From: Chloroflexota bacterium | Lineage (GTDB): Bacteria; Chloroflexota; Anaerolineae; B4-G1; SLSP01 | NCBI GenBank assembly: GCA_029555965.1 | Contig: JAKQHY010000173.1 | Coordinates: 1 to 64,000 of the forward strand | Direction: 5' to 3' | Length of the DNA: 64,000 nt | Part shown: piece by piece, positions 1 to 64,000 of the stretch | Position numbering within the stretch: the stretch's first letter is position 1 | Layout: each line of letters starts with the position of its first letter | The notes under the pieces: model-generated | The model's input: only the letters and a program-made list of their open reading frames with translations | Told to the model about the DNA's origin: nothing | The model's database searches: none | Made by a program: the position numbers and the translations under genes

Positions 1-621
1 GATGAGGCTGCTCTCGTCGTGGACGTCGCGCAGCACGCCCGGCACGTTGGTGAGGATGAGCAGCGTCTCGGCCTTGAGCGCGCCGGCCACCGCCGCCGCC
101 GCCCGGTCGCCGTCCACGTTGAGCGCATCGCCCTCGTAGCTGATGGCGTTCGGCGCGATCACCGGCGTGTAGCCCGCATCCAGCAGTAGCTTGAGCAAGG
201 CCACATTGACCCGCTCGATCACGCCGCTGTACTCGCCGCGCAGAATCTTGCGCTTGCCATCCTCGATGATGCGCAGGTGATCCTTGCGCGTCCCCTCCAA
301 CAGCCGCCCATCAATGCCGGAAAGTCCCACCGCGTTGACGCCCAACTGCTGCAAGCGCTCCACCAGCAGCTTGTTGATCTTGCCCGCCGTCACCATCACG
401 AAAATCTCCAACGTCTCGCGGTCGGTGTAGCGGCTGCTGTGTCCCGATACCGACGTGACGAAGCGCGGCGGATGTCCCAACTGCTCCGAAATCACATTCG
501 TCTCGTGCGACCCGCCGTGAACCAGCACGATCTGCTGCCCCTGCTTGACCAATTCCGCTACGTCGGCGATGACCGCCTCCGTATCCAACCCCTCGCCCCC
601 TCCGGCTTTGATAACGAGCAT
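1..621 (-). CDS. lysZ: LysZ/ArgB-type amino-acid kinase ([LysW]-aminoadipate/glutamate kinase), 3' end outside window
   Basis: Reverse-strand translation from ATG at 621 reads MLVIKAGGGEGLDTEAVIADVAELVKQGQQIVLVHGGSHETNVISEQLG..., an acetylglutamate-kinase-like N-terminus; next to lysY/X/W. Confidence 0.85.
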   Translation of the reverse strand, partial: MLVIKAGGGEGLDTEAVIADVAELVKQGQQIVLVHGGSHETNVISEQLGHPPRFVTSVSGHSSRYTDRETLEIFVMVTAGKINKLLVERLQQLGVNAVGLSGIDGRLLEGTRKDHLRIIEDGKRKILRGEYSGVIERVNVALLKLLLDAGYTPVIAPNAISYEGDALNVDGDRAAAAVAGALKAETLLILTNVPGVLRDVHDESSLI

Positions 622-640
622 AAGTTCCTCCTTTTTCAAG

Positions 641-689
641 TAGACGGTAGATGGTAGACGGTAGACAGGCCTGTCTACCATCACCGTCT
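641..689. repeat. Heptanucleotide array (AGACGGT-type) with inverted copy
   Basis: tagacggtagatggtagacggtagacaggcctgtctaccatcaccgtct. Confidence 0.85.
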
Positions 690-709
690 GCTTTTAGTCC
701 GATTCTTCC

Positions 710-901
710 TCAAACCAATTTCGCCCCAGGGTTTGAAAAAAAGTCCAGGTCCACAGACACGCGATGCCCCAATCGTAGGGCCAACGCCGTACCGCCGGCC
801 AGGTAGCAACGCGAGGCAGAAGGACAACTTCCAACGAAATGCAGCACTTCCCGCATAGACGGTGTGATGGTTTCCCAATGCACCGGCGTCAATGCAACCA
901 T
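710..901 (-). pseudogene. Truncated AbiEii-type nucleotidyltransferase toxin
   Basis: MVALTPVHWETITPSMREVLHFVGSCPSASRCYLAGGTALALRLGHRVSVDLDFFSNPG...; GGTALAL..GHR.S.DLDFF motif, then the frame ends at a 7-A run. Confidence 0.6.
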
Positions 902-1119
902 ATCTGACGCTCCTTTGGACGCACCGCTTGCCCTAATCCCAACAACACACACCATAAGTTGTAACGTCGCCACGGCAGGCGTCGCATCCCCGACTCTTGC
1001 ACCCATGCGGCAATAACAGAACGACCATAACGTGCAAACAACCACCGCAATTCCTTACGATTTCCGTAGGATAACACCCGTTCGATAATCAAGCTGCTGT
1101 GTTGCATAGGGTCAAGCAT
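889..1119 (-). CDS. Small antitoxin-like protein upstream of the AbiEii-like remnant
   Basis: MLDPMQHSSLIIERVLSYGNRKELRWLFARYGRSVIAAWVQESG...; 13-bp overlap with the downstream toxin start, as in TA operons. Confidence 0.5.
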   Translation of the reverse strand: MLDPMQHSSLIIERVLSYGNRKELRWLFARYGRSVIAAWVQESGMRRLPWRRYNLWCVLLGLGQAVRPKERQIWLH

Positions 1120-1260
1120 TTCCAGATCATATTCTTGAAAGCAGGGAACGAGGCTGTAAGGGATACCCCTTCAGTCACAGTTCCCACTATGCCGGCTTGC
1201 TCAGTCACATTTGCTTGAATAAAAGGCATACTCCTACCCTCAGTCAGAGGATAAACCCCG

Positions 1261-1288
1261 TCCACCGTCTACCGTCTACCGTCTACCG
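1261..1288. repeat. Heptanucleotide array (ACCGTCT), inverted relative to 641-689
   Basis: tccaccgtctaccgtctaccgtctaccg; also encodes the C-terminal VDGRR of the adjacent GNAT. Confidence 0.8.
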
Positions 1289-1736
1289 ATTTCACCATCA
1301 ACAAACACGGATTTGCTTCATCCCAAAACATCGGGAACTCTTCCAATGGTCTGAAGCCCATCGCCTCATAGAAGAGGCGGGTTTTGGCATACCCTTTGTC
1401 GGGATGCGCAGAGCTGAGTGTCTTCACCTGCAAATATTCCACGCCCTGTTGATGCAGATAGGCTTCCACGGCGGAAAGCAGCGCGCGCCCGACGCCCTGG
1501 TGATGCATCTCCGGCAGCACGCCGAGGACGTGCAACTCGGCAGCATACGGGTTGTGCAGCCGCACCGTCATAAAACCCACCACACGCCCCTCAGCCCACG
1601 CCACGAACGTCGGTAACTCATCCACATCGCGGATGTATTGCGCCGTTGCTTCCTCAATCCCAAACCACTCCGGCAGTGCGCGCAGAATCGGCCCGCACAC
1701 CGCGCTTTGTCCTAATAAAGGGCCTTCGATGATCAT
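1269..1736 (-). CDS. GNAT family N-acetyltransferase
   Basis: 155 aa; VLGVLPEMHHQGVGRALLSAVEAYLHQQG acetyl-CoA motif. Confidence 0.85.
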   Translation of the reverse strand: MIIEGPLLGQSAVCGPILRALPEWFGIEEATAQYIRDVDELPTFVAWAEGRVVGFMTVRLHNPYAAELHVLGVLPEMHHQGVGRALLSAVEAYLHQQGVEYLQVKTLSSAHPDKGYAKTRLFYEAMGFRPLEEFPMFWDEANPCLLMVKSVDGRR

Positions 1737-1852
1737 AGTCTGATGGTGTTAGTCTTGTAGTCCGACAGTCGTTAGTCTTGTAGTCCGATAGTCGTTATCC
1801 TGAGTCTTGCATCCTGACTTCGGACTATACGACTACAAGACTATAGACTACA
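1737..1852. repeat. Heptanucleotide-type array with inverted arm
   Basis: ...gttagtcttgtagtccgacagtcgttagtcttgtagtccgatagtcg...ggactatacgactacaagactatagacta. Confidence 0.7.
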
Positions 1853-2894
1853 CCGGGTGCAACCCCGGAAATTCCAGCCCCAGCTTCTCCGGCCAACCGT
1901 ACATCACGTTCATCGCCTGCGCCGCGCTGCCAGCCGCGCCCTTCATCAGATTGTCAATCGCGGCAATGACGATGGCGCGCCCCCCCGGTTCGTCCAGCAC
2001 AAAGCCGATGTCGCAGTAATTGGAGCCGGAGAGCAGCTTAGGTTCGGGATAACGATGAATCCCCCGGCTGGCGCGCACCAACCGCACAAACGGCTCGTCG
2101 CCGTAGTCCTCGCGGTAGAGCTTCCACAGGTCACGCTCAGCCAGCGCCTTGCCCGCGTCGGTAAGCAGACAGTGACACGTCGCCAGCGCGCCGCGCACGA
2201 TGTCCACCGAGGTCACGGTGAAGTGGAAGTGCGGGTCAGCCGGGTCAAGCCGCAATTCCTGGATCATCTCCGCGACGTGGCGATGTCCAAACGGCGAGTA
2301 CGTCCGCACTACGCCCGCCCGCTCCGGGTGATGCGAGGCTTCGGTGGCCTTATTGCCGCCCTCGGACGATCCCACCTTCACCTCGACCACGGCTTCGCGC
2401 ACCAGGCCCCGCTTGTAGAGCGGCGCAAGCGCGAGAATCGTGACGGTGGCATTGCAGCCGACCCCGCTGATGTATTTCCCGCTCTGCATCTCCGCGCGAT
2501 GCAATTCCGGCAGCCCGTAGACGAAGCGCGCCAGCCATTCGGGGTGGGGATGCTTGTGCTCGTACCAGCGCTCGTAATCCGCCGGGTTGCGCAAGCGGAA
2601 GTCGCCGGACAGGTCTACGATGCGCTCCGCCATCCCCGCGAACTCGTCAATGCGCGCCCAGGCCGTGCCATGCGGCAGCGCGAGGAACAGCAGATCGCAC
2701 GGCTTCAACTCCGCCAGCCGGCTGAACTTCAAATTGGTGTGCCCCCGCAAATTCGGGTGGACAAAATGCGCAAACTCCCCCGCATACGTCTCCGACGTGA
2801 TCTGCGCGACCTCCACATTCGGATGAAACAACAACAAACGCAACAATTCCCCTCCGGCATAGCCGGAAGCGCCAACGATAGCAGCTTTTACCAT
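1848..2894 (-). CDS. lysY: [LysW]-aminoadipate/glutamate 6(5)-phosphate reductase (ArgC/LysY family)
   Basis: MVKAAIVGASGYAGGELLRLLLFHPNVEV..., GVGCNATVTILALAPL active-site Cys region. Confidence 0.9.
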   Translation of the reverse strand: MVKAAIVGASGYAGGELLRLLLFHPNVEVAQITSETYAGEFAHFVHPNLRGHTNLKFSRLAELKPCDLLFLALPHGTAWARIDEFAGMAERIVDLSGDFRLRNPADYERWYEHKHPHPEWLARFVYGLPELHRAEMQSGKYISGVGCNATVTILALAPLYKRGLVREAVVEVKVGSSEGGNKATEASHHPERAGVVRTYSPFGHRHVAEMIQELRLDPADPHFHFTVTSVDIVRGALATCHCLLTDAGKALAERDLWKLYREDYGDEPFVRLVRASRGIHRYPEPKLLSGSNYCDIGFVLDEPGGRAIVIAAIDNLMKGAAGSAAQAMNVMYGWPEKLGLEFPGLHPV

Positions 2895-2929
2895 TCGATT
2901 CACCTCGTGATAGCGACATTGCTTTCTCA

Positions 2930-3032
2930 CGACGTAAAACGTAAGACGTAAAACGTAAGGCGTAAAACGTAATGAATACCCAAGCAGATCATTACGTTTT
3001 ACGTTTTACGCATCACGCATCACGCATCACGC
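2930..3032. repeat. Heptanucleotide array ACGTAAA/ACGTAAG with inverted arm, then GCATCAC x3
   Basis: acgtaaaacgtaagacgtaaaacgtaaggcgtaaaacgtaat...attacgttttacgttttacgcatcacgcatcacgcatcacgc. Confidence 0.9.
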
Positions 3033-3881
3033 CGAGGTTTTCTCTGCAACTTGTAGGACGTACTCCACCATCTTCCCCGCAATATCCACTGTCACCACCT
3101 CACTGGCGCCGTGGAATTCCGGGGCGTGGTTGACCTCGTTGACGAGGATGCGCCCATCCTGCGTCTCGAACAAATCCACCGAAACCACGCCGCCGCCCAC
3201 CGCCTTTGTGGCTTCCCGCGACCAGTGGACGATGTCGTCGGTCAGCGGGCAGACGACGGGCGCGCCGCCCCGCGCCGTGTTCGTGATCCAGTGGTCGGAC
3301 TGGCGGTAGATGGCGTAGATGACCTCATCGCCCACCACCATCGTGCGGATGTCGCGCCCCGGCTTTTCGACGTACTCCTGGATGTAAATGACGTTGTGCT
3401 GGTAGCCGCCAAGCGTCGCCTTGTGTTCCAGGAGAGCCTCGGCGGCGTCGCGGTCATTGACGCGCGCCAGCAGCCGCCCCCACGATCCGAACAGCGGCTT
3501 GAGCACCACCGGATAGCCCAGCGCCTCGATGGCTTCTAGCGCCGCCTCCGGCGACAACGCCATCACCGTGCGCGGAGACGGAATCCCCACCTCAATCAGC
3601 GCCGCGCTGGTGAGATACTTGTCGCCGCACGTCGCCACCGTCTTGTGCGGGCTGATGCACGGGATGCCCGCGCCTTCCAGCCAGCGCGTGACGTAGTAGG
3701 CTTCCGTGTGGCTCACGCAGCGGATCAGCGCCGCGTCGTAGTCCCCCGGTCCCGGCCCGCCGACCTCAAAGCGCACCTCGCGCGGGTCAATCCGATCCCA
3801 GGTCACGCCGCGTTCATCCAGCGCCGCCGTAATCAACTTCTCTTCCACCCGCTTGCGGGAATAAAAGACAGCAATTTTCAT
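3027..3881 (-). CDS. lysX: LysX-type ATP-grasp ligase (LysW-amino acid ligase)
   Basis: 284 aa RimK-like ATP-grasp; next to lysW and lysY. Confidence 0.9.
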
Positions 3882-3899
3882 CTGAACCTCATCAGGCGA

Positions 3900-3999
3900 G
3901 TGAGGAATTAGGAATTAGGAATTAGGAGTTAGGAATGGAACAGCTCGCAACTCCTCACTCCTAACTCCTCACTCCTAACTCCTAACTCGCTACTCGCTA
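3900..3999. repeat. Heptanucleotide array GGAATTA / inverted ACTCCTA
   Basis: aggaattaggaattaggaattaggagttagg...actcctcactcctaactcctcactcctaactcctaactcgctactcgcta. Confidence 0.9.
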
Positions 4000-4167
4000 C
4001 TCGCCCCAGTCTTCCTTCACTTCCGGCGCCAGGTCTACCTCAAGCGGGTCAACGCCAACAACTTCCAATTCCACGCCACAATCCGGGCACACGACGATTT
4101 CGCCTTCTTCAATGCCGTCTTCCAATTCCAACTCGGCTGCACATTCGGGACATTCTACAGTTTGCAT
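3997..4167 (-). CDS. lysW: LysW amino-group carrier protein (not in the supplied ORF track)
   Basis: [56 protein letters not shown]; two CPxC motifs, acidic, C-terminal EDWGE typical of LysW. Confidence 0.95.
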
Positions 4168-4192
4168 GATATTATCTCCTTCGCTTTTAGAA

Positions 4193-4277
4193 ATGGGTAA
4201 TGGGTAATGGGTAATGGGTAAGAAGTAATGCTATCTGGCACTCATTACTCATTACTCATTACTTTCTACTTCTCAAA
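4193..4277. repeat. Heptanucleotide array GGGTAAT with inverted ATTACTC arm
   Basis: aatgggtaatgggtaatgggtaatgggtaag...actcattactcattactcattactttctacttctc. Confidence 0.9.
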
Positions 4278-4281
4278 GTAC

Positions 4282-4311
4282 AAAAAAAGCCAGCCCCCAC
4301 CTGGGACTGGC
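4282..4311 (-). terminator. Intrinsic terminator upstream of lysW
   Basis: Minus strand GCCAGTCCC-AGGTG-GGGGCTGGC then TTTTTTT. Confidence 0.8.
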
Positions 4312-4338
4312 CTTTTCTTTGTTAAATTCCTGCGGTAA

Positions 4339-4416
4339 CTACGCCAAACAAAGCCGACCCAGATGGTCTGGTTCGACGTTCTTACGAGGGCGACGGATTT
4401 GCTTGATTACCTTCAT
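4339..4416 (-). CDS. Candidate K/R-rich leader peptide of the lysW operon (25 aa)
   Basis: MKVIKQIRRPRKNVEPDHLGRLCLA*, directly followed by the terminator at 4282-4311 and then lysW. Confidence 0.45.
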   Translation of the reverse strand: MKVIKQIRRPRKNVEPDHLGRLCLA

Positions 4417-4492
4417 ATTCTGCCATTGAATTCTACAACTAAATTAGCTTGTAAAATATCACAAAGGCAGGAATTGTCAAATGACACCCCGG

Positions 4493-5581
4493 TTATGTGA
4501 CATTCATCTGACTACGCAGTTGCCCGCACCCGGCAGCGATCTGCGCGCCGCGCCGTTGGCGCATGGTGTGCGGGATGCCGGCGCGATCCAGGGCCACCGT
4601 AAACGCTTCGATGGCTTCTGGCGACGAGGGCTGTGCGGCAAAATCCGGCGTGGGGTTGATCTGAATCAGGTTGATGTGCGCCGGGATGTCCCCCACCCGC
4701 GCCGCCAACGCCGCGACTTGTTCCGGCGTATCGGTGACGCCGCCGATGAGCACCCATTCCAGCAGTACGCGCCGCCGGGTTTTGGTGGTGTAACGTCGGA
4801 GCGCGGCAAACAGCTCATCCAGCGGATAGCGCCGGTTGATGGGCATGAGCGCGCTGCGCGCGTCGTCGGTGGCAGCGTGGAGTGAGACGGCCAGGTTGAC
4901 GCGCAATCCTTCGTCCGCCAAGCGATCAATCCCAGGAACGATGCCGGCCGTGCTCAGCGTGATGCGCCGCTCGACGAAGCCCCAGCCGCGCGGGTCGCAC
5001 AGCCGCCGGATCGCGGCGAGGGTGTTCTCGTAGTTCAGCAGCGGCTCGCCCATCCCCATCAGCACGAAGTTGGAGAGAGACTCACCGCGCGCGAGCAGTT
5101 CCCGCTGCACGCCCATCACTTGCGCGACGATCTCGCCGCTGGTCAACTGCCGCACGAAGCCCATCTGCCCGGTGGCGCAGAACGTGCAGCCACACGCACA
5201 CCCCACCTGCGTCGAGATGCACGCGCTGCGCCGTTCGACTTCGCTCACGGCAAGCCGACGACGATATTGCATCAACACGACTTCGATCTGCGCGCCGTCG
5301 CTCAGTTGCAGCAAGTCTTTCCTCGCGCCGTCGGACGATTCCTGCCGGGCGATCCGCGCGGGCAGCGCGAGTGAGAATTCGTCTGCCAGCCGCGCACGCA
5401 CCGAAGGCGGCAGCGCAGTAACCTGCTCAAAGTCGCCAATCCCCTGCCGGTAGACAGCCCGCCACACCTCCCGCGTCCATTCGCGCGACTCGCCCCATTC
5501 AGACAAGCGCACTTCCAGGTCGGTAAAATCAAGATTGTAGAGACTGGCGTTCAGTGAATCCATTTTGGCGGCGGAGTTCAC
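4493..5581 (-). CDS. rlmN: 23S rRNA (adenine2503-C2)-methyltransferase
   Basis: Radical SAM CACGCTFCATG, MGMGEPL, SLHAATD motifs. Confidence 0.95.
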   Translation of the reverse strand: MNSAAKMDSLNASLYNLDFTDLEVRLSEWGESREWTREVWRAVYRQGIGDFEQVTALPPSVRARLADEFSLALPARIARQESSDGARKDLLQLSDGAQIEVVLMQYRRRLAVSEVERRSACISTQVGCACGCTFCATGQMGFVRQLTSGEIVAQVMGVQRELLARGESLSNFVLMGMGEPLLNYENTLAAIRRLCDPRGWGFVERRITLSTAGIVPGIDRLADEGLRVNLAVSLHAATDDARSALMPINRRYPLDELFAALRRYTTKTRRRVLLEWVLIGGVTDTPEQVAALAARVGDIPAHINLIQINPTPDFAAQPSSPEAIEAFTVALDRAGIPHTMRQRRGAQIAAGCGQLRSQMNVT

Positions 5582-5625
5582 AACAGGCAGTCCATTAAAA
5601 TCCGTTCAATCCGTTGAACAAACGA

Positions 5626-6090
5626 TCACCGCGCGTCGGCCGACACTCGATGCACGTCCCGCACCGCCAGCAATCTCCCTCCCAGGTTAGGCAGCAGATA
5701 CAAGACCACGTCCGGCGCTTGCGCAAAACGAAAGCCCATGTACAGGCCCAGGATGCCGTCGCGTTCCACCACCTCAATCTCGCTCCACGGAATCCACAGC
5801 GGCGCGTGCCCGACTCGAAACAGCGGCATGACGGCCAGATACAGCCCTGCGGGGTCTGCGCCAAGGGTCAGAACGCTGCGATAGTTCACGAATCCTAGCC
5901 GCCCACCGCGCCACGTCCAAGTCTGACCCGTGAAGGGTTCAACCGCGCGATAGAACGACGCCAGACGCCCCCATCCGCCCAGCCGGGAAAGCAGCCACAC
6001 CACAAAACACCAGAAGGGGATGAAGATGAGCGGAAATGCCATCACAATCAGCAAAATAAACAGAAGTGAAACCGAATTGTCAGGTTGCAT
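5626..6090 (-). CDS. Hypothetical membrane protein
   Basis: 154 aa with strongly hydrophobic N-terminus. Confidence 0.6.
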   Translation of the reverse strand: MQPDNSVSLLFILLIVMAFPLIFIPFWCFVVWLLSRLGGWGRLASFYRAVEPFTGQTWTWRGGRLGFVNYRSVLTLGADPAGLYLAVMPLFRVGHAPLWIPWSEIEVVERDGILGLYMGFRFAQAPDVVLYLLPNLGGRLLAVRDVHRVSADAR

Positions 6091-6127
6091 ACATCATTTC
6101 TCCTCCAAAAATAGCAAAATCCCTAAC

Positions 6128-7552
6128 TCACAAAATCAGCAAATCACAAAATCTTTGTCCGCTCAACCCCTTCTGAATCTTATGCGCCAGCGCCAACGCT
6201 CGTTCCGGCGCGTCGCCGACGTAATCGCGGGCGTCCAGGGCCGCGCGGATGTCGTCGGCAGACAAATGCGCCAGCAGGCGCGCGTCTCCCGCCAGCAAGT
6301 CGGCCAGCGGATTGAGACGCCCGGACTCCACCTGGCCCCATGCCTGCATAGCGACTTCGCGCAGGACTTCGTGCATCTCCTGGCGGTCGGCGCCGGCCTT
6401 GACAAGGCGCATGAGCAACGGTTCGATCCCGGCAAACGGGCCATAAGTCGCCAGATTGCGGGCGATGGCGGCCTCGTTGACACGCAGGTCGCGCACGAGG
6501 CGTAGGCTCACGCTCAACAGTTCGTCCGCCGTGAGGAATGCCTCTGGCAAGATAATACGCCGGTTGGCTGAGTCGTCAAGCGTGCGTTCGAGCAGCGAGT
6601 GCGCGGCATCGTCCCAGGCGACGCGCGGCAGTTGGACGAGGTAGCGCGCCAGGCTGTCCACGTTCTCCGCGCGGATAGGGTTGCGCTTGAAAGGCATCGC
6701 CGACGAGCCGACCTGCTTCGATCCAAACGGCTCCGCCCACTCGCCGATGGCCGGCGTCTGCAAAATACGCAAATCGAAGGCGAAGCGGTAGAGCGTAGCT
6801 CCCAATCCGGCGAGCGCGTTCAGCATGGTGAACTCCTGGCGGCGCGGGTAAGTCTGGTTGGCAATGGCCCACGCGGGCAAGCCGAGGTCAGTCATCACCT
6901 CCGCCTCGAACTGCGCGGGCGTGGTCTGCCCGGCCAGCAGCAGTTGATACGAAGCCGACGTCCCCACCGCGCCCTTGAAGCCCTTGCCGCGCCACTCCGC
7001 GCGCGCGCGGGTCAGGTCGGCGCGATCCGCCAGCAGGTCTTGCGCGTAGGCCGCCAACCGGTAGCCGAGCGTGGTTGGTTCGGCCGGCTGGATGTGGGTG
7101 AAGCCCATGCAGGGCGTCGCCGCCCACCGCTCGATTTGCGCGGCGAAGGCCAGCAGCAGCGCGTCCACCTGCTTGAGAAGCAAATCCAGCGCGTCGCGGA
7201 CTTGCAGCGCGGTGGCGTTGTCGCGCACGTCCATCGAGGTCGCGCCCAGGTGGATGATCGCGCCGCCCACCGGGCACTGCTCGGCAAAGGCGCGGATTTC
7301 GGCCATCACGTCGTGGTGGATTTCCGCCTCAATGGCCTGCGAGCGCGCGAAGTCCACGGCTTCGGCGTGACCTTCCAGGTCGGCGACCTGCTCCGGCGTG
7401 ACCAGCCCGTAGCGGCTTTGCACGCGCGCCAGCGCCACCCAGATACGGCGATACAGACGGCGCGCTGCAATCTCACTCCAAATCTCCCGCATCTCCGGCG
7501 AGCCATAGCGCCAGGTGAACGGGGAAACGTAAGGATCAGGATTCTTTTGCAT
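6128..7552 (-). CDS. purB: Adenylosuccinate lyase
   Basis: AIIHLGATSMDVRDNA and GSSAMPFKRNPIRAENV signatures. Confidence 0.93.
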   Translation of the reverse strand: MQKNPDPYVSPFTWRYGSPEMREIWSEIAARRLYRRIWVALARVQSRYGLVTPEQVADLEGHAEAVDFARSQAIEAEIHHDVMAEIRAFAEQCPVGGAIIHLGATSMDVRDNATALQVRDALDLLLKQVDALLLAFAAQIERWAATPCMGFTHIQPAEPTTLGYRLAAYAQDLLADRADLTRARAEWRGKGFKGAVGTSASYQLLLAGQTTPAQFEAEVMTDLGLPAWAIANQTYPRRQEFTMLNALAGLGATLYRFAFDLRILQTPAIGEWAEPFGSKQVGSSAMPFKRNPIRAENVDSLARYLVQLPRVAWDDAAHSLLERTLDDSANRRIILPEAFLTADELLSVSLRLVRDLRVNEAAIARNLATYGPFAGIEPLLMRLVKAGADRQEMHEVLREVAMQAWGQVESGRLNPLADLLAGDARLLAHLSADDIRAALDARDYVGDAPERALALAHKIQKGLSGQRFCDLLIL

Positions 7553-7571
7553 TTCAGACCTCCCTTGAAAA

Positions 7572-7632
7572 TGGGGATTGGGGATTGGGGATTAGGGATT
7601 GGGGCGTGGCCCAATCCCTAATCCCTAGTCCC
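7572..7632. repeat. Heptanucleotide array GGGGATT with inverted arm
   Basis: ggggattggggattggggattagggattgggg...cccaatccctaatccctagtcccc. Confidence 0.85.
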
Positions 7633-9075
7633 CACCCCCCTTCTAGCAGTGCAACTTACAGCGGTGACGATGAGCAACAGGATGAGCGGGATCACCGGCA
7701 GGCGGAAACGAATCTGGCTGATCGGGCCGGGGATGAAGGTCACGTAGAAAATGACGGCCAGCAGGAATAGTGACAGCAGGCGCGGGCGCAATCGCCACGC
7801 TCCCACCGCCGCCAGGACGCCTCCGAGCGCGTACATCGCCCCCCACCCGGCCCACAAACCGAGCGCCAGCGGGGGGAGCGCGCGCCAGCGTTCACCTACA
7901 ACCTGATCCCATGCAGCAGCCACCTGTCCTTGCGCCAGCGACTTGAGCGCCGCGCCGAAAACGTCGCCCGGCACGGCCAACGCCTCCCAGGATTGCCCGG
8001 TAAGGTGAGTATACCAGAATTTATGCTCCTGCGGGACAAACGACCAGAGCCACCAGCGCGTGTGGCTGACCAGAAACGCCATCGGATGCGCGCGGAGCAG
8101 CTTGCCGGTCACGGCCTTGAGCTGCTGCAAGCGCGCGTCGCGGGCGCGGGTGGAAAGGGTCGCTTCGGGAACCGACTCCCAACCGTAGCGCACCGCCGTC
8201 TCTCCGACGATTTCCGCGTACAGTTCCTCCCAACGGGTTGACCAGGGCGCAACGGCCTCGCCGCGCAGGCGCGCCAGCATCGCCACCGCGCTGACGTGCG
8301 CCAGGTTGTCGTCAAACGTGCGCGTGTAGAACCATTCCCCGAAGACGACGCGGTTGCGAATGAACCAGGGCGCCAGCATCACACCGATGACCCCGGCCAT
8401 CAACGCCGCGCCGCGCCACCAGCGCCGCCGCCCCGTGGTGACGCCGTGAATCAGGATTAGCAGCAGCGCCAGGGGCAGGAATTGGATGTTGGGTTTGCAC
8501 AAAATCGCGCAGCCGAACGCCACGCCGCAGCGGAGCGCGTCACGGTCGCGCCCGCGCAAAATGTAGCGGGCGAACATCCAGACGGCGGTGGTGAGCAGGA
8601 AACCGAACAGAATCTCGGTCAGCAATTCGTTGCAGAAACGCCACGAGGACGGGTTGAGCGCGTACAGCAACCCCGTCAGCCGACCGACGCGCTGCCCACC
8701 CAGGCAACAGCCCAGGCGAAAGGCGACGATGACCGTCAGGGCGTCTATCAAGATGTGGATAAGCGCGACAAAATCGGGCGCGGGGCCGGCGATGGCATAA
8801 TTGGCCGCCACAAACAGCGGGTAAAGGGGGGCGCGCACGTTGTCGGCGCGCAAGGGCGGTTCGGTATTCATCGAGTAAACGCCGTGCTCCAGCAGATTGC
8901 GCGCCAGCCAATGATAGCCTTGCGCGTCCACGTGCGTGAACTGCATCCCGTGCGGCGCCGTGGCAAAATACCAGCCGCGCACGCCCACCGCCAGCAAAAG
9001 CAGCAGGAGCGGCGTCCACAGCCGGCGCAGCCGCGCAGGGCGTGGAGGAGAAGGAAGGATATTTTCATCCATCAT
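7618..9075 (-). CDS. Multi-pass membrane glycosyltransferase (GT39/ArnT-like)
   Basis: Start MMDENILPSPPRPARL; many TM segments, N-terminal loop with THVDAQGYHWLARNL. Confidence 0.75.
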   Translation of the reverse strand: MMDENILPSPPRPARLRRLWTPLLLLLLAVGVRGWYFATAPHGMQFTHVDAQGYHWLARNLLEHGVYSMNTEPPLRADNVRAPLYPLFVAANYAIAGPAPDFVALIHILIDALTVIVAFRLGCCLGGQRVGRLTGLLYALNPSSWRFCNELLTEILFGFLLTTAVWMFARYILRGRDRDALRCGVAFGCAILCKPNIQFLPLALLLILIHGVTTGRRRWWRGAALMAGVIGVMLAPWFIRNRVVFGEWFYTRTFDDNLAHVSAVAMLARLRGEAVAPWSTRWEELYAEIVGETAVRYGWESVPEATLSTRARDARLQQLKAVTGKLLRAHPMAFLVSHTRWWLWSFVPQEHKFWYTHLTGQSWEALAVPGDVFGAALKSLAQGQVAAAWDQVVGERWRALPPLALGLWAGWGAMYALGGVLAAVGAWRLRPRLLSLFLLAVIFYVTFIPGPISQIRFRLPVIPLILLLIVTAVSCTARRGVGTRD

Positions 9076-9315
9076 TGAACATCTATCATGATACGTGCAA
9101 TGCATGCAGTATAACATAATCAGACCCTACGCAAACGAATGGGAATTTACCGCAAAAGCACGCAGAGTTCGCACTTGTTAAGTCAAACCTAAAAACCTTT
9201 GCGCTCTTGGTGCCCTTCGTGGTTTTTCAGGAGTGTTAGGGATGAAGCATAAGCCTTGTCTTTATCACGCCCATTAGTACAATGAAAGTTATCCCTCAAC
9301 CTCGCACTAAACTAA

Positions 9316-9487
9316 AACCTATCCGAAAATTCTTTTTAAACGGTGACTTGCTCCTAAAGGCGCAGTTTGAGGGGGTGTTTTTTCGTGGGCGGGCTACGCC
9401 CGCCCACGAAAAAACATCCTTCTGAAAGCGGCTTTAGCCACAAACCTCGCCATGTAACGTTTCGTCGTCATAATTTTCGGATAGGTT
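9316..9487. mobile_element. MITE-like element, copy 1
   Basis: Perfect 16-bp TIRs AACCTATCCGAAAATT...AATTTTCGGATAGGTT; central hairpin ttttttcgtgggcgggctacgcccgcccacgaaaaaa; homologous in inverse orientation to 51632-51802. Confidence 0.75.
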
Positions 9488-9518
9488 ATAAATCGTTTGT
9501 TAATAAGGAGGGCCGGAC

Positions 9519-12233
9519 ATGGCTGAAGCGGAAACAGGGGTGCAGCGCACGCCGAAGGCGTCGCGCGGCAGTGAGGTGTTGGGCCAGGCATTGGCGTGTC
9601 TGGCCGATTGGCCGACCTGGGTGGCAGTCGCCGTCTTGCTGCTCAATGACCATTGGCTCAAGGCGACATTTCCTTCGTGGTGGACGGGCAAGGCGAGCGA
9701 TTTCGCCGGGTTGTATTTCTTCCCATTCCTGATTCTGGCGGGACTTGGTGGGCTGGAATGGATGTGCGCGCGTTGGCTACACCGGCGCTTCCATTCGCCG
9801 CGGCGCGCAATGGGGCTGGCGTTGGCCTTGACCGTGGTATGGTTTGGGGCGTTGAAACTTTCTCCATGGACGCAGCGGCCGGCCCTGGCGGTGTTGGAGC
9901 GCGTGGTGGGCGGCCCCCGACGCATCGTTGCCGACCCGACGGATTTGATCGCCCTGGGAATGTTGGCCTTCACCTGGCTCCGGTGGCGGGTCATAGCGCA
10001 ACGCTGCGCGGCGCAATCTCCGGCCCGGACGTCGCGCAGCAGCCGACGGTGGCAGCAGATAGCGCTGGCAACCGCCACGCTGGCGGCGCTGGCAACGACG
10101 CCGCCACCGCCGCAAATCAACTTCGGCGGAGCAATGGACGTCGCCATAGACGCGGCCAATCCTGACGTGCTTTACGCCAGTCTTGCAAAACAAAGAATTT
10201 TGAGTTGCAAAGATTCATTTGAAATAATAGACTGGGGTTATTGTGAGGTAGAAACCTCTGACCGGCGGGTAGAAACCTATCGCAGCGAGAATGGCGGGCG
10301 CACCTGGACGCTTTACACCGAAGTCGGCGGCTATCTGTGGGTCGATCCGCACACGCCGGGCAGATTGTTTGTGTTGAGCCACGACGGGCTATATCGCGTC
10401 GAAGCCGGACAGTCACGCCGTCTGGACTTGCCGCTACAGATGAACTTTTTCCCGGATCATTATCGAGAAGCAGCATTGCAGGCCAACCCGCACCGCCTAG
10501 CCTTTGACCCAACGACCCCGGATGTCTTGTACGTCGCGGAAGGCGCCACGATCCACGTCAGCCGCGACGGAGGAGAAACCTGGACGGCAATCGAGGCCCG
10601 GCATGGGGCGCTTGAATCGGAGGACGGAAAGACCTATACGGTCGTTCCTCTGGGCGACTCCCGCCCAAATCAACTCTATGCGCTAACCGTTGCCCCTTCT
10701 GCCCCCCAGGTGCTGTATGCGGCTAACGAAAAGATCGTTCTGCACAGCGAAGACGGAGGACAGCTCTGGTTTTACAGCCGGCAGCCGTTCGGCTGGGCCA
10801 TCAATGCCCTGGTCGTGCATCCACAAACGCCGAACGTCGTCTATGCAGCAGTCGCCTACCAGATCTGGCGTTCGGTGGATGGCGCCGATACCTGGAAGAT
10901 GGTCTATCAGTCGCCTCTGCCGGTGCTGGCGCTTGCGATTCACCCGGCAGACCCCAATGTGCTCTACGCCGGAACCTATACTGCCGGAGATGGCGGCGGC
11001 AAAATGCTGTTCAGCGACGACGGTGGGGATACGTGGACGGTGTTGGACGCGCAAGGCGGGCCGGGGTTGGCAATCAGCCCGGTTGCGCCGTACCGAGCGG
11101 TGACAGCGCTAGGGCCGCGCGGCGTCGCCATCCAGGATGGATTGCCTCTTCCGACGACAGCGCCGACTGCCACCGTTGGTCTTGTGCCGCGTATCGTCTA
11201 CGCAGACGTGCTTGCGGTCGCGCCTGACGATCCGGCTACCATGATCGCATGGGTACAGTCCCCGCCGACGTTGGCGCGCAGCACGGACGGCGGCCAGCAT
11301 TGGTCGGCGCGGGCCGTGCCAGAGCTGGCAGAGGACGTCCCGCTGACTCTGGCTGCGTCGGAGGGAGCGGGAACGGCGCTCGCGCCGGGGCGTCAGGCGA
11401 TTTATCGTTTCCACTGGGAGCCGCACGGCGTAACGGTGGAGACACTGCCGCTGCCGCCCACCCTGCACGACGCGCGTCCGGCGTCTTCCAGCCGCCCACT
11501 GCTGTACCTTCCCGGCGCGGGGCGCTGGCTGTTGGCCGCCCCGGAGGGAATCGCCTACAGCGACGACGACGGCCAGACATGGGCCTCGGCAGAGCTTTCC
11601 GCCAGCCTCGTCATCACGCCCGGCGTGCTTACTGCGACCCTGGGCTGGCCGGCGGCGCTGGTTGCGGCGACGCCTACCTCCGGCAGTGTTTCGCCGGTTT
11701 ACGCAGCGGTGGCAGTAGAGGGCGCGCTCACGTCCACCCAGGCCATCTTGCGCAGCGACGACAGCGGCAAGACGTGGGCTTTGCGCACGCAGTTGACGCC
11801 GCCGCTGTTGAAGGCGTTGGCAGTGCATCCTGACGACCCCAATTTCGTCTACGGCGGCGGCGCGGGCATCTACCAATCCGGCGACGGCGGCGCAACGTGG
11901 CAATTGCTTCACCCCGGGGTGACGGTGCGCGCGTTGGCGGTCGCCGGGCGGCAGATATGGGCCGGCACGGATGCAGGGATGTTGCGCAGCGACGATGGCG
12001 GCGTCACCTGGGTCGTCGCCTATCCGGCGCCGCAGGTCAACGGCCCGGCAGCCTTCCTGGATGTATCACTCGGGCCGGATGCGGTCACGCTGTTGGCGCG
12101 CCCCACGTGGGCCACAGCGCCGCTGCCCTACTCCGACCCGGTGACGCCGCGCCCCCGGTATGACCTGCGCGCGGGCTGGCAGACTTTCACCGAAGGATTA
12201 CCGATCTTCTTCGAGTATAACTCCAAGGATTAG
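9519..12233 (+). CDS. Membrane protein with C-terminal BNR/sortilin-like beta-propeller repeats
   Basis: N-terminal TM domain (LNDHWLKATFPSWWTGKASDFAGLYF...VADPTDLIAL); repeated S.DGG.TW Asp-box motifs. Confidence 0.8.
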   Translation: MAEAETGVQRTPKASRGSEVLGQALACLADWPTWVAVAVLLLNDHWLKATFPSWWTGKASDFAGLYFFPFLILAGLGGLEWMCARWLHRRFHSPRRAMGLALALTVVWFGALKLSPWTQRPALAVLERVVGGPRRIVADPTDLIALGMLAFTWLRWRVIAQRCAAQSPARTSRSSRRWQQIALATATLAALATTPPPPQINFGGAMDVAIDAANPDVLYASLAKQRILSCKDSFEIIDWGYCEVETSDRRVETYRSENGGRTWTLYTEVGGYLWVDPHTPGRLFVLSHDGLYRVEAGQSRRLDLPLQMNFFPDHYREAALQANPHRLAFDPTTPDVLYVAEGATIHVSRDGGETWTAIEARHGALESEDGKTYTVVPLGDSRPNQLYALTVAPSAPQVLYAANEKIVLHSEDGGQLWFYSRQPFGWAINALVVHPQTPNVVYAAVAYQIWRSVDGADTWKMVYQSPLPVLALAIHPADPNVLYAGTYTAGDGGGKMLFSDDGGDTWTVLDAQGGPGLAISPVAPYRAVTALGPRGVAIQDGLPLPTTAPTATVGLVPRIVYADVLAVAPDDPATMIAWVQSPPTLARSTDGGQHWSARAVPELAEDVPLTLAASEGAGTALAPGRQAIYRFHWEPHGVTVETLPLPPTLHDARPASSSRPLLYLPGAGRWLLAAPEGIAYSDDDGQTWASAELSASLVITPGVLTATLGWPAALVAATPTSGSVSPVYAAVAVEGALTSTQAILRSDDSGKTWALRTQLTPPLLKALAVHPDDPNFVYGGGAGIYQSGDGGATWQLLHPGVTVRALAVAGRQIWAGTDAGMLRSDDGGVTWVVAYPAPQVNGPAAFLDVSLGPDAVTLLARPTWATAPLPYSDPVTPRPRYDLRAGWQTFTEGLPIFFEYNSKD

Positions 12234-12235
12234 GA

Positions 12236-14200
12236 ATGCGCAAACTAAAAGGTTGGGGCCATGGGTTGCTGGTCTTGTTCGTGCTGGCCTGCTGCGTGGC
12301 ATGTAGGTCTACCGCCCAACGCCGACGCAATACGCCGGCGCCGGTAGCGCCATTCCCCGATGTCCAGGGGACGCCGGTAGCCTGGGAGCTGAACGAAATC
12401 CCAGAAGTGTCGCCGGAGTGGAGCGAGTTGGCGATCACCCGTCTGGCGCGGCCTGGAGCGAAGGCGGAAGCAGTGGGGGACGTTGCCATCCACGCGATGA
12501 CGCGCCAGGGCGACGCGCTGTGGATCGCCACGGACGCCGGGCTGCTGCATCTGAATCCAACCACTCTGATTTACGACCACATCACGACCGCCGATGGGTT
12601 AGGCGGCGCGCAAGTGGCCGCCGTCGCCGTCGCGGAGGATGGCGGGGTGTGGGCGGCGACATCCGGCGGGTTGAGCACCCAGGCGCCGGGGGCGGCGTGG
12701 ATCAATTACACCGCGCAAAACACCGGCGGGGACTTGCCGGAGGGGGCGCTCACCGCAGTGTTGCCGTTCCAGGGAAAAGTTTGGGTTGGCACAGAGCGCG
12801 GGGCGCGGGTGTTCACGCCGGAGAGCGGCGGTATGTGGCAGGCTCCGGCCAACATCCCGGCGGCGCGTGTTTTGGCGTTGACGCCCGGGCCAAATGCCGA
12901 TGTGTGGGTCGTTACTTCTGAGGGAACTTATCGCGTCACAGACAACGTCATCGAGAAAATCAGTAAAATGTGGGCGCCGTCGGCGCTGGCGCGCAATGCG
13001 CAGGGCTGGCTGTGGGTGGCGCAAGAGGGATATCCCACGTTAATCAAACCGGGGGCCGAGTGGGAGTATCTGCAAGGTGGGCCAGAGGCATTGCGGCGCG
13101 ACGTAATTGCGCTCGCGCCGGGCCATGCGCCGGAACGGGTGTGGATCGCAGCGCGGAGCGCGCTGGGGCGCTACCAACAACATCAATCCCAGGGAACGCT
13201 GTGGCAAACTCTGGCGCCGCCGGCAGCGCTGAATCCGGCAGCGGTTACCACCTTGGCCCTGGATGGACGCAGCGATGTATGGATCGGCACGACCTCCGAG
13301 CTGTGGCGGTATCGTGAGTCGTGGGAACGCCTGTTTAGCGAATCTCCGCCACCCTTTAATCCCTATATTTCTTTTAAAGTGACTCTTGACGGTCGGGGAC
13401 ACCTCTGGGTGGTTCCAGGCCTATGGTGTTTTGATGGTCAGACCTGGCAGAGTTATCAGAGCAAGGCAAACGTGGCCCAGAAATCGTCCACCGTGCTGGT
13501 GCTTGGCGACGGAGCTGACGGCGTCTGGGCCATTCAAGGGCCGGGAGCCGCCAGTCACTTTGACGGCGACACCTGGCGCAGCAGCGTTTATGAGGGCGAG
13601 TCGCTCAGTTGTGCGACCAATGCAGCCGCGTTGGATGCAGCCCGAAATAGCCTGTGGATAGGGAGCGCCTGTGGTCTGACGCGCGTCACCTGGGATGCCG
13701 CCTACACTTCCTTCAAGTGGCATACCTTTGAAGCGCTGCGCGATATTGAGATCAGTGGCGTGGCGATTCGCAAGGATGGCAGCGTGTGGGTTGCCGCCGG
13801 ACGTTGGGGCTTGCTGCAATATCGAGACGGCGATTGGACGGTATATGACCGACAGCGGATCACGCGACTTGTGCAAGATGCTGAGGGAAGCCTATGGATG
13901 TTAAGAGCCTATCAACTGGTGCGCTTCGATGGGCAACGCTGGGAAGCCTACCCCGAAATCAAAGACATCCGACGCTTGCTGCCGGATCAAGTCGGCGGTC
14001 TGTGGGTGTTGCACAACAATGAGGGCCTTTCCTATTTGCGTCACGGAGCGCGCTGGCTGTATACCCCGGCGGATGGCCTGCCCAACCCAATCAGCGACAT
14101 TGCCCTCAATTCTGTGGATCAGCGGCTCTGGTTGGTTTCCAGCCAAAGCACCTTTTTCCGCCTCGATGGGCCGCGTTGGGAGCGAATTCAACTACCGTGA
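12236..14200 (+). CDS. Lipoprotein with two-component-regulator-type propeller repeats
   Basis: MRKLKGWGHGLLVLFVLACCVAC lipobox; repeats such as LWIATDAGLLHLNPTT, VWVGTERGARVF. Confidence 0.8.
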   Translation: MRKLKGWGHGLLVLFVLACCVACRSTAQRRRNTPAPVAPFPDVQGTPVAWELNEIPEVSPEWSELAITRLARPGAKAEAVGDVAIHAMTRQGDALWIATDAGLLHLNPTTLIYDHITTADGLGGAQVAAVAVAEDGGVWAATSGGLSTQAPGAAWINYTAQNTGGDLPEGALTAVLPFQGKVWVGTERGARVFTPESGGMWQAPANIPAARVLALTPGPNADVWVVTSEGTYRVTDNVIEKISKMWAPSALARNAQGWLWVAQEGYPTLIKPGAEWEYLQGGPEALRRDVIALAPGHAPERVWIAARSALGRYQQHQSQGTLWQTLAPPAALNPAAVTTLALDGRSDVWIGTTSELWRYRESWERLFSESPPPFNPYISFKVTLDGRGHLWVVPGLWCFDGQTWQSYQSKANVAQKSSTVLVLGDGADGVWAIQGPGAASHFDGDTWRSSVYEGESLSCATNAAALDAARNSLWIGSACGLTRVTWDAAYTSFKWHTFEALRDIEISGVAIRKDGSVWVAAGRWGLLQYRDGDWTVYDRQRITRLVQDAEGSLWMLRAYQLVRFDGQRWEAYPEIKDIRRLLPDQVGGLWVLHNNEGLSYLRHGARWLYTPADGLPNPISDIALNSVDQRLWLVSSQSTFFRLDGPRWERIQLP

Positions 14201-14701
14201 CAAGGCTTTCTCATACAAGATTAACCCCTCGCCCATCACCGTAGTTTCTCCAACCTGCCGGAATCCATAGCCCTCGTAATATTGGCGCAGGCCCTGAATC
14301 GCCTTCCCACAATCCAGCCGGAGAAAGTCTTTGCCCTGGGCGCGGCAATACGCTTCAATGACGGCTAACACTTGTTCGCCCTTGCGCTGTCCCGCCCACT
14401 TCCGAGAAATGGTAAACGAATGAATGTAACCGGCCTTGTCCATCCGATGTCCCCAAAAAAGCTCATCCTGCCATTGAAGCCGGAAACAGCCGATCGCCTC
14501 TGCGTCCTGGTAAACCAGATAGAATTCATCCCGGTCAAATCCTTCTTGAATCCAATGGCGAAATAACGGCGGGGGATCGATCCAATCCTGCCAATAGTCA
14601 ATCCCCCGTTCTCGAAGCCACAAGGCGGCCTCTTTCAAGAATCGCAGAACCGTCGGTAGATCATCGGGATGGGTTTGAGCAAAGTGAATATCCATTGGCA
14701 T
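14192..14701 (-). CDS. GNAT family N-acetyltransferase
   Basis: 169 aa; GIDYWQDW..., LRLDCGKAIQGLRQYYEGYGFRQVGE. Confidence 0.8.
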   Translation of the reverse strand: MPMDIHFAQTHPDDLPTVLRFLKEAALWLRERGIDYWQDWIDPPPLFRHWIQEGFDRDEFYLVYQDAEAIGCFRLQWQDELFWGHRMDKAGYIHSFTISRKWAGQRKGEQVLAVIEAYCRAQGKDFLRLDCGKAIQGLRQYYEGYGFRQVGETTVMGEGLILYEKALSR

Positions 14702-14826
14702 CTCACAAAAAATTCAGGGCGCAGATAAACGCGGATTCACGCAGGTAACTTTTAAAAAATCAGCGTTCATCCGCGTTCATCTGCGTCCCACAGCTCCTTA
14801 CAGCCGATTGAGGAAAAACCTGATAG

Positions 14827-15945
14827 CTATCGCCCCTCGACTTCTTGCTTCCGATTAAACCGCGAGGCGCGCACAATGGGAAGCAGCGCGCCGACGGCGC
14901 CGCCGCCAAACGCGACAATCGCCAACAAAATGCCGAAGACGAGCAGGGGCGGAGCGGCGATACCGAGGATGCCCAACAGCAATCCCAGGGCAAAGAGGAC
15001 GACGGCGACGATGGCTGTGATCAGGGCGGCCCGCTGCGCGCGCTGCATCGAGGCGCGGCGCGCGCCGGTGATTTTCCCCGTCAGCCCGTTGATCAACACC
15101 GGTTGCGGGGCGCTCTCGTCGTCAAGGTAATAGGAGGCATAGACCGGCAAGAGCAGCAGCGTCCAGTTCGTCTGCGTGTACTTGGGCGACCAGCGGAATT
15201 TTTGGATGTGATCGGATTGGGCAGCCTGCCGGCACTCCTCGGCGGCGGCGGCCTGGAAATTAGGCGTGGCGTCGGGCCAGGCGGCGGACGGCGCGCGGTC
15301 AGGCAAGCGCACCAGGGCGTCGCTGAGCGCGTTGGCGGCGTAGGGCCGCACGTTTGTCAGGGGATACGTTCCCAATGCGCGTTCCAATGCAGGATGATCT
15401 TCCAACGCAGGCGCGACGACGTTGTCGTAGTGACGTTCCAGGCGCCCCACACGCGATTCCCAACGCACCTGGTCTTTGTGGATTTCTTCCGTTCGCCAGC
15501 CGCCGCCGTCGGCGTAGCGTTCCCGGTGACTGACGACCTGGTAGTTGAAGCCAACCTCCGCGCTCCACTCCGCCGTTACGTTCCCATCCACCAGCCACAG
15601 GGGCAGATACAGCGGTTGCACCCGCGCGCGCAAAGCGTCGCCGTTAAGGTCGCGCGGTGCGTAGGGGATGCCGCCGGCGAAAGTTTCCACACTGAGGTTC
15701 AGAGTGGCCGCATCCACCGCAAAGGGCAACCATTGTTCCGGCGGAAGCCGATAAGGCAACTGCGCGGCGGCTTCGCCTAGCGGCGTCAAGTCGGCCTGGA
15801 AGCAGTGCGGGCAACGGATGTCCGCCTTATCCGGCGGCGCAAAGTAGCGCCAATCGCAGTGCGGGCAACGGACACTTTCCAACGCGACGCCCCACGCCGA
15901 GGGCGCCGGCGGGTTGGATTCTTGAGGTACGGTTGAGTCAGACAT
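14827..15945 (-). CDS. Zinc-ribbon membrane protein (paralogue of the next gene)
   Basis: Start MSDSTVPQESN; CPHCDWRYF...CPHCFQ; C-terminal TM pair; start overlaps the upstream stop. Confidence 0.75.
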   Translation of the reverse strand: MSDSTVPQESNPPAPSAWGVALESVRCPHCDWRYFAPPDKADIRCPHCFQADLTPLGEAAAQLPYRLPPEQWLPFAVDAATLNLSVETFAGGIPYAPRDLNGDALRARVQPLYLPLWLVDGNVTAEWSAEVGFNYQVVSHRERYADGGGWRTEEIHKDQVRWESRVGRLERHYDNVVAPALEDHPALERALGTYPLTNVRPYAANALSDALVRLPDRAPSAAWPDATPNFQAAAAEECRQAAQSDHIQKFRWSPKYTQTNWTLLLLPVYASYYLDDESAPQPVLINGLTGKITGARRASMQRAQRAALITAIVAVVLFALGLLLGILGIAAPPLLVFGILLAIVAFGGGAVGALLPIVRASRFNRKQEVEGR

Positions 15946-17221
15946 CACCCATCTCCTTTGCTTTCCCGTAAGTGCCCACCGCAAAAGCGCCGCCGGCAAC
16001 CAAAGCGACCAGAGCAACGATGAGCACGATAGGCCCTGCCGGGGGTACTCCCACCAGCAGCAACAAGCCGAGCAGCCCCAGCAAGACGCCGGGCGCGACC
16101 ATTGCGGCAATCGCCAGCCAGACTTTCGGCCAGTCCACCGGGCGCTGACCTGCCACCGTCCCCGTCTGCCCGTTGACCATCACCTGGTACGTCGCGTCCT
16201 CGTACTTGTACGTAGAAACGTAAAGCGGCGCGAGGATGTAGCGCCAGCTTTCGTCCTGGAAGTTCAGGGACATGCTGAAGTTGCGAATCTGCGAGGTGCT
16301 GGCCTGACCGCGACACGTCTCGCGCGTCTGCGCGCGCATCTCCTCGCGGCCGGCGGCCCAGGCGGCTTGCAGGGGGACATCGTAAGCCTGCGCCATCAAC
16401 CCGGCCAGATACTTGGGGTCGTAAGGGGTCAGTTGCGCCGTTCGGTAATCCTTGAGGCGCTTCAGCAGCACGTTGCTCAAGCGCGTCGTGCCGGAGACCA
16501 GCAAGTCGTCGAAGACCCGTTGCGCGTGACCCGACTCCCAGCGCCAGACGGTAACGGTGCGTGTGTGTCGGTTGCCTTTACTGTCGCGATACGATTCCGT
16601 CTTCTGGTGGCCGACTTCGGCCTTCCAGTCGGCCTCGGTGAGGGCGTCGAGCGTCCAGAACGGCACGTAGATGGCGCTGAAGCGCGCCATACTTGCCAGA
16701 TCGCGCAGGGATTTGGGCGTCATCCAACTGCTGCCGAGCCACGCCCGCACATACTGGGTACATACGGCGTCCGTGATCTGGAAGGGGATCAGGAAACGCG
16801 GGCGCAAGTTGTCCTGCGGCGCATCCTGCTGCACCACCCGGTTCGATCCGCAAAACGGGCAGGTGTGCGTCAACTCACCCGCAGGGAGCGTGGTGCGCGC
16901 GCTGCAATTCTGGCAGGCGATTTCCTTGCGGGCCTCGCCCCAGCCGCGCGCAGCAGCGACTTCCATCGTCGCTACTGTGAACTCAAATTCTTCAGCCCCC
17001 TTCCCCACGATGGATTTGGGCGGCGGCTCGTAGTACCCACAATGCGAGCAGCGCAGGCCGCCGTCGCTCACGCTGTAAGCGGTCGTGGCCTGGCACTGCG
17101 GGCACTTGAACTCGGCGACTTCAGGCTGCGCCGTGGCTTCAACGGGCGCCGGCATGTAGACTTCAATGCCGGGGATCGCGGAAGGCGTGGGGACAAATCC
17201 CGCTGGTGGAAATTCGGTCAT
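15938..17221 (-). CDS. Zinc-ribbon membrane protein
   Basis: CPQC/CSHC/CQNC/CPFC pairs and C-terminal TM segments. Confidence 0.8.
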   Translation of the reverse strand: MTEFPPAGFVPTPSAIPGIEVYMPAPVEATAQPEVAEFKCPQCQATTAYSVSDGGLRCSHCGYYEPPPKSIVGKGAEEFEFTVATMEVAAARGWGEARKEIACQNCSARTTLPAGELTHTCPFCGSNRVVQQDAPQDNLRPRFLIPFQITDAVCTQYVRAWLGSSWMTPKSLRDLASMARFSAIYVPFWTLDALTEADWKAEVGHQKTESYRDSKGNRHTRTVTVWRWESGHAQRVFDDLLVSGTTRLSNVLLKRLKDYRTAQLTPYDPKYLAGLMAQAYDVPLQAAWAAGREEMRAQTRETCRGQASTSQIRNFSMSLNFQDESWRYILAPLYVSTYKYEDATYQVMVNGQTGTVAGQRPVDWPKVWLAIAAMVAPGVLLGLLGLLLLVGVPPAGPIVLIVALVALVAGGAFAVGTYGKAKEMGDV

Positions 17222-17327
17222 GGACTTCTCCTTTCTGACAAGCTTACCCCATTGAGTATAAGCACTGACAGAGAGTAGTCAACTTCCCGTTTGACAAACC
17301 CTCCCGACAGTAGATAATGACCTTGTC

Positions 17328-18461
17328 ATGGAACCACTATCCTTAAGCACTAACCCGGTACAGATCATTGAAACTCCGGCCGCTTTGCAAGAAGCGGTCG
17401 CGCAGTTGGAACGCGAACCACGCATTGCGGTAGATACGGAATCGAACAGCCTCTACGCCTATCAAGAACAGGTCTGCCTGATTCAAATTTCCATCCCCAG
17501 CATCAACTATTTGATCGATCCCCTGGCCGTGAAAGACCTCAGCACCCTGGGGCCGCTTTTTGCCGGTCCAAACATCGAGAAAATCTTCCACGCCGCCGAC
17601 TATGATCTGGTGGGGTTGAGCCGCGACTATGGCTTCTCGTGTGCGGCGCTGTTCGATACGATGTGGGCGGCGCGCATTCTGGGCTGGCCGCACGTAGGCC
17701 TCGCCGATGTGCTGGCAACCCACTTCAACGTGCGCGTCAACAAGCGCTTTCAGCGTTACGACTGGGGACAGCGCCCGCTCGATGCCGACGCGCTGCGCTA
17801 CGCCTGGATGGACAGCCATTACTTGATCAAACTGCGGGACATCCAATACCAGGAACTGGTCGCCAAAGAGCGGTGGGAAGAAGCCGTTGAAATCTTCGCC
17901 TATCTGAGCAACGCCGCCGCCCCCCACAACAACAACCACGAAGACCACTTCTGGCGCATCAAAGGGGTCCACGATCTGAACGTCCCCGAACAGAAGATTT
18001 TATATCAACTGTATCTGTGGCGCGAAACCATGGCGGCGAAACTCAATCGGCCCACCGTCAAGATCGTCTCCGACAATCGCTTGATTTCCCTGGCCCGGAT
18101 TCAACCCCATCATCACGAAGAACTGTATGCCGCCGGGTTGACGTCTTACCAGGTGCAGCGCTTCGGCAGCGGGCTGCTCAAAGCGCTGCACACCAAAACC
18201 CAGACTTTACCGTCCTATCCCACTCAGGAACGCCCGGCGCAGGAAATGCTGGAACGCTACAACGCCCTCAAAGCCTGGCGCAAAGATGTGGCATTAGGGC
18301 GCGGGGTGGATTGCGACGTGATTCTGCCCAACGCCGCCCTGTGGGACATCGCCCGCAACCGGCCCACCTGCCCGGAGGATCTGCTGCGCGTCCCCGGCAT
18401 CGGCCCGTGGCGGCAAAAAACCTACGGCCCGGCTATTCTCACACTCCTGTCCACTCTTTAA
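17328..18461 (+). CDS. rnd: Ribonuclease D-like 3'-5' exonuclease with HRDC domain
   Basis: IAVDTESNSLYAYQEQVCLIQI, KIFHAADYDLVGL, DALRYAWMDSHYLIKL. Confidence 0.9.
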   Translation: MEPLSLSTNPVQIIETPAALQEAVAQLEREPRIAVDTESNSLYAYQEQVCLIQISIPSINYLIDPLAVKDLSTLGPLFAGPNIEKIFHAADYDLVGLSRDYGFSCAALFDTMWAARILGWPHVGLADVLATHFNVRVNKRFQRYDWGQRPLDADALRYAWMDSHYLIKLRDIQYQELVAKERWEEAVEIFAYLSNAAAPHNNNHEDHFWRIKGVHDLNVPEQKILYQLYLWRETMAAKLNRPTVKIVSDNRLISLARIQPHHHEELYAAGLTSYQVQRFGSGLLKALHTKTQTLPSYPTQERPAQEMLERYNALKAWRKDVALGRGVDCDVILPNAALWDIARNRPTCPEDLLRVPGIGPWRQKTYGPAILTLLSTL

Positions 18462-18464
18462 GAA

Positions 18465-18535
18465 GTCAAAGGGATCAGGGATTGGGGATGAGGAATTGGG
18501 AAGGCCCAATCCCTAATCCCTGATCCCATCCCTAT
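18465..18535. repeat. Heptanucleotide array GGGATTG/GGGATCA with inverted arm
   Basis: gggatcagggattggggatgaggaattggg...cccaatccctaatccctgatccca. Confidence 0.8.
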
Positions 18536-18552
18536 TTTCAGGGAGGAAACCT

Positions 18553-19950
18553 ATGAAAATCACTTTTCTGGGCGGCGTCGGCACCGTCACCGGCTCAACC
18601 TACCTGGTGCGGATCAACAAACGCAACATCCTGATTGAATGTGGCTCCTATCAGGGCAAGCGCGACAAAATGTACAAGCGCGACAACAAATTCGACTTCG
18701 ACATCCACCGCCTGAACGCCGTTATCCTATCCCACGCCCACATTGACCACTCCGGCAACCTGCCCAACCTCGTCAAACACGGCTACGATGGGCCAATTTA
18801 CGCCACGCACGCCACCTACGACCTCTGCACCGCCATGCTGCCGGACTCCGGTCGCATCCACGAATACGACATCGCCTACGCCAACAAGAAGCGCGCGCGC
18901 CAGGGACTGCCGCCGATGGAGCCGCTGTACACGGAGGCCGATGCCCTGCGCAGCCTGCGCTATTTCGTCGGCGCGAGTTATCACGTGCCGGTGAGACTGG
19001 GACGCAGTATCCACCTGACCTTCCTCGACGCCGGGCACATCCTCGGCTCCGCCATGGTGTTGTTAGAAGCCGAGGAAAACGGCGTCCCGGTGAAGCTGCT
19101 CTTCAGCGGCGACCTAGGCCAGCCGGACCTGCCCATTGTGCGTAATCCAGAGCCGCTGCCGCCGGTGGACTATTTGATGGTCGAAAGCACCTACGGCAAC
19201 CGCACGCATCCCCCCATCGAGGATATCCAGCAACAGTTGGCCGACATCGTCACCAAAGTAGCTGAGCGCGGCGGGCGCATCGTCATCCCCGCCTTTGCCG
19301 TGGGCCGCACGCAGGAGATTGTCTACGACCTGCACCAACTGACGCTCGCTAACCGCATCCCCGATATCCCCATCTACGTGGACAGCCCCCTGGCCCTCAA
19401 TGTCACCGAAATTTTCCGCCGCCACCCGGACTGTTACGATCAAGAGACCTTGACGTTTATGGCAAAAAACAATGGGACGGATCCCTTTGGATTTTCCCGT
19501 CTGCGGTATGTGCGCGGAGCGGAAGAATCAAAAGCGCTCAACGACGTGACCGAACCCATTATCATCATCAGCGCGTCGGGCATGGCCGAAGCCGGGCGGG
19601 TGCAGCACCACCTCAAGCACAGCATCCCCGATCCCAAGAACGCCGTCCTCATCACCGGCTGGCAGGCGCCCTACACTCTGGGGCGGCAGATCATGGAAGG
19701 CGCTGAAGAAGTGCGCATCTTCGGCGAGTCGTTCCCTTTGCGCGCCGAAGTCCACACCCTCTTCGGCTACAGCGCGCACGCCGACCGGGAGGACTTGCTG
19801 AACTGGCTGGCGCCGCAAGCACAGACTGTCAAAAACGCCTTCGTCGTCCACGGCGAGCCGGACAGCGCCCAAGCATTGGCATCGGCCATGACCACCCAGG
19901 GCTACCGCAATGTCGGGATTCCCCAACGCAAGGACAAGTTTACTTCATGA
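18553..19950 (+). CDS. MBL-fold beta-CASP ribonuclease-like exonuclease
   Basis: SHAHIDHSGNLP, DAGHILGSAMV, GYSAHADRE. Confidence 0.9.
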   Translation: MKITFLGGVGTVTGSTYLVRINKRNILIECGSYQGKRDKMYKRDNKFDFDIHRLNAVILSHAHIDHSGNLPNLVKHGYDGPIYATHATYDLCTAMLPDSGRIHEYDIAYANKKRARQGLPPMEPLYTEADALRSLRYFVGASYHVPVRLGRSIHLTFLDAGHILGSAMVLLEAEENGVPVKLLFSGDLGQPDLPIVRNPEPLPPVDYLMVESTYGNRTHPPIEDIQQQLADIVTKVAERGGRIVIPAFAVGRTQEIVYDLHQLTLANRIPDIPIYVDSPLALNVTEIFRRHPDCYDQETLTFMAKNNGTDPFGFSRLRYVRGAEESKALNDVTEPIIIISASGMAEAGRVQHHLKHSIPDPKNAVLITGWQAPYTLGRQIMEGAEEVRIFGESFPLRAEVHTLFGYSAHADREDLLNWLAPQAQTVKNAFVVHGEPDSAQALASAMTTQGYRNVGIPQRKDKFTS

Positions 19951-20714
19951 CTCCTGAACCCTTTCCCTGGCCCCAGGGCCAACGTTGCGCCGTCTCACTG
20001 ACCTACGACGACGGGCTGCCTGTCCACTATGAAGTGGTCGCCCCATTGTTGGAAGACGCGGGGCTGCGCGCCACATTCTACGTGATGGGCACGGTCGCGC
20101 GCCATGCGCCTGAACGCTGGCGCGCGCTGGCGGCCGCCGGCCACGAACTCGGCAGTCACAGCCTTTTTCATCCGTGCCGCCGCGAACCGCCGGAGAACTA
20201 CGCCTGGCTCCCGCCCTACTATGACCTCTGCGACTACACCCCCGAACGCTGGGGCGCGGAACTGGACGTCGCCAATCTGGTGCTGCATCTCATAGACGGT
20301 AAAACCGAGCGCACGTTCGGCAACACCTGTTGCAACACCACCATCGGGCGCGGCGCGGCGGAAATTTCGATGGACGCCCTCTTGCGCGAACGCTACGTCG
20401 CTGCGCGCGGGCCGATGAACTACCGCGTCGCCATGCCTCAAACCGGCATCAACTTGATGCAGGTGGGACACTTCCAGGGCGACGGACGCTCCTTTGCAGA
20501 CATCCGCGCGGAAATTCAGCGCGCCCGCGACCTCGGCGGTTGGATCGTGTGGATGACTCACGGTGTCGGAGCAGAAACGCACCATCTTTCTATGGATCCC
20601 GCCGAACACGAACACCTCATCCGCTGGCTGGGCGCGAACCAAACCACAATCTGGACCGCCCCATTAGTGGATGTAGCAAAACACGTGCGCCAAACCACCG
20701 CCGAACACTCGTAA
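19947..20714 (+). CDS. Polysaccharide deacetylase family protein
   Basis: AVSLTYDDGLPVHYE, ELGSHSLFH. Confidence 0.85.
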   Translation: MTPEPFPWPQGQRCAVSLTYDDGLPVHYEVVAPLLEDAGLRATFYVMGTVARHAPERWRALAAAGHELGSHSLFHPCRREPPENYAWLPPYYDLCDYTPERWGAELDVANLVLHLIDGKTERTFGNTCCNTTIGRGAAEISMDALLRERYVAARGPMNYRVAMPQTGINLMQVGHFQGDGRSFADIRAEIQRARDLGGWIVWMTHGVGAETHHLSMDPAEHEHLIRWLGANQTTIWTAPLVDVAKHVRQTTAEHS

Positions 20715-20740
20715 TTCGCTATTCGCTATTCGCTATTCGC
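20712..20740. repeat. Heptanucleotide array TCGCTAT x3
   Basis: taattcgctattcgctattcgctattcgc. Confidence 0.85.
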
Positions 20741-21025
20741 ATGATCATCGGAGCCTGTCTACTCAAACTCTACCTGCCCGGCGTCTTCTCCCTGAAGGAG
20801 AAACGCCACGTGTTGAAACCGCTGCTGAACGACCTGCGGCGCACCTTCGAGGTCGCCGCCGCCGAGGTGGGGCAACAGGACACCTGGCAAGCCGCCGAAA
20901 TCGCCGTCGTCGCCGTCAGCAACGATGCCGGCCACGTCTACGCCGTGCTGGAAAAGGCCGTGCATTGGATTGAAGAGGAGCGCCCCGACCTCGATATTCA
21001 GGATTGGGAGGTCGAGCTACGCTGA
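20741..21025 (+). CDS. DUF503 family protein
   Basis: MIIGACLLKLYLPGVFSLKEKRHVLKPLLNDLRRTF. Confidence 0.85.
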   Translation: MIIGACLLKLYLPGVFSLKEKRHVLKPLLNDLRRTFEVAAAEVGQQDTWQAAEIAVVAVSNDAGHVYAVLEKAVHWIEEERPDLDIQDWEVELR

Positions 21026-23328
21026 AGGTCTCGTCTGACCGCCGACCGCCGACCGATCTTTTGAGCATCTTGGCGCTCTTCGTTGTCCTGGGTCTTTTCT
21101 ATATCAGCGTCACGCCGCTCTTTGAGTCCCCCGACGAATCCTCGCATTTGCAGGTCATCCGCTATCTGGCGCAGTACCGCCGCCTGCCCGCGCCGGTTGT
21201 TCTGACAGAACGCATCGCCACGGGACCGGCCATGGCCGAATCGTTGCGCTACCACGAGCCGCCGCTCTACTACACGCCGCCGCTGTACCACATCCTCGGC
21301 GCGCTCCTCACCGCGTGGACGCCGATGGGCGATCTGGAAGCCCGGCTGATTCCCAACCCGGCGTGGGAAGCCGGCTGGTCGCCCCAACGCGACGCCGCTT
21401 CCTGGAACAAGAACGTCTTCGTCCACCTGCCGGGCGAGACGTGGCAAGACAGCCCCACCATGCGCGCCGCACTGACCCTGCGCCTGCTTTCGGTTGCATT
21501 GGGCTGTGTGACCGTGACTTGCACTTACGCCATCACCCGTCAACTCTTCCCGATGCGGCGGAGGGCAGCGGCGAGTGCGGCGGCGCTGGCCGCGTTCAAT
21601 CCCCAATTCATCGCCCTCTCGGCCGGTGTGACCAACGATCCGCTGCTGATCGCCCTGGCCAGCCTGTTTCTGCTGCTGGCGCTGCGGGCGATGGCCCGGC
21701 GGGCGGTGTGGCGGACGTGGGCCGCGCTGGGCGCGCTGGTCGGCGTGGGATTGCTCGTCAAGCAGAGCGCGCTGCTGTTCCTGCTGGTTGGCGCGCTGGC
21801 GATTCTGGGGCAGGGCGACGCCGGGCGGCTGCCGCCGTGGCGCAAAATTCTGGCGGATGGGCTGGCCTTCGGAATCGGGGCGGGACTCGTAGGCGGCGCG
21901 TGGTACGCCTACAACGGACTGACCTACGGCGACTGGTCGGGATTAGCGCCCCACTTCGCCAGCCAGATGCTCCTGGCGCGCTTCGGCCTGCGGGAGGCGA
22001 CGGCGGTCTTCGAGACTTACTGGGCCGGGTTCGGCTGGGCGCTGCTTTCCGCGCCGGGCTGGTGGTACGGACTGCTGGCCGCGCTCGTGCTGCTGTCCAT
22101 CGGCGGCACGGCGCGCTCCGCGGTCAATAGCCACAGAGGGCACAAAGGGCACAGAGAAAAAAAGGAAATCTCTGCGCTCTTTGCGCCCTCTGCGGTGAAA
22201 ATTCCCCTGCCGGTGTTCACCCGGCGCGGCCTGGGGATTCTGGCGTCCGCCCTGATTTTGAACATGCTCTCGCTGGCGCGCTGGGCGCTGGCAACGGGTG
22301 CGCCTTACGGACGGCTGCTGTTTCCCGTGCAAGCGGCAATAGCGGTGGGGTTGGCCTGGGGATTGGCGGGATGGCGCCGGTTGCACGTTCTGCGCCTGAG
22401 CGTGGCCGTGTTGAGCGTGTTCTCGCTGCTGACGCCGTGGACGATCCTGCGCCCGGCGTTTGCCACGCCGCGCGTCAAGGCAATAACGCAAGCGGCGCAG
22501 ACGGTAGACGCCGCCTTCGCCGATGGGCCGACCCTGCGCGGCTACCAGACCCGCCCCACCGGCGAGACGCTGCGCGCAGGGGATGCCTTGCCCGTCACGC
22601 TGTACTGGCAGGCCAACGCCGCGCCGCAGCCGCGCTACACCACCTGGATGCAACTCAGCCCGCAGGACGCCACGCGGCGCATCGCCGAGGACAACCGCTG
22701 GTTGGGCGGCACGCTCTATCCCAGCGATTTCTGGCTGGCCGGCGAAACCATCCGCCAGAACCACACGTTGCACGTCTCCGTCGCGCCGTTTGGATTGTAC
22801 TGGGCGCGCCTGGGATTGACCACCGAAGACGATGCGCGCGTCCCCCTCAGCAACGGCGGCGACACAGTGACCCTTGGGCCGTGGCGCATCCGCCCGGAAA
22901 ACACTCCCACCCCGGACATCCCCCTGAAGTATCACCTGGACGACGGCATCGCCCTGGATGGCTACAGTGTCAGCCTGGATCATACATTGGCGATCACCCT
23001 CACCTGGCGGGCCGAGCGCGCCCCCACACAGGATTACATCGTCTTCATGCATTGGGTGGACGACGCCGGCGCGATGTTCTCGCAGCACGACGGCCCGCCC
23101 GCGGACGAGCGCTACCCCACGTCGTGGTGGTTGCCGGGCGACGTTATCCCGGACGCCATCCGCTTGCCGCTGCCGCTGGCACTGCCGCCCACGGCCATCC
23201 TGCGGGTGGGGATGTACCTCCCCGCCACCGGAACGCGCCTCCCCCTCTACGACGCCGCCGGCGCCCGCCTCCCCGACGACATGGCCGTCTGGCAAATTCC
23301 CCTCAACGTTGAAACGTTGAAACGTTAG
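21004..23328 (+). CDS. GT39-type multi-pass membrane glycosyltransferase
   Basis: 774 aa; DESSHLQVIRYL, multiple TM, C-terminal beta-sandwich-like region. Confidence 0.75.
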   Translation: MGGRATLKVSSDRRPPTDLLSILALFVVLGLFYISVTPLFESPDESSHLQVIRYLAQYRRLPAPVVLTERIATGPAMAESLRYHEPPLYYTPPLYHILGALLTAWTPMGDLEARLIPNPAWEAGWSPQRDAASWNKNVFVHLPGETWQDSPTMRAALTLRLLSVALGCVTVTCTYAITRQLFPMRRRAAASAAALAAFNPQFIALSAGVTNDPLLIALASLFLLLALRAMARRAVWRTWAALGALVGVGLLVKQSALLFLLVGALAILGQGDAGRLPPWRKILADGLAFGIGAGLVGGAWYAYNGLTYGDWSGLAPHFASQMLLARFGLREATAVFETYWAGFGWALLSAPGWWYGLLAALVLLSIGGTARSAVNSHRGHKGHREKKEISALFAPSAVKIPLPVFTRRGLGILASALILNMLSLARWALATGAPYGRLLFPVQAAIAVGLAWGLAGWRRLHVLRLSVAVLSVFSLLTPWTILRPAFATPRVKAITQAAQTVDAAFADGPTLRGYQTRPTGETLRAGDALPVTLYWQANAAPQPRYTTWMQLSPQDATRRIAEDNRWLGGTLYPSDFWLAGETIRQNHTLHVSVAPFGLYWARLGLTTEDDARVPLSNGGDTVTLGPWRIRPENTPTPDIPLKYHLDDGIALDGYSVSLDHTLAITLTWRAERAPTQDYIVFMHWVDDAGAMFSQHDGPPADERYPTSWWLPGDVIPDAIRLPLPLALPPTAILRVGMYLPATGTRLPLYDAAGARLPDDMAVWQIPLNVETLKR
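22126..22199. repeat. In-frame repeat pair inside the membrane protein CDS
   Basis: cacagagggcacaaagggcacagag...ctctgcgctctttgcgccctctgcggtg encodes NSHRGHKGHREKKEISALFAPSAVK. Confidence 0.8.
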
Positions 23329-23377
23329 AAAAGCGCACGCCTTGCCTTTAATCCCGCCCTGAGTAAAATATTGGCCT

Positions 23378-25240
23378 ATGGGTGCAGTGGATGAAGTCAA
23401 AGAACGTTTAGATATTACGGAGTACATCGGGCGGCACATCCAACTCCAAAAATCGGGGCGGTATTTCAAGGGGTTGTGCCCTTTCCATACGGAGAAAACC
23501 CCTTCGTTCTTCGTCTTCCCGGATCGGCAAAGCTGGCACTGTTTCGGCTGCAACAAAGGCGGCGATCTCTTCAACTTTGTGATGGAATTTGAGGGGCTGG
23601 ACTTCCGCTCGGCTCTGGAGGAACTGGCGCGCCGGGCGGGGGTGGAGCTGAAGCCGCTCACGCCGGAGGAGGTGGAGGCCGAGACCGAGGCGGAACGGCT
23701 GCGGGGATTGCTAAACGCAGCAACGGAGTATTACCACACGCTGCTGCTCACCGCCCCCCAGGCGGCCCACGCCCGCGAGTATCTCAAACGGCGAGGGTTC
23801 ACCCGCGAGACCTTGGATACTTTTCGCCTGGGGTACAGCCTCGAAAGCTGGGACGCGGCGCGCACCTATCTGACAGGCAAGGGTTACAGCGTCGCCGAGC
23901 AGGTGCAGGCGGGGATGCTGGTGCAAAAGGAGGAAAATCCAGACGGCGATTTGCGCGGCACGTATGACCGCTTCCGCGACCGCATCATGATCCCGATTTG
24001 CGACCGCCGGGGGCAGGTGATCGCGTTTGGTGGGCGCGTGCTCAATCCAGAGGCGCAGCCCAAATACATGAACTCGCCGCAGACTTTGCTTTTTGACAAA
24101 AGTAAAGTACTCTTTGGCTACCACCTCGCCAGTCAGGCGATCCGCAACGCCGACGCGGTGGTGATAGCCAAAGGGTATATGGATGTGATGATTCCCTATC
24201 AGGCCGGCTACCAGAACGTCGTCGCGCCGATGGGGACGGCGTTGACGGAAGCGCACCTTAAACAACTGCAACGGCTGACACAACGATTCATCCTGGCGCT
24301 CGATCCCGACGCGGCGGGCGTTCACGGCACGTTACAGGGGTTGGAAACAGCGCGTGCGACGCTGGAGCGTGAATGGTCGCCGGTCTTCGACCCGCGCGGG
24401 CTGGTAGGCTACGAGGGCCGGCTGAAAGCCGACATCCGTGTGGCGGTGCTGCCGGATGGAGTGGACCCGGACGAGTTGATCTTGAAAGACTCGCAACGTT
24501 GGGAAACGCTGCTCACCCAATCACAACCCATCGTGCGGTTTTATTTCCAGCAACTTTTAAAACAGGAAAATCCCAACGAACCCAAAGGCAAAGCGCGCAT
24601 CGTAGACGCGATGCTGCCGTTGCTGGCCGATATTGCCAACGGTGTCGAGCGCGAGGCTTACGTCCAGGAAGTGGCGCTGCGGTTGAACCTGGATGCGCGC
24701 GCGTTGCTGGATCGATTGCGGGCGCGGGAACGCGCGCAAGCCGTCCGGCAGCAGGCCGCCATCGCCGCCCCGGAGCGCGCCCGACGCGCCGCCGATATGC
24801 AGGCGCACGCGCTCGGCATCCTGATGCGCTACCCGGACCTGCTGGCGCAGGTAGATGCGCAGCTCCAAACGGAAAACCTGGAGCGCGTCAATGAAGAGGA
24901 TTTTTCTTCCACCTACCGCCTGATCTGGTCTGCCTGGTTGGAAATGGGCGAACAGCCGGAATTGGAACTAGAAGATCTGCTGCCGCCCGATCTGGTGGCG
25001 CAGGTGCATCAATGGATTACAATGCTCCTGCCGGAGATGCCCCCAGAGCAATTACAACGAGACATTGCGCGCACCATTCTACGCCTGCGCGAAAAACGTC
25101 TGCGGGAAATATTGGGCGAAACGCAAAATTTGATTGCCGAAGCACAGATTGAAGGGGATCTCAGGGGCGCCCCCTATATCGAGACCCTGCTGGACCTTTC
25201 GGAAGCACTGCGCCATATCCAACTTGCCCTGGCGCGCTAA
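23378..25240 (+). CDS. dnaG: DNA primase
   Basis: [13 protein letters not shown]...[15 protein letters not shown] zinc finger; TOPRIM region. Confidence 0.95.
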
Positions 25241-25274
25241 GGCACGCCAGAATTTACTGTACGAAGGAGGAGGG

Positions 25275-26873
25275 ATGTCAACTCGACAGCAAACCGCGCG
25301 TCGGGCACATCAGCCGGGGGATGAGCCATGGGATAATGAGGACGATGACGAAGAGGACGAACCCGAAATGGCGACCACGGCCGAGGAGTTTAATGGGAAT
25401 GAGGAAATAGAGGAGGAAGAGGAAGATATCCTTGATTGGCAGAAAGAAGAACCGTCTCCCGATGATCTAGAGCAAATTGAGGAAGAATTTACCGAACCGG
25501 AAATCGCTGTTGATTTAGTGGACGACCCGGTCAGAATGTATTTGCGCGAGATTGGGCAGGTAGACCTCCTGGAACCCTGCCAGGAAGTCTGGATCTGCAT
25601 CATCCGCGAGGCTTCAGAACAATTGGACGCCCTGACCGAAACGATTTCTGAAGCGGACGCCCACACCTTCAAGGAAAGCGTGTTGGACTTGTACAAAGAG
25701 GCCCGCTTTGTCTGGGGTGAGGCGCAGCGGTTGGCAAAAAGCCACACGCTGCTGCTGCTGTCGGCGCCGGAGTTTCTGGCTGAAGTTGTGTATCAACAAC
25801 AAACGCTGCTCAGCGAACGGCCCTCGCTCCTCTACGCGCTGATGGGGCCGAACCAATGGGGCGATGATCCGCAATGGCGGCCGGTCATTCTAAATTTGCT
25901 GAAGTCGGCCATTGCACTCTACGTTCTCCCCCCGGAGATCGTGCAATTCATCCACCAGAAGGTGCTGGAAGGGCCGCGCTGGCCGACGACCACTCAGGTC
26001 GCCAATCAGCTCACCTCCATTGCAGACGTATATGATTGGTGGAAACAGGTGGACGTATTGGCCGCCGAGGCGCAAAAGATGCTGGTGCGCGCCAACTTGC
26101 GGCTGGTCGTCAACATCGCCAAACGCTACGTCGGGCGCGGCGTCTCGTTCCTGGATTTGATTCAGGAGGGCAACATCGGCCTGCTGCGCGCGGTGGAGAA
26201 ATTCGACTTCACACGGGGCTACAAGTTCTCCACCTACGCCACCTGGTGGATTCGGCAGGCCATCAGCCGCGCCATCGCCGACCAGGCGCGCACCATCCGC
26301 ATCCCGGTGCACATGGTGGAGACGATCAACCGCCTGATGCGCGTGCAGCGGCGGATGATGCAGGAGTTGGGGCGCGATCCCACGCTGGACGAGTTGGCGC
26401 TGCAAATGGACGTGATGGAGCCGGAGGACATCAAAGCCATCCTCAAGGCGCGCGCCGACGACATCCCGCTGTCACCGCTCATGGAGCGCAAGCTGCGGCG
26501 GGCGATGGCGAAGGTGCGCCGGATCATCAGCATCTCGCAGGAGCCGATGTCGCTGGAAAGCCCCGTCGGCGCGGAGGACAACAGCGAACTGTCGGACTTC
26601 ATCGAGGACGAAAACCTGCCCGGCCCGATGGACGCCACGTCCACGCAGATGTTGCGCGAGCAACTGCAAAACATCCTGAGCGAGCTGGGCAAGCGCGAGC
26701 GCGAAGTGCTCGAAATGCGCTTCGGGCTGCGCGACGGACGCCCGCACACGTTGGAAGAAGTGGGGCAGGCGTTCCACGTCACCCGCGAGCGCATCCGGCA
26801 GATCGAATCGAAGGCGCTGCGCAAACTCCGGCATCCGGGGCGCAGCCGCAAACTGCGAGACTTTCTTACCTAA
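25275..26873 (+). CDS. rpoD: RNA polymerase sigma-70 factor, primary type
   Basis: [56 protein letters not shown]. Confidence 0.95.
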
Positions 26874-26879
26874 ATGAGA

Positions 26880-26962
26880 TTTCAACGCAAAGGCGCAGAG
26901 ACGCAGAGACGCAAAGAACTTTTAATTTTTCCTTTGCGTCTTTGCGTCTTTTCGTCAATTTT
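26880..26962. repeat. Octanucleotide-type array with inverted arm
   Basis: acgcaaaggcgcagagacgcagagacgcaaag...ctttgcgtctttgcgtcttttcgtc. Confidence 0.8.
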
Positions 26963-26983
26963 TTAAACGGAAGGTATTTACCC

Positions 26984-28864
26984 TTGACATCTGACCCTAT
27001 CGCCTGGGAACAAATCGAAGCGCTGTTGCACCGCGTGCAGAAGCCGGCGCGCTATGTGGGCGGCGAGTACAACGCCGTTCACAAGCCGTGGGAGTCCGTT
27101 GCCACGCGCGTGTGCCTGGCCTTTCCCGACGTGTATGAGTTGGGGATGTCCAACTTTGCGCTGACGATCTTTTATGACCTGCTCAACGCGCAGTCGGACG
27201 TGTTAGCCGAGCGCACCTACCTCCCCGCGCCGGATATGATGGCGCTGATGCGCGAGGCCGGGCTGCCTCTCTACACGCTCGAAAGCTATCGCCCCGTCGC
27301 CGCGTTTGACATCCTCGCCATCAGCGTGGCCTACGAGCAGCTCTTCACCAACGCGCTGACGCTGCTGGACATGGCCGGGCTGCCCATCCGCAGCGCCGCC
27401 CGCGAGGATCGCCATCCGCTGGTCGTGGGCGGCGGACATGGCGCGTTCAACCCGGAGCCGATCAGCGACTTCTTCGAGGTGTTCGTCATCGGGGAAGCAG
27501 AGGAGGCGCTGCCCGCGCTTGTGGCGGCGTGGCAGGCGAGCCGCGCCTTGCCGCGTGAGGATCGCCTGCACGCGCTGCTGCCCATCGAGGGGTTGTACGT
27601 GCCGCGCTTCTACCGCCCGCGCTACACCGCCGCCGGCGCGCTGGCCGCCCTCGAACCCACCGATCCCGCCGCGCCGCCGACCCTCGGCAAGCGCCTCCTC
27701 CCCACCCTGCCGCCGACGCCGGTGCGCCAGCTCGTCCCCAACGTGGACACGACGCACAACCGCGCCGTCGTGGAAATCCAACGCGGCTGCACGCGCGGCT
27801 GCCGCTTCTGCCAGGCCGGGATCATCACCCGCCCCATCCGCGAGCGGCCCGTCGCCGAGATCGTGCAGGCCGCCGCCGACATCGTGGACGCCACCGGTTA
27901 CACCGAAGTGGCCCTGCTGTCGCTCTCGTCCGCCGACTACTCGGACATCCGGCTGCTGCTGGAGCAGTTGACGGCGCAGTTTGCCGGGCAGCACGTCTCC
28001 ATCTCGCTGCCGAGCCTGCGCATTGACTCCTTCTCCGTCGAGCTGGCCGACATGCTCTCGCAGGGCCGCCGTTCCGGGTTCACCTTTGCGCCCGAAGCCG
28101 GCGCCGACGCGCTGCGCTACCGTATCAACAAAGCCATCAGCACCGAGAGCCTGCTGCAAGTGGCTGAGGACGTGTTCACGCGCGGCTGGCGCACGCTCAA
28201 GCTCTACTTTATGCTGGGGCTGCCGGGGGAGAACGACGACGACATCGCCGCCATCATTGACCTGGCGCAGCAGGTGCGCGGGATGGGGCGGCGCATCGGC
28301 GGGCGCAAGACGGAGGTTCACGTCAGCGTGAACACCTTCGTCCCCAAGCCGCACACCGTCTTCCAGTGGGAAGCCCTGGCCTCTGCCGACCTCGTCGAGC
28401 GGCGGCAGATGATGCTGCGGGAGAAACTGCGCGGACGCGGCCTGGCCCTCTCGTGGAACCGCTACGACATCACGCGCCTGGAAGCGCTGCTGGCGCGCGG
28501 CGACCGCCGCCTCAACGCCGTCGTCGAGCGCGCCTGGCAGTTGGGCGCGCGCTTCGACGCCTGGGACGAGTGGCGGAATCCGCTGGCGTGGGAGCAAGCC
28601 TTCGACGAAGCGCACGACGCCAGTTTTGCCTCGGCAGAAGCGATGCTGGACTTCTACCTCTATCGCCCACGCCCCACCGACGAAGTGCTGCCGTGGGAAC
28701 ACCTGCAAAGCGGCGTGGAGAAACGCTTCTTGCAGCGCGACTACCAGCGCAGCCAGGCCGGCGAGTTGCTGGCGGACTGCCGGGAAGGGTGTCACGCCTG
28801 CGGCATTTTGCAGAATTATCCGGGGTTGTGGACGGATGAGTGGGCATGTCCGGGTGGCAAGTAG
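26984..28864 (+). CDS. B12-binding-like radical SAM protein (TIGR03960 type)
   Basis: CTRGCRFCQAGIITRPIRER; TTG start after the repeat. Confidence 0.85.
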   Translation: MTSDPIAWEQIEALLHRVQKPARYVGGEYNAVHKPWESVATRVCLAFPDVYELGMSNFALTIFYDLLNAQSDVLAERTYLPAPDMMALMREAGLPLYTLESYRPVAAFDILAISVAYEQLFTNALTLLDMAGLPIRSAAREDRHPLVVGGGHGAFNPEPISDFFEVFVIGEAEEALPALVAAWQASRALPREDRLHALLPIEGLYVPRFYRPRYTAAGALAALEPTDPAAPPTLGKRLLPTLPPTPVRQLVPNVDTTHNRAVVEIQRGCTRGCRFCQAGIITRPIRERPVAEIVQAAADIVDATGYTEVALLSLSSADYSDIRLLLEQLTAQFAGQHVSISLPSLRIDSFSVELADMLSQGRRSGFTFAPEAGADALRYRINKAISTESLLQVAEDVFTRGWRTLKLYFMLGLPGENDDDIAAIIDLAQQVRGMGRRIGGRKTEVHVSVNTFVPKPHTVFQWEALASADLVERRQMMLREKLRGRGLALSWNRYDITRLEALLARGDRRLNAVVERAWQLGARFDAWDEWRNPLAWEQAFDEAHDASFASAEAMLDFYLYRPRPTDEVLPWEHLQSGVEKRFLQRDYQRSQAGELLADCREGCHACGILQNYPGLWTDEWACPGGK

Positions 28865-28911
28865 TGAGTCAGGTGATTAAACTCCAAAGCAGTCTTCCCA
28901 AAGAGTAAAAA

Positions 28912-30123
28912 ATGAATGTGAAAAACTTAGACAAATGGTTATTTTGGGGATTAAGATTTATAGATAAAAATGAGAATTGGCTGCTCACTCTCATTTCTGG
29001 CTTCTTACTGGGCAGATTTACAAATGAGTTTTCTCCCCCCAATTCGAGTCTGGCAGACATTCTCAATGGAACATTTTCGGTCATTGATCGTCCCGCGAAT
29101 TATCTATCGTGGTTATCTGTAATACTACTAATAGCCATTCCATTACTACATAGATATTTGAGATATGCCTACAGAAAGAAAAAATACATAAAAATATTTG
29201 AATCAATTTTGAATAAACACAGATCACGCATCATCTCCCATTTTCCAGGTCTGGCCTGGGATGAGGCTTTATCTCTACAAACTTGTCCTGAACTTCATCG
29301 GGGATGGGCAATAGATGAAATTAGCATTCAACAAAATACTACTAGATTCTCTTTACCCACGAAATACCAGAAACTTTATGCAGACTATCTTGAGAAAAAC
29401 AAAGATAAGCTAAGATTCTTTGATGATGGTGTTAAGGTGATGCTAACCAAAACTCCTGTTGCATTTTCTGATTCCCCTACCCTTGTTCTAGACACTCAAG
29501 AAACTCTCTATAGTCAGATCCAATTTTATAGAGACAATGTTGTTGGTCTTTCAGCAGAACGAAACACTTTGATTCATTCAGTCATTGAGGGAAGTGTGTT
29601 ATTCCCACACTCATTGTCAATGCACGCGATAGTTGTTGCAAGCGACGATAAGATACTTCTGACAAAACGATCGCCAAAAGTAAGCTACTACCCGAATACT
29701 TGGTCTTGTTCAGCAGAGGAACAATTTTCATTACAAGATTTTCAAAATAGATCGAGAAATTGCTTAACAAATTGGGCGGAGCGACTTTTATCAGAAGAAT
29801 TAGGTTTAACCCAAGATGACTATACTAAAGAGAACTTGAGGGTTTTGGCAGTATTCCTAGAAAGTGACATTCTGAATATTTCATTATGTGTCCATATCAC
29901 ACTTAACATCCAATACAAGGAATTGAATCAAAGATTATTTTTGCTACCAAGAACAGACTATGAGTTTGCAGAATGGGCATTTGTAACACACGAGGATTTA
30001 GCAAGTGAACTACTTAAACCATCACGGATCTATCATCCATCTAGTGGTTATCGTATGTTGATGGCTCTGATAAAAAGATATGGTGAACCTGTTGTTGCAG
30101 AAAAATTTCTAAGGTCTAAATAG
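28912..30123 (+). CDS. AT-rich two-TM protein with C-terminal Nudix-like domain
   Basis: Two N-terminal TM segments; HAIVVASDDKILLTKRSPKVSYYPNTWSCSAEEQF...AERLLSEELGL degenerate Nudix box; composition clearly more AT-rich than flanks. Confidence 0.6.
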   Translation: MNVKNLDKWLFWGLRFIDKNENWLLTLISGFLLGRFTNEFSPPNSSLADILNGTFSVIDRPANYLSWLSVILLIAIPLLHRYLRYAYRKKKYIKIFESILNKHRSRIISHFPGLAWDEALSLQTCPELHRGWAIDEISIQQNTTRFSLPTKYQKLYADYLEKNKDKLRFFDDGVKVMLTKTPVAFSDSPTLVLDTQETLYSQIQFYRDNVVGLSAERNTLIHSVIEGSVLFPHSLSMHAIVVASDDKILLTKRSPKVSYYPNTWSCSAEEQFSLQDFQNRSRNCLTNWAERLLSEELGLTQDDYTKENLRVLAVFLESDILNISLCVHITLNIQYKELNQRLFLLPRTDYEFAEWAFVTHEDLASELLKPSRIYHPSSGYRMLMALIKRYGEPVVAEKFLRSK

Positions 30124-30163
30124 CTGGCTATGAATTATATGGCGAATTACAAGTGAGTAAGCA

Positions 30164-30883
30164 GTGGAAGAATTGCCTATAGAAAAACCCAAAATCCAAA
30201 ACCGTCAGCGGATTACGTTCGCCACAGCCCAAACGCTGGCTTACGTCTCCGTGCTGGAACTGGGTCTGGTCTGGGAGCACGCGCTGCGTCGGGCCGGTGC
30301 GCCGGTCAAGTACAGCCAGGGCTTCAATCCGCGCCCCAAGATGCACTTCGCGGCCCCGCTGCCGGTGGGTTGCGGCTGTGAGGCGGACTTGCTCGACGTG
30401 TGGCTGACGGAATCGTGGACAGCGGCGGACACGCTCGCGGCCTTGCAGGGCAAAACGCCGCCGGATTTGACGGTGGTGACCGTGGCGGACGTGCCGCCGG
30501 ACGAACCGGCGCTCTCCGAGCAACTGGTCGCTGCCGAGTACCGCGTCTGGCTGCGCGACGTGACCCCGGCGGACGTGAGCGCCGCTGTCGCTGCGTTCCT
30601 GGAAGCCGAGGCGGTGATGCAGCCCCGGCGCGGCGGCAAGCACAAAGGGACGCCCTACGATCTGCGCTCTCTGGTGCAGGTGTTGGAGGTTAGGCCGGCG
30701 CCCGCGCCCTGGATCGGCCTGTGGATGCGCCTGGAGGCGCGGGTCGGAGCCACCGGTCGCCCGGATGAGGTGCTGAAGGCGCTCAAGCTGGCCGACAGCC
30801 CGCGCCGGTGTACGCGCGAGCGGCTCATCCTGGAAACGCCTACGCCAGGCGCAAATGAGGAAAAAGATTTGTCAACGGATTGA
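30164..30883 (+). CDS. TIGR03936/DUF2344 radical-SAM-linked protein
   Basis: LEHALRRAGAPVKYSQGFNPRPKMHFAAPLPVG-type N-terminus. Confidence 0.85.
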   Translation: MEELPIEKPKIQNRQRITFATAQTLAYVSVLELGLVWEHALRRAGAPVKYSQGFNPRPKMHFAAPLPVGCGCEADLLDVWLTESWTAADTLAALQGKTPPDLTVVTVADVPPDEPALSEQLVAAEYRVWLRDVTPADVSAAVAAFLEAEAVMQPRRGGKHKGTPYDLRSLVQVLEVRPAPAPWIGLWMRLEARVGATGRPDEVLKALKLADSPRRCTRERLILETPTPGANEEKDLSTD

Positions 30884-30947
30884 ACGGATTGGAACGGATT
30901 TTTGATCCTGCCATTCCGTAAATCCTGTTATCTTCACAGGAGGCGAC

Positions 30948-31313
30948 ATGACACAGCGCGAATTTTTCAATACACGCCAGGACCCTTACTCTTCCGAGTT
31001 TGAGGAGGACCCAACCACCTTCCGGGGCAAGACGTCGGACATTTTCTCATTCGCCGCGCTCATCACCGGCCTGATCACCGTGTTTTTGTGCGTCACCGGA
31101 AGCATAGGGGCGTTTTGCCTGCCCTTCATCCCGGTAGGATTGGGGGCGGCCGCGTTGCTGATGGCACGTGACGCCGCAGACAAAGACCGCACGCAGATAT
31201 GGGCATGGATTGGGGTGGCCGCTGGCGCGCTTGTCCTGATCTTGACCGTCGTTTGCATCGTTGGTTTTATCGTCATGATTGCGCTGCTCGCGGCCGGCAC
31301 GTCAGGGTATTAG
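30948..31313 (+). CDS. Small membrane protein (DUF4190-like)
   Basis: 121 aa with two hydrophobic segments. Confidence 0.55.
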   Translation: MTQREFFNTRQDPYSSEFEEDPTTFRGKTSDIFSFAALITGLITVFLCVTGSIGAFCLPFIPVGLGAAALLMARDAADKDRTQIWAWIGVAAGALVLILTVVCIVGFIVMIALLAAGTSGY

Positions 31314-31332
31314 GATTTTGAAAAAGACAGCG

Positions 31333-32013
31333 ATGACGCGCATGGGCCGCGCTTCAGATGAAACGTGCGCGCCGGCGATGGCCGGCGCGCTGACGCAGGC
31401 CGGCGTGCTGGTGATTGCGGCGTACATTGCCGCGCAGATGCTGGCCGACGTCGGCAGCCTCAAGATCGCGTGGGTGGCCGGGTTCAGCGTGGACGGCGGC
31501 ACGTTTGTGTACCCGCTCACATTCACGCTGCGGGACATGGTGCATAAGCTGCTGGGGCGCAAGGCCGCGCGCACGTTGATTGTGGCAGCCGCGGTCATCA
31601 ATCTGCTCATGGCCGGCTACTTCCTGTTCCTCAGCGGCCTGACGCCCGACCCCACATGGACGTTGCCGGGCATCGCGTCGGCGCAGGAAGCCTTTGCCGC
31701 CGTCCTCAGCCCGGCATGGCGCATCGTGCTGGCAAGCATCGCCGCCGAAGTCGTCAGCGAGCTGCTGGATACGGAGATTTACCACCTGTGGGTCACGCGC
31801 GTGACGCGGCGGCAGCAATGGGCGCGGGTGTTGGTCAGCAACAGTGTCAGTGTGCCGGTGGACAGTCTGGTTTTCTGCTGGCTGGCGTTTGGCGGGATGC
31901 TGCCCGCCGCAGCCGTTTGGTCCATTTTCTGGGCCAATGTGCTGGTCAAAGGATTGACGACACTTATCAGTTTGCCTGGGATTTACCTGGTGCGAGAACA
32001 AGGGGATGTATGA
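31333..32013 (+). CDS. yhhQ: Queuosine precursor transporter (VUT family)
   Basis: FVYPLTFTLRDMVHKLLGRKAAR; SELLDTEIYHLW; tgt about 2 kb away. Confidence 0.85.
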   Translation: MTRMGRASDETCAPAMAGALTQAGVLVIAAYIAAQMLADVGSLKIAWVAGFSVDGGTFVYPLTFTLRDMVHKLLGRKAARTLIVAAAVINLLMAGYFLFLSGLTPDPTWTLPGIASAQEAFAAVLSPAWRIVLASIAAEVVSELLDTEIYHLWVTRVTRRQQWARVLVSNSVSVPVDSLVFCWLAFGGMLPAAAVWSIFWANVLVKGLTTLISLPGIYLVREQGDV

Positions 32014-33083
32014 AAGAATTAGAGAATCAAAAAGCAGTGAATCAGGAATCGAAGAATCAAGAATCGGTGAAAGCCGAGGCGCTGCCGGACTCAATGGCGG
32101 TGATTGACGCTTTCCTGGCGGGAGCAGGCGGCGAGGTCGTCACGGTAGGGGAAGAACCGGCGGATTGGCGGGATGCGCCGCTGCCGGAGGGCCACAAATC
32201 GGGCTTCGTGGCCGTCATTGGCCGCCCTAGCGTGGGCAAGTCCACCCTGGTCAACGCGCTGGTCGGGCAGAAGGTGTCCATCGTCTCGGCCAAATCGCAG
32301 ACGACCCGCACGCGCGTCTCCGCCATTCTCAACGCGCCAGAGTATCAACTGATCTTCATTGACACGCCGGGCATCCACAAGAAGACGCCGCATAAGCTCA
32401 ACCGGCTGATGGTGGAGCAAGCCGTGTCTGCCATCCCAGACGCGGATGTAATTTTGTTTGTGGTGGATGTCAGCCGGCTTCCCTATGAAGAGGATGAAAT
32501 GATTGCTACGCTGCTCCGCGAGAAGGCGGAAAAACGCCCGGTCTTCTTCGTGCTGAACAAAATGGATCGCCTGCCCATGCACCGAGCCAAGCAAAACGTC
32601 GAAAGCTACTGGGCCTTGCTCCCCACCTACACCGACTCCATTCCCGTGAGCGCGCTCAACGGGACCAACCTGCCGCTGCTGCACGATCACATTCTGGCTC
32701 AAATCCCGGAAGGCCCGCGCTATTATCCCGGCGACCAACTGACCGACCAGACAGAGCATCAAATTGCCGGCGAGCTGATCCGCGAAGCGCTGCTGCACCA
32801 CACCTACCAGGAGGTCCCCCATTCCCTGGCCGTCCTGGTAGAGGATTATGAAGAACGAGAGAACGGTGTGCTGTACCTGGCGGCTACCCTGTGGGTAGAA
32901 CGAGAATCGCAGAAACCAATCCTCATCGGCAAGGGGGGCGAACGTCTCAAGACCATCGGCTCGGCAGCCCGCCGCGAGCTGGAGCGTTTCATCGGCGGAA
33001 AAGTGTTTCTGGATTTATGGGTGAAGGTCAAGCCCAAGTGGCGAGATGAAGACGCGCGGCTGCGTGAATTGGGATTTAAATAA
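32010..33083 (+). CDS. era: GTPase Era with repeat-derived N-terminal extension
   Basis: GRPSVGKSTLVNALVG, DTPGIHK, NKMD, C-terminal KH region. Confidence 0.93.
   Translation: MKELENQKAVNQESKNQESVKAEALPDSMAVIDAFLAGAGGEVVTVGEEPADWRDAPLPEGHKSGFVAVIGRPSVGKSTLVNALVGQKVSIVSAKSQTTRTRVSAILNAPEYQLIFIDTPGIHKKTPHKLNRLMVEQAVSAIPDADVILFVVDVSRLPYEEDEMIATLLREKAEKRPVFFVLNKMDRLPMHRAKQNVESYWALLPTYTDSIPVSALNGTNLPLLHDHILAQIPEGPRYYPGDQLTDQTEHQIAGELIREALLHHTYQEVPHSLAVLVEDYEERENGVLYLAATLWVERESQKPILIGKGGERLKTIGSAARRELERFIGGKVFLDLWVKVKPKWRDEDARLRELGFK
32023..32070. repeat. Heptanucleotide GAATCAG-type array within the era N-terminus
   Basis: gagaatcaaaaagcagtgaatcaggaatcgaagaatcaagaatcggtg encodes ENQKAVNQESKNQESV. 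Confidence 0.75.
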
Positions 33084-33125
33084 AAATATTTTCGCGCGCG
33101 GCTCTACCGCGCGCGAAAATATTCA
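33083..33125. terminator. Bidirectional terminator-like hairpin between convergent era and map
   Basis: aaatattttcgcgcgcggctctaccgcgcgcgaaaatatt. Confidence 0.75.
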
Positions 33126-33131
33126 AAAAGA

Positions 33132-33989
33132 CTATGCAGTTAACACTTCCACGCCGTCAGCGGTGACGCGCACGGTATGCTCCCACTGCGCGGAGAGTTT
33201 GCCATCCGCCGTCACCGTTGTCCAGCCATCGTCAAGAACTCTGGCTTCGTAAGTGCCCACATTGATCATCGGCTCGATAGTGAAAACCATGTTGGGCGCC
33301 AGGTGCGCCCCCTGCCCGGGCTGACCGTAATGCGTCACGTCGGGCGGCTCATGGAACTTCAGCCCCGTCCCGTGACCCACAAATGCGCGTACCACCGAAT
33401 AGCCGTGCCCCTCGGCGTACTCCTGAATCGCGTGACCGATGTGGCCGATGGTGTTCCCCGGCTTCACCTGCGCAATGCCCAAATTGAGACACTCGCGGGT
33501 CACGTCCACCAGGCGGCGCGCCTCCGGGGGCACCTCGCCGATCAAAAACATCCGGCTGGTGTCGCCGTAATACCCATCCAAAATAGTGGTCACGTCCACG
33601 TTGAGGATGTCGCCCTCGCGCACAATGATGTCAGGAGAAGGGATTCCGTGGCAGATTTGCTCGTTGATGGAGGTACACGTGCTTTTAGGAAAGCCGCGAT
33701 AGTTTAGCGGCGCGGGCACGGCGCCGGCAGCCAGCGTCAAATCGTGCACCCACTGGTTAATCTGCTCGGTGCTGATGCCGGGGCGGATGTCCGGGGTGAT
33801 ACGGTCAAGGATGTCACGGGCCAATCGGCAACTTTTGCGAATGCCCTCGATTTGCGCTTCCGTCTTGATGACAATTTCACGCCGCGGCATCTTCGCTTCT
33901 TGCCGGTACAGACCGGCCAAATCGTCTAAAAAATTCCCTCGATGCGCCTTCTGGCGCTGAAACAGTTTACTGCGTGTTGTTTTGTTCAC
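33132..33989 (-). CDS. map: Methionine aminopeptidase, type I
   Basis: DILNVDVTTILDGYYGDTSRMF, GHGTGLKFHEPP. Confidence 0.93.
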   Translation of the reverse strand: MNKTTRSKLFQRQKAHRGNFLDDLAGLYRQEAKMPRREIVIKTEAQIEGIRKSCRLARDILDRITPDIRPGISTEQINQWVHDLTLAAGAVPAPLNYRGFPKSTCTSINEQICHGIPSPDIIVREGDILNVDVTTILDGYYGDTSRMFLIGEVPPEARRLVDVTRECLNLGIAQVKPGNTIGHIGHAIQEYAEGHGYSVVRAFVGHGTGLKFHEPPDVTHYGQPGQGAHLAPNMVFTIEPMINVGTYEARVLDDGWTTVTADGKLSAQWEHTVRVTADGVEVLTA

Positions 33990-34050
33990 GGAATAGTCCT
34001 CAATGACTCAGAAATAGGAAATGGGAAATGAGAAATGCGTAGAGCGTCCC

Positions 34051-35220
34051 TCAACTCTCGATTTGTGATTCTTGATCGTGTGCGGCTGCGCGCCGGCGCG
34101 CTTCCCAAAAAGCGGCGCGGTAAGCGGCAAAGACGCCTTCTAAAATCGCGGCGCGACATTCTTTGATAATCGTCAGCATCGTGTGCAGGTTGTGGATGCT
34201 TAAAAGGGTGGCCGCCAGCATTTCCTGGGCCACGATGAGATGGCGGACGTAGGCGCGGCTGAAGGTCTGGCAGGTGTAGCATGCACACGTCGGATCAATG
34301 GGCGCGGGGTCGTCGGCAAAGCGGGCGTTGCGCATGTTGAATTTGCTGGTACGCAGCAAGGCTTGCCCGTTGCGCGCGACGCGCGTCGGCAGCACGCAAT
34401 CGAAAATGTCCACCCCACGCGCCACGCCCTCAACCAGGTCTTCCGGCGTCCCAACGCCCATCAAATAGCGGGGTTTGTCCGCCGGCAGCGCGGGCAGCGT
34501 TGCATCGAGCGTGGCGTGCATTTCCGCCTTCGTCTCCCCCACCGACAGTCCGCCGATGGCGTAGCCGGGAAAATCCAGGGCGACCAAAAAGCGCGCGCTC
34601 TGCTCGCGCAAATCGGGGAAGATGCCGCCCTGTACGATGCCGAACAAGGCTTGATCGGGGCGGGTGTGGGCCGCTTTGCAGCGCTCCGCCCAGGCGTGCG
34701 TGCGCCGCAGCGCGCTGACGTTGTAGTCGTAATCCGTAGGCGGCGCGCACTCGTCCAACACCATCGCAATGTCGGCGCCCAGGTTCTCTTCAACGCGCAT
34801 CACCTGCTCCGGCGTGAAGCGGTGCCGCCGCCCGTCAATGTGCGAGCGGAACGTCACGCCGTCGTCGTCAATGGTGCGCAGCGAGGACTTCCCCGACGCC
34901 TCCCCTCGCGTCCCGGCCAGGCTGTAGACCTGAAAGCCGCCGGAATCGGTCAGCATCGGCCCATTCCAGCCCATAAAGCGGTGCAGGCCGCCCAGCGCCG
35001 CCACCCGCTCATCGCCGGGGCGCAGGTAGAGGTGGTAAGTGTTCGCCAGCACCAAAATCGCGCCCACTTCGTGCAATTGGCGCGGCGTCAGCGACTTGAC
35101 GGTGGCCTGCGTGCCGACCGGCGCGTAAATCGGCGTCGGCAGTGGGCCGTGCGCGGTGTGAAAGACGCCGGCGCGCGCGGCCCCATCGGTGGCGTGGAGT
35201 TCAAAAGTGAATAGGCTCAT
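34051..35220 (-). CDS. tgt: Queuine tRNA-ribosyltransferase
   Basis: MLTDSGGFQVYSLAG, GIVQGGIFPDLRE, YLMGVGTPEDLVEGV, C.C..C zinc site. Confidence 0.95.
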   Translation of the reverse strand: MSLFTFELHATDGAARAGVFHTAHGPLPTPIYAPVGTQATVKSLTPRQLHEVGAILVLANTYHLYLRPGDERVAALGGLHRFMGWNGPMLTDSGGFQVYSLAGTRGEASGKSSLRTIDDDGVTFRSHIDGRRHRFTPEQVMRVEENLGADIAMVLDECAPPTDYDYNVSALRRTHAWAERCKAAHTRPDQALFGIVQGGIFPDLREQSARFLVALDFPGYAIGGLSVGETKAEMHATLDATLPALPADKPRYLMGVGTPEDLVEGVARGVDIFDCVLPTRVARNGQALLRTSKFNMRNARFADDPAPIDPTCACYTCQTFSRAYVRHLIVAQEMLAATLLSIHNLHTMLTIIKECRAAILEGVFAAYRAAFWEARRRAAAHDQESQIES

Positions 35221-35358
35221 CGTAGCTTCGTCCAAATGCCTTGTATGATACCACAACCCTGGGGAGCGTCCAAATAGAGTTATTGACAGATTTGCAGTTG
35301 CTCCTTATGAGCGGCGTGGTATACTAAATTCGTTTGAATTTCAACCAGAGGAGGAAGT

Positions 35359-35607
35359 ATGGTAAACGCTGAGTTGTTGGAAATCCTGCGTTGCCCTTAT
35401 TGTGTCAGCGGTGAGACCCGCCGCAAGGATAAAGAAGACCCGGGGCGACTGGATCTGGTCCGTGAGGATAGCTGGTTAGTTTGTCAGGATTGCGGGCGGA
35501 AATACCCAATTCGAGAAGATATTCCGGTGATGCTAATCGAAACCGGGGAAAAGTGGAGACAAACGGCGGTAGATGCGCTGCCGGTTCCGCCGCCTGAAGA
35601 AAATTAA
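35359..35607 (+). CDS. Trm112/UPF0434-like small zinc protein
   Basis: LLEILRCPYC...LVCQDCGRKYPIREDIPVMLIE. Confidence 0.8.
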   Translation: MVNAELLEILRCPYCVSGETRRKDKEDPGRLDLVREDSWLVCQDCGRKYPIREDIPVMLIETGEKWRQTAVDALPVPPPEEN

Positions 35608-35846
35608 TGGCGCATACAAAGTTCCACAACATCGTCGTCACATTGAGCGCGGCGGGCGTTCTGTTCATCTTGTTAGGATTGGCTGCCCTGGCATTGCCGG
35701 CTACACAAGAGGGAGTGATCATCTTACAGCTAGATGGCGCCCATACTTTAAACTCTATGGACATAGTTGGGATGTTCGCCGTCGGGCTAGGGGTGGTCTT
35801 GACATGGTTGAGCGGAAAGTGTTGGACGCGGCAGTTGCGCGTCTGA
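35607..35846 (+). CDS. Small membrane protein
   Basis: 79 aa, two hydrophobic segments. Confidence 0.45.
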   Translation: MAHTKFHNIVVTLSAAGVLFILLGLAALALPATQEGVIILQLDGAHTLNSMDIVGMFAVGLGVVLTWLSGKCWTRQLRV

Positions 35847-36283
35847 CACCTGCGCCCGGCACGTATGCCTTAGAATTATATCTTTCCCAGCGCGCCGCAC
35901 TCCAAGTCGGCGCGCTGGGACTTTGGCAGTTCCCGGTCGGATTTTACATCTACGTGGGCAGCGCGTGGGGGCCTGGTGGCCTGGCCGCGCGCGTCGGGCG
36001 GCATTTGCGCGGCGCTGGCAAGCAGCGCTGGCATATTGACATCCTGCGTCCGTATGCTTCCCCCACAGCGATTTGGGCCACCCCCGGCCAGCGCTGCGAA
36101 TGCGATTGGGGCCACCTCTTGTTGCAATTACCCCAGGCCAGTGTGATCGTTCCCCGTTTTGGCGCATCGGATTGTCGCTGCGCCACCCACCTCATTTACG
36201 TAGGCGCGAAGTTACCGGAAAATTTCTCTTTGCCAGGCGCCTCGATACAAGTAGAGTTGAGGCCCCCCTATTTGACACCTTGA
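35804..36283 (+). CDS. DUF123/GIY-YIG-like nuclease domain protein
   Basis: GTYALELYLSQ...FPVGFYIYVGSAWGPGGLAARVGRHLR...WHIDIL; CECDWGH. Confidence 0.8.
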   Translation: MVERKVLDAAVARLTPAPGTYALELYLSQRAALQVGALGLWQFPVGFYIYVGSAWGPGGLAARVGRHLRGAGKQRWHIDILRPYASPTAIWATPGQRCECDWGHLLLQLPQASVIVPRFGASDCRCATHLIYVGAKLPENFSLPGASIQVELRPPYLTP

Positions 36284-36342
36284 TTTTGTTTGGTATATTG
36301 CGCCCTTGTATGGTTTAAATTAAAGAATCGAAAGGAACGGTA

Positions 36343-39033
36343 ATGAAAAACAAATTCTTTAGCATAGCATTCAGTGTAGTATTAGTCTTATCGGCCATTG
36401 GATCGCCCATAACCGCGCAAGAGCCTCCTCCCTCCAAAGAAAGCCTGGCGGTCACATCTTCCCCAATCTCTTTAGTGAATCAAATAGGCGGGGGAACCTA
36501 TAGTGTGGCGGTGCAAGGAAATTACGCTTATATGGGGGTGGGGACACGGCTCGTGGTCTTGGATATTACCAATCCTACTAACCCTATTGCTATTGGACAA
36601 ACAGAAGTCATATCAAGTCTGATCACCGACATAGAAATTTCAGGCAGTTATGCCTATGTTGCCGAGAGCCGACGAAGTGATTATTCTGGCGGGGGGCTGC
36701 GAGTCATTAATATTTCCGATCCGACCCAGCCCCATTCTATCGGCTTTTACGACACGCCGGGTGACGCGCTCAACTTAGCGGTATCGGGAAATTATGCCTA
36801 CATTGCGGATAACTACCAGGGATTGCGCGTTGTGGATATTTCCAATCCGTCTCTTCCTGTCGAAGTGACCACTGTGATGCCCAACACATCTGCCGGGAGC
36901 ACCACAGATGTCGTCATTGCTAACCAACGCGCTTATGTGGCAGAAAGCTACGACCATGGTCTGCACATTTTGGATATTTCCGATCCGACAAATCCCGTGA
37001 CTCTGGGACGCTACGCGGACCGTGCCGTCCATGGCGTCGCCGTCGCGGGCAATTACGCATATCTGGCCTGCACCGGTACACCCACAGGCGGGTTGAGCGT
37101 CGTCAACATTAGCAATCCAGCAACGCCTCAAGAGATCAGTTTCTACGAAGCCGAGGTCTATTCCAGTTGGGTGCAAGTGCAAGGGAATTACGTTTATCTC
37201 TCGACCCAGGAGCAAATAGGTTCACTATCCCCAAGAAACGCCTATGTGCATATTGTAAATATTGCCAACCCCGCGGCGCCCAAACAAGCGGGCCTCTTTT
37301 TCTTGCCCTACGAAGATTCTACCTTCACTTCAAGCAGAGCCTACCCATTCGCTCTGACGGCCAATCGGGTTTATTTCGCCGCCGGGATGAATGGATTAAG
37401 AATTATGGATGTCGCGGACCCGGCTACCCCGGTCACGGTCGGCGCGTACAATATCCCTACCCGTCCAGGAGCAATAGCGGCAGCAGAAAATTACCTCTAC
37501 CTCGCGGACGAACACTGGACAATTTATGCCAACAACCATGATGTTGGCGATCTACACATTATGGATATCGCCAATCCTACAGAACCCCATACCGTAGGAA
37601 TTTATGATACACAAGGTGTTATGGATAGCCTTGCTGTTTCTGGTCAGTACATCTTGGCTGGCAAATATTCCAGATTCGATGGGAGCACTTACGAAGCCAG
37701 CGAAGGTGGTATGCAAATTCTCAATATGGCCGATCCTACCCACCCTGTTGAAACCGGATTTTATGACAGCGAGCAAAGAACGGTCAATGCCATTGCCTGG
37801 CAAGGCAATTATGCCTATCTCAACGCCGGGGATGGGGGAATGGGGAAAACGCATTTTGTAGACATAGCGAATCCGCCCACCCCACACTATGCAGGAGAAT
37901 ATGTGGGAGAGTCTGGCTCTGTGGCGTATGACATAAACGTATCTGGGGATTACGCTTACCTAGTCAAAGAAAATCTGGATATCATCAATATTGCTACGCC
38001 ATCTACACCAACATATATCGGAAACTACGAGGTTAGGAACTCTCTCCATTCAGTAGCGGTATCTGGGAAGTATGCATATACTGGCGATAACCGGTTGCTG
38101 ATTATTGACATCACTAACCCCGCCAATCCTACGCTAACCGGTTCCTTAAGTGTAGGAAACAGTTCCAACCTGATCTATGACATCGTGATTGCTGATGGGT
38201 ATGCCTACCTGGCGGTGCAGGATTCAGGACTCCATGTCGTCAACATTGCCGATCCCCAAAACCCGGTCGAAGTGGCCCGCTACACCTTACCTGGCACACT
38301 TAACAGCGTTGCTGTTGCCGGCAACACCGTCTATGTCACCGCGGAGACGGCCGGAATTTACATCTTCTCGGTGACGCCGCCTTCCACAATCGCAGGGCAG
38401 GTGACGGATGCCAAAGGAACGCCAATTGTCGGTACGGTGATTTCCGCCAACAGCCTCTACACCGCCACCACCGATGCCAGCGGCGTCTATACCCTCACCA
38501 ACATCCCGGCGGGCAACTACATGCTCACGCCCTCCAAAGATGGCATCCTGTGGTGGGAACCGGCACAACGCAATATCACAGTGCCGCCAATCGCAACCGG
38601 TCAGAACTTTGTGGGTCATCATATTCGCAAGACTGTCGCCTCTACCGGGGAAAAAATTGTTCGCACAGGCGATATCCTCACCTATACGATTACCCTTGCC
38701 TACCCAGAACCGGCTACGGTGTCTTTGTTCGATCCCATCTCGCACTACACCGACTACATAACCGGATCATTGCAGGCCCCTGCCGGCGTCAGCTTTGATA
38801 TGCAAACGCACGCCGTTACTGGAACCCTATCCCTACCTGACAGCAATCCGGTCGAAATCGCCTTTGCGGTAGAAGTACAAGTGAGTGGCACCATTGGTTT
38901 CGCACCGGTGATCACCAATCGTGCCTGCTTGCGCTTGCCCGGACAAACCCTATCCGATTGCGAGTGGTCGAACACCGTCTCCAACCCCACTTACTTGTGG
39001 TTTACCTACCTTCCCTTTGTAACTCGTAAGTAG
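36343..39033 (+). CDS. Secreted LVIVD-repeat beta-propeller protein with carboxypeptidase-regulatory-like and DUF11-like C-terminal domains
   Basis: Signal peptide; repeated GNYAY..-G..V.DI.NP..P..; ends TYLPFVTRK. Confidence 0.85.
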   Translation: MKNKFFSIAFSVVLVLSAIGSPITAQEPPPSKESLAVTSSPISLVNQIGGGTYSVAVQGNYAYMGVGTRLVVLDITNPTNPIAIGQTEVISSLITDIEISGSYAYVAESRRSDYSGGGLRVINISDPTQPHSIGFYDTPGDALNLAVSGNYAYIADNYQGLRVVDISNPSLPVEVTTVMPNTSAGSTTDVVIANQRAYVAESYDHGLHILDISDPTNPVTLGRYADRAVHGVAVAGNYAYLACTGTPTGGLSVVNISNPATPQEISFYEAEVYSSWVQVQGNYVYLSTQEQIGSLSPRNAYVHIVNIANPAAPKQAGLFFLPYEDSTFTSSRAYPFALTANRVYFAAGMNGLRIMDVADPATPVTVGAYNIPTRPGAIAAAENYLYLADEHWTIYANNHDVGDLHIMDIANPTEPHTVGIYDTQGVMDSLAVSGQYILAGKYSRFDGSTYEASEGGMQILNMADPTHPVETGFYDSEQRTVNAIAWQGNYAYLNAGDGGMGKTHFVDIANPPTPHYAGEYVGESGSVAYDINVSGDYAYLVKENLDIINIATPSTPTYIGNYEVRNSLHSVAVSGKYAYTGDNRLLIIDITNPANPTLTGSLSVGNSSNLIYDIVIADGYAYLAVQDSGLHVVNIADPQNPVEVARYTLPGTLNSVAVAGNTVYVTAETAGIYIFSVTPPSTIAGQVTDAKGTPIVGTVISANSLYTATTDASGVYTLTNIPAGNYMLTPSKDGILWWEPAQRNITVPPIATGQNFVGHHIRKTVASTGEKIVRTGDILTYTITLAYPEPATVSLFDPISHYTDYITGSLQAPAGVSFDMQTHAVTGTLSLPDSNPVEIAFAVEVQVSGTIGFAPVITNRACLRLPGQTLSDCEWSNTVSNPTYLWFTYLPFVTRK

Positions 39034-39057
39034 ATTTAGCAAACAGCGCCAGCCATC

Positions 39058-39096
39058 ACAAGCTGAGGGACTTATTATTTGAGTCCCTCAGCTTGT
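39058..39096. terminator. Perfect 15-bp stem between the LVIVD gene and xdh (no U-run)
   Basis: acaagctgagggact-tattatttg-agtccctcagcttgt. Confidence 0.55.
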
Positions 39097-39139
39097 GCTA
39101 TAATGAAACCGACACACCTCAATACGAAGGGAGCCAATA

Positions 39140-42121
39140 ATGAACATAACTTTTACCCTCAATCATACCCCGCGCACTTTCACCATCACGCCCAATGAAA
39201 CCCTCCTCCACCTGCTGCGGCGCAGTGGCATTAAAAGCGTCAAGTTCGGCAGCGAGGACGGAACGGATGGGTACAGCACGGTGCTGCTCGACGGCAAGCT
39301 CTGCAACAGCGTGGTCACGCTGGCGGCGCAAGTCAACGGGAAAACGGTGCTCACCGTTGAAGGGCTGAGCGGCCACCAGCATCCCGGCTGGAACCCCAAA
39401 GAGGAATTGCACCCACTCCAGCGCGCCTTCATCGAGACCGGCGCGATCCAAAGCGGCTACGACACCCCCGCGCTCATCCTCGCCGGCAAGGCCCTGCTCG
39501 ACCGCAACCCCGCCCCCACCGAGGCCGATGTGCGCGACGCCATCAGCGGCATCGTCTCCCGTGAAACCGGCCACGCCAAGCCGGTGCAGGCGATTTTGCT
39601 GGCGGCGAAGTATTTGCAGGAAGCAGGCAGCGAGACGCAAGATGCAGGAAGCAAGATGCAAGATGCAAGAAGCAAGATGCAGGATGCAGGAAGCGAGAAT
39701 CCAGATTCGCAATTCGCAATACGCAATTCGCAATTCGTTGTCGTCGGTCAATCCCTCCCCAAAGTGGACGCGCTCAAGCTGGCGCAGGGGAAGGCGGCGT
39801 TTGTGGCGGATTTCGAGCGACCGGGGATGCTGTACGCGAAGATTCTGCATAGCCCGCACGCGCACGCGCGCATCACGGCGATGGATACAAGCCGCGCCGA
39901 AGCGCTGCCGGGCGTCCACGCGGTGCTGTGCTACAAGAACGTACCGCGCGTCGTTTTCTCGACGGCGGGGCAGTCGTATCCCATCCCCGGCCCGCTGGAT
40001 TATGTGAGCTTCGACTCGAAGGTGCGCTACGTGGGCGACCGCGTGGCCGCCGTGGCCGCCGAGACGCCGGAGATCGCGGAGCAGGCGCTGACGCTCATCA
40101 AAGTGGCATACGAAGTGTTGCCGCCCGTTCTCAACCTGGACGCGGCCATGGCCGAGGGCGCGCCCGTCATCCACGATCAGCCGGATTACGTCAACTTTGG
40201 CGACAGCGATCCGACGAAGAACCTCGTCGCCAAAGTCCGCATTGACATCGGCGACGTGGACGCGGCGTGCGCGCAGGCCGAGTACGTCTTTGAAACGCAA
40301 GTCGAGACGCAGAAGATGAAGCACGTCCCGCTGGAACCCTGGGTCACGCTGACCTACTGGGACGAGGACGACCGGCTGGTTATCCTGACCTCGACGCAAG
40401 TGCCGTTCCATGTCCGCCGCATCCTCGCGCCGGTGCTGGGGCTGTCGGAGGGGCAAATCCGCGTCATCAAGCCGCGCGTCGGCGGGGCGTTTGGCAACAA
40501 GCAGGAAATCTACGAGGACATCCCCGCGCACCTCACCATCGCCACAGGTCGCCCGGTGCGGCTGGAGTTGACCCGCGAGGAGCAGTTCATCTACACCACC
40601 ACCCGCCACCCGATGCGCGTGAAGTTCCGCGTGGGCGTGCAGAAGGATGGAACGATGGTCGCCCAGGATATGCGCGCGTGGAGCGACACCGGCGCATACG
40701 GGGGCCACGGCTTGACGGTGCTCGGCAACACCGGCCACAAGACGCTGCCCATCTACAACACACCCAACGTCCGCTTCTGGGGCGAGACGTACACGACGAC
40801 CCGCCCGCGCGCGGGGGCGTATCGCGGATACGGCGTGACGCAGGGCGTCGTCGCCACCGAGACGCTGCTGACCGAGATCGCGGTCAAGCTGGGGATGGAT
40901 CCGCTGGATTTCCGCCTGAAGAACATTATCGAGCCGCACAGCGAGAACATTATGAGCAAGGCGTGGAGCGAGGGCCGCGAAGCGAAGGGCGAGATGATCG
41001 AGACATGCGCGCTGCGCGAGGCTGCCGCGCAGGGGGCCGCCGCCGTCGGCTGGCGCGAGAAGTACGGCAACCCGGCGTGGCATGAAATCCCCGGCAAACC
41101 GCATCTGCGGCGCGGCATCGGCGTCGCGTTCCTGATGCAAGGCTCCGGCATCCCCAACCTGGACATGGCCGCTGCCAGCATCAAGATGAACGACGACGGC
41201 AGCTTCAACCTGCACATCGGCGCCACCGACCTGGGCACCGGCTCCGACACCGTCCTGGGGCAAATCGCCGCCGAGGTCATCGGCTGCACGCTCGACAAGC
41301 TCATCATCCGCTCGTCCGACACCGACGTAACGCCCTTCGACAAAGGTGCGTATGCGTCCAGCACCACCTACATCAGCGGAGGGGCCGTGGCCCGCGCTGC
41401 CGAAGAGGTCGCCCGCCAGATCAAAGCCGTCGCCGAAGACATGACCGGCGTGCCCGCCGACGAGATCACCCTGCGTCACAACCGCGCCTGGCTCACCCCG
41501 CCCCCCCTAACTCCTAACTCGCAACTCGCAACTCCTGACTCGCTTTCTTTCCGCGACATCGCCATCTACTCCCTGCACCAGAGCAACCAGCACCAGATTA
41601 TGGGGACGGCCTCGTACCTCAGCCCGGTCAGCCCGCCGCCGTTTGGCGCACAGTTTGCCGAAGTGACCGTGGACATCGAGACGGGGCAGGTGACATGCGA
41701 CCGGCTGCTCATCGCGCTGGATTCCGGCGTCATCGTCAACCCGCTCACGGCGGGCGGGCAGGCCGACGGCGGGATGCACCAGGCGCTCGGCTACGCCCTC
41801 ACCGAGGAGCTGATCTACGACCAGGACGGCCGCACCGTCAACCCGCGCTTCGACGACTACCGCGTCTTCCGCGCTGACGAGACGCCGCCGCTGGAAACGA
41901 TCTTCGTGGAAAGCTACGAGCCATCGCACCCGGTCGGCGTCAAATCCGTAGCCGAGATCGTCGTCAATGGCGCAGCGCCGGCCATCCTCAACGCCCTCTA
42001 CGACGCGACGGGCGTGATGATGAAGCAAACGCCGGTCACACCGGAAAGGGTGTGGCAGGCGCTGCGGGCGGCGGCCACAGTGCCGCATCAACCCACTTTA
42101 GCGTCACAACTGGCAACCTAG
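39140..42121 (+). CDS. Xanthine-dehydrogenase-like fusion (degenerate 2Fe-2S domains plus molybdopterin domain)
   Basis: N-terminal ferredoxin-like and helical 2Fe-2S domains fused to XDH large subunit (VGGAFGNKQE, GAYRGYGVTQG, GVKSVAEIVVNGAAPAI); cluster Cys missing. Confidence 0.9.
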   Translation: MNITFTLNHTPRTFTITPNETLLHLLRRSGIKSVKFGSEDGTDGYSTVLLDGKLCNSVVTLAAQVNGKTVLTVEGLSGHQHPGWNPKEELHPLQRAFIETGAIQSGYDTPALILAGKALLDRNPAPTEADVRDAISGIVSRETGHAKPVQAILLAAKYLQEAGSETQDAGSKMQDARSKMQDAGSENPDSQFAIRNSQFVVVGQSLPKVDALKLAQGKAAFVADFERPGMLYAKILHSPHAHARITAMDTSRAEALPGVHAVLCYKNVPRVVFSTAGQSYPIPGPLDYVSFDSKVRYVGDRVAAVAAETPEIAEQALTLIKVAYEVLPPVLNLDAAMAEGAPVIHDQPDYVNFGDSDPTKNLVAKVRIDIGDVDAACAQAEYVFETQVETQKMKHVPLEPWVTLTYWDEDDRLVILTSTQVPFHVRRILAPVLGLSEGQIRVIKPRVGGAFGNKQEIYEDIPAHLTIATGRPVRLELTREEQFIYTTTRHPMRVKFRVGVQKDGTMVAQDMRAWSDTGAYGGHGLTVLGNTGHKTLPIYNTPNVRFWGETYTTTRPRAGAYRGYGVTQGVVATETLLTEIAVKLGMDPLDFRLKNIIEPHSENIMSKAWSEGREAKGEMIETCALREAAAQGAAAVGWREKYGNPAWHEIPGKPHLRRGIGVAFLMQGSGIPNLDMAAASIKMNDDGSFNLHIGATDLGTGSDTVLGQIAAEVIGCTLDKLIIRSSDTDVTPFDKGAYASSTTYISGGAVARAAEEVARQIKAVAEDMTGVPADEITLRHNRAWLTPPPLTPNSQLATPDSLSFRDIAIYSLHQSNQHQIMGTASYLSPVSPPPFGAQFAEVTVDIETGQVTCDRLLIALDSGVIVNPLTAGGQADGGMHQALGYALTEELIYDQDGRTVNPRFDDYRVFRADETPPLETIFVESYEPSHPVGVKSVAEIVVNGAAPAILNALYDATGVMMKQTPVTPERVWQALRAAATVPHQPTLASQLAT
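39616..39737. repeat. In-frame heptanucleotide array in the xdh interdomain linker
   Basis: aagatgc/aggaagc/aagatgc/aagatgc/aagaagc/aagatgc/aggatgc then gcaattc-type units; encodes GSETQDAGSKMQDARSKMQDAGSENPDSQFAIRNSQF. Confidence 0.9.
41507..41543. repeat. Second in-frame heptanucleotide array in xdh
   Basis: ctaactcctaactcgcaactcgcaactcctgactcgc encodes LTPNSQLATPDS. Confidence 0.85.
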
Positions 42122-42134
42122 AAAGGAACCTCTT

Positions 42135-42992
42135 ATGAATCTCTCCACCACCGGCCTGCATCTTGCCGCCGACGCGGCTATTGATCTCCACCTGCACACC
42201 GTCTACAGCGATGGGCGCTGGACGCCGGAAGCGTTGCTCGACCATCTGCGCCAGGAGCACTTTGCGCTGGCCGCGATTACCGATCATGACCGCGTGGATA
42301 CGGCGGCGGCCACCCAACGTCTGGCGCGAGAAAAAGGTCTGCCCGTGATCGTGGGGGCGGAACTGTCCTCTGCCTGGAAGGGCGAGCTGGTGGACCTGCT
42401 CTGCTTCGGGTTTGACCCCGACCAGAACGCCTTGAGCGATCTGGCTCAAGACCTGCTGCGCCGCCAACAGGAGATTACCCGGCGCGCTTATGAGTACGTG
42501 CAGCAGCAGGGACTCGCGCTGCCCCCCGACGACTTGCCGCCCCTCCTGGACAAGCCCAGCGCGGAACAGTTGCACGCGCTGATCGCCTGTGTGGAAGCCC
42601 AGGGACATGACCTCGGCGACCCGGCGGTGCTGAAAATCCTGCGTGACTCCGGCATCACGTTTGCCACCAACGAGCCGGCGGCCATCGTGGCAGCGGCGCA
42701 TCAGAGCGGAGCCGTGTGCCTGCTCGCGCATCCCGGCCACAAAGATGGGTTTGTGACCTACGACGAGCCGTTGCTGGACGAATTCCGCCAGATAGCGCCG
42801 ATTGACGGCCTGGAAGTCTATCACCCACGGCACTCGCCCGATCAGACCGAGCTATATCGGGAATACGCCCGCCGCCACCACTTGCTGGTCAGCGCGGGAT
42901 CCGACTCGCACAAGCCGGAGAAGCCGCCCATCCCCTACCCGGCGGACTTGTGCCGCGACTTGTTGGAACGGCTCGGCATCCAGGTGGCGTGA
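42135..42992 (+). CDS. PHP-domain phosphoesterase
   Basis: AIDLHLHTVYSDGRWTPEALLDH; ITDHDRVDT; SAGSDSHKP. Confidence 0.9.
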   Translation: MNLSTTGLHLAADAAIDLHLHTVYSDGRWTPEALLDHLRQEHFALAAITDHDRVDTAAATQRLAREKGLPVIVGAELSSAWKGELVDLLCFGFDPDQNALSDLAQDLLRRQQEITRRAYEYVQQQGLALPPDDLPPLLDKPSAEQLHALIACVEAQGHDLGDPAVLKILRDSGITFATNEPAAIVAAAHQSGAVCLLAHPGHKDGFVTYDEPLLDEFRQIAPIDGLEVYHPRHSPDQTELYREYARRHHLLVSAGSDSHKPEKPPIPYPADLCRDLLERLGIQVA

Positions 42993-43070
42993 TCGGCCCC
43001 TATTTTTAGCTCGATCTTAAAAATCTTTGCGTCTTTGCGTGAAACCTATTGGTTCTCAGGAGATCAATTT

Positions 43071-44105
43071 ATGCAAATCGAACTTACCCAACCCGGCCCA
43101 CTCTTAAACACTCAGGGCCGCCTGGCCCAAATCGGCTGGTCGCGGCAGCCGCTGCTGGACTGTAACCTGGAAGCGGCGCACTTCTATGCCCTGCGGCCCT
43201 TGCAACGCTTCCGCATCAAGCGGTGGGACTACTACGCGGTCTTCACGCCGCAGCGCTTCTTCTCGGCCACCATCGCCGACCTCGGCTACGCGGGCAACGT
43301 CTTCGTCTACACGCTGGATTTCGCCAGCAACGAACTTCACGAGGAGGGGCTGGTCATCCCGCTAGGACGGGGCGTCCAGTTGCCGCGCGACAGCACGAGC
43401 GGCGAGACGACCTTCGCCAACAAGCAGGCGACCTTGCGTTTCCAGGCGGAGGCCGGCGCGCGGTGCGTTTTTGTGGACTGGCCGGGCTATCACGAGGGGC
43501 GCGGCATCAAAGCCGAATTGACGCTCACCTGCCCGCCGGACCACGAGTCTATGACCATCACGATTCCCATCGGAGACAAGCGCTTCTACTACAACCGCAA
43601 GATCAACTGCCTGCCGGCGCAGGGAACCATCCACTACGGCGACGTGCATGAAGAAGTCCACTCGGACGAAAGCCTGGGGGCCCTGGATTGGGGACGCGGC
43701 GTGTGGGACTATCAGAGCTTCTGGAACTGGGCCAGCGCGTCGGGCTATTTACCGGATGGCCGCGCGTTGGGCCTGAACCTGGGCCAGGGCTTCGGCGATC
43801 TGAGCCGGGCCACCGAGAACTGCGTGATCCTGAACGGGCGCGTCCACAAGCTGGATCAAGTTAGCTTCGACTACCAATCCGGCGACTACATGCGCCCCTG
43901 GCGCTTCACCGACAACGAGGATCGCCTCGACTTGACATTCACGCCCTTCCACGAGCGGATCGCGCGCACGAACCTGACAATCATCAACAGCGAAGTGCAT
44001 CAGATGTTTGGGCGCTACGCCGGTCATGTCCGGCTGGATAACGGGCAGGAGGTGGAAGTGCAAGATTTGATTGGATTTGCGGAAGAACATCACGCCCGTT
44101 GGTAA
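43071..44105 (+). CDS. DUF2804 family protein
   Basis: 345 aa; GALDWGRGVWDYQSFWNWASASG, RPWRFTDNEDRLDLTFTP. Confidence 0.8.
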   Translation: MQIELTQPGPLLNTQGRLAQIGWSRQPLLDCNLEAAHFYALRPLQRFRIKRWDYYAVFTPQRFFSATIADLGYAGNVFVYTLDFASNELHEEGLVIPLGRGVQLPRDSTSGETTFANKQATLRFQAEAGARCVFVDWPGYHEGRGIKAELTLTCPPDHESMTITIPIGDKRFYYNRKINCLPAQGTIHYGDVHEEVHSDESLGALDWGRGVWDYQSFWNWASASGYLPDGRALGLNLGQGFGDLSRATENCVILNGRVHKLDQVSFDYQSGDYMRPWRFTDNEDRLDLTFTPFHERIARTNLTIINSEVHQMFGRYAGHVRLDNGQEVEVQDLIGFAEEHHARW

Positions 44106-44249
44106 AAGGATTTCGGATTTTAGAAACTCTGCGCACTCAGCGTACTCTGCGGTGAAATTCTTCTGCAACTTGGCAGCACACCGTTTTCAGGTAAACTAAG
44201 CTACTTTTTCGCCAGGCGCAAGCCTAATTCTGAGCCAAAGGAGTATAGG

Positions 44250-45278
44250 ATGGCAAGAGTAGCGTTAGTGTACAACCTCATTCACCCGGAGTCGCTGGGA
44301 GCGCGCCCGCTGGATAGCGTGGTAGCCGAGTATGATTCGGTGGAAACCGTCGCCGGCTTGCAAGCCGCCTTTGAGAGTCACGGGCATAGGGTGCATTTGC
44401 TGGAAGCGGATGAGACCATCGTCGAACAACTGAAAGACACCCGCCCGGATATTGTGTTCAACATCGCCGAGGGGCTGCGCGGGGAAAGCCGTGAGTCCCA
44501 CGTCCCTGCCATCTGTGAAATGTTGGACATTCATTACACCGGCTCCGGCCCATTGACTTTGGCGTTGTGTCTCAACAAGGCGCGCACCAAAGAAATTCTG
44601 CTGCATTACAGCATCCCCACCCCCCGCTTTCAGGTGCTCAAGAGCGCAGCCCAGCCCGTCAACCCCCACTTGCGCTACCCCTTGATCGTCAAACTGCTGC
44701 AAGAGGGGTCCAGCATCGGCTTATCGGAGAATTCGGTTGTAGATGACGAAGCAGCTCTTCGCCAACAAGTGACCTATCTCATTGAAACCTATCAAGAACC
44801 GGTCATCGTCGAGGAATTTATCGAAGGCCGCGAGTTTACCATCGGCGTGCTGGGCAACGACGAGCCGCGCACGTTGCCCATCACCGAGTTAGTTTTCAGC
44901 AAACCGCGCGGCATTGTGATTTTCGTCCCCGACCCCGAAGTCGTGAGTCGCTATCCACACCTGTGGCGCACCGCCATCCCCCAACCGATGCATCACGCCA
45001 TTTGCCCGGCCAATGTGACCCCGGAACTCAAGGCCGCCATCGAAAAAACCGCTCTGCGCGCCTACCGCGCCATGGGCTGCCGGGATTGGTGCCGGATGGA
45101 AATGCGCCTCGCGGCGGATGGCAAGCTCTACATGCTCGAACTCAACCCCATCGCCGGCATTGACGCCAGCTATTGGTTCGCACGCTCCGCGCGAGCCGCC
45201 GGGCAAACGTATCCCGAATTCGTGAACGAAATCCTGGAGCACGCCCTGGCGCGGCGCAACCACAACGGGGACCATTAG
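44250..45278 (+). CDS. D-alanine--D-alanine ligase-like ATP-grasp protein
   Basis: VFNIAEGLRGESRESHVPAICEML, EEFIEGREFTIGVLG, LELNPIAGI. Confidence 0.85.
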   Translation: MARVALVYNLIHPESLGARPLDSVVAEYDSVETVAGLQAAFESHGHRVHLLEADETIVEQLKDTRPDIVFNIAEGLRGESRESHVPAICEMLDIHYTGSGPLTLALCLNKARTKEILLHYSIPTPRFQVLKSAAQPVNPHLRYPLIVKLLQEGSSIGLSENSVVDDEAALRQQVTYLIETYQEPVIVEEFIEGREFTIGVLGNDEPRTLPITELVFSKPRGIVIFVPDPEVVSRYPHLWRTAIPQPMHHAICPANVTPELKAAIEKTALRAYRAMGCRDWCRMEMRLAADGKLYMLELNPIAGIDASYWFARSARAAGQTYPEFVNEILEHALARRNHNGDH

Positions 45279-45282
45279 GAAA

Positions 45283-45338
45283 GTGGGAGTAGGGATTAGG
45301 AATCCCACTCCCTACCCCCTACTCCCTAATCCTTACCC
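45283..45338. repeat. Heptanucleotide-type array with inverted arm
   Basis: gtgggagtagggattaggaatcccactccctaccccctactccctaatcctta. Confidence 0.7.
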
Positions 45339-47876
45339 CACTTCCGCCTTCTTCAACCGCAAACTGTTCGTCACCACGAACACACTGCTGAAGGCCATCG
45401 CCCCGGCAGCCAGCATGGGATTGAGCAGGCCCAGCGCCGCCGCCGGGATGAGCATAACGTTGTAGAAGAACGCCCAAAACAGGTTCATCTTGATGGTGCG
45501 CAGCGTCTTCCGCGAAAGCGCCACGGCGCGCACTACGCCGCGCAAGTCGCCAGACATCAGGGTGATGGGCGCGGCGGCCATCGCTACGTCGGTGCCCGTG
45601 CCAATAGCAATGCCCACGTCGGCCTGAGCCAGCGCGGGCGCGTCGTTGACGCCGTCGCCGACCATTGCGACGACGGCCGGTTTTCCGTTAACCGGCGCTG
45701 CTTGCAACTTCTTCACCTCGGCGGCCTTGCCTTCCGGCAGCACCTCGGCCAGCACGCTCTCAATGCCCACCTGCTGCGCAATCGCCTCGGCGGTCTGGCG
45801 ATTGTCGCCGGTGATCATCGCCAAATGCAATCCCATCCGGCGCAACGCGGCTACCGCCTCCACCGAGCCTTCCTTGAGCGTATCCGCCACCGCGACGACG
45901 CCGCACACCTGCCCATCCACCGCCACCAACATGGCCGTCTTCGCCTCTGCCTGCAAGCGCTCCACCACCGCCTGCAATCCGTTCAGCGGATAGCCGCGCG
46001 ACGCCATCATGCGGGCATTGCCCACCGCCACCGCGCGTCCGTCCACCTCAGCGGAGACGCCCAATCCCGCCTCCGCCTTGAACCCCGCCGGCTCGGAGAG
46101 CGTCAGCCCTCGCGTCGTTGCTTCCGCCCAGATCGCCTCCCCCAGTGGATGCTCGCTCCCTTTCTCGACGGAAGCCGCCAAACGTAAGAGTTCGTCTGGA
46201 GTAATGGGTAATGGGTAATGAGTAATGGGTGACGGTCTCTCCATTGATGACTCATTCCTCATTGCTTCTAACTCCTCACTCCTCACTCCTAACTCCTCAC
46301 TCCTCACTCCTAACTCGCCCACCACCACATCCGTCACCGCCGGCTGCCCCTGGGTAATAGTGCCAGTTTTGTCGAGAACAACGGTGGTGATGCGCCCGGC
46401 GCGTTCCAGAGCTTCGCCGCTTTTCAGCAGAACGCCCAACTCGGCGCCCTTGCCGGTCCCCACCATCACGGCCGTCGGCGTCGCCAGCCCCATCGCGCAC
46501 GGGCAGGCGATGACCAGCACCGCCACCATATTGATGAGCGCGCGTGTGAAAGCGTCCACGTCCGCATTGACCGGCAGCGGCGTCCCCAGGAAATACCAGC
46601 CCAGGAACGTGAGCGTGGCGACGCCGATCACGATGGGCACGAACACCGCCGAAATCTGATCCGCCAGCTTTTGGATGGGCGCCTTGCTGCCCTGCGCCTC
46701 CTCCACCAGGCGGATGATCTGCGCCAGCGCGGTCTCGCGGCCCACCTTCGTCGCCTCAAATTTAAGCAGCCCCAGTTTGTTGAGCGTCGCGCCGATGACC
46801 GGCTGCCCCGGCCCCTTTTCCACCGGCAGCGACTCGCCGGTCAACATAGATTCGTCCACCGCGGAGCGGCCTTCGATCACCACGCCATCCACCGGGATTT
46901 TCTCGCCGGGCCGCACCAGCACCACATCGCCCACGCGCACCGCATCCACCGGGATTTGCAGCTCGACGCCATCGCGCACCACCTGCGCCGTCTTTGCCTG
47001 CAAACCCATCAGCTTCTTGATGGCCTCCGAGGCGCCGCCCTTCGCTCGCGCTTCCAACAGCTTGCCCAGCCGCACCAGGGTAATGATAACCGCCGATGTT
47101 TCCAGATAGACGTGCCCCTCAAGCCAGCCAAACACGATGGGCAGCGAATAGAGATACGCCGCCGTTGAGCCGAGGGCAATCAAAACATCCATGTTGGCCG
47201 CGCCGTTGCGCAGGGCCTTAGTCGCGCCCACGTAATACTGCGCGCCCACGTAAAATTGCACCGGCGTGGCAAAGGCCAGCATCACCCAATGCACCCAATC
47301 CGCGTGCGCCCACATCCCAAACGCGCCAAAATCCCGCGCCATCGAGAACGCAAACAGCGGCAGGGTGAAGATCAGGCCGATGACGAGCATCCGCTGTTGA
47401 TGGGCGATTTCGGCAGCGCGCGCCCTGGCCTCCGCGTCGTCGGCGTCGCCGCCCAACTCCAACGCCTCGAAGCCGGCCCGCGCTACTGCCGCGCGGATTT
47501 CGGCCTGGCTGACGAGGGTGGGCACGTAACGCACGCGCGCTTTCTCGGTCGCCAGCGCGATCTGCGCCTCCAACACGCCTTCCAGAGCGAGTAGGGCCTT
47601 CTCCAACCGCCGGGCGTCGTTATCGTCGCCCAGCCGCTTGAGGATGAGGTCGGCCTCCCCGGCAGCGACGCCGTAACCCGCGCGCTCCACCCGCCCGATG
47701 ATGTCGGGCAGGAAGACCAGCGTCGGGTCAAACTCCACCGTGGCGCGCTCCGAGGAAAGGTTGACGACGGCGCCGGTCACGCCGTTAACCTTCTTCAAGT
47801 TGCGTTCCACCGTCGCCACACAGTTGGCGCACGTCATCCCGGTGATGGGCAGGGTGATGGCTTTGGTTTCGGACAT
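45333..47876 (-). CDS. copA: Copper-translocating P1B-type ATPase
   Basis: [46 protein letters not shown]. Confidence 0.95.
46201..46318. repeat. In-frame heptanucleotide array inside copA
   Basis: gtaatgggtaatgggtaatgagtaatggg...taactcctcactcctcactcctaactcctcactcctcactcctaactcg; encodes [23 protein letters not shown]...[11 protein letters not shown]. Confidence 0.92.
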
Positions 47877-47888
47877 AGATATTCCTTT

Positions 47889-48000
47889 GGGAAATTGGTG
47901 ATCGGTGATCGGGGATTGGGGATTGGAGATCAGTAATGCGAAATGAGTAATGAGTTACCGATTTCTGATTACCAATCACCAATTACCAATTACTAATTTT
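47889..48000. repeat. Heptanucleotide array with inverted arm between copA and copZ
   Basis: ttggtgatcggtgatcggggattggggattgg...gattaccaatcaccaattaccaattactaat. Confidence 0.85.
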
Positions 48001-48202
48001 ACGCTGCCGGATAGTTGATCTCCGCCAGCAACGCCTTGATGGCGTCTTCGGTCGCCGGGGCGTTGAAGGTGATGGTGGCCTGCTTGGTCTGTGGATCAGC
48101 CTCGACCGATTGCACGCCGGCTAACTCGCTCACCTCTGTCTTGATGGTATGCACGCAGTGTTTACAAGAGATATTGGGAATCGTGTAAATTACAGTTTTC
48201 AT
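47999..48202 (-). CDS. copZ: Heavy-metal-associated (CopZ-like) chaperone
   Basis: IPNISCKHCVHTIKTEVSELAGVQSVEAD. Confidence 0.85.
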   Translation of the reverse strand: MKTVIYTIPNISCKHCVHTIKTEVSELAGVQSVEADPQTKQATITFNAPATEDAIKALLAEINYPAA

Positions 48203-48254
48203 CGTTACTCCTTTGCTTGACGATCTTCGGTTTGACGGTCGAATAGTTGACTAA

Positions 48255-48274
48255 ATTATACAACTATTATACAA
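48255..48274. promoter_or_regulatory. Candidate operator: ATTATACAA direct repeat, 11-bp period
   Basis: attatacaactattatacaa in the divergent copZ/Rrf2 intergenic region. Confidence 0.45.
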
Positions 48275-48305
48275 TATCAGGAAAGAGAAGTCAAGAGAGG
48301 GCAAG

Positions 48306-48725
48306 ATGCGAGTTTCTACATTGGGACGGTACGCGCTGCGGGCCATGGTGGATTTAGCGCTTCACGAGGAGCAGACGCCGATATTGCGTCAGGATATTGT
48401 CTCCCGCCAGGAAATCTCCGGCAATTACCTGGCGCACCTGTTCGTTAAACTCAGGCAAGCGGGGTTGATCGAAAGTGTGATGGGACCGGGCGGGGGATAT
48501 AAGTTGGCACGGGACGCCTCTTCCATCACCGTTGCTGACATTCTACTAGCGGTGGATGAATCGTTGGAGCCGGTCACGTGCATGGGGGATGCGCCGGGAT
48601 CAATGTGCCCGCGCGTGCAGGCTTGCGCGACCCGGCTGCTGTGGGAGCGGCTTGGGCAGCATATCCTTGATTTTTTGGAGTCGGTCACGCTGGCGGACTT
48701 GTGTGAGCAAGCGCAGAAGTCATAG
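48306..48725 (+). CDS. Rrf2 family transcriptional regulator with three Cys
   Basis: MRVSTLGRYALRAMVDLALH; CMGDAPGSMCPRVQAC. Confidence 0.92.
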   Translation: MRVSTLGRYALRAMVDLALHEEQTPILRQDIVSRQEISGNYLAHLFVKLRQAGLIESVMGPGGGYKLARDASSITVADILLAVDESLEPVTCMGDAPGSMCPRVQACATRLLWERLGQHILDFLESVTLADLCEQAQKS

Positions 48726-49820
48726 ATCGGGCAGCTTCCCACTCCCCGCCCTCTTGAGAATCATCCCCCCGCCAAGCACCGTCTCGCCCTGATAAAACAC
48801 GGCGGCCTGCCCCGGTGTGATGTCGCGCAGCGGCGCAGTCAATGCGATGCGCGCCGTGTTTCCGGCCTCAGGGATGAGCGTCGCCGCCGCGTCCGCCGCC
48901 TTGTAGCGGATTTTGACCGTGATGGGCAGCGGCGTCTCAGGCGGCGTCCCGACCACGTAACTGACCGCGCCAACCTGCAATTCCACGTGGCCCAACTGCG
49001 CCGCCGGGCCGACGATCAGTGCGTTGCGCGCCACGTCTAGTTCCAGCACATACAATGGCTCGGCCCAGGCCAGGCCCAATCCACGCCGTTGGCCGATAGT
49101 GTAGAAGGGCACACCTTGATGTTGCCCCAGTTCATGCCCCGCAGCATCCAGAATCGGGCCGGGGCGGATGCTTTCCGGCGCGTAAGTCTGCAAGAAGCGG
49201 CGATAGTCATCGTCGCAGACAAAGCAAATCTCCTGGCTTTCCGCTTTCTGGGCGACGGGCAAGTTTCGGCGGGCGGCCATCTGCCGCACCTGCGGCTTGG
49301 TATATTCACCAAGCGGGAGCAGGAGATGGCGCAACTGTGACTGTCCTAGCATATACAGAACGTAGCTCTGGTCTTTGGCGCGATCCACGCCGCGCAGCAG
49401 GCGGTACTGCCCCTCACATGCCTGCACGCGGGCATAATGGCCCGTCGCCAGGAAGTCGGCGCCGAGCGCGCGCGCCGTTTCCAACAAGAAGCCGAACTTG
49501 ATCGCTCGGTTGCAGGCGAGGCAGGGGTTAGGGGTGTACCCGCGCGCGTACTCGGCGATGAACGGCTCCACCACGCGGGCTTTGAACGGCGCGACGCAAT
49601 CCAGCAACTGAAAGGGAATCTGCAAGGCCGCCGCAATGCGGCGCGCATCCTCGGCAGCAGTGGACATAGCGTCGCCCGGCTCCCGCCACAGATCAAGCAT
49701 CACACCGCTGACCTCATAGCCCTGCTCCACCAGCAACGCCGCCGCGACCGCGCTATCCACCCCGCCGCTCAACGCTACCACCACTTTCCGAAACCGGTTT
49801 TCCAATGTTAGTCTCCTCAT
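48720..49820 (-). CDS. mnmA: tRNA-specific 2-thiouridylase
   Basis: VVVALSGGVDSAVAAALL, CLACNRAIKFG, SQEICFV. Confidence 0.95.
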   Translation of the reverse strand: MRRLTLENRFRKVVVALSGGVDSAVAAALLVEQGYEVSGVMLDLWREPGDAMSTAAEDARRIAAALQIPFQLLDCVAPFKARVVEPFIAEYARGYTPNPCLACNRAIKFGFLLETARALGADFLATGHYARVQACEGQYRLLRGVDRAKDQSYVLYMLGQSQLRHLLLPLGEYTKPQVRQMAARRNLPVAQKAESQEICFVCDDDYRRFLQTYAPESIRPGPILDAAGHELGQHQGVPFYTIGQRRGLGLAWAEPLYVLELDVARNALIVGPAAQLGHVELQVGAVSYVVGTPPETPLPITVKIRYKAADAAATLIPEAGNTARIALTAPLRDITPGQAAVFYQGETVLGGGMILKRAGSGKLPDL

Positions 49821-50066
49821 CTCGCTGCGAGTATAACCTGGACGCTCAGGCGCGCAACCGGCCCCTCCGCACATCTGAAAACCTCACGGACGCCCCGATC
49901 TGCGGCGGATAATTTGACTCTTTCTCCACCCTCTCTATACTGAATCATGGCAACCCGGCAACGAAGGACCCTAAGACCGGCGCGGTCAGAGACCGACCAG
50001 AGCTGACCGGGGGCTGACTGAATTCAGAGTGTCCCCATATCAAACCACCATAAGGAGATCCCATCT

Positions 50067-51629
50067 ATGATAAACAAAATTCGCCCGATTTACCGAACCG
50101 CTCTGGGACAGTTGCTGTTGCTGCCTGCCCTGTTTTTGCTGATGGCGGCCTTCATTATGACGCCGGCCGCCGCCATTGACACCGGCCAGGAACAAATTGA
50201 GGTGTGTGTGGGTGGACAGCCCTGTAAGTTCTACGCCTCTACCCAACGCTTCCAACAGGCGCTTGATGATGTCATGGCATTTCCGAATCATCCGGCAACC
50301 ATAACGCTGCAACCGGGAGTCTACACCCACACGCAGCCCATGAGCACCGTCGTGCAAATCGCCTGGCGGGGTGAGGAAGGGACGTGCGTGCCCTATACTT
50401 ACGGCACCACGTTTTTGCTGGAAAAACGTATGGCGCCCACCCTCATCCAGGGCGCGACCGGCAATCCGGCCGATGTGGTGATCTTGGGAGGATTGCCGTC
50501 ATGGACGAATACTTATTCCAATGTAGTGTATGGACTCTCGCTGAATAACAATACGGGCCTGGTAACAATAAGCGATCTGACCATCATGACCAATGGCGGG
50601 AAGACAGCCAATGGCACCGGCGATGGCGCGCTCAATGTTATCAACACCAATGGTTGGCTCACCCATTCCATCATCGCCGCCAACAAAACCGATGCCAACC
50701 CCCTCTATCGCGAATGGCTCGAAGAAGAAAAGGGATATAAACTGGACATAGATTCAGAAGGGGTTTACCTCTACGGCCCTTCCACATATTTTACTATCGT
50801 TCACAGCCTGATGGGGGGAAATTTCCATACCGGCGTCATGCTCGCTGAAGACGCCCATGCCTGGATTATTGGCTCGTTGATCCGCGGCAACGGCTGGTTC
50901 CCCGCCTCATGGGGCGATTACAATGAATATACCGGCAAAGGACAGGGGGTGGTCACGCTGGGTGGATTTACCCATTGTTACCGAGAAAACACTCAGGCCA
51001 AAATCTGGAACACGATCATTATGCGAAATTCAGGCGCCGGCATCTTGCTCAGAGGCCATTTCACTGACACGGTCACGGGAATAGCGCACAACACGATTGA
51101 GCAAAACGCCCAGTACGGGATATTGTTGGAAGTCCTGACCCTGGATACCCCCAACATCAGCGTGTTCATCGCGAACAATGTCGTGTTAAGCAATTCAGTC
51201 GGCGGCATTTCAATATCCAACAGCATCTCCAGCACGCAAGGCGCCACCATCAAACTCTACAACAACAGCAGCAGCGGCCACCCCGCGGACAAGAATTATC
51301 TGCCGCCCGGCTTAGAGGGCGTCGTTGGCTACACGGAAAGAAGCGCCAACCTCAGCCCGGCTGATCCCCGCGTCCACCCGGAGACTTTCCGCTTGCTGCC
51401 CGGCTCCCCGCTGGCTGCCGCCGGCTGGGGCGCCCCACCCCCTGATATTTCCAGCTATGATCGGGTAAACTTAAAACACTATGCCTTTCACGAAGAAACC
51501 CTCGGCCTGTGGTGCGGATTACACAGCGCATTGCACAAAGTAGATCCGACCTATCAAAACCCCTGCCTCACGCATCAACTGTATCTCCCCCTCAGCCTGA
51601 AGACATTATCCGCCGCCGTGCGCCATTAA
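50067..51629 (+). CDS. Secreted right-handed beta-helix protein
   Basis: Signal peptide; NTIIMRNSGAGILLRG.../IAHNTIEQNAQYGILLE repeats; YLPL near the C-terminus. Confidence 0.8.
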   Translation: MINKIRPIYRTALGQLLLLPALFLLMAAFIMTPAAAIDTGQEQIEVCVGGQPCKFYASTQRFQQALDDVMAFPNHPATITLQPGVYTHTQPMSTVVQIAWRGEEGTCVPYTYGTTFLLEKRMAPTLIQGATGNPADVVILGGLPSWTNTYSNVVYGLSLNNNTGLVTISDLTIMTNGGKTANGTGDGALNVINTNGWLTHSIIAANKTDANPLYREWLEEEKGYKLDIDSEGVYLYGPSTYFTIVHSLMGGNFHTGVMLAEDAHAWIIGSLIRGNGWFPASWGDYNEYTGKGQGVVTLGGFTHCYRENTQAKIWNTIIMRNSGAGILLRGHFTDTVTGIAHNTIEQNAQYGILLEVLTLDTPNISVFIANNVVLSNSVGGISISNSISSTQGATIKLYNNSSSGHPADKNYLPPGLEGVVGYTERSANLSPADPRVHPETFRLLPGSPLAAAGWGAPPPDISSYDRVNLKHYAFHEETLGLWCGLHSALHKVDPTYQNPCLTHQLYLPLSLKTLSAAVRH

Positions 51630-51631
51630 AA

Positions 51632-51802
51632 AACCTATCCGAGAAGTATAGCAATGGGGCAACACTACCTCGAGTCTGGCGGCTGAAGTCGCTTTTCAGA
51701 AAATGTTTTTTCGGCGGCGGGCGCAGTCCGCCGCCGAAAAACACCCTGCAAACGGCACCTTTAGACACAAATCGCGCGTCAAAACGAATTTTCGGATAGA
51801 TT
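51632..51802. mobile_element. MITE-like element, copy 2
   Basis: AACCTATCCGAGAAGT...AATTTTCGGATAGATT ends; central hairpin ttttttcggcggcgggcgcagtccgccgccgaaaaa; aligns to the reverse complement of 9316-9487. Confidence 0.75.
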
Positions 51803-51843
51803 CCAAATCGTTACTGGCAGAAATCATCGAGTCGCTTCAAGAA

Positions 51844-53082
51844 ATGAAAGCTTTCAGGTGCTACAAAGCCGATTTAGAAAAACTATTAGAGATGTTGACA
51901 AAACTAATGATGATTCCTTATTATCGCCCCTATTACGACTATCGAGAATTGCTGGCCGCGCTGACCCCGGTTCCCGCGCGGCAAAAGTTTACGGCGGCAA
52001 TGGCTAGGCACGCCCGAGTTCGCTATGGTCTCGATTTTACGTATGGTCGCGCCGGATTATTTGCGATTTTGCATGCATTGAAGATCACGGACGCTGAAAT
52101 CATTTTGCCGGCCTATACGTGTATGGTGGTGGCGCACACGATAGAGGCCTCTGGCAATCATCCGGTGTTTGTAGACATTGACCTGGCAAATTACAATATG
52201 GCCCTTGAGGGTTTGAAGCATGCCATGACAAAACGCACCCGGGTTGTCGTGGCAACCCATTTATACGGTTATCCAGTAGATGTCGCGGCCATTCGAGAAA
52301 TTGTTGGGGGTGACGTCTTTATTGTTGAAGATTGTGCTTTAGGTGTACAGATGCTGGCAAAAGAGGGGAGAGGAATACAAGGAGATTTTGGGATATTCAG
52401 TTTTGGCGCGGCGAAACCCCTATCGGTTTATGAAGGGGGGATTGTGGTTACTGACTCTGCCGACCTGTACGAAGCCGTAAAAGCTTATCGTGACGTATTC
52501 ATGACTAAATCATCCCCGAAATCTTCCGCTAAACGGTGGGGACGATTTTTAAGCAGTTATATGCTTAGAAAGTGTACTTATCAATTCATATACCGTCTTA
52601 AATATGGCGGGCATACAAGTACGAAATCTGCATTACCTCCCGATCATCTCCCCTACGACGCCAATGCAATTTTACCCGAGTTTCAATCCAGAATAGGGTT
52701 AATACAGTTGCAAAAGCTAGAGGTCATTTTGCAGAAACGCCGCGCCTTAGCTCAAACGTATGATAACGAATTACATGATTGCATCAGAGTTTTTCCGGCG
52801 CCCCTTGTTGACTCCGCGACCTATTCGCACTACACGATACGTGTTCCTCATCGGGATCAAATCGGCTTCATACAGCGTATGGTCCAATGTGGGGTCGCCG
52901 TTGATAGCGCCTATAAATATGCTTTACCATATCTGGCGCCTTATCGCTCCCCTATCCAAGGGGATTTCCCCCGAGCTGCGCAAGCCGCCAGAGAAGTGAT
53001 CAATCTGCCATGCTATCCCCACTTAGACCTGTCCGACGTTCACTATATAATTGCATGTGTGGCTAAATGCGCAAAACCCTAA
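51844..53082 (+). CDS. DegT/DnrJ/EryC1/StrS-type PLP aminotransferase
   Basis: EIILPAYTCMVVAHTIEASGNHPVFVDID; GIFSFGAAKPLSVYEGG. Confidence 0.85.
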   Translation: MKAFRCYKADLEKLLEMLTKLMMIPYYRPYYDYRELLAALTPVPARQKFTAAMARHARVRYGLDFTYGRAGLFAILHALKITDAEIILPAYTCMVVAHTIEASGNHPVFVDIDLANYNMALEGLKHAMTKRTRVVVATHLYGYPVDVAAIREIVGGDVFIVEDCALGVQMLAKEGRGIQGDFGIFSFGAAKPLSVYEGGIVVTDSADLYEAVKAYRDVFMTKSSPKSSAKRWGRFLSSYMLRKCTYQFIYRLKYGGHTSTKSALPPDHLPYDANAILPEFQSRIGLIQLQKLEVILQKRRALAQTYDNELHDCIRVFPAPLVDSATYSHYTIRVPHRDQIGFIQRMVQCGVAVDSAYKYALPYLAPYRSPIQGDFPRAAQAAREVINLPCYPHLDLSDVHYIIACVAKCAKP

Positions 53083-53101
53083 AATCACCCCCTCTGAAAA
53101 T

Positions 53102-53166
53102 AGGGATTGGGGATTGGGGATTGGGGATTGGGCTGTCCCAATCCCTAATCCCCAATCGCGAATCCC
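53102..53166. repeat. Heptanucleotide array GGGGATT with inverted arm
   Basis: agggattggggattggggattggggattggg...cccaatccctaatccccaatcgcgaatccc. Confidence 0.9.
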
Positions 53167-53314
53167 TGCGGTGACATTTTTATCCAACCGCCGGTGAACC
53201 GCCAGTTAATGAGGAATTCTTCGGAAAAAAGAGAATGGCTCCCTTAAAGTTTTCTCGTTGGCGGTTTGCGTCCGCCAATGAGAAAAACAACACATTCTGG
53301 AGGTCAATACCTAT

Positions 53315-53485
53315 ATGAAAAGCTATCGGCAAGAACTATGGTTAGAGACACCGACGCGACGCGCATTCATCAACATCACACCCCAGGTAGAGCAGTGCCT
53401 GCGCGCCAGTGGGATTCAAGAAGGATTGATGTTAGTCAATTCAATGCACATAACGATAAGTGTAACTCAATTGAGACAGGGGTAG
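53315..53485 (+). pseudogene. yjbQ: 5' fragment of a YjbQ/UPF0047 family gene, truncated
   Basis: [50 protein letters not shown] then abrupt divergence (TQLRQG*). Confidence 0.8.
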
Positions 53486-54266
53486 GCAAAGAATAGGAAA
53501 GGGTTGCAATCCCGTCTTTTACCGTGACCTTTGCGTCAAACACGTCCAGAATTTCACGCTTAGTTTTACTGTTGGCGTTGTCTATCCCCTTTGCTATATC
53601 CTCAGCATACCGCACCGCCGCCAGGATCACCTCATCGGTCAGCCGTCGCCGAGCTAGTATATCCTCAAGGACTAGCCGTCGGGCGTCCAATGCCTCGTAA
53701 CGGGCGTTCAATTCGTCTATCTTCTCTTGCAGTGTTTTTTCGACTATCCCGCGCGCCTTTTCAAGTGCCGCCACGATAGACACCGCTTTGGCCTCGGCGT
53801 CGGTCAACATTTCCTTGACGGTTGCCAGCTCTTCACGTTGCGGGTCAAAGGCGTCCAGTTCTGTCTTTTGCGCTTCCCTCAGTTTGCGCTCAAATTCTTC
53901 AGGGTACTTGATCACCATGAGAATATGATCCCAGACCGCTGCTTCCAGGACCTCGGCGGGCATATACCGTTCAAAACAGCTACATTCCACCACACCGGCC
54001 AGCCCAACCATCGAATTACAATGATAATACCGATATAATTTTATCTTATTTGGTGTTATCCCCACCATCGCACGCCCGCACCCACACCGGATCAAGCCGC
54101 TCAACAGGTAGTTATGCTTGGCGTTACGTTTTGCCTTGCGGATATTGCGCTCCCGCTGTACCTGTGCTAACTCCCAAGTTGTGGCATCCACAATGGCGGG
54201 AACCTGGATAGTGTGATCGTCCCCTTGCCTTTTACGGTCGGCGTTATAGTGCCATTCCCCTTTGTG
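53436..54266 (-). pseudogene. C-terminal part of a large serine recombinase (zinc-ribbon and coiled-coil)
   Basis: KGEWHYNADRKRQGDDHTIQVPAIVDATTWELAQVQRERN...LLSGLIRCGCGRAMVG...; N-terminal catalytic domain absent. Confidence 0.85.
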
Positions 54267-54269
54267 TTA

Positions 54270-54594
54270 GTATGTAAGCAGCAAGGGCCGCGGGACGCTG
54301 CGGCACTTGCGCCGGGCACGTTCTGGCGCACACTAACCGTGTTGAGTAGCGGGAACGTAGGCGCCGGGGACGCTACGTGAGGGCCGGTCGTTATACCTAT
54401 GGAACGCCGCGCGCGGGGACGCGCCTCCGGCCAGTCCGCCGTTGTGTTTGACCGCCCGCTCGCTTCCACTCAACTGGGAGTATCCGTTAAGATAGGGTAC
54501 CGCCCGTATCTGTGTGTGAAGTTGCGCCCTACTAACTGAACGTGCCCGGCCTACGCAAGGCAGGTGGCCTTGCGCCATTGAGTAAAGGAGCGCG
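54270..54594 (+). ncRNA. Candidate IS110 bridge RNA/structured leader region
   Basis: About 325-nt noncoding GC-rich segment directly upstream of the IS110 transposase with several hairpins, e.g. CGCAAGGC-aggtg-GCCTTGCG. Confidence 0.5.
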
Positions 54595-55815
54595 ATGAAC
54601 GAGAATCTGAGTATACCGCAACGTTATATCGGTCTGGATGTGCATAAGCACTACCTGGTGGCGGTCGGGGTGACGCCCGACCGCCAGCGGGTGTATGGCC
54701 CGCAGCGCGTGGAGCTGAGCCGGCTGGATGCCTGGATCGCCAAGACGCTGACCCCGCAGGACGCGGTGGTATTGGAGATGACCGGCAACAGCTATCAACT
54801 CTACGACGAACTCTTGCCCCACGTCCAGTCGGTGACCGTGGTGCATCCCCCGCACGTCAAATTGATCACGGCGATGCCGGTGATGAATGACAAGCTTGCC
54901 GCAGCGCGCTTGGCCGAGTTGCACGCCGCCGGGCTGTTGGAGGGCATCTGGGTGCCGCCGCAGCCGGTGCGTGAACTGCGCGCCCTGATCGCCCAGCGCG
55001 GCAAGATGGTGAAGTTGGCGACGCAGGCCAAGAACCGGCTGCACGCGGTGCTGCACCGCTACCACCTGGCCCCGCCCGAGGGCGACCTGTTCAGCGCCGC
55101 GCAGCGGGAGTGGTGGGAGCACCTGGCCCTGACGCCGGTGGAACGGGTGCGCATTGCGTGTGATCTGAGCACGCTCGAATGTGCCCGCACCCAGAGTGCC
55201 CAGATCGAAACCGTGCTCCACGAATTGGCCGCCCAGGAGGAGCGGGTGGTCTATCTGGTGCAACTCCCCGGCGTGGGCGTGCTCACCGCCTTGACGCTGC
55301 TGGCGGCCATCGGCGACATCACCCGCTTCCCGACGGCCAAGCACCTGGTGGGCTATGCCGGGCTGGGCAGTCGCCTCCACGACAGCGGCCAGACCACGCG
55401 CCGGGGGCGACTCACCAAAGACGGGCGGCGCGACCTGCGTTGCGCAGTGGTGGAGTCCGCCCACAGTGCCGCCCGCACCCATCCGCACTGGCAGGCCGAG
55501 TTGGCGCGGCTCGAACCCCGCCTGGGCTACAACAAAGCCATCGTCGCTATTGCCCGCAAACTGCTGGTCAGCGTGTGGCACGTCCTGACCCACCAATGCG
55601 TCGACCGTTTTGCCGAACCCGAATTGCTGGCGCGCAAACTGTTCGCGTTTGCCGAAACCCTTACCGTCGCCCGCCGTCCCGAGCAGCAAACCGCCGCCGC
55701 CTATACCCATCACCTCCTGGTCCGCCTGGGCTGCGGCGCCGATCTGGCCACCTTCCCCCGCGGCGCCAAGACGATTCACTTGCTGCCGCCCGACCCGGAC
55801 GCGCCCACGGCCTGA
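54595..55815 (+). mobile_element. IS110 family transposase (DEDD type)
   Basis: YIGLDVHKHYLVAVGV; VVLEMTGN; DKLAAARLAEL; LPGVGVLTALTLLAAIGDITRFPTAKHLVGYAGL. Confidence 0.93.
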
Positions 55816-55993
55816 GCGCGCGTCACGCTGATTTCAGCGCCCGGGCTATTCCGGTCTTTTTTCTTAGAAGATAGCTTGACCTCGGTGGCCCGTAGCGCCC
55901 CTCCCCGTGCAAAGTCCCCCTTTGCCTGCGGGTGGTTTCACGCGCCTCGCCTCCGATCTTCACTGACACTGATCTTAGCGTAATTTTGGGGGC

Positions 55994-56205
55994 TTGACAA
56001 TCCCTTACATCTGTGTAGGCATAGTGCGTGACCTGGCCCAACGGGTCAATGAGCGCGACCCGGCGGCCCAGGAGGTCATACGCGCTGGTGGTCGCCGCAT
56101 CCAGGCCATCGGTGGTGGAGATGACGCGCCCGGCGGTATCGTAATCCTGCCACGACACCACACCCTCCGGCGTGACGGTCTCCACCTGACGGTCGAGGAT
56201 GTTTT
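55994..56205 (-). pseudogene. Rhs/YD-repeat core fragment, truncated at both ends
   Basis: LDRQVETVTPEGVVSWQDYDTAGRVISTTDGLDAATTSAYDLLGRRVALIDPLGQVTHYAYTDV; homologous to part of 61254-64000. Confidence 0.8.
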
Positions 56206-56238
56206 TATGACATCCAATTCCACAATTTCCAGCAAATA

Positions 56239-57816
56239 CTACTGGTGATTTAATTTCATAATATATACATAGTAAACGCCAGTATCTGGCAATGGTGCTT
56301 TGTATGCTTCTTCGGGTGCGAAATCCCCTGCGCGCGTCACTATCCGTACCCAGGCATCTTGGGGAATGTCTTGATGCCCAACATTGGCTAACATAACGAT
56401 TTCGTTCCTCCCATCATTGTCGGTATCTGCTACCAGAAATCTGGGAAAAACTCTGTCTGTATAAATATCCAATGCGTCAATGGCATCAACGAGAGTATTA
56501 TCCACAATGTATTGCCCTTCCCGCAGATCCAAAACAAGACCTGATCCAAAGATGATCTCGTCTTTGGTGTCATCATCCAGATCCCCTGTGGCTAGGGACC
56601 AGGCTGGAACAGAAAGTTCATGACGCCATACAAGATGGTAGCGATTGCCCTGCCACTGATAAATATCCAGATACATATCGCGGAGTGAGCGAAACCTGCT
56701 TCTAGACTTTAGCCGATAGGTTTTGGGTCCCCAGAGCACAAGCACTTCATCCAGTTCATCACCACTGACATCAGCGGTTTTCATCTGTACCACATACTTG
56801 TCATTATAGTCGGGGAGTATGTCCGTTGGACTGAAGTTATGGTCTTGCCACACCTGCAAGTGCAAAACCGGCGTTTCCCCCGACCAGTCGCTTACAATGT
56901 AATACAGCTCCCCCAGTACGCTAGGCAAACGTTCCAGGAGCAAGGTGTAGCCTTCTTGTTCGAAAAGCGTGGGAATAAATCCCGATGATTTTCGGTTGAC
57001 CATCACCATAGCGGTTTTCGCTTCGACAAATATTTCCTCGCGCTCTTGGCATGACGAGATCTCCGAATTGGGAACCAAAGCATCATAATTCGTGGCAGAA
57101 GACACAAACAAAGTCGAAACCCCATCCAGCTCCACCGGGCTCAGATGATAGACAGATCCCAAACAAAGCGTCTCCAAGAGGGACTGGGTGACATTGTCAC
57201 GCAGGGTCACAATGCTCAGATAGCCGTTTTGATTGGTGCGCCAGGGGCTGCTGCCCACAATCAACACGCGCTCACCATCCCAATCCATCAGTGCCATACT
57301 ACTGGTTTGAGCGATGTCCAAAAAGTGTGGGTTTTGTTCAACTGGTAACAAGTGTTCCAGAACATAATCTGTACCATCCCATACGAAGGCTTTGACGCTT
57401 GCTTGCTCAGTGTTGAGTATGTCTGGGTCATAAGACTTATTCGTAGGATCATAATCCAGCGCCGGTAGACTAATCAACAGCTCATTACGAGTATCCCTAT
57501 CAATATCTCCTACCAGCATAGGCAATGTGCTCCCCCATACATCAACTATAGGTCCAAGCCAGGGCACCTCAAGTTTGGTGACCTTAGAGATGACGAAGGA
57601 ACGCTCAACAACTGGCATAATCAACTCTACCGGTTGTTGAACGACAGTAACCGTAGCGGTCAATGTTGCTGCTGGTGTCTCAGACACACCTGGCTTCGCA
57701 GTCACCATTTCGCTTGTAGGTGTAGTTGAAGGCGTCAAAGTCACAGAATGAGATGCTAGGCTGTGGCAACCCACCAATAGTAGCGCGATAGTGAGTATGG
57801 CGATTTGTTTGCACAT
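56239..57816 (-). CDS. FG-GAP/VCBS-repeat lipoprotein
   Basis: MCKQIAILTIALLLVGCHS lipobox; LVGDIDRDTRNELLIS, TADVSGDELDEVLVL, ATGDLDDDTKDEIIF, VADTDNDGRNEIVML. Confidence 0.75.
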   Translation of the reverse strand: MCKQIAILTIALLLVGCHSLASHSVTLTPSTTPTSEMVTAKPGVSETPAATLTATVTVVQQPVELIMPVVERSFVISKVTKLEVPWLGPIVDVWGSTLPMLVGDIDRDTRNELLISLPALDYDPTNKSYDPDILNTEQASVKAFVWDGTDYVLEHLLPVEQNPHFLDIAQTSSMALMDWDGERVLIVGSSPWRTNQNGYLSIVTLRDNVTQSLLETLCLGSVYHLSPVELDGVSTLFVSSATNYDALVPNSEISSCQEREEIFVEAKTAMVMVNRKSSGFIPTLFEQEGYTLLLERLPSVLGELYYIVSDWSGETPVLHLQVWQDHNFSPTDILPDYNDKYVVQMKTADVSGDELDEVLVLWGPKTYRLKSRSRFRSLRDMYLDIYQWQGNRYHLVWRHELSVPAWSLATGDLDDDTKDEIIFGSGLVLDLREGQYIVDNTLVDAIDALDIYTDRVFPRFLVADTDNDGRNEIVMLANVGHQDIPQDAWVRIVTRAGDFAPEEAYKAPLPDTGVYYVYIMKLNHQ

Positions 57817-57823
57817 ATCTATA

Positions 57824-58747
57824 ACTCAAGTTGCCACCTTTAGGCAGTCAATACTAAAAGCTAAGACAAAGAGTACAATTTTGAGTTCGAAACCCACCGG
57901 CGTCACCGCGTGAATGGTCTTAGGGAAACGTTGCGTGATCACACTGCCGGCGGTCTCCACCATTTTGCGATAGTGATGCTGTAGGTAGCGGGCCCAGGGC
58001 GGGTCGGGGCGTTTAGAGTTCTTCTTCCGCATGGGCTGTAAGTCAATCCCATCGGTGTCGCGTAAGTCATCTTCGAAACCATAATCGTTGTAACCCCGGT
58101 CGGCATATATGGTAGCTCCTGCTGGCAGATCAAAGGCATAATGCGGTAGTGTACTGACATCGCTCGTTGAGCCAGGAGTCAAGAACACCTCGACGGGTTG
58201 TCCGTCTTTGGTGATTAACAAGTGCAATTTCAGTCCATAGAAGTAGCGTTTCTTACTGGCGATATAGCCCCGATCACGTTCCGTGGTGTACAGCCGCCCG
58301 CGCGGGATCCGAATGTTATCACATACCGGGATGGGAAACGAATCAATACTGTAAATGGACTCCGTATTGAGCTCTTTCCAATATTCACCAAGTGATGAAA
58401 ACAACGTCAGGAACAAGTCTCTGATGCGATGCAGCCGCCGATTGAAGCGACTGGCACTCAGCATGTGGGGAATGTAGTTGTGTTCCTGCAAAAAAGTACA
58501 AGCCTGCGCGTAATTGCCCCCGTAATACAAGACCGCCGTGATGGCCGTGGTCATCACTTCGGCATCACTCATCTGGCATTGCGGGTCTTCGTAATGATGC
58601 AGCGCTTTCAACAGGTCGTCACACAGGCAATACACGGCTATAATGTGGGTGTCCATAGATTCCTCCGTAGCGTTAGGGTTTAGTCACCACTAACTATACG
58701 AGGAATCTATGGATTTCCTACTTCTCTTTCAAGGTAGCAACTTGGGT
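57824..58747 (-). mobile_element. Complete IS982 family insertion sequence
   Basis: TIRs ACTCAAGTTGCCACCTT / ACCCAAGTTGCTACCTT; 8-bp TSD TATCTATA at 57816-57823 and 58748-58755. Confidence 0.9.
57826..58656 (-). CDS. IS982 family transposase
   Basis: 276 aa; CQMSDAEVMTTAITAVLYYGGNYAQA, MLSASRFNRRLHRI, YADRGYNDY. Confidence 0.9.
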   Translation of the reverse strand: MDTHIIAVYCLCDDLLKALHHYEDPQCQMSDAEVMTTAITAVLYYGGNYAQACTFLQEHNYIPHMLSASRFNRRLHRIRDLFLTLFSSLGEYWKELNTESIYSIDSFPIPVCDNIRIPRGRLYTTERDRGYIASKKRYFYGLKLHLLITKDGQPVEVFLTPGSTSDVSTLPHYAFDLPAGATIYADRGYNDYGFEDDLRDTDGIDLQPMRKKNSKRPDPPWARYLQHHYRKMVETAGSVITQRFPKTIHAVTPVGFELKIVLFVLAFSIDCLKVAT

Positions 58748-58761
58748 TATCTATATGACTC

Positions 58762-60519
58762 CTATTTACCTGGGGTGAACAACCGACCAACATCTGAATA
58801 GTCTTCGCATTTGTGATTTCTCCAGTCGCAATTCTTTAGATCGCGAGAATTCCAACCGTTGGAATAGAGTTCCCAGACCCGCCACCCGTAGGCTTGAGCA
58901 GTATCGTTTCCAGGGCCATATCGATCTAGGGCCGCTTGCCAGTCACTCTCACTATCAGTAAACCCTCCGTTGAGAATGGATTGCATCTGCATTTTGTAGA
59001 AAAAGAACCGAATGCCGTATGCGATAGTATCAAAAGGTTCCCCCTGAAATTCTGAACCAACATTGATAAAACCCCAAGCATAGGGGTCAACATATGTACC
59101 CTGCATCGCTTTGAGACCTTCCAAGTCCCTGAAAGTGACAAATCCATCTCTCACCTGCATTACATTGCCAATGTCCCCAGGTGCTTCACTCTGACCGACG
59201 CCGGTCTCTTCAAAAGCAATAGCCTTTATTAGATTGGGGGAAACATTTGGTAGGTTCGCCGCACTCCCTGATCTTTGTTTACGCCAATTCCAATAGCTTG
59301 TCCAACCGGAAATTATCCAATCATATTTATTGTAATCAATACCCTTAATTTGTTCGTATGAAGGATTTTCGTAACATTGCATATCATTTAGGATATTGTT
59401 AGGATGAGATGGGCTAATCGGGCTCTCTTGGAAGTTAAGAGCCACAATCAATCGAGCCATATATGCTACTTTAGGATCAGGGTCTGCAATTCCGGTCAGT
59501 TCATTTGTCCCAATATCTAAAGGTTTACTAGTAGCTGTCCAAGCTATTAGAAGAAGTTGGCGATATGTATCCCAAGGTATTATCTCCGCCAGACCGCTTG
59601 GATCATTCTTATTTATGGGATTGCCACCAACATAATTGAACTTGTGTAAAGTATGGGGCTGCCTTACGTCTCCGCTCCACGGATCGACCTGCGTAAACCG
59701 TCCTGTCGCTCCATCGTACCACCGCGCCCGCAGATACGTCAACCCCACACCCGCATCGAACCACTCCCCGGTGAACCCCAACCCCGTCTGCGCCTCGCCG
59801 ATTTCTTCACCATACGGCGACCACTCGCGGGCGGCCGTCACCGCGCCAGCGGCGTCAGTCTCCTGGCGCACACTTCCCAATGCGTCGGGCAACACAAACG
59901 TCCAGGCCGTCCCGCTCTGCCAGCCCAGGGTATCGTAGCCGATGAGGTACAGGGAGTCGCCATCGCTCAACAACTCCGGCACGCCCGTGGCCCAGTCCCA
60001 GGTGAAGGTGTCAACGGATTGCACGGAGGTAACGGATTGGGAACGCGCCAGCCGCAGGCCATCGGCATTGTACGTATACACCAGCGTCGCCGTGAGACTT
60101 TGCGCCCGCACCATCCGCCCGGCGGAATTATACGTGTAGGTAAACGTGCCATCGGAGAGCAGGTTGCCCCGTCCATCCCAAGTGTACAGCACGCCATCCG
60201 CACTTGTCAAGCGATTGGCCGCGTCATAGACGTAGGTGTGAACTGCGGTATCCGTCATTGCCGTGCGGTTGCCGACGGGATCATACTGGTAGGCGTACTG
60301 CTCACCGGTAGAGTAATCGGCGGCAGTCAGGCGATAGAGGGCATCATAGGTGTAGCTGATCCCGCGCGGGACGCCGCTGCCGGTCTCCGTGACGTGCATG
60401 CGATTGCCGGCGGCGTCCAGCGTGTAGGCGTAGTGCGCCAGCACGGTTGTTCCACGCGCGTGCAGCAGGGCGGTCAGGCGGCCGGCGGGGTCATAGGTGG
60501 GCGTGGTCTGGACGCCAGA
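58762..60519 (-). CDS. Orphan Rhs core plus C-terminal domain with lytic-transglycosylase-like features
   Basis: YD repeats, YLRARWYDGATGRFTQVDP core end; C-terminal region SPNLIKAIAFEETGVG...GDIGNVMQV...AYGIRFF...ALDRYGPGN; in-frame stop at 60520-60522, no full N-terminus. Confidence 0.75.
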   Translation of the reverse strand, partial: SGVQTTPTYDPAGRLTALLHARGTTVLAHYAYTLDAAGNRMHVTETGSGVPRGISYTYDALYRLTAADYSTGEQYAYQYDPVGNRTAMTDTAVHTYVYDAANRLTSADGVLYTWDGRGNLLSDGTFTYTYNSAGRMVRAQSLTATLVYTYNADGLRLARSQSVTSVQSVDTFTWDWATGVPELLSDGDSLYLIGYDTLGWQSGTAWTFVLPDALGSVRQETDAAGAVTAAREWSPYGEEIGEAQTGLGFTGEWFDAGVGLTYLRARWYDGATGRFTQVDPWSGDVRQPHTLHKFNYVGGNPINKNDPSGLAEIIPWDTYRQLLLIAWTATSKPLDIGTNELTGIADPDPKVAYMARLIVALNFQESPISPSHPNNILNDMQCYENPSYEQIKGIDYNKYDWIISGWTSYWNWRKQRSGSAANLPNVSPNLIKAIAFEETGVGQSEAPGDIGNVMQVRDGFVTFRDLEGLKAMQGTYVDPYAWGFINVGSEFQGEPFDTIAYGIRFFFYKMQMQSILNGGFTDSESDWQAALDRYGPGNDTAQAYGWRVWELYSNGWNSRDLKNCDWRNHKCEDYSDVGRLFTPGK

Positions 60520-60565
60520 TTACATAGCCCCATTGTCATAGACCAGATGCCATACTGGCAATAGG

Positions 60566-61123
60566 TTAAGGTAAGCGGGTGAATACGACAGGTTCTCCTA
60601 CAATTTCTACATATCCAAACTCATTTGTTTCTTTATCATGTATTTCCAGACGCTTCTGTACGGTCAGGGTGTAGGTACCCGGTTCAGATAATTCAAACCA
60701 AGTATCTATACGGAAAACTTCTTGAAAAGGTTGGTCTGGATAAATGCCCTGTTCCAGAAAGGAAGTTCTCGCACCCATTGTGGTGATTCCATCTTCCGTC
60801 ATCTGTACAATTTCTCCCTGTGCATCTGTAATGTACAACTCGAAATTAAGATGAGGATTATAGCGAGAAAATCCCACATCCGTATCATCCAAAACTGATA
60901 TAGTTGCAGTAATTATGATAGGCTCTCCCTGGGTATAGTTATCATTGTTGGTTGTAGCTCGTATTACACAAGTTTCACAAGTTACGACTACCGGCTCTCG
61001 CGACGATGTCTGCTCACGGCAATTGGTAGTGGCTATCATCAACAGAATGAATAGGAGGAATGTGCTGCCTCTCCATATCGAAGCTATATACTGCCTATAC
61101 TTTCGCATATTTACATTCACCAT
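60566..61123 (-). CDS. Small lipoprotein, predicted Ig-like fold
   Basis: FLLFILLMIATTNCREQ lipobox; beta-rich EPIIITATISVLDDTDVG...FELYITDAQGEIV. Confidence 0.6.
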   Translation of the reverse strand: MVNVNMRKYRQYIASIWRGSTFLLFILLMIATTNCREQTSSREPVVVTCETCVIRATTNNDNYTQGEPIIITATISVLDDTDVGFSRYNPHLNFELYITDAQGEIVQMTEDGITTMGARTSFLEQGIYPDQPFQEVFRIDTWFELSEPGTYTLTVQKRLEIHDKETNEFGYVEIVGEPVVFTRLP

Positions 61124-61253
61124 AATTTACATGAACCGATTCGGTAGAAAGCTCTTCCGAATACTGTGCCTATCACAAGGCAAAATCCCCGTTAACATAA
61201 CTTGACCACTTGACACGCTACAGGACACTGAGGATTAGCAAGTTATTGGGCTT

Positions 61254-64000
61254 TCATTTAAGACACGATATTGGTATGTCTGCAAGCAGCTTAGAAGATG
61301 TTGAGCGCATATCGGTTACACAACGCCACTGCTCATCAACCCATGCCTTGGCATCCGTCGGACGCCCCCAAGTGCCATTACCTCCTAGTCGGGTTTTTCC
61401 AGCCCACCTCCAACCAATCACTCCCAACGGTATGCGTTCGTTCCCTGTATCTGATTGCCACATAAGATATGTTTCAAATTGTTCGGTAACACTGACCTGT
61501 TCAATGTCTAAGGGGTTAGAATGTCCAAATGGATGCACGGGGGCCATGGGCGCATCGGCCATTTCGAGCGTCACTATACCCGGTGAACTTACATAGCGGA
61601 AGTCTTCGTAAGTATATTTGGGACGCTCAGGATCATTGTAGTTGTCATATGAAAGTCCTGTGGGTAGTAAGGGATATGGATCACCGTCCGTAAACCATTG
61701 GTCCAACGTGGTTTTGTAACAGCACCTTCCATTGCTTTCGCGCCATTCCGTTTCAGAGTTTCCTATCTGGACAAACTCGAGGTTCCCTGCTGCATTCTCA
61801 GGTACTAACACAGTAGCCTTGAGGATTATACCTGGAAGTTTTCCATCTTTTCTAGGATGACCAAAATGAAGACTCTGCTGCTCCCAACTGTCCGAGACAT
61901 CAACTTCGCCCAGAGTCGCAGTGAAAGATTGAATCTGCGGCGTGCCTTCTGGCAAATCAGTACATGTTGGAGGTGTAGGCGGTGGCGAGAAATCACAACA
62001 CCCTGCGAGCGATCCCAACGCCAACACTCCCATGCATACCAACATCACCCACGGATGTTCACCTTTGCGCCGTTTTCGTCCCGGCCACACCTGGACTACC
62101 GCCAGCGGCAGCAGCGCCAGCCAGATGCCCAGACTCGGGTCAAAGTAACGCCCACCCTGGTAAAGTAATCCAATGCTCCAATCATACACCCCGCCGCAGA
62201 CCAAGTGACTTACCGGGCCCTCCGGCCCTTCCAACAGCGTCCCATCCGGATCGAACAGCCACGCGCTGACCACCGCCCCGTCTGCATCCACACCCTGACG
62301 CACGTAGCCTTCCGCGTCGGGGAGGTAGTACAGCGGCACATCGTCGCGGAACTCGCCCAGGCAGTCGTGGCCGTAGAGGTAGGCCACGGTTTCCGTCGGG
62401 GTGGTTTCGGCGAGGATGCGGCTTCCGGCGGCGTAGTCGAGGGTGTAGCGGGTGGTTTGGCCGGTCACGGAGACGGCGACGCGCGCGCCAAGTCCATTAT
62501 ACGCAAATTCGGTGGTCAGGGTAAAGACGGTGACGTTGACCAGTTGCCCGGCGCCGTCATATTCAAACGTGCGCACGGGGACGCCTTGCGTGTATTCGGC
62601 CAGCATTTGCCCGCGCGCCGACCAGGTGTAGGTATAGGCGCGCCCGTCGCTCACGGCGCGGTCGGTGAGGCGGTTGGCGGCATCGAAGGTGTAATCGGTG
62701 ACGACTGTGCCGCTCAAGGGGGTGGTGCTGGCCATTGCGCTGCGGTTGCCGGCTGCGTCGTAGTGATAGACAAAGGCTGCGCCGGTGGAGTAATCGGCGG
62801 CGGTCAGGCGATAGAGGGCGTCGTAAGTATAGCTGATCCCGCGTGTGACGCCGCCGCCGGTCTCCGTGATGTGCGTGCGATTGCCGGCGGCGTCCAGCGT
62901 GTAGACATAGTGCGCCAGCACGGTGGTGCCGCGTGCGTGGAGCAGGGCCGTTAGTCTTCCGGCACCATCATAACCGTGTGTGGTGACCACACCGTTGGGC
63001 AGCGTGGTGGTGATCAGACGGCCGGCGGGATCGTAGCCGTAGGTGGTCGTGCCGGTGGCCCAGTCGGTGACGCGGATGAGGCGGTTGTCGGCATCGTAGG
63101 CGTAATATGTAGCTGTGGGTTGTGCGTTGTGGGTTACGGTGAGGGTAGTACGGTTGCCGACCAGATCGTAGGCATATTCGACTGTGCCGGTGAACGGATC
63201 GGTGACGCGGACGAGGCGGCCCAGGTCGTCGTACTCGTAGCTGGTCACGCCGGAGGTGTCCGTCATTGCCGTACGGCGGCCTAACGCATCATAGGCATAT
63301 TCCACGGTGGCGTCGGGATACTGGATTTCAACCAGGCGATTGAGGCCATCGTAGACGTAGTGTGTCACCAGACCATCGGCATCGGTGACGACGGTGCGGC
63401 GACTCAGGGCGTCGTAGGCGGTGAAGGTGCGGTGGCCCAGGGCGTCTTCGACGACGACCGGGCGACCCAGCACGTCGTAGGTGGTGAAGGATTGGGTGTA
63501 GGCGCGCGCGTTGGTGATGACAGTGCGGTTGCCCAATACGTCGTAGGCATAGCGTGTCACAACGTTGGTCGCTTGATCCGCTGATCCGCCGCTCCGCTGA
63601 TTCTCCGTCACCGCGACCAGACGATTGAGCGCGTCATAGCCGTAGGCGGTCACAATGCCGTTGGCGTCAGTGATGGCGGTCTGGTTGCCCAGGGCGTTGT
63701 AAGCATAGTGCGTGGTCTGGCTCAACGGATCAATCACCGCGATCCGCCGCCCCAACGCATCATACCCGTACTCCGTAATCCTGCCGCCTGCGTCCTGCAT
63801 CCTTGCCACGCGCCCGGCGGTATCGTAATACTGCCGCGCTACCACGCCTTCCGGCGTGACGGTTTCCACCTGGCGGTCAAGGGCGTCGTAGACGAAGGTG
63901 GCAGTGTGCCCGCGGGCATCGGTCTGGCCGGTGCGGCGGCCCAGCAAGTCGTAGTGGGTGAGCGTGGTGACGGCGACGCCATCCAGGTAGCGGGTCGTAG
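61254..64000 (-). CDS. Rhs/YD-repeat protein with TM segment and novel C-terminal domain; N-terminus outside window
   Basis: Many YDALGRR..., core end GLLYQGGRYFDPSLGIWL, then WVMLVCMGVLALGSLAGC and an unrecognised C-terminal domain. Confidence 0.85.
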   Translation of the reverse strand, partial: TTRYLDGVAVTTLTHYDLLGRRTGQTDARGHTATFVYDALDRQVETVTPEGVVARQYYDTAGRVARMQDAGGRITEYGYDALGRRIAVIDPLSQTTHYAYNALGNQTAITDANGIVTAYGYDALNRLVAVTENQRSGGSADQATNVVTRYAYDVLGNRTVITNARAYTQSFTTYDVLGRPVVVEDALGHRTFTAYDALSRRTVVTDADGLVTHYVYDGLNRLVEIQYPDATVEYAYDALGRRTAMTDTSGVTSYEYDDLGRLVRVTDPFTGTVEYAYDLVGNRTTLTVTHNAQPTATYYAYDADNRLIRVTDWATGTTTYGYDPAGRLITTTLPNGVVTTHGYDGAGRLTALLHARGTTVLAHYVYTLDAAGNRTHITETGGGVTRGISYTYDALYRLTAADYSTGAAFVYHYDAAGNRSAMASTTPLSGTVVTDYTFDAANRLTDRAVSDGRAYTYTWSARGQMLAEYTQGVPVRTFEYDGAGQLVNVTVFTLTTEFAYNGLGARVAVSVTGQTTRYTLDYAAGSRILAETTPTETVAYLYGHDCLGEFRDDVPLYYLPDAEGYVRQGVDADGAVVSAWLFDPDGTLLEGPEGPVSHLVCGGVYDWSIGLLYQGGRYFDPSLGIWLALLPLAVVQVWPGRKRRKGEHPWVMLVCMGVLALGSLAGCCDFSPPPTPPTCTDLPEGTPQIQSFTATLGEVDVSDSWEQQSLHFGHPRKDGKLPGIILKATVLVPENAAGNLEFVQIGNSETEWRESNGRCCYKTTLDQWFTDGDPYPLLPTGLSYDNYNDPERPKYTYEDFRYVSSPGIVTLEMADAPMAPVHPFGHSNPLDIEQVSVTEQFETYLMWQSDTGNERIPLGVIGWRWAGKTRLGGNGTWGRPTDAKAWVDEQWRCVTDMRSTSSKLLADIPISCLK

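Follow-up and report, generated by a model that had tools for sequence, protein, structure and literature searches.

How a stretch of tandemly repeated DNA can come to lie between two conserved modules of an enzyme, in frame and in place of whatever joined them before, is the question raised by the gene of an XDH-like protein in the window (the whole 64,000-nt stretch of DNA that was analysed). A preliminary description had noted heptamer repeats in the interdomain linker of this protein and had put forward array generation as a way in which new protein linkers can arise. The array was analysed at the DNA level and compared with orthologous loci, with the remainder of the genome, and with heptamer repeats known from other bacteria.

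Sequence and gene context

The source assembly is a draft metagenome-assembled genome (MAG) of 4.93 Mb in 237 contigs, 85% complete, and its relatives in the public databases are MAGs assigned to Chloroflexota, under labels such as Anaerolineae and Thermoflexales. Feature coordinates are collected in Table 1. The best solved relative of the 993-aa protein was the alpha subunit of 4-hydroxybenzoyl-CoA reductase (1rm6_A, E 1e-112, residues 199-977), and residues 1-163 aligned to small Fe-S subunits, which are chains of their own in similar enzymes (PDB, e.g. 3hrd_D); residues 1-163 and 199-977 thus match separate chains in solved enzymes. Both MoCoBD_1 and MoCoBD_2 are present and align to solved members, as in the molybdenum-cofactor part of the xanthine dehydrogenase family, and this part is kept in all orthologues. 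The N-terminal part had been described as a Fe-S-type domain; the Fer2_2 and small-subunit matches agree with this, but the cluster cysteines are gone in the query's clade, and in the alignment FGSEDGTDGYST, SGYD, and SRETGH stand where L052 keeps cysteine motifs. Because the cysteine motifs of the two [2Fe-2S] clusters that belong to the xanthine dehydrogenase family are replaced, the protein is named XDH-like only. As a separate observation, the cysteines of the first cluster alone are retained in the L018-L026 group and both sets are retained in L052, and for this reason the loss looks stepwise.

Table 1. Coordinates of the features analysed in the window
Feature	Position	Strand	Basis
Molybdenum hydroxylase-like single-chain protein gene, 993 aa	39140-42121	+	ORF; Pfam Fer2_2, Ald_Xan_dh_C, MoCoBD_1, MoCoBD_2
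Fe-S-like N-terminal domain, about residues 1-158	39140-39615	+	Pfam Fer2_2 72-152; PDB small subunits; alignment
Left, purine-rich arm of linker array; GCAAGAT / GCAGGAA / GCAGGAT units	39616-39699	+	Scan, TRF; boundary by eye
Right arm of linker array; ATTCGCA units, also found in intergenic arrays	39705-39737	+	TRF period 7, scan
Molybdenum-cofactor part, about residues 199-978	39734-42073	+	Pfam, orthologue alignment, PDB large subunits
Second in-frame heptamer array, CTAACTC / GCAACTC units, variable loop, peptide PLTPNSQLATPDS	41507-41543	+	Scan 41506-41534; orthologue comparison
CopA-like heavy-metal P-type ATPase gene with in-frame array	45333-47876	-	Pfam HMA, E1-E2_ATPase, Hydrolase
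Two-arm in-frame array in CopA-like ATPase; + strand purine 46201-46230, pyrimidine 46251-46316	46201-46316	-	Scan, orthologues

Period of the linker array

The interdomain linker (residues 160-198) is encoded by a divergent 7-nt array at 39616-39737, in frame. These bounds, already given in the preliminary description, were returned exactly by an independent self-offset scan, and periods of 7, 14, and 21 were reported by TRF. Self-identity was 0.78, 0.70, 0.74, and 0.68 at offsets 7, 14, 21, and 28, respectively, and 0.15-0.32 at the remaining offsets between 3 and 29. The peptide that had been read from the array (GSETQDA/GSKMQDA/RSKMQDA/GSENPDS/QFAIRNS) is correct and lies in frame within the ORF, but each 7-residue period corresponds to three units (21 nt) instead of seven. 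Preservation of the frame had been ascribed to the coprimality of 7 and 3; the array is in frame, but only a total length change divisible by 3 keeps a frame. The linker peptide was recoded synonymously, with codons taken from this gene, and none of 5000 recodings matched the observed 7-nt identity (maximum 0.64 versus 0.78). Because the recodings never exceed 0.64, the period is a feature of the DNA and not a protein heptad.

The left and right arms of the array are separated by a 5-nt spacer, and G-triplets are absent. The resemblance of the terminal units to those of intergenic arrays, as originally reported, is borne out by the right arm, and units of the linker array recur elsewhere in the genome (AATTCGC in 6 and AAGATGC in 3 of 76 arrays). 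Frame-locked growth in 21-nt steps was considered and rejected, as the highest identity expected at offset 21 in coding arrays was not seen. The linker is presumably translated, and a tryptic peptide such as MQDAGSENPDSQFAIR would be expected from it. A structure prediction based on a 15-sequence alignment (mean pLDDT 48) was too poor to use, and its placement of residues 163-210 in coil has little meaning.

Comparison with orthologues

In the orthologue alignment that had been proposed as a check, flanks were 57-88% identical and both domains were intact, and the linker was different and non-periodic; for L007, the flanks were 88% and 87% identical to those of the query. Orthologue linkers (residue 160 to 199/201 of the query) have 51-70 residues, compared with 38 in the query, and all of the approximately 22 distinct ones, of which GEDPGPVLGSSDLGELGEALFGPPEGLFGPLDTFEPPEFGSGGG... 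exemplifies the type, are non-periodic. The linker of the closest relatives has 65 residues, which makes the net change in the query -81 nt, or -27 codons. A conserved linker shared at the protein level with no periodicity in the DNA, which would have spoken against recent invasion by an array, was not seen among these approximately 22 orthologues, and no trace of the old linker was found at the array site of the query in the same comparison. Because the orthologue linkers are non-periodic, the flanks align, and nothing of the old linker was seen, these alignments show that the array replaced the ancestral linker rather than being added to it. The proposal that array generation can create protein linkers is supported in this respect, since the orthologues keep the domains and carry a different linker. 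One-step replacement and stepwise gain followed by loss fit alike a comparison in which the genus is represented by one genome.

A second in-frame array of the XDH-like gene (Table 1) had been missed in the preliminary description. In the nearest genus (L007, L008, L022), a loop of similar length consisting mainly of TCAGCNG heptamers stands at this site, and in other relatives the loops are shorter or non-periodic. The common ancestor shared with the nearest genus probably had an array at this loop, the units of which were later changed or replaced; independent gain of an array on two occasions is a less favoured alternative.

Arrays in the genome

Genome-wide counts rest on sampled stretches amounting to 568 kb of the 4.93 Mb. 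These contained 76 arrays of period 7 (about 134 per Mb), 13 of period 8, 2 each of periods 6 and 9, and none of periods 5, 10, or 11, and a first-order Markov shuffle of the same 568 kb gave no period-7 segments at the threshold used. Arrays were placed relative to genes called with a simple codon-usage script. Because 16 of the 76 arrays, in 10 genes, are internal to genes despite 78% of the DNA being coding (p about 1e-25), selection against in-gene arrays is indicated; the dominant unit is stop-free in 13 of these 16. Both the over-representation of tandem 7-nt units relative to other sizes and the dispersed, mostly non-coding location are as in STRR-like heptanucleotide repeats. The 76 arrays fall into 41 heptamer classes and range in length from 23 to over 120 nt.

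The g9 genomes are equally rich, with 13-19 arrays per 100 kb where well sampled, and none were found in about 110 kb of the g4 genomes (small samples). Among 301 genomes searched in the phylum, the GCARGAT unit type turned up in 3. In a distant Chloroflexota genome (G333), 41 matches to the GCARGATGC array pattern were found, with none in the sampled congeners; array bursts are sporadic for that reason. When the unit vocabularies of three genomes were compared, two of the three comparisons gave 7 shared units against 0.6-0.7 expected for random necklaces, and the third gave 1 against 0.3. Genome-specific homogenisation of units was rejected, since arrays that occupy one loop in several genomes have units in common no less often than arrays of a single genome that occupy several loops.

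Arrays in other proteins and gene fusions

In this genome, Pfam domains were found around or on both sides of arrays in the CopA-like ATPase, RecD2, and a paralogue of the XDH-like protein, and in relatives they surround arrays in an AroB-shikimate kinase fusion, a CBS/poly(A) polymerase-family protein, and a family 31 glycosidase. In the CopA-like ATPase the array accounts for about 40 residues of the HAD-type hydrolase region, at a place where most relatives have 7-18. Orthologous loops were compared across genomes for three of these proteins. At the equivalent linker of the XDH paralogue, arrays were found in G000, G020, G008, and G014. The CopA loop holds arrays in G000, G010, G015, and G014, shorter periodic stretches in G035, G029, and G009, and mostly plain sequence of 21-54 nt in other genomes. 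Arrays occupy the RecD2 loop in G000, G014, and G008, and the loop is 6 nt long in G009, G010, and G001. The units at one loop often differ between genera, and every length in the three loops is a multiple of 3. On this evidence the process is recurrent and genome-wide, reaching the XDH paralogue, CopA-like ATPase, RecD2, AroB, BcrA/BadF-like, and FabA/acyltransferase proteins.

In the XDH paralogue of the sister genome G012 (flanks 73% and 68% identical), a TAG stop and the ATG start of a new ORF occur within 66 nt, where the array-bearing clade reads through; in the tree, G012 adjoins four fused paralogue sequences. The simplest reading of these sequences is that an array probably fused two subunit genes in this clade. 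Loss of the fusion in G012 is conceivable as an alternative, because more distant relatives are mixed.

Some further in-gene arrays were observed. In G014, one ORF (L109:2760-4559) encodes both a class II dehydroquinase and an aminotransferase, with a heptamer array between them, and is a possible second array-mediated gene fusion. Two large multidomain proteins of the FabA/acyltransferase type and BcrA/BadF-like, encoded at L211:1280-5050 and L210 (minus-strand ORF, 1047 aa), appear to hold several array-encoded linkers each. Three in-gene elements (L061:7376-7491, L061:9847-9956, and L093:6471-6570) have an 8-mer stretch of the CGCTGATC type between the arms, which encodes SADQRIS-like peptides.

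Relation to known repeats

The excess of heptamers in bacteria, the idea of slippage, the coding of heptapeptides, and the tolerance of such repeats at protein ends have already been published, as set out in passages of PMC4692102 and PMC4679880. The closest known systems are the STRR repeats of cyanobacteria and the GGGNATC-type repeats of Xanthomonas and Nostoc (Rehm et al. 2015, PMC4692102), which according to the passages that describe them are likewise dispersed and mainly intergenic. The same passages report further features common to both systems: the purine (G-rich) strand adjoins the 5' neighbouring ORF, repeats are rarer in coding DNA, their length and sequence vary among relatives, and GGGGATT units occur. 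Compared with the repeats described there, the present genome has many unit types, frequent two-arm elements, and in-frame replacement of internal linkers of conserved enzymes; intragenic repeats are mentioned by Rehm et al., with no linker replacement in the passages on them. The linker array lacks the G-triplets of the G-quadruplex consensus, and GGGGATT units occur in only 6 of the 76 arrays; because that consensus does not fit, the arrays are classed as heptamer repeats in general and not as the Rehm G4 subtype. The TAACTGA repeats of Beggiatoaceae, Cyanobacteria, and Bacteroidetes (PMC4679880) likewise form 7-nt arrays, encode a repeating heptapeptide within ORFs, and follow a stop-codon orientation rule, but that system has one dominant unit, and where its copies fall within ORFs they are mostly found at the ends of proteins or in hypothetical proteins. 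The arrays described here are located inside known enzymes, both between domains and within them, and orthologues give evidence of replacement. The repeats themselves are therefore known (cyanobacteria, Xanthomonas, Beggiatoa), and what appears to be new is that heptamer arrays have repeatedly replaced internal linkers, of which no earlier report was found in a limited literature search that included few subscription papers.

Origin of the arrays

It is proposed that a DNA-level process of this lineage makes and remodels divergent 7-nt arrays at weakly constrained, mostly intergenic sites; in the XDH-like gene such an array has taken the place of the linker between the Fe-S-like and molybdenum modules. 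The array would have been retained because the net length change was a multiple of 3, stop codons were lacking, and the modules are separate subunits in related enzymes, for which last reason almost any flexible peptide may serve as linker; the linker peptide itself is presumably neutral. Considerable confidence is placed in this account of replacement by a DNA-level array process, with retention through frame, stop-free reading, and tolerance of the linker. As to the generator, the 3' end of the purine-rich strand would be extended in 7-nt steps, most likely by slippage-like synthesis or templated re-copying. Among pairs of neighbouring arrays, between and inside genes and on either gene strand, the purine arm was on the left and the pyrimidine arm on the right in 22 cases and the reverse in none. 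Intergenic arrays were nearer to the ORF on the 5' side of the purine strand (39:15, p 0.0015, G000), and the mean complementarity of paired arms exceeded that of swapped arms (0.71 versus 0.59), with about a quarter of the pairs non-complementary. Because of this polarity, placement, and partial complementarity, the purine-rich 3' ends are suggested to be the growing ends. Searches for an enzyme of the process gave no candidate: Ku-dependent end joining was rejected, as no Ku was found in 24 genomes, and so was a reverse transcriptase as generator, since the distribution of RVT_1 does not follow the arrays, RVT_1 being absent, for example, from the array-bearing G010.

The same observations bear on a rather unlikely variant of this generator, the healing of double-strand breaks, in which both 3' ends gain purine-rich heptamers and are joined independently of Ku, which would leave a purine arm on the left and a pyrimidine arm on the right, with loss of the sequence between them. 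The invariant 22:0 polarity on either gene strand and the 5'-side placement agree with it, a placement described likewise for Xanthomonas and Nostoc in a passage of PMC4692102; so do the non-complementary pairs, as independent extension predicts, and the disappearance of linker or intergenic sequence at the site. However, the mean complementarity of the arms fits fold-back copying or shared units, the placement count in the small sample of relatives was 6:4 and not significant, and no enzyme emerged for this variant either. In-frame insertion of a mobile palindromic element, similar to the Rickettsia palindromic elements or a MITE, is very unlikely. Dispersed, two-armed, in-frame elements in unrelated genes do recall those of Rickettsia (Ogata et al. 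2000, reviewed in PMC10969869), which as summarised in part of that review are also in-frame DNA repeats tolerated in unrelated ORFs; they are, however, copies of sequence families of about 150 bp, whereas the arrays here share only the 7-nt period and loose units and lack a common core, a common length, and a conserved peptide. Classes and lengths are as diverse as given above, orthologous sites differ in units, no conserved ends were seen by eye among 26 elements, and the old linker is gone instead of flanking the array. A target-site duplication is unreadable at the linker, the ancestral sequence having been replaced. A common core was also sought and none was seen; an TGATCCGC 8-mer stretch lies in the middle of some elements and is absent from most.

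Repeat collapse or misjoining in a draft MAG of 237 contigs has to be considered, as tandem repeats are hard to assemble, but the flanking sequences form a single gene read in a single frame, every array-bearing loop compared has a length divisible by 3, arrays occur at the same loops in independent genomes of other genera, and the two arms of the linker array are made of different units; an assembly artefact is thus very improbable. There is little to be said for a selected regulatory or contingency role, as an mRNA hairpin or phase-variable switch. The two-arm layout and the frame shift that 7-nt steps would cause are in its favour, and a regulatory role has been suggested for intergenic heptamer repeats in passages of PMC4679880 and PMC4692102, but the mRNA segment of the linker array folds no better than shuffles (z +0.58), and the XDH-like gene is open at present, as are the other genes examined.

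These loci provide a direct, phylogenetically controlled case of non-coding repeat DNA being taken up into conserved enzymes as an internal segment, repeatedly and at shared loops, and the origin of new protein linkers and domain fusions becomes testable. The different units at orthologous loops suggest that arrays are rebuilt and not merely inherited, and for that reason the question of why 7-nt repeats are in excess in bacteria is reopened. A much wider and distinctly speculative generalization would be that 7-nt DNA synthesis at purine 3' ends repeatedly deletes and refills unconstrained DNA in some bacterial lineages, rewriting linkers and fusing genes across the proteome. Arrays of period 8 (ACGCAAAG/CTTTGCGT and TCGCTTTC types) were also observed alongside the 7-nt arrays, at 26885-26956 and L034:4638-4698, and these can likewise form inverted pairs.

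Follow-up and report, generated by a model that had tools for sequence, protein, structure and literature searches.

An XdhD-like molybdoenzyme of a Chloroflexota bacterium without [2Fe-2S] cluster ligands: a probable purine dehydroxylase with a dismantled Fe-S relay

Features of the locus

The window, i.e. the whole stretch of 64,000 nucleotides of Chloroflexota DNA that was analyzed, carries an open reading frame (ORF) for a fused protein related to the xanthine oxidase (XO) family, in which, to our knowledge, two [2Fe-2S] clusters are treated as a defining and obligatory relay. The positions aligned with the eight cysteine ligands of cluster-bearing (eight-Cys) relatives are designated C1 to C8. 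The features of the ORF are the following.

39140..42121, + strand: ORF of 993 amino acids with ATG start, a fused pseudo-[2Fe-2S] domain and Mo domain, XdhD-like (ORF, profile matches, alignment)
39251..39313, + strand: former distal (plant-type) cluster site, with S38, D43, S46 and V58 at C1 to C4 (alignment)
39449..39463, + strand: former proximal site, first half (QSGYD), with Q104 (invariant, probable pterin contact), S105 for C5 and D108 for C6 (alignment; PMC10673323)
39557..39565, + strand: former proximal site, second half (SRE), with S140 for C7, R141, and E142 for C8 (alignment)
39615..39737, + strand: linker, encoded by 7/21-bp tandem repeats (sequence; alignment)
39785..40123, + strand: a/b hammerhead domain PF01315, with N267 and F291 in common with the other double-loss clade (Pfam)
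40217..40927, + strand: MoCoBD_1 PF02738, with F451-G452, Q455 and R562, and the family-specific W401 and Q482 (Pfam, alignment)
40970..40972, + strand: E611, aligned with E606 of E. coli XdhD, an active-site Glu specific to XdhD and proposed to orient urate (alignment; PMC12507026)
41042..41887, + strand: MoCoBD_2 PF20256 (Pfam)
41954..41956, + strand: E939, catalytic base, in the column of the D. gigas AOR GVGE Glu (alignment)

When aligned with eight-Cys relatives, the protein retains 0 of the 8 [2Fe-2S] ligands. The codons at the distal site are AGC (Ser 38, C1), GAT (Asp 43, C2), AGC (Ser 46, C3) and GTG (Val 58, C4), and those at the proximal site are AGC (Ser 105, C5), GAC (Asp 108, C6), TCC (Ser 140, C7) and GAA (Glu 142, C8). 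C55, the sole Cys within residues 1-165, is not conserved. The motifs quoted in the initial annotation are present at their place in the forward-strand ORF 39140-42121, and the replacement of the ligands by other residues is borne out, but their number is eight, not seven. No displacing gap occurs in the alignment with the close eight-Cys relatives, so the ligands have not moved. In the Pfam search PF01315, PF02738 and PF20256 scored far above cut-off and Fer2_2 was still matched (61 bits); a plant-type Fer2 domain was not reported. The strong Pfam matches and the invariance of E939, F451-G452 and R562 agree with the earlier description of the Mo domain as intact. Sequence evidence thus supports an XO-family molybdoenzyme that would be barred from the usual wire leading from Mo over FeS I to FeS II.

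The linker (39615-39737), whose sequence differs widely between relatives, is made of 7- and 21-bp tandem units (TGCAAGATGCAGGAAGCAAGA, ATTCGCA), variants of which occur elsewhere in the window (ATTCGCT at 20707-20738; ACTCGCA at 41517). An insertion akin in kind, i.e. repeat-like, is found in the soluble part of a P-type metal ATPase ORF (45333-47876). The gene that directly precedes the Mo gene (36343-39033) encodes a large surface protein of the choice-of-anchor B (LVIVD) type and is not conserved beside the orthologues. In several genomes (L145, L146, L199) of f1, the window's own family, the Mo gene is followed by a DUF4914 gene and by a member of cl3, a small family of about 130 aa with no Pfam match.

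Conservation of the cluster-free state

The ligands are absent from all 21 f1 genomes with a readable N-terminus, and the residues at C1, C5, C7 and C8 are identical across them. S105, S140, R141 and E142 are invariant among 22 close sequences, a further sequence of family f3 (L063) having Ala at 140. Also invariant are Q104, E939, F451-G452, R562 and the E606 equivalent, the last being Glu in 15/15 closer family members aligned, including E611 of the window, and Arg in the more distant L134. Pairwise comparisons within f1 give a dN/dS of 0.03-0.10 for the N-terminal domain, with similar values for the Mo domain, which is the best-conserved part of the protein; the ratio of N-terminal to Mo domain identity within groups is no worse than in cluster-bearing relatives. 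The nearest folds to an AF2 model of residues 1-165 (pLDDT 66) are Fe-S subunits of Mo hydroxylases (TM about 0.7). The full-length AF2 model (pLDDT 55) is too poor for use, and the case for Moco binding is therefore made from residue conservation. Two further Mo hydroxylases in the same genome (one fused, one split) have intact ligands.

These being MAG data, a single genome would not suffice against an assembly error or a decaying pseudogene. Independent MAGs concur, the frame is open, dN/dS is low and the replacements are fixed, which makes an artefact of either kind extremely improbable. Clean substitution rather than decay, as initially proposed, is confirmed by the 21/21 f1 genomes, the low dN/dS and the preserved fold and active-site residues. 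As these comparisons show at the level of sequence, the domain has stayed folded and constrained and the Mo site intact, while both [2Fe-2S] sites were lost. Moco, whose Mo bears a sulfido or selenido ligand in the XO family, is probably still bound by the protein, a prediction drawn from conserved residues.

Classification and gene neighborhood

The best NCBIfam matches of the ORF were TIGR03313 and XdhA models, all under cut-off. TIGR03313/XdhD gave 697.6 bits (cut-off 1101.9; E. coli XdhD 2122.8) and TIGR03311 415.8 bits (cut-off 830.45), so that TIGR03313/XdhD, and not TIGR03311 as initially suggested, is the nearest named family, with both scores sub-cut-off. The protein is classified as XdhD-like by sequence comparison because the neighbors of its eight-Cys relatives match the Chloroflexota uricolytic cluster described in PMC12507026. 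The eight-Cys loci of family f7 comprise SsnA (over the NCBIfam cut-off), an F420-NADP oxidoreductase (Npd), CofE, CofD, CofC, an LLM oxidoreductase, an FAD_binding_5 subunit, the Mo protein, XdhC, a second XDH and YqeB. According to the same paper, SsnA is a marker of uricolysis, and Chloroflexota SsnA clusters carry an F420-type luciferase-family enzyme (PMC12507026). SsnA is above cut-off in the window's genome (G000:C77:44285-45610, 488.9 bits) and in nearly all related genomes (f11 and f35 give weak matches only); in f1 and f3 it lies apart from the F420 genes.

E. coli K-12 XdhD (NP_417357.1) reads NSDDGFGFAGSDAIIFNGNIVNAS and QSGYNDPA...FSRDAGW, with 0/8 Cys, so that no ligand remains. 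DNA matching E. coli xdhD is present in 5155 of 5426 complete E. coli genomes; the RefSeq name is Mo/Fe-S-binding subunit. The enzyme is reported to reduce urate to 2,8-dioxopurine with NADH and to copurify with a YgfM-sized protein (PMC12507026). The missing ligands are not mentioned (search terms: iron-sulfur, cysteine) in the main text of this 2025 paper or in the commentary PMC12990295, which does not prove that others are unaware of them. In the open-access literature searched, no account was found of Fe-S-less XO-family enzymes or of the missing XdhD ligands.

The neighbors and the characterized E. coli XdhD together suggest a purine substrate, and by this analogy the window protein most likely converts urate to 2,8-dioxopurine by removal of the 6-oxo group. 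Against urate, the substrate may have changed, given W401, Q482, M393, H395 and N943, which are specific to f1 or to f1/f3.

SelD and YqeB were each above cut-off in 0/8 f1 genomes, and the window organism's own genome has no SelD over cut-off. A selenium dependence is accordingly not supported for f1, where the enzyme is probably not selenium-dependent, since both proteins are absent above cut-off. Both are present in the sampled f4, f7 and f35 and in f3, except for one f3 genome without YqeB. Several selD genes of relatives (G035, G037, G041, G042, G044, G045, G159, G262 and G246), all above cut-off, contain one in-frame TGA and presumably encode a selenocysteine-containing SelD.

The lack of the maturation factor YqeB and of SelD above cut-off (0/8 f1 genomes each) would also suit a pseudoenzyme or scaffold that has lost Moco binding and catalysis and is kept for another role, loss of the electron path being a conceivable first step in this direction. 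Such a role is very unlikely, because no variation was seen at any of the catalytic and cofactor-contact positions checked, conservation is highest in the Mo domain, XdhC is found in f1 genomes, and the ligand-less E. coli XdhD is reported to be active (PMC12507026).

Cluster states and phylogeny

Five cysteine states were distinguished among the Chloroflexota rows of the alignment.

Both clusters kept: 35 rows
Distal site lost, proximal kept: f4, 21 rows (DSDG/DTDG, or Ala last)
Proximal lost, distal kept: f3, the sister family of f1, 8 rows
Both lost: f1, 15 full-length rows
Both lost, with other residues: f10/f11/f35, 5 rows (STAD and S[SA][DC]E)

A tree was built from the Mo domain alone, leaving out the trait columns. 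Exactly four state changes are required, and every one of the four loss groups is split from the remaining rows by a branch with 100% bootstrap support. On this tree, the loss is seen to be stepwise and repeated from an eight-Cys ancestor: the common ancestor of f1 and f3 had already lost the proximal cluster when f1 went on to lose the distal one, and f4 lost the distal cluster only. A topology uniting f1 with f10/f11/f35, as one shared double loss would require, was rejected (AU p = 7e-5, or 5e-38 when f3 was included). In the same tests neither the joining of E. coli with f10/f11/f35 (p = 0.21) nor that with f1/f3 (p = 0.068) was rejected. Further Cys-less homologues, as envisaged in the initial annotation, do exist; the loss is not unique, being stepwise and recurrent in Chloroflexota and shared by E. 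coli K-12 XdhD. The Fe-S-free state of XdhD-like molybdoenzymes is, on this comparative evidence, real, conserved and repeatedly evolved. The two double-loss clades share the convergent changes D267N and L291F; these were considered as a special signature and set aside, as they make up only two columns and other pairs of groups share 1-4.

The proximal-loss lineages f1/f3 and f10/f11/f35 have Ser at C5 and Glu at C8, and E. coli XdhD has Ser and Asp. The recurrence of Ser at C5 and of an acidic residue at C8 in separate lineages, and the conservation of replacements that are mostly potential oxygen ligands (S105, D/E108, S140, E142), could point to a re-metallated relay in which Ser, Asp and Glu bind another metal. 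The residue sets vary too much between lineages for a shared metal site: L063 has Ala in place of S140, the proximal residues read S-S/A-D/C-E in f10/f11/f35 and S-N-S-D in E. coli, and the last distal position is Val, Ile, Gly, Ala or Asp. A differently metallated enzyme, one of the outcomes initially predicted, is thus not shown, and we regard it as unlikely.

FAD partner and electron path

In many of the eight-Cys, f4 and f11/f35 loci, the Mo gene is preceded by an FAD_binding_5 gene. Its absence from the Mo locus of f1 and f3 suggested that the FAD subunit had been lost there; this was rejected, since the gene occurs at another locus in 5/8 f1 and 6/6 f3 genomes sampled, in most cases with a 4HBT gene as its neighbor, as in f7. 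In the window's own 85%-complete assembly, a YgfM-like FAD subunit was not found. The trans copies cluster with the partner-type FAD subunits and apart from the canonical ones, and the FAD subunit tree follows the same groups as the Mo protein. The f1 trans subunit (L204, L205, L206, L207, L208) adjoins the genes of a PnrA-like ABC transporter (Bmp, ATPase, permeases), a purine-nucleoside-like type, and has a 4HBT thioesterase gene directly upstream in 3/5 loci.

The f1 FAD copies have GGAW in place of GGTD, and three f7 genomes have degenerate GG motifs. The f2 partner has no FAD-binding part: in genomes L170-L173, the FAD-type gene upstream of the eight-Cys XdhD-like proteins keeps the C-terminal region only, and its product probably binds no flavin. 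The links lost thus differ by lineage (FAD motif in f2 and part of f7, distal cluster in f4, proximal cluster in f3, both clusters in f1 and in f10/f11/f35), and the relay has been lost piecemeal. No sampled lineage lacks both the FAD motif and the Fe-S ligands, the events being too few to test this pattern.

Electrons from NAD(P)H or F420H2 might still reach Mo through the YgfM-like FAD subunit by an Fe-S-free route, with FAD nearer to the pterin, by domain motion or by a diffusible carrier. Such a bypass would explain why a trans FAD subunit following the same groups in its own tree is kept in f1 and f3, why the FAD gene adjoins the Mo gene in f11/f35, and why no lineage in the sample lost the FAD motif and the Fe-S ligands together. 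In XDH-like architectures, however, a long distance separates FAD from Mo, and only the clusters bridge it; the f1 motif is itself altered (GGAW for GGTD), and the window's 85%-complete assembly has no FAD subunit. E. coli XdhD, ligand-less, copurifying with a YgfM-sized protein and active with NADH, speaks for the bypass, but a no-NADH control was not found described in the available text of PMC12507026. Taken together, the bypass is possible though doubtful. A non-redox enzyme, as initially predicted, is one option only and is not shown, given the FAD subunit kept in Cys-less lineages and the redox reaction with NADH reported for E. coli XdhD-YgfM (PMC12507026).

Proposed mechanism

The window protein most likely binds Moco and dehydroxylates purines, its Fe-S relay having been dismantled. 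By motif position, we take Q104, which precedes C5, to be the pterin-linking Gln of XDHs. The former proximal site would then act as a cluster-free clamp on the pterin, with Q104 kept and Ser and acidic residues filling the cluster cavity. In XDH, this Gln connects the amino group of the pterin with the proximal cluster, and a Q102 variant has been studied (PMC10673323). Because the proximal cluster is absent, the normal electron exit is cut.

As a tentative proposal by analogy, Mo would bypass the Fe-S wire, two electrons being exchanged directly at the Mo site, e.g., with a second purine. That purine would be hydroxylated at the same Mo, in a closed loop like that of pyrogallol-phloroglucinol transhydroxylase, a member of the DMSO reductase family that performs a net redox-neutral hydroxyl transfer at Mo. 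The FAD subunit could be retained for stability or occasional resetting. A purely closed loop would not need FAD, yet the partner is kept in 5/8 f1, 6/6 f3 and f11/f35. E. coli XdhD-YgfM made 2,8-dioxopurine with NADH, so that FAD may still feed Mo (PMC12507026). In the same study, xanthine was not consumed by an E. coli xdhA deletion mutant, and this speaks against its being the second purine in E. coli. Direct exchange is nevertheless favored over the FAD bypass, a new metal site and a pseudoenzyme, in this order. The explanation as a whole (stepwise Fe-S loss, intact Mo site, retained Moco and purine activity, with direct electron exchange at the Mo site as its less likely step) has about an even chance of being correct, its support for the Chloroflexota members being sequence-based.

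In a bolder and rather improbable version, the clade would be the first of the XO family without net electron exchange, Mo cycling between VI and IV within one site as one purine position is hydroxylated and another dehydroxylated, for example in converting xanthine via urate to its isomer 2,8-dioxopurine. All relay links would then be dispensable, and lineages could have lost different ones.

The family offers a natural series on a constant Mo domain (both clusters, distal only, proximal only, none), and the Cys-less XdhD of E. coli K-12 makes the need for an Fe-S wire in a Mo hydroxylase testable in a laboratory strain. The results also bear on urate reduction by gut bacteria and on automatic annotation, which spreads the Fe-S label.

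Comparison with known systems

E. coli XdhD (TIGR03313, partner YgfM) shares with the window protein the fusion of N-terminal and Mo domains (40% identity over 922 positions), the absence of all eight Fe-S Cys, Ser at C5, an acidic C8, E606 and an SsnA in the genome. It differs in that the window gene is beside neither SsnA nor an FAD gene and scores below the TIGR03313 cut-off, that f1 genomes lack YqeB and SelD, and that the f1 clade has W401, Q482, M393, H395 and N943. The eight-Cys Chloroflexota XdhD-like proteins (e.g., L073, L078, L112) are 55-57% identical over the whole length and have the same catalytic residues and E606 equivalent, but keep all eight ligands and are located in the SsnA/F420/FAD cluster. 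The selenium-dependent xanthine dehydrogenase of TIGR03311 has the same fused Fe-S and Mo layout, whereas the window ORF is without ligands and under the cut-off. Among solved structures, the alpha subunit of 4-hydroxybenzoyl-CoA reductase (1rm6) and D. gigas AOR (1sij/1vlb) are the best matches for the Mo domain and the fused architecture, at low identity; unlike the window protein, each has two [2Fe-2S] clusters, and the former also works reductively. Pyrogallol-phloroglucinol transhydroxylase differs in fold and family and serves as an analogy for the hypothesis only.

Follow-up and report, generated by a model that had tools for sequence, protein, structure and literature searches.

A displaced Rhs module with a putative lysozyme-like tip and a candidate lipoprotein immunity gene, parted by an IS982-family insertion, in a Chloroflexota bacterium

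Where one Rhs core is found with more than one tip, the arrangement has been called C-terminal displacement (PMC2935791). In Salmonella, an orphan module that lacks start and export signals becomes active once it recombines onto the main gene, whose core it matches at 95% over 522 bp (PMC3967940), and some Salmonella orphans are expressed from internal promoters (PMC7043789). The peptidoglycan-cleaving tips of polymorphic toxins include FlgJ-type glycohydrolases (PMC3482391). The locus described here resembles the enterobacterial orphan rhs-CT/rhsI modules (PMC2935791, PMC3967940, PMC7043789) in its headless core, its DPxGL border, its non-homologous tip and the absence of a start signal, and in lying downstream of an rhs gene with a small gene putatively paired to it. 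It differs from them in the lower similarity of its core to that of the upstream gene (83% over 232 bp), in its uncultured lineage, in its immunity candidate, which is a 525-aa FG-GAP lipoprotein, and in the IS982 element inside the module.

The window, the 64,000-nucleotide stretch that was analysed, is part of contig C137 (70,379 bp) of a draft genome of 237 contigs that is 84.7% complete. Its minus strand carries, in order, the upstream Rhs gene, the protein at 61123-60566, the core and tip at 60519-58762, the IS982 element, the lipoprotein gene at 57816-56239 and a third core fragment. The features of the locus, and the related cassette found elsewhere in the genome, are as follows.

61254 to 64000 in the window, minus strand: upstream Rhs gene; beyond the window its frame reaches an ATG at contig position 64289; the first part of its core is common with the cassette
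60566 to 61123, minus strand: exported-looking protein of 185 aa, candidate immunity protein of the upstream Rhs gene
60519 to 58762, minus strand: headless open reading frame of 585 codons
59605 to 60519, minus strand: headless Rhs core fragment, with YD repeats and the Rhs-associated core (TIGR03696)
58765 to 59604, minus strand: tip (CT) of 280 aa, running from DPSGL up to the codon that precedes the TAG (58762-58764), G+C 44%
58831 to 59340, minus strand: predicted lysozyme-like (GH23/SLT-type) domain in the tip
58748 to 58755: target-site duplication TATCTATA, 8 bp, tip side
57824 to 58747, minus strand: IS982-family element of 924 bp with terminal repeats
57826 to 58656: IS982 transposase ORF (NF033520, 1.4e-55)
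57816 to 57823: target-site duplication TATCTATA, 8 bp, lipoprotein side, overlapping the lipoprotein ATG
56239 to 57816, minus strand: lipoprotein-like FG-GAP protein of 525 aa (FG-GAP_3, 2.3e-07), candidate immunity protein of the tip
about 55823 to 56198, minus strand: third Rhs core fragment, headless, ending beside an IS110-family element
54595 to 55815: IS110-family element, adjoining the broken third core fragment
contig C210 (L039:3990-4769), minus strand: second headless Rhs cassette, a 260-codon frame with a different, very short tip

The 585-codon frame is directly preceded by an in-frame TAA (60520-60522), and no head, N-terminus, start or export signal was found for it at the locus, which confirms the abrupt start within the Rhs core reported by the first-pass annotation. 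Six RHS_repeat stretches were recognised in the frame (Pfam, E 3.8e-12), and the TIGR03696 match (NCBIfam, 3e-17, residues 234-310) ends with DPSGL. The 280 residues beyond this border are unlike the core and are encoded without a stop or frameshift, and the G+C content steps from 62.5% in the core to 44% in the tip; the distinct C-terminal domain that had been proposed behind the core is present.

The core repeats had also been called nearly identical to those of the 61254 gene. This is so for their first part, where 58 of the first 64 core residues are identical (counted from the sequences) and the DNA agrees at 83% over 232 bp, but not for the whole core, which shares only about 46-51% protein identity with that gene. 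Within the genome, the core of the orphan cassette on contig C210 comes closest, with 88% DNA identity over 537 bp. Since C210 and the cassette join one core to different tips, they follow the pattern of C-terminal displacement (PMC2935791). The headless frame, the DPSGL border, the G+C step, the C210 core with its other tip and the pattern of the array all support the displaced Rhs-CT cassette that was originally suggested, and from its sequence we consider it very probable that the cassette is a displaced Rhs-CT module.

A core fragment begins within about 50 bp after each of the two genes for exported-looking proteins (185 aa and 525 aa), as would be expected if each module consisted of a core, a tip and an immunity gene. 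The locus can be read as an array of displaced Rhs-CT/immunity modules, in which the minus-strand unit 60519-56239 would be one module with three parts, the core fragment without a head, the toxin tip of 280 aa and the immunity gene. The 185-aa protein had three matches, all in genome G067 (L032, L033 and L034), two of them neighbours, and no rhs gene was present among the genes listed for one such context, on contig C350; this protein may belong to a wider lipoprotein family rather than be a dedicated immunity protein. At the far end of the array, positions 53436-55815 contain an IS110-family (RNA-guided) transposase gene and, next to it, a large serine recombinase represented by its C-terminal part (weak CcrB/XisF matches).

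It is not clear that the 61254 gene is intact, as its ATG at 64289 sits just behind a 2007-aa ORF that ends in a stop and a perfect hairpin. The 2007-aa ORF contains PKD-like and repeat regions and ends at 64355, and the hairpin, with 12-bp arms (CACGGGCAGGGAGTATTCCCTGCCCGTG, C137:64298-64325, L026:298-325), lies between it and the ATG. The end of the 61254 gene encodes, after a truncated core, a hydrophobic segment and, internally, a site resembling a lipobox (HPWVMLVCMGVLALGSLAGCC); it may be displaced too, or be an unusual Rhs end. Elsewhere in the same genome, contig C38 (L038:1503-7211, minus strand) carries a long Rhs frame that stays open for 1903 codons and begins much like a signal peptide (MLIAKSSFWRAGWHIILTLAVLLPG), which suggests that Rhs proteins are exported by the general pathway. 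Several Rhs loci of the genome are on short contigs.

The first description of the cassette overlooked both the inserted IS982 element and the lipoprotein gene linked to the tip. The element has the ends ACTCAAGTTGCCACCTTT and ACCCAAGTTGCTACCTTG and is flanked by a perfect 8-bp duplication. Once the element is discounted, the lipoprotein ATG lies 13 nt past the tip TAG, as read from the sequence, and a GGAG overlaps the tip stop codon; the insertion separated the lipoprotein gene both from the tip and from this ribosome-binding site. Coupled pairs typically show a spacing like these 13 nt, which makes the lipoprotein gene the best candidate for immunity. The 525-codon lipoprotein frame is intact, and the protein start, MCKQIAILTIALLLVGC, reads by eye as a lipoprotein-type signal. 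Matches of the 525-aa protein in other genomes were weak and covered only the FG-GAP part, and no toxin-linked neighbours were found for relatives of the 525-aa and 185-aa lipoproteins. An exported, membrane-held candidate antidote is consistent with a wall-acting toxin, and the 525-aa lipoprotein is reasonably likely to be the immunity protein of the tip.

No relatives of the tip were found in 99 related genomes, in 396 genomes of the class, 400 of the phylum and 48 of the order, in viral contigs, plasmids and phages, or in genome contigs searched by an exact-peptide-pattern method, which reaches close relatives only. Weak matches in the 396 class genomes looked like noise upon re-alignment. 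The tip had no match to Pfam, PHROG or PDB sequences, and with no match to PF01464 (GH23/SLT) at E up to 10 it stays below the cut-off of that family. As the tip had no relatives in the collections searched, the lysozyme hypothesis of the first-pass annotation was tested directly.

We scored the tip with a chain of four block profiles made from 40 SLT domains (39 from related genomes and one from a phage). The chain picked, in order, NLIKAIAFEETGV, NVMQV, TIAYGIRFF and LDRYGPGN, with a score that was the highest among 266 stretches of the window and was equalled by 18 of 3000 shuffles. With 31 phage SLT domains, hhalign aligned the tip over 94 columns at E 0.005, a value that none of 200 shuffles reached; against a mixed profile, 2 of 200 shuffles did as well as the tip. 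The profile tests stand at P about 0.005-0.01 against shuffles. Plain HMMER SLT profiles were weaker, ranking the tip 4th to 20th of 1001, and the signal was not clear when only cellular SLTs went into the profiles. An unsupervised alignment brought all SLT blocks of the tip together at 20-31% identity. In these alignments FEETG is placed with the SLT QES, the E-[ST] motif is present and falls on a helix in the fold model, and the second Glu of FEET (codon 59206-59208) would be the catalytic residue. At the G-[LIV]-M-Q motif the tip has NVMQV, with MQ kept and Gly replaced by Asn, and at the A-Y-N motif it has LDRYGPGN, with Tyr kept and Asn replaced by Gly. A hand-written SLT-subfamily consensus also gave the tip a high score, which we discounted as evidence because the consensus was written with the tip in view; through it a single genuine relative of the subfamily was found in a phage, and scans with it of genome contigs, plasmids and phages confirmed nothing.

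Folded alone by single-sequence AlphaFold2, the tip gave an uninformative model (pLDDT 33). With an SLT alignment, whose rows were phage SLTs from the viral-contig scan and from which genome-locus rows were left out, the segment 58831-59340 was modelled at a mean pLDDT of 65, its main helices at 70-88; the first helix is among the well-scored ones although the SLT rows barely cover it. Foldseek alone found nothing significant with this model. Among the 303 chains that Foldseek ranked highest, VIA-align placed 14 at Z 6.5-7.3 (113-126 residues, 2.8-4.2 Å), the next row being at 3.4, and 13 of the 14 were goose-type lysozymes, a GH23-type chitinase, MltF and MltE (Z 6.6-7.3), the other being a phage neck protein. 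A Z below 8 is weak by itself, and the weight lies on the clean gap and the uniform family. The comparison with SLT/goose-lysozyme folds that had been proposed as a check thus puts GH23-type structures on top, but from a model of pLDDT 65, and since its alignment was picked for the lysozyme hypothesis, the model supports that hypothesis without proving it.

The tip is like the GH23/SLT family (PF01464; Slt70, MltE, MltF, goose lysozyme) in having the E-[ST] helix Glu, MQV, a later helix and the [AL]xxY block in order, and its predicted fold resembles GH23/SLT and goose-type lysozymes. It is unlike them in having no Pfam match, N-V-M-Q for G-L-M-Q, R-Y-G for A-Y-N and about 25 extra residues between blocks. 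With the score below the PF01464 cut-off and the A-Y-N motif altered, we do not file the tip as a PF01464 member; SLT-like working is still the best explanation. It is also like the FlgJ-type tips of polymorphic toxins (PMC3482391), which we liken to it by description, in being a predicted wall-cutting domain used as an exchangeable C-terminal tip, and unlike them in lacking a sequence match to a library family. The lysozyme/transglycosylase reading has moderate support: the peptides first quoted for it are the blocks that one would expect, in their proper order, but none of the family models matches and the alignment behind the fold was built on the hypothesis. We think the tip is probably lysozyme-like on the modelled fold, and as to its being a working peptidoglycan hydrolase the modelling leaves us evenly divided. 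The system is of a known kind, with a tip sequence that the collections searched do not otherwise contain. That the tip founds a new, highly divergent lysozyme-fold Rhs toxin family, with a membrane-anchored FG-GAP (beta-propeller-type) lipoprotein as a new kind of immunity, is a tentative idea that we would not favour.

The cassette could also be a displaced Rhs-CT module in which the SLT-like motifs arose by chance, in a helical toxin of some other activity. No SLT model matches the tip, its A-Y-N motif is altered, and the motif tests, prompted by the earlier reading, reach only P about 0.005-0.01; but all SLT blocks come in order and are put together by an unsupervised aligner, GH23-type structures make up nearly all of the top fold matches and are set off by a clear gap, and the lipoprotein gene linked to the tip has a predicted exported product, as expected for a wall-acting toxin. 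We hold chance resemblance to be unlikely. Slightly less credible still is a decayed remnant, once a lysozyme-like Rhs toxin, of which the module is now dead and the immunity gene cut off. The missing start and export signals, the IS982 within the module and the broken third core fragment would fit such decay, and against it stand the 280 tip codons free of stops and frameshifts and the intact lipoprotein frame.

It is very improbable that mis-assembly of Rhs repeats created the array, even in an incomplete draft genome with several Rhs loci on short contigs: unique sequence lies just upstream of the core fragment, behind the lipoprotein gene, with no join within the repeat, the common core DNA is only 83-88% identical, and the IS982 target duplication is perfect.

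We narrowly favour the whole explanation of a displaced module with a lysozyme-superfamily tip, lipoprotein immunity and uncoupling by IS982. Without a start or export signal, the tip would at present probably be silent or nearly so, a silence that is an assumption given the internal promoters of some Salmonella orphans (PMC7043789). It could serve as a spare, which recombination through homologous core DNA would place onto a complete rhs gene to yield an Rhs toxin; with core identity below the Salmonella value, this recombination would be less efficient. The tip would most likely act as a GH23/SLT-like peptidoglycan hydrolase, cutting the glycan chains of neighbours via the second Glu of FEETG, and the 525-aa lipoprotein would most likely shield the producer outside the membrane.

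If this explanation is true, the range of displaced Rhs toxin arrays, which are known best from enterobacteria, would take in an uncultured lineage, and the tips described would gain a wall-cutting one for which searches of the sensitivity used found no relative in sequence. The tip and the lipoprotein make a directly testable prediction of a toxin-immunity pair, and the IS982 between their genes would be a snapshot of such a pair becoming uncoupled.
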